Shown here in pieces: positions 1 to 23,975 of a DNA stretch of 23,975 nt. Under the pieces are notes generated by a model, which was given only the letters and a program-made list of their open reading frames with translations, was not told the origin of the DNA and did not search any database. The stretch comes from a virus. A program made the translations under genes and the position numbers. The number at the start of each line of letters is the position of its first letter. The stretch's first letter is position 1. The stretch is from IMG/VR virus record IMGVR_UViG_3300046169_000024, positions 1 through 23,975 of that record, one strand, 5' to 3'.

Positions 1-79
1 TAATGAGTTTCTCTAATAGAGTCTCACCATACTGTTGGAGTTCTTGTTCTTCTTTTAGGTGCTGGTTGAATGTTTTCAT
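1..79 (-). CDS. Start of a gene running off the left edge
   Basis: An ATG at 79 opens a reading frame that stays open to the edge (26 codons seen). The visible N-terminus is hydrophilic and rich in Gln, Glu and Leu, beginning MKTFNQHLKEEQ, which suggests a helical or coiled-coil start. No function can be assigned. A TATAAATA late-type promoter at 86-93 lies only 6 bases upstream of the ATG, so the transcript would have almost no leader, and no Shine-Dalgarno sequence is visible. The frame could be spurious, but it follows the upstream gene closely and on the same strand. Confidence 0.5.
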   Translation of the reverse strand, partial: MKTFNQHLKEEQELQQYGETLLEKLI

Positions 80-85
80 ATAAGT

Positions 86-93
86 TATTTATA
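86..93 (-). promoter_or_regulatory. T4-type late promoter TATAAATA
   Basis: The minus strand reads GTATAAATA, an exact match to the T4 late promoter -10 element used with the gp55/gp33/gp45 system. It overlaps the TAA stop of the 47-aa gene upstream and sits just before the ATG at 79. The same arrangement, with the stop codon inside GTATAAATA, recurs at 17036-17043. Confidence 0.55.
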
Positions 94-232
94 CAAATAA
101 ACATATCAAGGCGAAGACTCCGAATAAAATAATTACATTTGGTCTAAACTCCCAAACTGCAACGAAATCGTCTGCGGTGTATCTGATAAACTCAATTATA
201 TTTTCTTGTACTTTATTCCAAAGATCTTTCAC
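89..232 (-). CDS. Small single-pass membrane protein (47 aa)
   Basis: This is a GTG-started frame of 47 residues. The N-terminal 30 residues are amphipathic and charged (starts MKDLWNKVQENII). Residues about 32-47 (NVIILFGVFALICLFV) form one hydrophobic segment reaching the C-terminus, typical of a small tail-anchored phage inner-membrane protein. The start follows the upstream stop by one base and has an AAGGA element at a suitable distance. I do not recognise a family; a role at the host membrane is only inferred from the topology. Confidence 0.65.
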   Translation of the reverse strand: MKDLWNKVQENIIEFIRYTADDFVAVWEFRPNVIILFGVFALICLFV

Positions 233-233
233 T

Positions 234-848
234 TCACATTTCCTTTTTTGATTTAACTATAACTTCAACGTTTTCTGGTAATTCAACTTTAGACTTATCA
301 TGACTATGGTACAGATAAAACTTAACATCAGAATATTCTTTGAACAACTCAGGCCATATTGGTCTCCAGTTGTTTGCGATTCTGAACGAGTTGTTCTTAG
401 ATCGATCACTCTCAAGAATCAAATCTGTTGTACTTCTAAGATTCAAATCAAAGATAGAATCAAACCCATAGATGTGAACCTCAGTCGCTTTCATCTTACC
501 ACAAGCATAATCAACTGCCATGTGACCACAACTAAAGTTCGTTGCATTGCCCGCATACTCAGGGACTCTTTGCCAGAATCCCCGAATGTTCTGCGAGTAT
601 TTTAGGTAGAAGTTCGGTTGCATCTCCATCCACTTACGAGGACGAGTACCTAGAACCCAGTCGTACTGATCAAGTCTAAAATGACCTTCGGTCAATGCCG
701 CCATCATCTTGAAGTCCACCATACACGAAGCATGTACTTCATTGGGTGGTATCGCAAATGGTGGCATGTTACAAATTAGTAACTTACCCTCAGTCCCTCT
801 CTTATAGAAAAGACTATGATCACCATTACCTAAAACATTTACTCTCAT
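234..848 (-). CDS. Conserved phage protein, possible sugar-modifying fold (204 aa)
   Basis: This 204-aa soluble protein begins MRVNVLGNGDHS, a glycine-rich start suggesting a nucleotide-binding loop. It has a central CGHMAVDYACGK segment followed by TEVHIYGFDS, a beta-strand-then-GFDS pattern reminiscent of DUF115 or sialyltransferase-like enzymes of Rossmann type. I recall similar proteins in marine T4-like phages annotated as hypothetical. Its ATG overlaps the stop of the upstream 33-aa gene (ATGA), so the two are translationally coupled. Function is unproven; a nucleotide-sugar-dependent role would fit the neighbouring island. Confidence 0.8.
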   Translation of the reverse strand: MRVNVLGNGDHSLFYKRGTEGKLLICNMPPFAIPPNEVHASCMVDFKMMAALTEGHFRLDQYDWVLGTRPRKWMEMQPNFYLKYSQNIRGFWQRVPEYAGNATNFSCGHMAVDYACGKMKATEVHIYGFDSIFDLNLRSTTDLILESDRSKNNSFRIANNWRPIWPELFKEYSDVKFYLYHSHDKSKVELPENVEVIVKSKKEM

Positions 849-946
849 TTATTTTTTCCGAACCAATCGTCAATCAAGTTTTTACCATAGTACATTATAC
901 CAATCCAGATCGAGAAAAAGCAAGCCGTCAAAGTAAGATAATTCAT
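845..946 (-). CDS. Tiny membrane protein (33 aa)
   Basis: A 33-residue frame with one hydrophobic segment (residues about 3-20, containing ACFFSIWIGIMYY) followed by a charged tail ending WFGKNK. Its TGA overlaps the ATG of the next gene as ATGA, the arrangement used throughout this window, which supports it as real. A 28-aa frame starting ATG at 969 occupies the same stretch but has no such coupling and is less convincing. Unknown function; a small membrane effector or spanin-like accessory are possibilities only. Confidence 0.5.
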   Translation of the reverse strand: MNYLTLTACFFSIWIGIMYYGKNLIDDWFGKNK

Positions 947-967
947 TCCAAATAGATAAAGGTTCCA

Positions 968-1334
968 TTATCGTTTACCACCGAAGTACTCTACAGCGTG
1001 ACCTTCATTGATCAACATTTGGTTTACGTTATATGTGCCCGTGTTCTTTGTCTACCACGATCTCACCAAGGATACGACCATACTTACCTTTCGCATCATA
1101 TGTTTTGGTTACAAGAGTGATTACCGATCCAGCGGGCGCCATCTCGTTGACGTACGCTTTCGCTGCGAGTCCTCTCGCCTTTTCTTCAAGGTCTCTGGTA
1201 CGAGATTCTGGAGTATTGACCCCATATAACCGAACACGTTGTTTAGTAAGGACAACATCAAAACCAAGATCAATGTTAACATCCACAGTGTCACCATCCA
1301 CCCAGCGATCAACCGTTGCTTTATATTCATACAT
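968..1334 (-). CDS. Staphylococcal nuclease-like (SNase) protein, frame broken once
   Basis: The SNase/thermonuclease fold is clear. DGDTVDV at residues 13-19 gives the Ca-binding Asp motif, RVRLYGVNTPE at 33-43 gives catalytic Arg35 and Glu43, and KYGRILGE at 84-91 gives the second catalytic Arg87. The position equivalent to Asp40 of the Staphylococcus enzyme is Asn. Read strictly, the frame stops at 1029 after about 101 residues. Skipping one base at 1046 continues it as NTGTYNVNQ ... EGHAVEYFGGKR to a TAA at 968-970, giving 121 aa with the C-terminus expected for phage SNases. Likely a Ca-dependent phosphodiesterase acting on DNA or RNA. The start overlaps the upstream glycosyltransferase stop by 8 bases. 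Confidence 0.85.
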
Positions 1335-2016
1335 TATGCCAATTTTCCTTTATGTAATTTAAGTGTTCCAAATCATGCGGTTTGGGTCTTCCACCACAAT
1401 CTACTATCTTGCATGACGATGGTAAGTATGTAGGAAATTTCCATTGACCAAATATCTTCTCACCGAGATGAAACTTTAAGTTTAATTTTATATTCTTATT
1501 CTTTTCGTCCATGTAGAATATTTTACTATCTTTTAACAAACGACCTGTCCAAACTTGATCGCCCCCATCGTAATCAAATAATCTCCAAGAGTCTTGTTGA
1601 AAAACATCCCAGACATCTTGCATGTTACCCTTCTTTAGAACCATCATAGATGAACTATACTTATTATTCTTCCAAAGTATAGCATCTGACACGACAGCGT
1701 TCTTGTATTTATCTAACGACTTAACTGCACGTTCTATGTCTTTATCAAAGTTCTTTATTAATACAGTATCAATATCTAGGTATAACGCAAAGTCTTCTTC
1801 GTAGAAAGAATCGTATACTTTCATCTTGTTCCACCAACCCTTCTTCTTGAAAGGTGGTTCTACTGGTGTGGCGATATCAGAGATCTCATCTGGACGATCA
1901 GTAATACAATATGCATTAACATCAAACTCTGTCAATTCTGTGAATCGTTTGATAATCTTACGTGCATACTCCATAGGGTAGGCATCGGTACATACTGTAA
2001 TAAATGCAATCTTCAT
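1327..2016 (-). CDS. GT8-like glycosyltransferase (229 aa)
   Basis: A GT-A-type glycosyltransferase, judged from an N-terminal beta strand (MKIAFITVCTDAYP) and a hydrophobic strand ending in a DxD metal-binding motif (ALYLDIDTVLI, Asp81-Ile-Asp83). A later GDQVW segment resembles the acceptor-side acid of GT8 and GT32 enzymes. It would transfer a sugar from a nucleotide-sugar in the cytoplasm; donor and acceptor are unknown. Start and stop overlap both neighbours (ATGA at 2013-2016, 8 bases with the SNase gene), so it belongs to the same run of co-transcribed glycosyltransferases. Confidence 0.8.
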   Translation of the reverse strand: MKIAFITVCTDAYPMEYARKIIKRFTELTEFDVNAYCITDRPDEISDIATPVEPPFKKKGWWNKMKVYDSFYEEDFALYLDIDTVLIKNFDKDIERAVKSLDKYKNAVVSDAILWKNNKYSSSMMVLKKGNMQDVWDVFQQDSWRLFDYDGGDQVWTGRLLKDSKIFYMDEKNKNIKLNLKFHLGEKIFGQWKFPTYLPSSCKIVDCGGRPKPHDLEHLNYIKENWHNV

Positions 2017-2666
2017 GCTTTGATCAACTCTATACCTTTCTTGTAATTATGTTTTGCGATACAACCAGCTTCTTCTTGAATGGTACTGAACGAATCGTCT
2101 ACACTCACAGGCCAAGGATAGAACTCCTGTAACCAAGGGAAGGTGTCTGTGTGTAAGTATACATCGGTCGGACAACTGTGATCTGACACATTGTCTAATA
2201 GTTTCTTAGCACCAGTCGGATTTACGATATAGGCATGTGCGCCACCGAAGTACCTCTTTTGTATTAGAGGTTGAACACCCCAAGTTTGTGGTGTATTGAA
2301 TCTACCATAACTGGGTTTACCAATGGTGACACACTTGTCGAACGGTATATAGGGAACACTGTTAGTGAATACCGCATCATGTTCTAGAATCATCACGTCA
2401 CATTTGTTTAATATGGAATATTTCCATAGAGACATATGTGATAGGAAACACGCCAATGCATTCTCTGGTCTAGACCACTTTGACGAGAACTGATCAATGT
2501 TTAGTTCAGCACTCTCTACCATATCCATAAACCCTTCGGATCTCGGAGTGACAGCGTGATACTTCTCTACGACATGACCAACCTTTTTACCAGACTCAAT
2601 ACACCTCTCCGCAACTTTAACGGATTGTGGATTGTCCATGATTGTGATTACAAAAGATTTCATCAT
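2013..2666 (-). CDS. GT25-like glycosyltransferase (217 aa)
   Basis: It resembles the LPS glycosyltransferase family 25. FLSHMSLWKYSI (residues 74-85) matches the conserved LSH-x-W helix, VMILEHDAVF (91-100) is the strand with the acidic metal site (here Glu-His-Asp rather than Glu-Asp-Asp), and GGAHAYIVNPTGAKKLL is the conserved glycine-rich acceptor segment. Length is close to the family norm. It is paralogous in layout to the next upstream gene and to the N-terminal half of the 512-aa protein at 9265-10803. Expected to add a hexose to an unknown acceptor. Confidence 0.8.
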   Translation of the reverse strand: MMKSFVITIMDNPQSVKVAERCIESGKKVGHVVEKYHAVTPRSEGFMDMVESAELNIDQFSSKWSRPENALACFLSHMSLWKYSILNKCDVMILEHDAVFTNSVPYIPFDKCVTIGKPSYGRFNTPQTWGVQPLIQKRYFGGAHAYIVNPTGAKKLLDNVSDHSCPTDVYLHTDTFPWLQEFYPWPVSVDDSFSTIQEEAGCIAKHNYKKGIELIKA

Positions 2667-3376
2667 CCTTGGGTACTCGACTCAACACCTTGCACTTTGG
2701 TATAGTAAGGATATACAACACGAAGAGACAAAAAGTTTGCACTACACAAGAACGCATCATTAGGCCACATACCGACTTCCTTGATCTTGTTTAAGAACTC
2801 TTTTGCCATATGGGGTTCTACCCAATACGCAGAACCTCCTGCCAAACCCTGTGCATAATTTGGGCCTGTAGGATCATTAACATAAGGAGCAAACTTTACA
2901 GAATTACTCTTGGAAACTTCTTCGTGGAATACTTGCGCTCTCCGTGTTGCGCCACGAGGATCGCACAAACCGACACAACTTAAACCCTTACGCATACCAG
3001 TAAACTTACGTGTGAGTAACGCATCACTCTCAAAGATAACTGCGGCCTGATCGTTCATAATAATCTGTTCCCACGCTCTCATGTGGGACACCGCACAAGC
3101 AATAACCTTCAACTGGTTCTTTGCACCATATACATGTTTATAGATTCCTGTCTGAAGATCCAATCCTTCTTCATCATGAGTCACAGGCCAGTTCCATCTC
3201 CAGTCTCTATGATCAAAACAGACCATGTCCTTTAGATCTTGTTCCATCGTCTCTGGTGTAGATGCACGGAGTATCTCTGGTTTCAATTCACTTTCAGTGT
3301 CCTTGATACTCTTTTTCAGTCGTTTAACTGCATCTTGTTGTTGACCTTCAACATTAATAATATAGGAGTCTGTCAT
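2663..3376 (-). CDS. GT25-like glycosyltransferase (237 aa)
   Basis: A second GT25-type protein with the CAVSHMRAWEQI helix (residues about 94-105), AAVIFESDALL (111-121, Glu-Ser-Asp metal site), GGSAYWVEPHMAKEFL, and a C-terminal VEPHM...NDAF...TKVQGVESS tail. The ATG at 3376 is preferred over a TTG nine bases upstream that would overlap the GroES gene, because the ATG lies one base after the GroES stop. It overlaps the next gene by ATGA. Acceptor and donor are not identifiable from sequence. Confidence 0.8.
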   Translation of the reverse strand: MTDSYIINVEGQQQDAVKRLKKSIKDTESELKPEILRASTPETMEQDLKDMVCFDHRDWRWNWPVTHDEEGLDLQTGIYKHVYGAKNQLKVIACAVSHMRAWEQIIMNDQAAVIFESDALLTRKFTGMRKGLSCVGLCDPRGATRRAQVFHEEVSKSNSVKFAPYVNDPTGPNYAQGLAGGSAYWVEPHMAKEFLNKIKEVGMWPNDAFLCSANFLSLRVVYPYYTKVQGVESSTQG

Positions 3377-3377
3377 T

Positions 3378-3641
3378 TTATGCAATCAACTTTACGTGTT
3401 CCACATCAACAACCGCACACTTTAGACCGTCTAACTCAACCGCCATTGCCTTTGACCAGTCTAGATAGATCTTGTCCTTTGGCGCCAGTGCAGCTGCAAT
3501 GACTTCCTCACCATCACCTGTTGCGATAACTATTGCTGGTTTGGTTCCTGTCGCAATATCACCAGACAAGATAATACCACCAGAGGTAGTCTCGTCTGCT
3601 TTGTGTTCACTCACTAATACATTATTACCTAATACTCTCAT
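3378..3641 (-). CDS. groES: GroES-like co-chaperonin (87 aa)
   Basis: An 87-residue beta-rich protein with the Cpn10 layout. It starts MRVLGNNVLVSEH, has a mobile-loop region with TTSGGIILSGD (equivalent to the GroEL-binding SAGGIVLTG loop of GroES), then ATGDGEE and a C-terminal strand ending VEHVKLIA. T4-like phages use such proteins (T4 gp31 is the classical case) to adapt host GroEL for folding the capsid protein. It lies between a lipase and glycosyltransferase genes and is not next to a groEL, so it must act with the host chaperonin. The identification is good; pairing with capsid folding is inference. Confidence 0.85.
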   Translation of the reverse strand: MRVLGNNVLVSEHKADETTSGGIILSGDIATGTKPAIVIATGDGEEVIAAALAPKDKIYLDWSKAMAVELDGLKCAVVDVEHVKLIA

Positions 3642-3647
3642 AATATC

Positions 3648-4355
3648 CTAAACCTTGTTTGTGTATCGAACATAGTAAACCATACTATGATCATATGCGC
3701 CGTCAAACGGCATACCTTTAGCGAACGCTTTACCACGTCCTCTCCAACCATCCTTGAATCTTTGCCAGTATGTCATCTTACGAATGTTACCGTAGTAGTT
3801 GATATACACAAGTTCTCCATGATGTTTGTAACCCATCAGTACCAACGGAACACTAGTCACGATGTCATTGTTATTTACACATCTCGTATGTGGTACTTTT
3901 AGGTTCTTAACAAAAGAACACGTACCCACACGTGGACTACCGAATGTATACAGATGTTTTGTCTGTGGTAATCGTGAAGCGCAGATTGTTGCCATTGCAG
4001 CACCTAACGAATGTCCACAGATATACAGATCTAACTTACTGTACTTGTTGACGTATTGTAACACATCTTCCCATACTTTGTCAAGTTCTGTTTTAAATCC
4101 AGAGTGTACCCATCCGTCAGTCTCACTCCGTGATGGCCATGCCTTCAGGTCAGCAAGGATATCAGATATCTCTGATGGTTCAGTACCACGGAAACAAACT
4201 GCCATACTCTCCTTGTTACGTACCAGATGAACTTGTGCGCCATCTATATCAACAAGTTTGTGTGATGTGAATCCGAGTTTCTTAAACCCCTTCTTTGCTT
4301 CTTTACTATCAAGATACGCAAGTTGCGCCATCTCTGCTGATTTACCGATGTTCAT
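3648..4355 (-). CDS. Class 3 lipase-like alpha/beta hydrolase (235 aa)
   Basis: A clear lipase_3 fold. MAVCFRGTEP (51-60) is the conserved oxyanion strand, YICGHSLGAA (111-120) carries nucleophile Ser116, FGSPRVG follows at 138-144, Asp164 sits in NNNDIVTSVP, and His223 in YDHSMVYYV completes the Ser-Asp-His triad. No signal peptide or membrane segment is seen, so the enzyme is predicted to be cytoplasmic or virion-borne. The start at 4355 follows AGAGGAAA at good spacing and clears the upstream gene by 13 bases; a longer frame to 4421 would overlap it. Lipid or ester hydrolysis is expected; the target (host membrane lipid, polyhydroxyalkanoate, acylated glycan) is unknown. Confidence 0.85.
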   Translation of the reverse strand: MNIGKSAEMAQLAYLDSKEAKKGFKKLGFTSHKLVDIDGAQVHLVRNKESMAVCFRGTEPSEISDILADLKAWPSRSETDGWVHSGFKTELDKVWEDVLQYVNKYSKLDLYICGHSLGAAMATICASRLPQTKHLYTFGSPRVGTCSFVKNLKVPHTRCVNNNDIVTSVPLVLMGYKHHGELVYINYYGNIRKMTYWQRFKDGWRGRGKAFAKGMPFDGAYDHSMVYYVRYTNKV

Positions 4356-4368
4356 TACTTTTCCTCTT

Positions 4369-5073
4369 TTAATGACTTTTATATAGGTTATAGCGTCGAG
4401 CAATAGTTGCTCCACCTTCATATGGTACGTGTGTTAAATTATTAGGGCGACATAGGACTTGCCAGTATCCCCACTCTGCTGGTAATAACTTTTTTGATCT
4501 ATGTAGTTCGTGAACCAACTGTGGATCAAAATGATCTTTGTGGTGGAATATCATCTGGTCTGGTAAAAAATCTGTAGCTCTTCTTGGCACTTGACGTTTA
4601 AGATTGCCTTGAAGCCCAGATTTGCCAGTCATAAAACCTATAGGTTTTTTTTCGCATTTTCTCAATAAACTACTAAAATCAATCTTAGTATCTATTTGGG
4701 TATCCCATCGTAAACGGATAAAAGTGTCGTAACCATCACTGACCTTCTCATAAAGATCCGCATACCCTATTATTTGTTTTGATGAGTTCTGATAATTTTT
4801 ATGCCCCCTAAGAGTTTCTCGTCTGTTCTTTAAATCTAGATTGCAGTTTATTGTATCAGGAGTTTTTGTATCTAAAAGAGTATCGTAATGAATTATAGGT
4901 TCGGGACACGATTCTACTTTTATTGATTTTGGTATATCTGAAAGATACTCTTCCCAAGTATGAAAATACACATCCGTATCAGGAAAAACTTCTTCTATAT
5001 TATCGATAAGTTCTCCTAACGTTTGAACCGAAGGTTGGTATAGACCATTTACTAATATTGCTGTCTTCATCAC
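4369..5073 (-). CDS. Putative glycan-biosynthesis protein, tandem paralog 1 (234 aa)
   Basis: It belongs to an unnamed family represented three times in this window. Shared landmarks are an N-terminal TAILVNG strand, FPDTDVYFHTW (30-40), IIGYADLYEKVSDGYDTFIRLRWDT (split here: GY-x-L, then RLRWD at 120-124) and a C-terminal AEWGYWQVL...YEGGA block. The xRxRWD strand looks like an acidic metal site of a GT-A glycosyltransferase, and the layout faintly recalls WavE-type LPS synthesis proteins. The adjacent gene at 5070-5819 has the same landmarks in the same order. The sugar-transfer role is inferred from fold-like features and from the surrounding glycosyltransferases. Confidence 0.75.
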   Translation of the reverse strand: MMKTAILVNGLYQPSVQTLGELIDNIEEVFPDTDVYFHTWEEYLSDIPKSIKVESCPEPIIHYDTLLDTKTPDTINCNLDLKNRRETLRGHKNYQNSSKQIIGYADLYEKVSDGYDTFIRLRWDTQIDTKIDFSSLLRKCEKKPIGFMTGKSGLQGNLKRQVPRRATDFLPDQMIFHHKDHFDPQLVHELHRSKKLLPAEWGYWQVLCRPNNLTHVPYEGGATIARRYNLYKSH

Positions 5074-5819
5074 ATATACTTCTCAATGTGTGCGCCACCG
5101 TAATAACACACATGATTATCTTTATACGGTTCACTTAGTATCTGATACCATCCCCACTCTGCATTTTTCAACTGTTTGTTGTTATGTAAATTCCAAACCC
5201 TTTTAGAATCCCATAGTTTTCTAGGGTGGATTATCAATGGATCCATTAGATAGTACGCCCAGTCTTGAGTTGTCATAACTGGATCATCACTATTTTCCGC
5301 ACGATCAACTGGAGGATAATACCTAGGCAACTCTACCATCTTGTTAACGCCATGTTTCCAACGAGTGTCTCTACAACCAAACCCCATCGCAACATTCTCT
5401 TTATACGATCTTCCAATTAAACCTAACCAGTCAATCGATTCATCTAATGATGTATAAGTGTCAAAACGCATACGAACACACATATCATATTCGTCACTAA
5501 TTTCATTCAAAAGTTTGTCATAACCCAAAATCTGCATTGTTCTATATTGAGACTGTTTCTTTGAAGTGGAATTTGATCCGTTCTCCATGTTTTTTTTATA
5601 ATTTATATTTTTAAAAGTAGGGTATGGTTCAGTATCTAAAGTTGGATGATAATCTATAGATGGTTGATCATGTACAAAGTCCACAATATCATCATTGCCT
5701 TCGCCTGACCAAGTAGAGGTGAACACATCAGCATCAGGAAAAGCGTCACGTACTCTTAGTATGTTTTGCTCCCACTTTCCTCTGACTTGACCAGATACCA
5801 GTATGGCAATTTTCACCAT
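5070..5819 (-). CDS. Putative glycan-biosynthesis protein, tandem paralog 2 (249 aa)
   Basis: Paralog of the following gene, with AILVSGQ at 5-11, FPDADVFTSTW (27-37), ILGYDKLLNEISDEYD (97-112), VRMRFDTYTS (115-124) and AEWGWYQIL...YYGGAHIEKY near the end. Between the motifs the two proteins have drifted a great deal, so the duplication is old or they arrived separately. The stop overlaps the next ATG by ATGA, and the start overlaps the methyltransferase stop (TAATG). A glycosyltransferase-like function is inferred, not demonstrated. Confidence 0.75.
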   Translation of the reverse strand: MVKIAILVSGQVRGKWEQNILRVRDAFPDADVFTSTWSGEGNDDIVDFVHDQPSIDYHPTLDTEPYPTFKNINYKKNMENGSNSTSKKQSQYRTMQILGYDKLLNEISDEYDMCVRMRFDTYTSLDESIDWLGLIGRSYKENVAMGFGCRDTRWKHGVNKMVELPRYYPPVDRAENSDDPVMTTQDWAYYLMDPLIIHPRKLWDSKRVWNLHNNKQLKNAEWGWYQILSEPYKDNHVCYYGGAHIEKYM

Positions 5820-6487
5820 TATCTCCTAAAATGTATAAATGTTTTCATGCTGTCAGCATCTATATTTGTTTTAGAAACAACCTTATCCATAGGCAGTAGT
5901 TCAGACGGAACGCATTTATATCCGAAACAACCTTCGTCCCAGTATTTGGCACCTTCAGGCAATTTCTCTCTAGTACCAAATCTTTTTGTTGGATCGTCAA
6001 CCATATAGGCTTCTCTTTTAGGAATACGAGTTTCGTAACCTTGGTCTGTCGTAGAATGCATATAGAAAACATTTTCGAAATGATCAAACACATTTTCAAA
6101 GAACCATTTAATATCTTCGTCAAACCAATGAATCAGAACGTCCTTGATGACTAGTGCATCAACATCTTCATTTGGAATAGTTTTTAACTTGGCATATTCA
6201 AATCTAAGTTTGGGATACTTCTTGCGAAGTTTGTCAACAGCACCAACGTGGGCATCATATCCTACGTACTCAATTCCAGTCTCAGACCAGTCGATATTAC
6301 CATTATATGTTTGATGATTACCGCAACCATAATCAACAAATGATTTCACATCATTATCCGTCATTGTTTTTAGTAAGTGTTTGCAGTAATCTTCATTAAA
6401 CTTGGGATAAGAACCCCTTCCACATGCTTGTTCAAATTTTAATTTATCGTACCATGCCCCGATTCCAGACTCGTATCCAATTTTCAT
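5819..6487 (-). CDS. SAM-dependent methyltransferase-like protein (222 aa)
   Basis: Motif I of class I methyltransferases is visible as SFVDYGCGNHQTY (residues 49-61). It is followed by VGYDAHVGAVDKLRKKYP (acidic end of strand 2), and ALVIKDVLIHWFDED as the motif IV/post-motif region. The N-terminus (MKIGYESGIGAWYD) precedes the fold without a signal peptide. A ribosome-binding AAAGGAT lies just upstream of the ATG. It probably methylates a sugar or small molecule, since it sits between nucleotide-sugar and glycosyltransferase genes, but protein or nucleic acid substrates cannot be excluded. Confidence 0.75.
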   Translation of the reverse strand: MKIGYESGIGAWYDKLKFEQACGRGSYPKFNEDYCKHLLKTMTDNDVKSFVDYGCGNHQTYNGNIDWSETGIEYVGYDAHVGAVDKLRKKYPKLRFEYAKLKTIPNEDVDALVIKDVLIHWFDEDIKWFFENVFDHFENVFYMHSTTDQGYETRIPKREAYMVDDPTKRFGTREKLPEGAKYWDEGCFGYKCVPSELLPMDKVVSKTNIDADSMKTFIHFRR

Positions 6488-6491
6488 AATT

Positions 6492-7841
6492 TTATCCTTT
6501 AAAGTTTTCTAGAAAGTATGTTAGATCTTCGGGTGTACCGAGACCCCACATCTTAGATGCATTGTGAGTGTAGATTCTTTTCTCACCCTCTATCGCTTGG
6601 TTGAATACTGGGCAAACATAGAACTCATTATTTACTCGGACATCTCTTTCGATCATCTGTTCTGCGTAGTGAACAAAATCCTTACCGTTCTTCCAGTAGT
6701 AATAACCAACAGTTGCAAGGTTACTGATAGGATTCTTCTCTGCCACTTCAGTAACACAACCAGACTCATCTATCTTAGCAAAAGACCATTTTGGGTGTGT
6801 CGCCTCAAAGGTGACGATACCACCGTCAGCATCTTTCTCATTCATCGCATACATGAACTCCATGACATCCCACTCAACATACTGATCAGAGTTTGCGAAG
6901 AACAACGGATTATCATTGTCGATATACTCTTTCGCAAGAAGTGCGGTACATGCAGCTCCTTCAGTTATACTATCGACCTCAACAATCTTACAGTCAGGCG
7001 CAATTAGATTCAACATGGTGTCGAGGTTATATTGTTCACGATGTTCTTTCTGTACAACAAAAATATAGTTCGCATCGAAACCAAGATTCTCCACAACAGT
7101 TTGAATCATTGGTTTACCATTGACATCGATCAACGGTTTGGGGAAGGTGTAACCCGCTTCTGCGAATCTACTTCCAGCGCCTGCCATAGGAATAAGAACA
7201 TTGAGTTTCTCGTTCTTCCACTTTTTCATAATAGGTTTACCTTCGATTTTTGGAATGATATTATCTATAGTTGTTTTATATGGGTTATCTACACGAATGT
7301 AGTTTGCCCGTGATCTCTGTGCGGACAACAATCCAGGCGGACTGTCTTCTACAATTATGGTCTCTTCAGGTAACACTCCCATCATTGACATCGCTTTCCA
7401 ATAGATCTCAGGATGAGGTTTGCTGTTCTTCACGTCCTCGTTAGAAAGGATCACCGAACAGTGTTTTATGAGTTTAGCTTGTGCGAGTGACGTAACAACT
7501 GTTCGTCTAATAGAGTTAGAACACACACCAATCTTATAACCTTGATCTTCTAGTTCTTGGAACAGATCACAAATATGTTCTATGGGTTCTTGGTTTGATA
7601 ATAAGTCTCTGGTTATCTCTTGTTTCTTCTCACTAATCTCGGAATGAAGTGTTGGGTCTAGTCCTTTTCTTTTGGTCAACATCTCTAACTTCTGTAGAGT
7701 CTTTAGACCATCATAGGTCGCTAGATGTTCTTCTTCCGTGATTGCGTACTCAGGGCCTAATGCCTCATTCAACGCAACGAAGTGTATATTCTTCGCATCA
7801 ATTAAAACACCGTCTAAATCAAAAAGGACTAACTTTATCAC
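6492..7841 (-). CDS. HAD phosphatase fused to sugar-phosphate nucleotidyltransferase (449 aa)
   Basis: Two domains. Residues 1 to about 200 are a beta-phosphoglucomutase-like HAD phosphatase: FDLDGVL with Asp8 and Asp10, CSNS as motif II, SKPHPEIY as motif III and IVEDSPPG as motif IV. Residues about 212-449 are a nucleotidyltransferase with IPMAGAGSRFAEAG...FPKPLI, the signature G-x-G-x-R and K-P of sugar-1-phosphate NTP transferases, then FFANSDQYV as the metal-binding Asp strand. The GTG start at 7841 overlaps the upstream TAG (TAGTG) and places the HAD motif at the usual distance; a TTG at 7853 is less likely. Dephosphorylating then activating a sugar would supply the neighbouring glycosyltransferases, as GmhB and HddC do in GDP-heptose synthesis; the analogy is inference. 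Confidence 0.85.
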   Translation of the reverse strand: MIKLVLFDLDGVLIDAKNIHFVALNEALGPEYAITEEEHLATYDGLKTLQKLEMLTKRKGLDPTLHSEISEKKQEITRDLLSNQEPIEHICDLFQELEDQGYKIGVCSNSIRRTVVTSLAQAKLIKHCSVILSNEDVKNSKPHPEIYWKAMSMMGVLPEETIIVEDSPPGLLSAQRSRANYIRVDNPYKTTIDNIIPKIEGKPIMKKWKNEKLNVLIPMAGAGSRFAEAGYTFPKPLIDVNGKPMIQTVVENLGFDANYIFVVQKEHREQYNLDTMLNLIAPDCKIVEVDSITEGAACTALLAKEYIDNDNPLFFANSDQYVEWDVMEFMYAMNEKDADGGIVTFEATHPKWSFAKIDESGCVTEVAEKNPISNLATVGYYYWKNGKDFVHYAEQMIERDVRVNNEFYVCPVFNQAIEGEKRIYTHNASKMWGLGTPEDLTYFLENFKG

Positions 7842-8432
7842 TATAGATCCCAACTAATTGTAGGACGTGAATCGCCCTTACCGTTCCAATGTATTCCACA
7901 CCCACATTCTTCAATGATGGGGATGATCGCCTTTAAATTCTTTACGCCTTCTTTGTCGCCGTTAAAACAGAAAGTCGATTCGTCTTGCATCTCTGGTGGG
8001 ATAACAAACAAACGAACCATCTCTAAGTAATCCTTCAGGTTGATTCTCTAGAATTGATTCCACACCATACTTCTTGGCGACTTCTAACATAGCGCCCTCT
8101 TGACCGTCCTCTTCTGCCCACTGCGCTTCTTCTAACTCTTCGAAGAAATCATCTTCTCCTTCTTCAAGTAACCCAGACTGCATAAACTCTTCGTCTATAT
8201 CGTACTGACAATCCTGTGAATGATTGAACAGTACCTTGGCGAGATCAACGTCTTTGTATTCAATCGGATTACCGTCTTTATCTTCACGGATTAAGTATCC
8301 GTCTTTGTCGTACTGCGGATCAAAGTAATCAGGGACATCCATCCACGCACATGTTTGGCAACAGTAGTGATTCCACCCTACGTACCAACCTTCTTCTTTG
8401 AGTCTTTCTTGTAATTTTCTAAAACCGTTCAT
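7841..8432 (-). CDS. Conserved acidic phage protein with Cys motifs, frame broken once (196 aa if repaired)
   Basis: The frame from ATG 8432 has a Cys-rich patch (HYCCQTCAW, residues 22-30), an acidic centre (EEGEDDFFEELEEAQWAEED) and then runs to a premature stop at 7962. Near 8030 a one-base skip (GAA GGA then TAC instead of TTA) moves it into a frame that is open to 7841. That frame reads IPPEMQDEST, FCFNGDKEGVKN and ECGCGIHWNGKGDSR, clearly coding in composition and ending in a TAG that overlaps the next start. I recall a phage family with this C-terminal sequence; function unknown. The sigma70-type promoter at 8459-8487 and a GAGAGGA ribosome site precede it. Confidence 0.75.
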
Positions 8433-8458
8433 AATATATTCCTCTCATACTGATGTGC

Positions 8459-8487
8459 ATTATAACACATTAACTGTCATTTGTCAA
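8459..8487 (-). promoter_or_regulatory. Perfect sigma70-type promoter
   Basis: On the minus strand TTGACA (8482-8487) and TATAAT (8459-8464) are separated by exactly 17 bases, a full consensus match. The -35 box overlaps the end of the upstream glycosyltransferase gene, and transcription would start about 8452 and read into the gene at 8432. The spacer (begins AATGA, ends GTGT) lacks the GCCCA motif of the 13.6-21 kb promoters but resembles the spacer at 12157-12185. Confidence 0.8.
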
Positions 8488-9268
8488 TCTGTTTCATCAG
8501 AGACTCGACATCCTCACCTTTTTTGGGAAGTAAGTCTTTCAGGAAAAAGTGTACAAAGTGACACTCCTTGATGTTATTGACTGCACTAAACAATCCATTC
8601 CATTTGCCACTCAAATGTTTAGTAGGTATTTTATATTTCTTCAGAAAGAAGTTCAATAGTGTTTGATCGGTACTCCACTTCCACGCACCTATGCCGTCAA
8701 CGAAGTCTTTGAACTCCGACCGTTGGATAAACTGTTTGCCTGTCTGACCTTTTAGGAATGGTTTAAACTTCTCGGTATTGATAACAATCATGCCCATGTT
8801 GAAGAACTCGAATCCTAATTGGTTTGGTTTGAAGTCTAGTTTCTGAGAATGCAGATTGTTGTATTGCATTGCACTATAGTTTCTAATCTTCTGAGTATAG
8901 GCGGGAGTGATATCCATCTCACGTTCAGCGACAGCTCCAAACGCACAGTTGCACGTAAAGTCTTCCAGAATATTTGGCGCATCCTCACGAATGTAGATGT
9001 CCGCATCAACAATCAACAGACGATCATAACCGTCCATCATGTCGAACGCATTCTCTTTCTCGTAGATAGGTAGGAACCCACCGTGTTTCTGCCAACTCTC
9101 GGTAGAACGATTACTGGTAAACGGATCAGGACGAATCATCATCTTGGGAGTGGTCTGGACATGGTGATCGAATCCATGTTTCTCACAATACTGTTTGACA
9201 CTCTCTATACAATGTTTATATAGTTTAGATGGTTTACCCACAGCTACTTGATATACTAAAGTTTTCAT
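8477..9268 (-). CDS. GT-A glycosyltransferase with DAD motif (263 aa)
   Basis: The N-terminal strand MKTLVYQVAVG, a helix with HCIESVKQYCEKHG, and YDRLLIVDADIYIRED (residues 81-96, Asp88-Ala-Asp90 metal site) mark a GT8/GT32-like enzyme. NMGMIVINTEKF and STDQTLLN correspond to the later acceptor and catalytic regions in such enzymes. It ends LMKQIDK. Its ATG overlaps the upstream stop (ATGA at 9265-9268). It should transfer a sugar from an NDP- or UDP-sugar to an unknown acceptor. The 3' end holds the -35 box of the promoter at 8459-8487. Confidence 0.8.
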   Translation of the reverse strand: MKTLVYQVAVGKPSKLYKHCIESVKQYCEKHGFDHHVQTTPKMMIRPDPFTSNRSTESWQKHGGFLPIYEKENAFDMMDGYDRLLIVDADIYIREDAPNILEDFTCNCAFGAVAEREMDITPAYTQKIRNYSAMQYNNLHSQKLDFKPNQLGFEFFNMGMIVINTEKFKPFLKGQTGKQFIQRSEFKDFVDGIGAWKWSTDQTLLNFFLKKYKIPTKHLSGKWNGLFSAVNNIKECHFVHFFLKDLLPKKGEDVESLMKQIDK

Positions 9269-10803
9269 AATTTACCCAATTTTCTATATGTTTCATACCT
9301 GTGATCTATATCAGGTATATCACTAACCAACCCATCAATATTAATTCGAGATCTCTTTTGACACAACATGTTATACCATGTTTGTCTACGAGACATTGAT
9401 TCGTCACTATTATATAGTTCAGAGATATCTAAACCATTTAAGTCGCTTTCTTTAAATACAATCATGTAATCGTTTAGTTCATCATCTTTAGCATCGTTAT
9501 CGACACAGGAATGTCCTTCTTCAAAACGTTTCTTGAAGTCCACTCTCAAATCTCTAAATTTAACATAGTCTATATTATGATTACCATCATGATTAGGATT
9601 TGCCCTTACACCAACAACTTTGTTTTTAGCAAGGTCTATCAGGTTTAATATATTTTTATAATTTTCGAATGATCGATGAAATACTGTTTCCCATTTAATT
9701 CGTATGTAAAAGTCGTACTCCTTTGGCACATCTTTCCACTGAATTTCAAACATCTCATATTGTTTTGTTGATGGGTTAATAGGTTTATCGGGATCAATCT
9801 CTATTTTATTCAAATTAATGTATTGTTCTAAACGTTCATATACGAAATCGTCTTCTGGGTTATGCCACGTATTCCAATAAAGATCGCACCCCTTAAAGTA
9901 ACTCAAAAAGTCAAAGATATGTTCTACGCCAGATCTGGAGTGTAGATAGTTGGGTATATCGCCCCCTATTAATACAGCAACCTTTTGTTTAATTTTTTCG
10001 TGATTCCTATGGTCTATTGTACTTTTGCTCTTATCAACTTTGACTAACCAATTGCCACTGACTTCTCGGAAGTTCCGAAAATATTTTTTAAAACGATATA
10101 ACTCATGATCCGAGTCATACTTTTTAAGTTGATTGTGTTTGGGACGATCGTAGAACCCAACTTTACGATGTATACTAGGTTTCTTGAATATTGCCCATTG
10201 TATAACAGAGGTTAACCACCCATCAACGTTTACTAGGCACTTTACTACGTAACTAGCGTGATTGTCCATAAACCCACGTGGTCTTTTTCCTATCCCCAGA
10301 TTATATTGATTAAAAAATTTAAAAACTTCTTCTAGAATTTTTGGTGTGTAGTAAGAACATCTCAGTATCGTATTGTTGAAAGTTCTAAAATCCTTGTTTT
10401 TTATAAAATGTAGAATTTGGTCTGAATCAATTTCTGGGTTTAGTTCGCCATCATGTTCAACTACTATACAAGGGACATCCCTCTCTAAAATGACTTTCCA
10501 AACTTCAAAATGAGAATAGTAAACAGACTTCTCAGAATCACTAATTTTTCTCTGTAACCACTCACCACCACGTCTAAGTGGTCTCCAAGGCGACAGTGGT
10601 GGGTCGTATGGTCTGGTCATCAAAATTTCGTCACCGAAATTAAGGTAGTTAAACTGATCTAAAGTCTCAGGTGTTACCGCATCAAAGTACTCAACATCGA
10701 ACCCCAGTCTTTCCCAACTAATTCTAGCTTTAGAGGCAAGATATTCCGATATGTCATCGTCTTTATTTCTTATGATAATTACTGGTGGTTTATCGGTAGT
10801 CAT
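9265..10803 (-). CDS. Two-domain glycosyltransferase fusion (512 aa)
   Basis: The N-terminal half (1-270) has GT25-like marks: PPVIIIRNKDD, VYYSHFEVWKVIL (94-106) and CIVVEHDGELN (112-122, Glu-His-Asp). The C-terminal half (about 273-512) belongs to the same unnamed family as the genes at 4369-5073 and 5070-5819: VAVLIGGDI, CDLYWNTW (306-313), YDFYIRIKWETVF (363-375) and a terminal RRQTWYNML...GLVSD block. The fusion suggests two sequential transfer steps on one polypeptide. It overlaps the radical SAM gene by 14 bases at its start and the next gene by ATGA. AT-rich codon use here and in 4.4-6.5 kb looks stronger than in the radical SAM gene, hinting at separate acquisition. Confidence 0.8.
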   Translation of the reverse strand: MTTDKPPVIIIRNKDDDISEYLASKARISWERLGFDVEYFDAVTPETLDQFNYLNFGDEILMTRPYDPPLSPWRPLRRGGEWLQRKISDSEKSVYYSHFEVWKVILERDVPCIVVEHDGELNPEIDSDQILHFIKNKDFRTFNNTILRCSYYTPKILEEVFKFFNQYNLGIGKRPRGFMDNHASYVVKCLVNVDGWLTSVIQWAIFKKPSIHRKVGFYDRPKHNQLKKYDSDHELYRFKKYFRNFREVSGNWLVKVDKSKSTIDHRNHEKIKQKVAVLIGGDIPNYLHSRSGVEHIFDFLSYFKGCDLYWNTWHNPEDDFVYERLEQYINLNKIEIDPDKPINPSTKQYEMFEIQWKDVPKEYDFYIRIKWETVFHRSFENYKNILNLIDLAKNKVVGVRANPNHDGNHNIDYVKFRDLRVDFKKRFEEGHSCVDNDAKDDELNDYMIVFKESDLNGLDISELYNSDESMSRRQTWYNMLCQKRSRINIDGLVSDIPDIDHRYETYRKLGKL

Positions 10804-11752
10804 CTAGATCGAACTCAGTTCCGTGCATTTTCATTAAGTCACGTTCATGGTTAGTATACACTAAAACTTCAGGATCGTCAAGCAAAAAATCACATGATTT
10901 ACAATAATCAGGATAATCTCCTGTGGTATGTTGATCACGCAACTCGGTGTACTCAGGCCCATCCCATATCTCTTTGATAGTATTCTCGGACGTATGTCCC
11001 AGTACTGCCTCTTCGTCTTGTCCTAGTACTTGACAACAAGGTGCAACCGCACCAGTCTTACCATCAAGTCCGCCTGCCCGAATCACAACGTCAGGTGAGA
11101 ATGGACGACCACATGTCTTGGTCTCACCTTTACGTGTATTCTGTTTTGGGTCATAGACACCAGACCAGTTGTGCATCTTCCAGATCTCGGTCTTCACCCC
11201 CAGATCATTTACCAACTTAACATACGACTCAAGTTCATTATCTACATTGTCGTTGTCGGTAATCAGGTGATAGGTTGCCACAACACAATCAGAACCAGTC
11301 TCTTCTACGTACTCTTGCATCTCACGTATGTTCTTGGTGATTAGATCAAAGTTACCGCCTACGGTATTGTGCATCCATTCGTTGTACTTCTCCTTATTGT
11401 ATCCAATAAAAGAGAAACGATAGAAGTCCAGTCCAGCATCGACACACTTCTTCATGAAGTCGCCTTCCATACGGAAACCATTAGAGAACATGAAACACTT
11501 GGCGCCATACTTCTTAACGATCTTGATGTACTCAGGTAGATTACGATTCAGTGTAGGTTCACCACTCCCCTCTAGATTGACAACACGTAATCCATGTTGA
11601 GCGCAATCACGAACATTGTCTTCAAACTCCAACAAGTTCATCTTACGTAGGAAACGTTTGTCTCTACCACCAGTACGCACGTCCTGTGGACACATCGTAC
11701 AAGAGTAGTTACACCCTCCATTAATTTCGATTACCGCTCTATCGATTTTCAT
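10790..11752 (-). CDS. Radical SAM/SPASM-domain protein (320 aa)
   Basis: CNYSCTMC at residues 14-21 is the Cx3Cx2C motif that binds the SAM-cleaving 4Fe-4S cluster. NLEGSGEPTLN is the glycine-rich SAM-binding segment (GEP). The C-terminal region has about five further cysteines (near 214, 239, 240, 284, 287; YCKSC) matching a SPASM auxiliary-cluster domain. Members modify peptides, sugars or cofactors by radical chemistry; the closest type by appearance is the SPASM group of GT-associated proteins. Located inside a glycosyltransferase run and overlapping both neighbours by 14 bases, it probably acts on a sugar or glycan precursor. The precise reaction is unknown. Confidence 0.85.
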   Translation of the reverse strand: MKIDRAVIEINGGCNYSCTMCPQDVRTGGRDKRFLRKMNLLEFEDNVRDCAQHGLRVVNLEGSGEPTLNRNLPEYIKIVKKYGAKCFMFSNGFRMEGDFMKKCVDAGLDFYRFSFIGYNKEKYNEWMHNTVGGNFDLITKNIREMQEYVEETGSDCVVATYHLITDNDNVDNELESYVKLVNDLGVKTEIWKMHNWSGVYDPKQNTRKGETKTCGRPFSPDVVIRAGGLDGKTGAVAPCCQVLGQDEEAVLGHTSENTIKEIWDGPEYTELRDQHTTGDYPDYCKSCDFLLDDPEVLVYTNHERDLMKMHGTEFDLDDYR

Positions 11753-12686
11753 TTTCCCACCAGTGTTTCTCTCTTTCTACAGACCATCGTCTAGCATAAT
11801 GTTGTAAGGATTCCCATCTTACATAGTTCTTACACGACTCCTTATAAGTCAATGCTCTTTTCTTAGCTTCTCCCAAAAGTTTACCTAACTTTTTGTCAGT
11901 GTAATCCCACACACTAGGTTTACCATCCTTCGGATCTTTTTCATGACTCATAAGAAATGCTTCGGGAGTATGATACCTACTAATACTTTCATCCGACACA
12001 ACTGCCTGCGGTACGTTAAGATTTTTGGTTATATAATGCCACATCCCATCATAACATAAAACCATTTTACATGTTGCGATATGAAATAAAACTTCTCTAA
12101 TAGGAGTTCTATATGTCAACTCAACTATATTTAACCCTCTCCGGCGCAGGACTGCTATTATAACACGCCAATCCTCATTTGTCAAGAGTCTTTTCCATGT
12201 TCTGGGTGGTTCAGCATTAAACAAAGGTCTCCAGATAACAATCGTATTTCCACAGTATTTTTTGGAAACAATTTTAGATTTTATGAACATATCTTGATTA
12301 ATCAATTTAGGATTAAACAACCAAGAGTTTTGAGCGATAGGGCCCGATTTGTCATCAAAATAATTGTCTTCAAACAAGTACCTGTTTTTAGCTTTGAGAT
12401 TACGATCCTTGAAAGTATAGTAGTATCTACTGCCTTCCTTTTGGTTATACTTGTGGGTTATTCGAACTCTCTCTTTATGAAGATAAAAGTTATGAATGTA
12501 TTCCATTCTTTCGACAAGAGTCTCCTCTTCTTCAAAATGATGGTAATAATCTTCTTCATGTTCCCAGTGCATTTCAAGATTAATTTTGCAGTCTCTATTC
12601 CAAGCGTGTAGATGGCACACATTAAGTGCCATCATACAATCGCCCATTCCGAACGTACCACGCCATTCAACCTTTATTTCTTTCAT
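11739..12686 (-). CDS. GT-B (GT9/heptosyltransferase-like) protein (315 aa)
   Basis: The N-terminus has FGMGDCMMALNVCH (12-25), matching the G-x-GD glycine-rich loop at the start of ADP-heptose:LPS heptosyltransferases. The C-terminal half has IVIWRPLF (149-156) and CKMVLCYDGMWHYITKNLNVPQ (206-227, donor-binding D-G-x-x-H-x-x-x-N-x-x-x-P pattern of GT-B enzymes). It should transfer a sugar, possibly a heptose, to a glycan. Residues about 168-177 coincide with a perfect promoter on the coding strand (12157-12185). It follows the EF-hand gene by three bases. Confidence 0.75.
   Translation of the reverse strand: MKEIKVEWRGTFGMGDCMMALNVCHLHAWNRDCKINLEMHWEHEEDYYHHFEEEETLVERMEYIHNFYLHKERVRITHKYNQKEGSRYYYTFKDRNLKAKNRYLFEDNYFDDKSGPIAQNSWLFNPKLINQDMFIKSKIVSKKYCGNTIVIWRPLFNAEPPRTWKRLLTNEDWRVIIAVLRRRGLNIVELTYRTPIREVLFHIATCKMVLCYDGMWHYITKNLNVPQAVVSDESISRYHTPEAFLMSHEKDPKDGKPSVWDYTDKKLGKLLGEAKKRALTYKESCKNYVRWESLQHYARRWSVEREKHWWENENR
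12157..12185 (-). promoter_or_regulatory. Perfect sigma70-type promoter inside a coding region
   Basis: TTGACA (12180-12185) and TATAAT (12157-12162), 17 bases apart, lie inside the GT-B gene on its coding strand. Transcription from here would serve the radical SAM gene and the glycosyltransferases downstream. A 12-of-12 match at ideal spacing is unlikely to be chance, although codon choice (Leu-Leu-Thr-Asn to Ile-Ile-Ala-Val) could produce it. Confidence 0.6.
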
Positions 12687-12689
12687 CTA

Positions 12690-13016
12690 TTACTTTTTCT
12701 TACCGAAGTTCTGTGTACCAAAGAATGCAGCAACGATACCTGCCACAGCAACAAAGTATGTTGGTGCCATATCGCCTAATGTTTCTTGTGCTTGATCTAG
12801 ACCGATCAGAGATGCGATAACAACGGCAAACGGATAAAGTAACAGACCACCGAGAGCGAACCACGTCATGTTGCGTTGTGCATCACGCATAGCGTCTGCA
12901 TCTTCGAGTTCTTTGCGTTTAAACTCTAGATACAGTCGTTCTTCTTCGTCACTTACTTTACCGTCACCGTTTGAATCGGCAGGATGGAATAACGTTTCTT
13001 TCTTTTCTTCTGACAT
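12690..13016 (-). CDS. EF-hand membrane protein (108 aa)
   Basis: Residues 14-25 (DSNGDGKVSDEE) form one canonical EF-hand calcium loop with ligands at positions 1, 3, 5, 7, 9 and 12. A charged helix (ERLYLEFKRKELEDAD) follows, then two hydrophobic segments at about 51-69 (WFALGGLLLYPFAVVIASL) and 82-100 (MAPTYFVAVAGIVAAFFG), and a basic tail (NFGKKK). I recall similar small EF-hand/transmembrane proteins in marine T4-like phages, with no known function. A calcium-sensing or membrane-stability role during infection is only inferred. It sits between a HAD gene and the glycosyltransferase operon. Confidence 0.75.
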   Translation of the reverse strand: MSEEKKETLFHPADSNGDGKVSDEEERLYLEFKRKELEDADAMRDAQRNMTWFALGGLLLYPFAVVIASLIGLDQAQETLGDMAPTYFVAVAGIVAAFFGTQNFGKKK

Positions 13017-13060
13017 TTTAATTACCTATGTGTTAATAATAATAGGTATTTAGTAGAAGA

Positions 13061-13642
13061 TTAACTCTCTAGATATTCGTAAACATCTTTCCAGTTTTTC
13101 ATTAGAGGGAAGTCTTTGTTGTCCATGTTATAGGCATGTTCAATCAGTATACTGTCCAGACCTAATTTATCACCGACTTCTGCGTTCTCAACCTTGTCTT
13201 CAATCCAGACGAAGTTACTGTCACGGTAAGGTTCTAACGCCTCGTCCTTGTCAGCACCAGTGTCAAGACAAACAACTTTCTCAAACGCAGTCTCACCGAA
13301 CAACTTCGCAAGGTTTTGTTCTCTCAACTTGGCGGCATGGGGGTCAAGACTTAGACTAGTGATCGCATGAAACACGTAACCATGTTCTTCATGCAGTTTG
13401 CGAACGTAGTGTATCGCATCACGCAACGGTGGTAGGAAACCGATCGAAGCGCTTTCGTTAAAGTGACGAACCATCTTCTTACTTTCGGCTCGTTCCATAT
13501 CAAATATTTTATCAACGTTGTAGACATCAGGGTCTTTTACATCGTAACCCTTTTGTTCCATCCAAACTTTAAAGGCGTAACCCCAGTTCAGAAGGACACC
13601 GTCTACATCGGTCAAGATTATTCTTTCGTGGTCATTTCTCAT
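13061..13642 (-). CDS. HAD-superfamily phosphatase/nucleotidase (193 aa)
   Basis: ILTDVDGVLLNW (9-20) holds the HAD nucleophile Asp12 and acid Asp14; AITSLS is motif II; FVWIEDKVENA is motif IV. The length and the DVDGVL start match phage HAD proteins often annotated as 5'-nucleotidases. It could dephosphorylate a nucleotide or sugar phosphate. It is the first gene behind the promoter at 13667-13695 and has a textbook AAGGAG ribosome site just upstream of its ATG, suggesting strong, probably early, expression. Confidence 0.8.
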   Translation of the reverse strand: MRNDHERIILTDVDGVLLNWGYAFKVWMEQKGYDVKDPDVYNVDKIFDMERAESKKMVRHFNESASIGFLPPLRDAIHYVRKLHEEHGYVFHAITSLSLDPHAAKLREQNLAKLFGETAFEKVVCLDTGADKDEALEPYRDSNFVWIEDKVENAEVGDKLGLDSILIEHAYNMDNKDFPLMKNWKDVYEYLES

Positions 13643-13666
13643 TTGTTCTCCTTAGTTAACATATGT

Positions 13667-13695
13667 ATTATATGCTATTGGGCAGGATTTGTCAA
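13667..13695 (-). promoter_or_regulatory. Perfect sigma70-type promoter with GCCCA spacer motif
   Basis: TTGACA (13690-13695) and TATAAT (13667-13672) are 17 bases apart. The spacer reads AATCCTGCCCAATAGCA; the central TGCCCA is at the same register as in the promoters at 18288, 20566 and 20995. The transcript would begin about 13660 and lead directly into the HAD gene with its AAGGAG site. Confidence 0.85.
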
Positions 13696-13702
13696 GTCTT
13701 TT

Positions 13703-14572
13703 TTACCAACCTTCTTGAAATATAGGAAATTTATTTTCATGATATAGACGAACCATTTCGACCTTATGGTCGCCTCCAGTGTAATGTAAGAATTTACATT
13801 TACCAGAATCAATCCAGTGTTGAGAATCTTTATAATGTATGGGGGTATCGTTCCATGATTGGTCTATAGACTCCAGATCAAAGTCGTGTTTCATTAACTG
13901 TGCAGATATGAATGGTTGATCGTTTCTTATACTACAGTGATGTTCTATGGTAAAACCAAATTCTTTGGGGTTTGCCCAAGGTTTCCAGTCATCGAACAGT
14001 TCCCTTGCTTTCAATCGTGCCTCTTTAGTCCAGACAACGACACCTGTATTTAAGATTGTGAGTTTTGAAGGGTGACTGCCTATTCCGTGAAGGGGGCCAG
14101 CAGGCATCATAGGACAATCATGCATAGAGAATTTTTCTACATATGTTCTAAATTCTTTATCCTTAAAGTCCCAAGCGTTATACCCACCGTTATCTTCAGT
14201 ACGAATGTCGCTTTCCAAGACACCATAAATTTCAGCATCAGATACGTCAAAGATATTCTCTTTAGTGTTTACAACGATATCCGTGTCTGCAAACAGGACT
14301 TTATCAAACTGATCAAAGTACGGATCATAAACTACACGAAGACATTCAAAGAGTAATGGCGAAAAGTCAAACATCTTGTAATCACCGATAAAAACTTTCT
14401 CATCGGAATACATGTATTCGCAACCAATTTCTTCGGCATACATCTCGAAAGACTTACGAGAAATATCTGCCATTTCAAGGTAAAGTTCTTTACGATCTCT
14501 ACCTTGCACTTCGCCTCTTTTATCTACAGACTCATCTGTTATTAGATACTGAAATATTATATTCTTGCTCAT
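13703..14572 (-). CDS. GT8-like glycosyltransferase (289 aa)
   Basis: FDKVLFADTDIVVN (residues 89-102; Asp96-Thr-Asp98) is the DxD metal site, and the preceding SPLLFECLRVVYD helix and the later ILNTGVVVWTKEA and RNDQPFISAQL segments fit GT8/GT32 enzymes. A C-terminal KCKFLHYTGGDHK motif resembles the H-x-x-G-x-x-K end of GT8 glycogenin-like enzymes. ATG 14572 is chosen over an upstream TTG (14596) because it starts at MSKNIIFQ, the expected first strand. Its first 41 bases overlap the end of the 52-aa basic gene in another frame. Acceptor unknown. Confidence 0.8.
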   Translation of the reverse strand: MSKNIIFQYLITDESVDKRGEVQGRDRKELYLEMADISRKSFEMYAEEIGCEYMYSDEKVFIGDYKMFDFSPLLFECLRVVYDPYFDQFDKVLFADTDIVVNTKENIFDVSDAEIYGVLESDIRTEDNGGYNAWDFKDKEFRTYVEKFSMHDCPMMPAGPLHGIGSHPSKLTILNTGVVVWTKEARLKARELFDDWKPWANPKEFGFTIEHHCSIRNDQPFISAQLMKHDFDLESIDQSWNDTPIHYKDSQHWIDSGKCKFLHYTGGDHKVEMVRLYHENKFPIFQEGW

Positions 14573-14690
14573 TATATGCTCTTTGGTCACTCTCAACGGC
14601 CTTCACTCTATGAAGTTTACCTTGTTTTGAGATTTGCTTATGTTTGTTTCGCTTTTTGTTTTGCGGATCGTGACGTGTATACTTTGCCAT
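14532..14690 (-). CDS. Small basic protein (52 aa)
   Basis: A 52-residue frame starting MAKYTRHDPQNKKRNKHK; the first 32 residues are very rich in Lys, Arg, His, Gln and Asn, and the rest is neutral to acidic. The ATG lies two bases after the M15 peptidase stop. The basic half suggests nucleic-acid binding. It overlaps the glycosyltransferase start by 41 bases, so its real end is uncertain, but the composition of the non-overlapping part is coherent. Unknown function. Confidence 0.55.
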   Translation of the reverse strand: MAKYTRHDPQNKKRNKHKQISKQGKLHRVKAVESDQRAYNEQEYNISVSNNR

Positions 14691-14692
14691 GA

Positions 14693-15160
14693 CTATTCCG
14701 TTATAAGACCAACTTTATATGCGGTCTTACCATTCTCTTTAAGAGCAGTTAATACAGACTTACGATTCGAATCAGGGTCTACGTAGGACACATGTACCCA
14801 ACCACTGTCAGGAATACCTACAGTATAGAACTCAAGGATCAACTGATCGAAACTTAGATTCTCACGAATCCATTCTGCGACTTCTGCATTGGGTACGCCT
14901 GGCACTTCGATATCGACTGCCTCGCCCTTACAGTGTTGACTTCTAGATGATCCACCGACCGCCTTGTTTAACTCAGGGCCACGGTAACCAGAGTTGATTA
15001 CAGTTGGGCCGAAGTGTTCACGAACAGGTTGAACAACATAGTCGAACAACATCTGTGCAGCTTCTAGATGTTCTTCACTAGGATTGTTGTCCAGACCTAG
15101 ACGGAGTGCCGTTTGTGATTTGGTAAATTCTGCTAACGTAAAGTTTTTTGATAGTCTCAT
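14693..15160 (-). CDS. M15-family peptidase, candidate endolysin (155 aa)
   Basis: The zinc site of peptidase M15 (D-Ala-D-Ala carboxypeptidase / L-Ala-D-Glu endopeptidase type) is visible: SQHCKGEAVDIE with His76 and Asp83, and WVHVSY with His123. The N-terminal NFTLAEFTKSQTA helix and NSGYRGPELN strand are typical of phage and YcbK-like M15 domains. There is no signal peptide, as expected if a holin releases it. It would cleave peptidoglycan peptide bridges at lysis. The start overlaps the phoH stop (TAATG), so it is translated with PhoH. Confidence 0.85.
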   Translation of the reverse strand: MRLSKNFTLAEFTKSQTALRLGLDNNPSEEHLEAAQMLFDYVVQPVREHFGPTVINSGYRGPELNKAVGGSSRSQHCKGEAVDIEVPGVPNAEVAEWIRENLSFDQLILEFYTVGIPDSGWVHVSYVDPDSNRKSVLTALKENGKTAYKVGLITE

Positions 15161-15852
15161 TAGTTTATCTCTAACATTTCTTTGGTCATTATGTAATCAC
15201 GTACAAAGTCAGATCTAACAATGTCTGCCCATGTAAACGTAATCACGCTAAACTTAGTCATATGTTCAATGATCTTCAGGAACTTACCAAACCCATTCTT
15301 ATCCGACTCTTTGGTAAAGTCTGACTGGAGATAGTCTCCACAGAAAATGATTCTACAGTTCTGTCCAATCCTAGTGATAACAGAATCCAGTTCGTGGAAT
15401 GTGAGGTTCTGCATCTCATCCACAATGATTACTGCATCATTGAACGTTGTCCCTCTTATATAGGACGTAGATAAGAACTCAATGGCATCTTGTTCAACTA
15501 ACTTGTCATACGCCTTTGAGTCTTGAAATAGTTCGGTACAGATCGCACGGTATGGGCCACTATATGGTTCCATCTTTTCTTCCATTGAACCAGGCAAGAA
15601 TCCAATCTCACGTGTAGGTACAATGGATCGTGTGATCACGACCTTTTCTAATTGATTGCCTTTATCCAGAACTTGTTCTAGTCCCAGATAAACGGCAGAG
15701 AATGTTTTACCTGTACCCGCTGAACCTGTCAGTACAAGATGGTTGTCTTCGTTCCACGCCTTGTAAACCTTCTCTTGGTTTTCGGTTAGTGGTTCGAATG
15801 TACGTAGATCATCTATTCTCAGTTTGAGAGGGGAAGTTTTATCTTTTCTCAT
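15160..15852 (-). CDS. phoH: PhoH-like ATPase (230 aa)
   Basis: Walker A GSAGTGKT (43-50) and Walker B VIIVDEMQNL (141-150) with the PhoH-typical VITRSIVPTREIGFLPGSMEEK segment (72-93) and CGDYLQSD. PhoH proteins are common auxiliary genes of marine T4-like phages, where they are often tied to host phosphate metabolism or RNA handling; the actual role is not settled. Length matches the phage form. It sits between a conserved 77-aa protein (ATGA overlap at 15849-15852) and the M15 peptidase. Confidence 0.9.
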   Translation of the reverse strand: MRKDKTSPLKLRIDDLRTFEPLTENQEKVYKAWNEDNHLVLTGSAGTGKTFSAVYLGLEQVLDKGNQLEKVVITRSIVPTREIGFLPGSMEEKMEPYSGPYRAICTELFQDSKAYDKLVEQDAIEFLSTSYIRGTTFNDAVIIVDEMQNLTFHELDSVITRIGQNCRIIFCGDYLQSDFTKESDKNGFGKFLKIIEHMTKFSVITFTWADIVRSDFVRDYIMTKEMLEIN

Positions 15853-16082
15853 GTGTTGACGGTATTATCTTTTCCAGCACCTTTCTTGATCGCTTTCATA
15901 TGATCATTCCATTCTGACCCAGCGATTTGCCGAGCAGACTTGTTACCCGAAATAAGTTCGGGTGCATGAATGATGTTTTTTAGGTGTGGATTTTCTTCAC
16001 GGAATGTATCCAGTTCGGATATCTTCATGAATTTATCGAACACTTCGCCAGTGTTCTCGTCTTTAAAAGTATATGTAGGCAT
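15849..16082 (-). CDS. Conserved phage protein, FmdB-like start without cysteines (77 aa)
   Basis: It begins MPTYTFKDENTGEVFDKFMKISE, the same opening strand pattern as FmdB zinc-ribbon proteins (MPTYEY...), but contains no cysteine at all, so no zinc site. The tail is charged (SEWNDHMKAIKKGAGKD). I recall this protein type in T4-like marine phages, without function. It overlaps phoH by ATGA. A short GGAATATT element precedes the ATG; the hairpin at 16107-16133 lies upstream. Confidence 0.7.
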   Translation of the reverse strand: MPTYTFKDENTGEVFDKFMKISELDTFREENPHLKNIIHAPELISGNKSARQIAGSEWNDHMKAIKKGAGKDNTVNT

Positions 16083-16106
16083 AATATTCCATTCTTAATT
16101 AAGTAA

Positions 16107-16133
16107 CGAAGTGGGGAACAAGTCCCCACTACG
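16107..16133 (-). terminator. Hairpin between two small genes, possible terminator
   Basis: The core is a perfect 8-bp stem with a 5-base loop (AGTGGGGA / ACAAG / TCCCCACT, extended by CG pairs after one mismatch). On the minus strand it is followed by TTCGTTACTT, only moderately T-rich, so termination may be partial. It lies 41 bases after the stop of the 46-aa gene and 25 bases before the ATG at 16082, and could separate two transcription units or protect an mRNA end. Confidence 0.55.
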
Positions 16134-16174
16134 AGATACTTGATCACCTTCCTTATCGAGTAGAGGTACAATCC

Positions 16175-16315
16175 TCAATTGTTTGATTTAAGAAATTCTC
16201 TTTCACCATCAAGCGGTGTGCTTTTCCCATCTAGACCCTTTTTCTGCAGCCTTCGAATCTGGTGAGTGAGTTCTCTCTGGTCTTTCTTTAATCTTTCGAT
16301 TTGGTTTCTCGACAT
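16175..16315 (-). CDS. Small coiled-coil-like protein (46 aa)
   Basis: A 46-residue frame behind a perfect AAGGAG ribosome site. Residues 1-27 (starts MSRNQIERLKKDQREL, then THQIRRLQKKG) have heptad-like Leu/Ile spacing and strong alternating charge, suggesting a short coiled coil. The tail (KSTPLDGEREFLKSNN) is polar. The gene is followed on its own transcript by the hairpin at 16107-16133. Function unknown. Confidence 0.75.
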   Translation of the reverse strand: MSRNQIERLKKDQRELTHQIRRLQKKGLDGKSTPLDGEREFLKSNN

Positions 16316-16345
16316 AATACTCCTTATGATTATTATTATAGGAAC

Positions 16346-16771
16346 TTAACTGGTTATTAATTTAGGAAATGCCTCCTGTACAAGTTTCTTGGTTAAAAAT
16401 TTCACAGGAGATTTTTTCTCCACCATTGACAATACGAGTTCCGCATCTGAAGGATGAATTGATTCTAACATCTCAATGAACTTTCGTTCTCTTTTCCATG
16501 CGGGCATAGAATCCGCCACCGCACCTTTTACAAAGTAACCGAAGTCTCGGTGCTTTTTGTGCAGAGATGATGGGACAGATTCAGGTAAATTTGGGGTGTA
16601 AGGTGGACGACCTTTAGGTAGGTTAAATTCCAAAGCATCATCGAATGTGCCTCGGAGTATGTCCAATAGTGCATTTACATCAGAGTACTTCAACAGTACC
16701 TCTTTTCTTTTGGCTTTGTTAGTTGCTTTTTCAAACTCTTCGAGTATCTCGAAAACTTCTCGTTTATACAT
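16346..16771 (-). CDS. DUF6433-type phage protein (141 aa)
   Basis: The sequence fits DUF6433, a family found in T4-like marine phages: EVFEILEEFEKA near the start, GTFDDALEFNLPKGRPPYTPN in the middle (F-x-L-P-x-G-x-P-P-Y, about residues 48-57), and a C-terminal FIEMLESIHPSDAELVL followed by LTKKLVQEAFP. Helical and soluble, 141 aa is the usual size. A TATAAATA late promoter 22 bases upstream (16793-16800) points to late expression and hence perhaps a virion or packaging role, which is inference. Confidence 0.8.
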   Translation of the reverse strand: MYKREVFEILEEFEKATNKAKRKEVLLKYSDVNALLDILRGTFDDALEFNLPKGRPPYTPNLPESVPSSLHKKHRDFGYFVKGAVADSMPAWKRERKFIEMLESIHPSDAELVLSMVEKKSPVKFLTKKLVQEAFPKLITS

Positions 16772-16792
16772 AGTTTACTTCTCATTCACAGT

Positions 16793-16800
16793 TATTTATA
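16793..16800 (-). promoter_or_regulatory. T4-type late promoter TATAAATA
   Basis: An exact TATAAATA on the minus strand, 22 bases before the ATG of the DUF6433 gene at 16771, gives a leader of normal length. It lies directly after the inverted repeat at 16805-16861, so one unit may end and the next begin here. Confidence 0.75.
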
Positions 16801-16804
16801 AAAT

Positions 16805-16861
16805 GGGCGACTTTTAGTCTTCATAACAATATATAGTAATCTTCGCAAACTAAAGTCGCCC
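16805..16861 (-). terminator. Long-armed inverted repeat, likely terminator
   Basis: GGGCGACTTTTAGT (16805-16818) and ACTAAAGTCGCCC (16849-16861) pair over 13 bp with one bulged T and a 30-base AT-rich loop. On the minus strand it comes 10 bases after the stop of the 27-aa gene and is followed by ATTTTATAAATA, a weak U-tract that merges with the next late promoter. Probable terminator; processing or mRNA-end stabilising site are alternatives. Confidence 0.6.
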
Positions 16862-16871
16862 TCTCGTTAAA

Positions 16872-16955
16872 TTACTTAGACGCTTTCTTAACGCCTGAAG
16901 TTGCTTTAACTTGTTTGGTGTATGTTACACCTCTGTAAGTTAGTTCGTAACTCAT
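16872..16955 (-). CDS. Tiny DUF4278-like protein (27 aa)
   Basis: A 27-residue frame beginning MSYELTYRGVTYTKQV, matching the YRGxxY core of DUF4278, a short family common in cyanobacteria and their phages. The rest is basic (KATSGVKKASK). An AGGAG ribosome site sits at good spacing, and the stop is followed by the inverted repeat at 16805-16861. Too short for a firm family call, but start signal and motif agree. Confidence 0.65.
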   Translation of the reverse strand: MSYELTYRGVTYTKQVKATSGVKKASK

Positions 16956-16990
16956 CGCATTTCTCCTATTCGGATTATACGATTCTTTTA

Positions 16991-17006
16991 ACGCATGAAC
17001 CAATGC
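16991..17006 (-). promoter_or_regulatory. Leader hairpin upstream of the DUF4278-like gene
   Basis: On the minus strand CGCAT-TGGTTC-ATGCG forms a perfect 5-bp stem with a 6-base loop, in the leader between the late promoter at 17036-17043 and the AGGAG site near 16967. It may affect mRNA stability or translation; it could also be chance. Confidence 0.35.
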
Positions 17007-17035
17007 GGATCATTAAAGCAGATCAATCTTGTAAT

Positions 17036-17043
17036 TATTTATA
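17036..17043 (-). promoter_or_regulatory. T4-type late promoter TATAAATA
   Basis: Exact TATAAATA overlapping the TAA stop of the gene at 17039-17480 (GTATAAATA), about 81 bases before the DUF4278-like ATG. The position relative to the stop codon is the same as at 86-93. Confidence 0.65.
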
Positions 17044-17480
17044 CAGATTCGATGTCCACGGCGCCAATAATATATGACCGAGAATCAACTTCTTCAAACC
17101 CTTTTTTGGAGAAGAACTCGTCAGGCCAGTCTTCAGAATCATACAACTCATCGAGAAGCTTCTTCTTCTTCCTCTGCGCCCATACCTTCGGTCTCGTAGT
17201 CGATACCGCAACCATCATACGACTCTTGAAACTCAACGTCTTCGAATGATTGAAACTCAAAGATCTCATCATCGTCCGCATAGGCCGCACCCTCTAACCA
17301 CTCAACCTCTTCTTCGTTCTGTGGACGAATGATATACGATCCGTTTCTCATTGTCTCAGATACAGTTACAGAGACATAGTCCTTGTCTTCAAAAGATCCC
17401 TTAGCGAACACCAATTCCTCGATGAACGATTTTTTACTTGAGGCGAATACTAGGTACTCACCCCCAACTACAATACTCAT
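17039..17480 (-). CDS. Conserved acidic phage protein, frame broken once (146 aa if repaired)
   Basis: From ATG 17480 the frame reads MSIVVGGEYLVFASSKKS, FQSFEDVEFQESYDGCGID and an acidic run, then stops at 17148. One extra base within the GAAGAAGAAG repeat (17160-17173) separates it from a second frame encoding LLDELYDSEDWPDEFF, KKGFEEVDSRSYI and IIGAVDIESV, ending at TAA 17039. The joined product has the order I recall for a T4-like phage family (DVEFE...DGC, acidic linker, then a compact C-terminal strand region). Very acidic, soluble, function unknown. Start overlaps the upstream gene by ATGA. Confidence 0.7.
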
Positions 17481-17746
17481 AATTTTTTCACCCTTTCTTC
17501 ATATTCCATAAAATCGACTTCATAAGGAACAAACACTTCTTGTCCTAATTCATATTGATCGTGCGAAGACTCTTCACACTTCACGATGTAACAAGAGTAC
17601 GGAATCAACATCTCTTTGTGAACCGTTCCAAACTCATGCTTCTTCACAACCTCTCCGACCACGAACCGATCTTCACGTCCTTCCATCGGTTCAAAGTCAA
17701 AAGATTTTATTCTATCTCCCACTCGGGCAGTGTTTTCAAATTTCAT
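17477..17746 (-). CDS. Conserved small phage protein (89 aa)
   Basis: A beta-rich 89-aa protein starting MKFENTARVGDRIKSFDFEP with a DRFVVGEVVKK strand, a Cys in YSCYIVKCEES and a C-terminal EVFVPYEVDF strand. The RVGDRI-x-S-x-DF opening and EVFVP-Y end resemble a conserved protein found next to the following gene's family in T4-like phages. An in-frame ATG at 17749 would add one Met. It overlaps the next gene by ATGA and lies five bases after the stop of the upstream gene. No function known. Confidence 0.75.
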   Translation of the reverse strand: MKFENTARVGDRIKSFDFEPMEGREDRFVVGEVVKKHEFGTVHKEMLIPYSCYIVKCEESSHDQYELGQEVFVPYEVDFMEYEERVKKL

Positions 17747-17751
17747 CATAA

Positions 17752-18253
17752 TTATGCCGCCTGTTTTAGGTCATCACGGATTGCCTTGACTTCAGCAACT
17801 CGGTCAGAAAGATCTTTGGTCTCAACGTTACAAACGTAAGGTTTGTCGTAAGAACCAACGTTGATGTCAATGTAATGCGAACGGTGGAAGTAATCAGTCA
17901 TGATATCATCTTCGTTGAAGAAGTCATCACCTTCCATCGCAGATTTTAGTTCAGTCAGGAACGAAACAATCTCAGGATGTTTCTTGTAAGTATCTTCAAT
18001 CCAATACTCATTGACATTGACGTAATCGTCTAACTGAACATAGTAATTAGGGTTGTGATATAACTCACGTTCGATCTGGTCGAGTCTCGCTTCGTTACTA
18101 GCACTCACGATATCTAGATCACTAGACTTGATATTAACAACAAGGGTTGAATGGTGACGAACAGCGATAGACGCTTTTAGCATTGTACTTTTTAAGGACT
18201 GCTTTGATCGCAGGGGTTAATGCTTTTTTCTTCTCTTGTGATACATAAGCCAT
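17752..18253 (-). CDS. Conserved phage protein, frame broken once (166 aa if repaired)
   Basis: The ATG at 18253 opens MAYVSQEKKKALTPAIKAVLKKYN and would leave frame at a run of four A (18175-18178). Dropping one A gives KYNAKASIAVRHHSTLVVNIKS and continues to 17752. The start sequence, the SIAVRHHSTLVV strand, and the later NEYWI...FLTEL...DDFFNEDD...DYFHRSHYIDIN...DKPYV block are what I recall for this conserved marine phage and prophage family. The internal ATG at 18183 would miss the first 24 residues. It is the first gene behind the promoter at 18288-18316. Function unknown; helical N-terminus then a mixed fold. Confidence 0.8.
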
Positions 18254-18287
18254 AATTTTCTTCTCTCTCTCAATCAATTAGGTAACT

Positions 18288-18316
18288 ATTATCTCATGCT
18301 GGGCATGTTTTGTCAA
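18288..18316 (-). promoter_or_regulatory. Sigma70-type promoter with GCCCA spacer motif
   Basis: TTGACA (18311-18316), a 17-base spacer and GATAAT (18288-18293). The spacer is AAACATGCCCAGCATGA. An A-rich UP-like stretch precedes the -35 box and the leader carries GAGAGAGAAG as ribosome site for the ATG at 18253. Confidence 0.8.
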
Positions 18317-18333
18317 GCGTTTTCTTCAATTAA

Positions 18334-18624
18334 TTACAAGTTTTTTGCAGAGAACCTTGGATACAATCGGAACGATGCCCGTTCTTCAAGAGTCTCTGAA
18401 AAGATCAATGGTTCTGGAAGCGAACGTTCATCTAACGCATTGAAGAACAACGCCATATCAACATCTTCTTCTAACCAGATATACTCTTCATTGAAGAACG
18501 AGTACTCCGAGATCTTGTCGGTGAAGTTTAGTTTCTCAGCCAAACGGACTGGAACTTTCAGGTAACTGTGTGACGGATCAGAAACATACGTCACGGCATT
18601 TTGGGGATTAGTAGCAAAACTCAT
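18334..18624 (-). CDS. Conserved phage protein (96 aa)
   Basis: A 96-aa protein with TYVSDPSHSYLKVPVRLAEKL, ISEYSFFNEEYIWLEEDVDM and a C-terminal ERASFRLYPRF. The VSDPSH-x-x-L-x-VP start, SxYSY and LEED-x-D segments match a phage family I recall in many tailed phages, where it has no assigned role. Compact alpha/beta, no membrane segment. It overlaps the upstream gene by ATGA, so both come from the promoter at 18931-18959. The promoter at 18288-18316 starts soon after its stop. Confidence 0.8.
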   Translation of the reverse strand: MSFATNPQNAVTYVSDPSHSYLKVPVRLAEKLNFTDKISEYSFFNEEYIWLEEDVDMALFFNALDERSLPEPLIFSETLEERASFRLYPRFSAKNL

Positions 18625-18896
18625 TTTGACACCTCATCAATTAATTTCATCATATGGTAATCTTTCAAAAGAATGTCTCTAACACGTTCACGGTCAAGCG
18701 AATCTGCAGCCCACTCGAAGTGAGTCTTGGGACTGATAACTAGTTTAAGGTATTGCATGATCGCTTTCTCGACTTTATCAACAGTAAGGTCTTCGATAGG
18801 ATAAAGTTCTGAATCATACGCATAAAAGGATAGGACATAGTTGCGGAACTTGACTAACTCAGGATTCGAACGCAACGCAATAAAATTAGTAATCAT
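18621..18896 (-). CDS. Conserved phage protein (91 aa)
   Basis: A helical 91-aa protein with VKFRNYVLSFYAYDSELYPI and a C-terminal SLDRERVRDILL, both landmarks of a small family in T4-like and other phages (FWNYV-x-SFYG and D-S-x-DRE-x-V-R-D-I-L). The ATG at 18896 follows the purine-rich GAGAGAGAAAA; an in-frame ATG at 18917 would add MRTEREN, but it lies too close to the expected transcript start. Function unknown. Confidence 0.8.
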   Translation of the reverse strand: MITNFIALRSNPELVKFRNYVLSFYAYDSELYPIEDLTVDKVEKAIMQYLKLVISPKTHFEWAADSLDRERVRDILLKDYHMMKLIDEVSK

Positions 18897-18897
18897 A

Positions 18898-18938
18898 TTT
18901 TCTCTCTCAGTTCTCATAATCAATACAAGTATTATACG
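18898..18938 (-). repeat. 41-bp exact repeat, copy 1 (promoter -10 and leader)
   Basis: These 41 bases are identical to 20962-21002. Both copies hold the TATAAT box, the transcription start region and the purine-rich GAGAGAGA ribosome site. The upstream spacer and -35 regions are similar but not identical, so the leader is the best-conserved part. Confidence 0.9.
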
Positions 18939-18959
18939 TCACTGGCCAGAGAATGTCAA
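18931..18959 (-). promoter_or_regulatory. Perfect sigma70-type promoter, GCCAG variant spacer
   Basis: TTGACA (18954-18959) and TATAAT (18931-18936) with a 17-base spacer TTCTCTGGCCAGTGACG. The GGCCAG occupies the register where the other members have TGCCCA. An A-rich upstream element (CATAAAAACG) is present. It drives the 91- and 96-aa genes. Confidence 0.85.
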
Positions 18960-18965
18960 GCGTTT

Positions 18966-19091
18966 TTATGAAATAATTACAACTTTTTTACATTCTTCGA
19001 ATCTACGTTGACTAGTCTTGATACCGTAGAAGTCATCATGATTATCGACACTGATTGCCAACCAGAACAAGATGACAAATCTACCTATCAC
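18966..19091 (-). CDS. Small protein with signal-like N-terminus (41 aa)
   Basis: A GTG-started frame of 41 residues whose start overlaps the upstream stop as GTGA. The first 13 residues (MIGRFVILFWLAI) are hydrophobic after one Arg, like a short signal or membrane anchor. The rest (DNHDDFYGIKTSQRRFEE, then CKKVV) is charged with one Cys. It ends just before the -35 box at 18954-18959. A membrane-associated or exported role is inferred from the N-terminus only. Confidence 0.6.
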   Translation of the reverse strand: MIGRFVILFWLAISVDNHDDFYGIKTSQRRFEECKKVVIIS

Positions 19092-19627
19092 TCAAACCAA
19101 CTAGGGACTTCACGGTTCGTCCACTTCGCCATGTACGCCTTTTCTTGGACGTAGTACTGACGGTATGCTTGAACAGGATCGTCCTTCTTACACGAATCTG
19201 GCATCGCCTGTGCGAACTCTGTGAGGGGTTCTACTTGGTCGATGTTCTTGGGAGAGAACCACAACTGACTACTCAGTTTCTCTTCGGTCATGTGAATCTT
19301 ACCGTAACGTCTAGTGTACTCTTTGCACAATTCTTGGAAGTGTTTGTACAACCAACGGTAGTTGCCGTTAGACTTACGAGTCCATATGTTGGACGGATGG
19401 TTTACGTGGGACGCTTTGTACAAGAGTCGTTCTTCGGCCGCACCGTCTAGTTTCCATCGTTTGATCTTACGACCGTTCTTGGTCTTGTCATAGTACTCAG
19501 TACCATCCAACACACGATGTGCGGTAGACATCAATTGGGCGTACTCTACGATCATTTTTACGACATGTTTGTCACACATCATCTGTGCTGCTTTCACTGG
19601 ATCATTATCTAGGTGGAATATATTCAT
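19088..19627 (-). CDS. Conserved phage protein (179 aa)
   Basis: It begins MNIFHLDNDPVKAAQMMCDKHVVKMIVEYAQ (shown in two parts: DNDPVKAAQ then CDKHVVKM) and continues HRVLDG, RWKLD, NHPSNIWTR, NYRWLYKHFQELCKEY and FAQAMPD, with basic and aromatic clusters. I recall this as a widespread family in cyanophages and other marine phages without proven function. The conserved Cys, His and Asp residues in the first 25 positions could form an active site or metal site. It overlaps both neighbours (ATGA at 19624, GTGA at 19088). Confidence 0.85.
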   Translation of the reverse strand: MNIFHLDNDPVKAAQMMCDKHVVKMIVEYAQLMSTAHRVLDGTEYYDKTKNGRKIKRWKLDGAAEERLLYKASHVNHPSNIWTRKSNGNYRWLYKHFQELCKEYTRRYGKIHMTEEKLSSQLWFSPKNIDQVEPLTEFAQAMPDSCKKDDPVQAYRQYYVQEKAYMAKWTNREVPSWFE

Positions 19628-19881
19628 TTTAAATCACTGTATACCAATCGTCTAAATTCATCAATTACAAAGGCATGGTTCGCCTGATAGGTGAAGTGTT
19701 TCAACTCCTTATCAAATACGTCATCGCCTTTGGGGTTGGTTCCCTCGTAGGAATGTTTTACAAATCCCTCGGTGTCATCAATCTCCGTGCATGTCAAAAC
19801 ATATCCTTCATGGATATCGATAATCTCCCACCGTTGAAATCGTGAGAGATATTGTTCCCTTGACACTTTCTTTTTTGCCAT
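19624..19881 (-). CDS. Small phage protein (85 aa)
   Basis: An 85-aa protein starting MAKKKVSREQYLSRF, with a hydrophobic strand (YVLTCTEID), a central polar loop (YEGTNPKGDDVFDKE) and a C-terminal HAFVIDEFRRLVYSD helix. No recognised domain and no membrane segment. The ATG overlaps the stop of the 54-aa gene (TAATG), and its TGA overlaps the next ATG. It therefore belongs to the unit running from about 20.2 to 19.0 kb. Not assigned a role. Confidence 0.75.
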   Translation of the reverse strand: MAKKKVSREQYLSRFQRWEIIDIHEGYVLTCTEIDDTEGFVKHSYEGTNPKGDDVFDKELKHFTYQANHAFVIDEFRRLVYSDLK

Positions 19882-20045
19882 TAATAGTTCCCTTCTCGGA
19901 TTGCTTGCATTACTTCGAATACTTGAGCAGAGTCAAATCCTTGAGTCTGTAGAGATGCCTGTAACCCAGACCAATCTGGATGTTGTGGCATGTGGATAAA
20001 CTGATGCGCCAAGTTTGCGACTAATTGTGGTGATATCTCAAACAT
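19881..20045 (-). CDS. Small protein (54 aa)
   Basis: A 54-residue frame starting MFEISPQLVANLAHQF and continuing HPDWSGLQASLQTQGF. It looks like three short helices with Gln- and Ala-rich faces, somewhat like a UBA-type bundle, though that is a loose impression. AACGAGGT gives a ribosome site, and a TATAAATA (20061-20068) lies 16 bases upstream. The start overlaps the preceding membrane protein by 8 bases and the stop overlaps the next gene (TAATG). Confidence 0.7.
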   Translation of the reverse strand: MFEISPQLVANLAHQFIHMPQHPDWSGLQASLQTQGFDSAQVFEVMQAIREGNY

Positions 20046-20217
20046 TATCAATACCTCGTTTATTTATACTCCAAAGTCCCCATCCCATGATCAACATACC
20101 AATCAGTAGTTTGACCAGAAGGGGCCAGAATGGTTGGGGTTGTCCCATCCCAATCATGATGTCATCGTGTCCGATTGCTCCGAACAGAATAAAGAAACCT
20201 ATTGCGACTCTAAACAT
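20038..20217 (-). CDS. Small two-helix membrane protein (59 aa)
   Basis: Residues about 3-16 (RVAIGFFILFGAIG) and 31-50 (PLLVKLLIGMLIMGWGLWS region) are hydrophobic, separated by a polar loop with HDD and GQPQPF. It ends NKRGIDNV. The topology fits a small holin- or anti-holin-like or unidentified inner-membrane protein; two segments and 59 residues are compatible with a holin but nothing proves it. A GAGG ribosome site precedes the ATG, and TATAAATA at 20245-20252 lies upstream. Confidence 0.7.
   Translation of the reverse strand: MFRVAIGFFILFGAIGHDDIMIGMGQPQPFWPLLVKLLIGMLIMGWGLWSINKRGIDNV
20061..20068 (-). promoter_or_regulatory. T4-type late promoter TATAAATA (inside a coding region)
   Basis: Exact TATAAATA within the last codons of the 59-aa membrane protein (Ser-Ile-Asn-Lys), 16 bases ahead of the ATG at 20045, with AACGAGGT between. 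Could be a real late promoter for the 54-, 85- and 179-aa genes or a coincidence of AT-rich codons. Confidence 0.5.
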
Positions 20218-20219
20218 AT

Positions 20220-20369
20220 CTAAACCTCGTATGGATATAAGTGATATTTATAAAAACTTTGATCTTCCGCCCACTCTCGAGCGTCTTCTTCGGTAGCGAA
20301 TGATTGTTTCCACATCTCTTGTTCTTTAGTCTCAGATTCAATCACAACATACCATATCACATCTTTCAC
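20220..20369 (-). CDS. Small protein (49 aa)
   Basis: A GTG-started frame of 49 residues: MKDVIWYVVIESETKEQEMW, then SFATEEDAREWAED and a Tyr-rich tail ending YPYEV. The strand-then-helix pattern, with a short insertion carrying the phrase ATEEDAREWA, resembles the small SPOR/DUF1508-like or 'EDA-x-x-WA' proteins often found in phages. GGAG precedes the GTG, which overlaps the upstream TGA (GTGA). Unknown role. Confidence 0.7.
   Translation of the reverse strand: MKDVIWYVVIESETKEQEMWKQSFATEEDAREWAEDQSFYKYHLYPYEV
20245..20252 (-). promoter_or_regulatory. T4-type late promoter TATAAATA (inside a coding region)
   Basis: Exact TATAAATA in the codons for Tyr-Lys-Tyr of the 49-aa gene, 28 bases before the ATG at 20217 of the two-helix membrane protein. 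Spacing is normal for a late promoter; being inside a coding region lowers certainty. Confidence 0.5.
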
Positions 20370-20539
20370 GTTTTACTCTCCAAATAATCTCTAGTAGATA
20401 TTAATTCTTCTAACACTTCAGGGTACTTCATCGCCATAGAACGAAGCATGGAGTCGTAATATCCTTCACGGAAGGCATAGGAATCGTTTTGTTTCTCAAG
20501 AAGGTCACGAACGTCATTCATAATATCATTAACAGTCAT
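20366..20539 (-). CDS. Small acidic protein (57 aa)
   Basis: A 57-residue frame starting MTVNDIMNDVRDLLEKQN, with a middle DSYAFREGYYDSML and a C-terminal YPEVLEELISTRDYL helix. Helical and acidic; no recognised domain. It is the first gene behind the promoter at 20566-20594, with GAGAGATT as ribosome site, and its stop overlaps the next GTG. The placement behind a strong early-type promoter suggests a host-takeover or regulatory role, which is inference. Confidence 0.75.
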   Translation of the reverse strand: MTVNDIMNDVRDLLEKQNDSYAFREGYYDSMLRSMAMKYPEVLEELISTRDYLESKT

Positions 20540-20565
20540 AGGAATCTCTCATCAATTAAGTAAAC

Positions 20566-20594
20566 ATTATAGTACATTGGGCAGGAAATGTCAA
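20566..20594 (-). promoter_or_regulatory. Perfect sigma70-type promoter with GCCCA spacer motif
   Basis: TTGACA (20589-20594) and TATAAT (20566-20571) with a 17-base spacer TTTCCTGCCCAATGTAC. The -35 box overlaps the TGA stop of the 66-aa gene (GCTTGACA). Confidence 0.85.
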
Positions 20595-20791
20595 GCGGAA
20601 AGTTCAATCTCTTCCGCTATCTCATTGAACAGTTTAAAGTACAAATCATAGGTATCACGTACTGGATTGAGGCGCATGTAAGTATCAGCGTCAACAAAGT
20701 TCCAGTTGATATCGTTATTAGGGAAACGATTCTCTGGATCTGCAATCGCTTCAAGCATGTAGGATTCGATAACACGTTTTAAATCTTGCAT
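20591..20791 (-). CDS. Small acidic protein (66 aa)
   Basis: A 66-residue frame: MQDLKRVIESYMLEAI, ADPENRFPNNDINWNFVD and a C-terminal LYFKLFNEIAEEIELSA helix. Acidic and helical with an aromatic patch in the middle; no family recognised. A GAGAGAGA ribosome site precedes the ATG, and the gene follows the 49-aa gene after 16 bases, so both should come from the promoter at 20995-21023. Its stop codon lies in the next promoter's -35 box. Confidence 0.75.
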   Translation of the reverse strand: MQDLKRVIESYMLEAIADPENRFPNNDINWNFVDADTYMRLNPVRDTYDLYFKLFNEIAEEIELSA

Positions 20792-20807
20792 AATATATCT
20801 CTCTCAG

Positions 20808-20957
20808 TTATTTAGTTTCGACCCACTTGGAATCAATCCAAGCGTCAGCAATCATATCTATCTCGTCACGATGGTAAATAGCATCAGAGATCTTGGCGAA
20901 TTTCTTATCATCGATAAGTGAATTATCTTTCAGGGATTTCAGGAAGTAAACATACAT
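20808..20957 (-). CDS. Small protein (49 aa)
   Basis: The ATG at 20957 (MYVYFLKSLKDNSLIDD) is preferred because GAGAGAGAAAAA lies at ribosome-site distance; an in-frame ATG at 20981 would add MRTEREKV but is only about 7 bases from the expected transcript start. The rest reads KKFAKISDAIYHRDEIDM and AWIDSKWVETK. Mixed helix and strand, no recognised domain. First gene behind the promoter at 20995-21023. Confidence 0.7.
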   Translation of the reverse strand: MYVYFLKSLKDNSLIDDKKFAKISDAIYHRDEIDMIADAWIDSKWVETK

Positions 20958-20961
20958 AACT

Positions 20962-21002
20962 TTTTCTCTCTCAGTTCTCATAATCAATACAAGTATTATA
21001 CG
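20962..21002 (-). repeat. 41-bp exact repeat, copy 2 (promoter -10 and leader)
   Basis: Identical to 18898-18938 over 41 bases, covering TATAAT, the start region and the GAGAGAGA leader. Confidence 0.9.
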
Positions 21003-21023
21003 GTACTGGGCAAAGAAAGTCAA
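20995..21023 (-). promoter_or_regulatory. Sigma70-type promoter with GCCCA spacer motif
   Basis: TTGACT (21018-21023), 17-base spacer TTCTTTGCCCAGTACCG and TATAAT (20995-21000). An A-tract (AATTTAAAAAAACG) upstream looks like an UP element. It drives the 49- and 66-aa genes. Confidence 0.85.
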
Positions 21024-21041
21024 GCGTTTTTTTAAATTATT

Positions 21042-21503
21042 TTACGATCTATTATGCCAAGGTTCCGACTTTCGGGTCGGTTCTTTCTTCAGGTCAGCGG
21101 GTAGGTGTTTGCCGTGAATCTTACATCCGATAAAGGCATTGTAGTAGTCATCACGCAATAGAACATCGTGATCGAATTGATACTTGGTTTCGAAGTAAGA
21201 ACACTCACCTTTGGTACGACACAATCTAAGTATCTTACGACTAAAGGATGCTTCTCCTCGTTCGATTAGTAGTTTGACTTCTGCCGATGATCCGTAATAC
21301 TTCATCCAGTCAGATTGGACTCTTGTTCGTTTACGTCTCTTTCTTGCTTTTGTAACAGGCAGAACTTTGGGTTTCCAGAAGAACTTCTTACCGATATACT
21401 TCATACCAGTAGTTTCTTCGGTCAATAGGTAAACGAATCCTTGATAGTCTTCTAAAAAGGATTCGTCTGGTGTAAATTCTTTGTCTTCATAATACCAAGT
21501 CAT
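21042..21503 (-). CDS. GIY-YIG endonuclease-like protein (153 aa)
   Basis: GFVYLLTEETTGMKYIGKK (residues 22-40) is the GIY-x-YIG core, with a charged Lys/Arg-rich stretch (TKARKRRKRTRVQSDW) and DWMKYYGSS following, and a C-terminal half with SYFETKYQFDHDVL and AFIGCKIHGKH. Such proteins cleave DNA; in T4 the GIY-YIG enzyme DenA (endonuclease II) is encoded downstream of nrdB and degrades host DNA, and this gene has the same position. Homing-type or host-degrading role both remain possible. No signal or membrane region. Confidence 0.75.
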   Translation of the reverse strand: MTWYYEDKEFTPDESFLEDYQGFVYLLTEETTGMKYIGKKFFWKPKVLPVTKARKRRKRTRVQSDWMKYYGSSAEVKLLIERGEASFSRKILRLCRTKGECSYFETKYQFDHDVLLRDDYYNAFIGCKIHGKHLPADLKKEPTRKSEPWHNRS

Positions 21504-21514
21504 ACAGGTATATA

Positions 21515-21643
21515 TTATTCTTGTAAGTCTTCAGCCTCAACTGGTGACCCACACATAGGACAGAATTGCGGAGTCTCTCCAGACTCCGTTTCTTCTGATA
21601 CCACGGTTATACAATCACATACTCCGCAGACTAATTCAAACAT
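21515..21643 (-). CDS. Tiny zinc-ribbon protein (42 aa)
   Basis: A 42-residue frame starting MFELVCGVCDC with CPMCGS at 28-33. The CGVC-x18-CPMC arrangement is that of a rubredoxin-like or zinc-ribbon knuckle pair. Its ATG overlaps the nrdB stop by one base (TGATG), so it is translated together with ribonucleotide reductase. It may bind Zn or Fe; it could be a redox partner or a DNA-binding ribbon, but no evidence decides. Confidence 0.75.
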   Translation of the reverse strand: MFELVCGVCDCITVVSEETESGETPQFCPMCGSPVEAEDLQE

Positions 21644-22618
21644 CAAGCAACCTCGGTCTCAAACATTTCGTCCCAACCCCATTCGCCTTCCATACCATTT
21701 ACTGAATACTCAGTCACTCGCTTCTCAAAGAAGTTATCGTGTGAAGCACCATTCAGTACCCAGTCTAACCACGGTAGTGGATTGTCCTTAACACCGAACT
21801 TAGGTTTCATACCTAGTTGTAACAAACGTCTGTCTGCGATATGTCGGATGTATTGTTTCACATCTGTCTCTGACAGTCCTTCGATGTCTCCAGACTTATA
21901 TGCAAGTTTGATGAATCGATCTTCTAACTTAACAGCGTTCTTTGCCATCTCATAGATCTTTGACTTCAGTTCATCGTTTACGATACGAGGATGTTCCTCA
22001 CAGAACTCACGGAACAACTTAGAGTTGCCCTGTACGTGCATGGTCTCGTCTCGGATTGACCACTCAACAATTGTACCCATACCTTTCATCTTACCGAAAC
22101 GTTGGAAGTTCAACAACATTACAAATGATGCGAACAATGACATACCTTCGTTGAACACAGATTGTGCCAGTACAAGTGCAAGTCCAGTATGAGAATGAAT
22201 GTCACCCTCTTTCATGAAGTCGATCTTATCTGCCATCTCCTTGTACTCAAGGAACGCATGGTGTTCTTCGTCAGGTAAACCCAGAGTGTCGTTCAACAAT
22301 GCATAGGCACGTTGGTGTACACCTTCTCGGTTTGCGAACGATGATAACATGTTACGGATCTCGTTGTTCTTGAACTTAGGGATCAGTAACTCGTGGTAGT
22401 TCTCCCCTACCTGTACGTCCGACTGCGTGAACAATCGTAGTACTTGAGTAATGAACTCTTTCTCTTGTTCAGAGAGTTTTGTTCTCCAGTCTTGGATATC
22501 TTCCGAGAGTTCTGCCTCGTCTTCTACCCAGTGAATCTCTTCGTGCTTTCTTAGTCAGTTCTACTGCCCAAGGAAACATGAATGGTTTATATGTTTTGCT
22601 AAATTCTAATAGTGCCAT
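21643..22618 (-). CDS. nrdB: Ribonucleotide reductase small subunit NrdB, frame broken once (324 aa if repaired)
   Basis: Class I RNR beta subunit, which makes the tyrosyl radical used by NrdA. Ligand motifs are visible: Asp in FTQSDVQVGENYHE, Glu-x-x-His in REGVHQRAY with the radical Tyr, Glu in FNEGMSLFASF, and Glu-x-x-His in IRDETMHVQG. The true start is ATG 22618 (MALLEFSKTYKPFMFPW), directly after the nrdA stop (TAAATG). An extra base at about 22546 (AAG AAA G CAC) shifts it; skipping it restores KKHEEIHWVEDEAEL and the full protein. A TTG-started fragment from 22434 alone would lack the first 60 residues. Essential genes rarely decay, so a sequencing error or programmed slip is likelier than loss. 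Confidence 0.9.
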
Positions 22619-23975
22619 TTAACCCTCGCAAGCTCGGCATTCGTCATCGCCTTCTGAGTCGATAACGGTTTTGTTTAAGAAATTTTGTAACTCGTCCCAT
22701 CCACCTACGTATTGTCCTTCTATGTAGATTTGCGGAACGGTCTTGACCTTTCGTCCTGTCACCTCAGCTGCGGTCTTACCAATATCAGCAAGATCGATGT
22801 AGTCATACTGCACTCCCCGAAGTTTCAACTCGTCCTTTGCCATCTGACAATAAGGACAGTTCTTCTTACCATAAACGATAGTACGTGTGTCCTCAGATAG
22901 GGCAACTCGTTCTACTTTTTCGGATACGTTCTCGGCACGTTGTTTTGCTTCGGTACGTAAATAGTAAAGACCTTTCAGTCCCTTGTCCCATGCACTATAA
23001 TGCACTCTACTTACGTAAGACTTCTCTGCACCAGCAGGGAAGAATAGGTTAACACTCTGACCTTGACAGATGAATGGTTGACGTTCAGATGCGTGAGTTA
23101 CAACCCACATCTGATCCAACTCTTGGGCAGTCTTGAAGATTGCCTTCTCACCCTCAGTCAAGAATGGTAAGTGTTGTACAGAACCTTTGTTAGTAATGAT
23201 TGAAGTCCAGTTCGATTCATTGTTCTCACCTTTCTCATTAAGTAACTTGGTTAAGTACTTGTTCTTAACTAGAAACGATCCCGCTCTAGTTCTGTGTGTA
23301 TATGCGTTCGCCTTCAACGGTTCAATAGATGGACTCGTTGATAGGATTACTCCACTGGAGGCGTTCGGTGCAATTGCCATAAGGTGTGAATTTCTTTTGC
23401 CTGATCCTTCACCGTCTGGATATTCTCCTCGTTCTTGTGCGAGTCGTTCTGTCTCCTCATGCGCCCGAGAGTTAACTGTTTCGAATACAACTTTGTTGAT
23501 CTCTCGTGCGGTCTCTGACTCCCATGCTACACCGTGTTTCTGTAGTAGACTGTGGAAACCCATTGCACCAAGACCAATACTTCTCTCCCTTGCGGCTGAA
23601 TACTTTGCTCTTTCAATTGTATTAGGCGCATTGTCAATGAAGTACTCAAGAACATTATCAAGCATACGTACAAGATCTTGTACAATTGTGGTGTCTTTCC
23701 ACTCATCATAATACTCCAGATTTAAAGAAGACAGGCAACATACGGCAGTACGTTCTGCATCTGTGGGAAGGTGTATCTCGTTACATAGGTTAGATCCATG
23801 AATCTTCAATCCTTTATCTTTCAGTGGTTGTGGTAGATCTGCATTCGCAGTATCAATAAAGTTCAGGTAAGGTTCACCTGTACGGAATCGTGTCTCTAGG
23901 ATACGTTCCCATAGTTTACGAGCATCGACTGTGTCTTTGACACCGTTGTCCTTTGGATCACGAAGATCAAAAGAA
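22619..23975 (-). CDS. nrdA: Ribonucleotide reductase large subunit NrdA with embedded glutaredoxin (C-terminal part)
   Basis: The frame is open to the right edge, so the N-terminus is missing. Class I alpha-subunit marks: GEPYLNFIDTAN, then GSNLCNEIHLP (catalytic Asn, Cys, Glu triplet), AVCCLSSLNL (second redox Cys) and KGLYYLRTEA (the Tyr pair of the radical path). After the body, from about 22885 down, lies a glutaredoxin domain: RTIVYGKKNCPYCQMAKDEL (CPYC at 22847-22858), KTVPQIYIEGQYVGGWDEL. The protein then ends ECRACEG, a CxxC tail of the kind that re-reduces the active site. The reductant is therefore fused in front of the tail. Stop abuts the nrdB start. Confidence 0.95.
   Translation of the reverse strand, partial: SFDLRDPKDNGVKDTVDARKLWERILETRFRTGEPYLNFIDTANADLPQPLKDKGLKIHGSNLCNEIHLPTDAERTAVCCLSSLNLEYYDEWKDTTIVQDLVRMLDNVLEYFIDNAPNTIERAKYSAARERSIGLGAMGFHSLLQKHGVAWESETAREINKVVFETVNSRAHEETERLAQERGEYPDGEGSGKRNSHLMAIAPNASSGVILSTSPSIEPLKANAYTHRTRAGSFLVKNKYLTKLLNEKGENNESNWTSIITNKGSVQHLPFLTEGEKAIFKTAQELDQMWVVTHASERQPFICQGQSVNLFFPAGAEKSYVSRVHYSAWDKGLKGLYYLRTEAKQRAENVSEKVERVALSEDTRTIVYGKKNCPYCQMAKDELKLRGVQYDYIDLADIGKTAAEVTGRKVKTVPQIYIEGQYVGGWDELQNFLNKTVIDSEGDDECRACEG

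Follow-up and report, generated by a model that had tools for sequence, protein, structure and literature searches.

The window analysed here is a whole IMG/VR virus record of 23,975 bases, a phage-genome fragment with minus-strand genes, among them those for PhoH, endolysin, ribonucleotide reductase and GroES. The nearest GenBank record to the ribonucleotide reductase is that of phage C48C1 (Kyanoviridae; 76.6%), with Methylophilales phages next; C48C1 and Melnitz-3 are both without a match to the protein family described below. Three open reading frames of this family are confirmed, every one on the minus strand: 4369–5073 (P0001, 233–234 residues, the start probably being an ATG one codon within the listed GTG), 5070–5819 (P0002, 249 residues) and 9265–10803 (P0003, 512 residues). 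Plus-strand coding at the same coordinates is ruled out by translations rich in stops. P0001 and P0002 are stand-alone members (class I), and P0003 is a fused protein in which a GT25 half (approximately residues 8–208; 10180–10782) precedes a family domain of class II (approximately residues 273–509; 9277–9987).

The surrounding genes, also on the minus strand, form a glycan cluster. The gene at 6492–7853 encodes a HAD phosphatase (beta-PGM-like) fused to a sugar-1-phosphate nucleotidyltransferase (RmlA/GlmU-like), the probable supplier of a donor sugar, with a methyltransferase-like gene (5819–6487; weak Pfam match) between it and P0002. The slot of P0003 is defined by a radical SAM/SPASM gene directly upstream (10790–11752) and a GT8-like gene directly downstream (8477–9268), the latter just under the Pfam cut-off, and two more GT25 genes occupy 2013–3385. 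A lipase class 3 gene (3648–4421; E=1.2e-21), 91–99% identical in related phages, is likewise found within the cluster.

The sequence-only reading had joined the three proteins by shared motifs, all of which are found at the positions described: AILVNG (residue 5), DVYFHTW (34) and RLRWD (120) in P0001; AILVSG (5), DVFTSTW (31) and RMRFD (116) in P0002; and AVLIGG (276), DLYWNTW (307) and RIKWE (368) in P0003. As that reading also had it, the terminal AEWG block is confined within the window to the two stand-alone copies (AEWGYWQ at 199 in P0001, AEWGWYQ at 220 in P0002), P0003 having RRQTWYN there; across the family the block is near-invariant. By sequence, P0001 and P0002 are clear paralogues (32% identity over 260 columns, E=1e-26). 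BLASTP of these two against P0003 stays at chance level (E=0.006 and 1.9), so that membership of the third protein was unproven by motif reading alone. A profile of 32 stand-alone members, from which all fused copies were excluded, matches residues 270–494 of P0003 at E=2.1e-24, compared with 0.025 for the best of 2000 shuffled C-halves, and its E-values for the remaining fused copies run from 1.6e-21 to 2.4e-53. These matches show the family to be real; the three window copies do share a profile, the opposite of the outcome that had been named as counting against it.

P0001 and P0003, each used alone to scan viral contigs, return no relatives. Relatives in L004–L006 were reached via P0002, and the intermediate copies there gave an alignment reaching 35 viral loci, with about 30 distinct viral members. 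What had been taken for a three-member family is a broad viral one with up to eight genes per phage contig, as on a related 144-kb contig, where four stand in tandem, two fused ones are likewise in tandem and two lie elsewhere (nine matches, two being halves of one gene). As far as seen, the family is restricted to marine tailed phages. A bacterial origin is rejected for the two 'bacterial' hits, L042 and L043, which are phage-like contigs binned to bacterial MAGs, likely as reference-genome contamination; 295 further genomes of one of the two MAG phyla hold no family member. On L042, filed under a Sphingobacteriales MAG, a gene for a RuBisCO large-subunit-like protein (5950–7026; Pfam RuBisCO_large E=4.7e-24, N-terminal domain 6.3e-5) directly precedes the nucleotidyltransferase/family pair. 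L043, a Flavobacteriaceae MAG contig, carries further genes at 6874–7993 and 8687–9457: 5′ of its family member two adjacent ones that by eye resemble transketolase halves, and 3′ of it one that is sulfotransferase-like (Sulfotransfer_2, E=6.7e-6). Beside a class II member of L038 are genes that look, by eye, like AMP-dependent ligases and a C-terminal methyltransferase-like part (5867–9097).

No family member scores above any cut-off in Pfam or NCBIfam, and P0001, P0002, P0003 and two intermediate members have no BLAST match in 50,697 GenBank phage records. The suggestion that the family is undescribed is not supported as it stands, since it is distantly related to the catalogued PHROG_13607. 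By hhalign the two are homologous, with a probability of 97.7% where none of 60 column-permuted controls exceeds 0.9%; they have a YDxxIRxRxD core in common, and the PHROG_13607 members of S-PRM1 and S-CAM9 abut the same HAD-nucleotidyltransferase gene. The best member of A1 matches PHROG_13607 at 2.6e-6; matches to single window proteins are weak and partial (E=0.001 and 0.0006), with none to P0003. Unlike the family, the PHROG_13607 cyanophage proteins do not conserve the AEWGW block, and they have no BLAST-level similarity to it. PHROG_13607 is catalogued with unknown function, its members being mostly 'hypothetical' and two annotated 'capsular polysaccharide biosynthesis protein'. L055, a distant relative of this set in one bacterial genome, has the same nucleotidyltransferase pairing.

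WavE (PF07507; LPS core synthesis) shares colinear G, STW, Q and RxD motifs with the family and in a bacterial genome likewise lies near HAD and nucleotidyltransferase genes; its hhalign score is 32.8, against at most 22.8 for 60 permuted controls, at a probability of only 30% and with three WavE sequences. Membership of PF07507 itself, at 14 bits (E=0.03) and under the 27-bit Pfam cut-off, is suggestive only. GT25 (PF01755), which forms the N-half of P0003 and separate genes of the cluster, does not extend to the new domain (no Pfam match; hhalign probability 0.1%). DUF7796 (PF25072; Pfam cut-off 27 bits) is matched by no window protein and by one cyanophage relative at 25.7 bits, and our literature search found no paper naming DUF7796 or PHROG_13607. 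The comparisons suggest a new branch within a known enzyme type, with a function predicted from sequence and model.

The AlphaFold2 model of P0002, built from a 34-row alignment, has a pLDDT of 89.6 and a pTM of 0.89. It has 13 PDB matches at E≤0.001: 12 are chains from GT-A glycosyltransferases or from complexes containing them, and the thirteenth is poxvirus H3, a protein to which a glycosyltransferase fold has been ascribed. The best folds are those of N-acetylglucosaminyltransferase I (GnT I), TarS, H3, B3GalT5/6, BoGT6a and chondroitin synthase, with a PBCV-1 glycosyltransferase at a slightly lower rank; in the viral fold library the top matches are glycosyltransferases or unnamed cyanophage and giant-virus proteins. 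The TM-scores are modest (0.3–0.5), which indicates a shared fold class and not close kinship, and a PDB sequence-profile search gave no significant match to a solved structure (one chance hit, E=0.088). Structure prediction and fold comparison, the checks proposed by the sequence-only reading, thus bear out a GT-A fold.

Seven residues are invariant in all 34 rows (G10, W37, Q96, Y111, D112, D193 and I196 in P0002 numbering), and R118, D120, E221, G223, W224, Q226 and H236 are near-invariant; P0002 carries the full signature, and that of P0001 is intact except for W224Y. The canonical DxD is absent, the position reading R-[WF]-D with the Asp in 33 of 34 rows, as is R118. Judged from the alignment, R-[WF]-D in place of the usual DxD is a new feature of the family; the DxD is not obligatory, and some GT-A families have lost it (eLife 54532). 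In the P0002 model, D120 lies between strands 113–117 and 121–123, and E221 lies at the N-end of helix 220–228. These positions appear to match the published placements of the DxD between strands and of the xED where a late helix begins (eLife 54532; PMC7948508), as compared by secondary structure, not coordinates. E221 is present in 31 and H236 in 28 of the 34 rows, their putative xED-like and C-His-like placement coming from secondary structure only.

Together, the GT-A fold matches of P0002 and the GT25 N-half of P0003 support the glycosyltransferase role proposed earlier. We think it likely that the family is a branch of GT-A glycosyltransferases with active stand-alone copies, a donor made upstream, a probable host-surface acceptor and a non-catalytic family domain in P0003. 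In P0001 and P0002 the Rossmann half would hold a nucleotide-sugar, with the metal/donor site where DxD normally lies, at the corner formed by R-[WF]-D120, E221 as an xED-like candidate base at the late-helix start and H236 as a C-His-like residue; the acceptor receiving the sugar during infection would be a glycan, probably a host surface polysaccharide. The product of the HAD/nucleotidyltransferase gene a short way upstream would probably supply the donor sugar. Of 22 representative loci, 18 have a gene for a sugar-1-phosphate nucleotidyltransferase on the same strand no more than about 1.75 kb upstream (in eight, no more than 45 bp), counts that do not represent independent events because the loci belong to related phages; it lies downstream of the family member in L039, and no such gene was found in the vicinity of the stand-alone copies L038, L041 and L034.

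On this arrangement, the cassette probably redecorates the host cell surface, a change that may serve to exclude competing phages; that marine myophages carry glycosyltransferases, and that infection may alter the host surface, are both ideas already established (PMC7029224, PMC9602691). Phage glycosyltransferases of other systems, e.g., T4, act on phage DNA or virion proteins (PMC7029224), and the targets here could be of that kind, but we regard this as unlikely: the cluster resembles the LPS-type glycosyltransferase/sugar-nucleotide clusters of pelagi- and cyanomyophages, and the scanned proteins of the window, itself a genome fragment, include none recognised as a base-modification enzyme.

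The GT25-like half of P0003 noted earlier is upheld by a Pfam match above the cut-off (PF01755; E=2.5e-6, 28.0 bits, cut-off 24), and it keeps the E-x-D metal-site motif (EHD, residues 116–118) common to the other GT25 genes of the window. The family domain carries the changes R118K, D120E, E221R, G223T, Q226N and H236R, a loss of six of the 14 near-invariant residues that is the largest among the 34 members, the others losing at most four; these substitutions suggest that it is probably non-catalytic. In the fused copy, from which the sequence-only reading had argued for a transferase role by association, activity of the family domain is probably lost. Fused counterparts in L006 (819–2552) and L004 (1507–3213) retain the full signature and would keep two potentially active domains. 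Such relatives, and the tandem-glycosyltransferase polymerases K4CP, LARGE1 and CHSY3 among the fold matches of P0003, are what one would expect if its family domain were a second working transferase whose chemistry has shifted, P0003 then being bifunctional and polymerase-like; with D120 and E221 among the positions lost, however, we hold this to be improbable.

We prefer to view P0003 as an apparently intact GT25 domain followed by a probably non-catalytic accessory domain, comparable with the second GT-A domain of LH3. The whole-protein model is moderate (pLDDT 71) and its top fold matches are chains of LH3/PLOD3, with no sequence relationship shown; LH3 has tandem GT-A-like domains, of which the first is active and the second inactive (PMC6082870). 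The alignment over the two domains has an rmsd of about 24 Å, so that the domain order alone is comparable. In a midpoint-rooted tree, the four fused domains cluster (95/82) and adjoin stand-alone copies. Among these neighbours, L041 lies between a radical SAM gene and GT8, with one short gene before GT8, and L031:860–1735 lies directly 5′ of GT8. Given these positions, the fusion probably arose by addition of GT25 to a gene already in the slot of P0003, a direction inferred under a midpoint root.

Still less probable is that the stand-alone proteins, although GT-A-folded, are nucleotidyltransferase-like or are sugar-binding accessories, partners of the neighbouring nucleotidyltransferase: fold searches do also return nucleotidyltransferases (the IspD-type 4kt7 for P0002, several for P0003), the DxD is replaced by R-x-D and the pairing with a real nucleotidyltransferase is tight, but glycosyltransferases top and dominate the fold matches, the family conserves an xED-like Glu and a C-terminal His, and a second nucleotidyltransferase would be redundant beside the separate, paired one.

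When the window is set against L006, identity reaches 100% for the nucleotidyltransferase, 99% for the radical SAM protein and a GT25 protein and 87% for GT8, compared with 76% for P0002 and 31% for P0003; the best match of P0001 there is a paralogue, at 31%. Against L004, the corresponding values are 99% for the nucleotidyltransferase, 89% for GT8, 52% for one GT25 gene and 32% for P0003. P0003 is thus 31–32% identical to its positional counterparts, whereas the adjoining genes are about 85–100% identical, and the natural reading of these sequence comparisons is that the sugar-transfer slot would be under diversifying pressure or recombination. As a tentative extension, more doubtful than the glycosyltransferase assignment itself, the family may stand apart as a GT-A family of its own at the CAZy level, in which the R-x-D donor site would either need no metal or rely on a single Asp; marine phages would have duplicated it, fused it to GT25 and made some copies into pseudo-enzyme domains, and its slot in an otherwise near-identical cluster would be a swap site for a host-surface sugar code.

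New here are the R-[WF]-D site, the nucleotidyltransferase pairing, the residue loss in the fused domain and the divergent fused gene. A set of 'hypothetical' phage proteins gains a likely function and is tied to an uncharacterised cyanophage family, and since the adjacent nucleotidyltransferase offers a specific candidate donor supplier, the pathway is testable. The divergent slot gene among conserved neighbours points to the place at which selection or recombination is at work in these phages, and a change of surface sugars during infection would be relevant to phage competition in the ocean.
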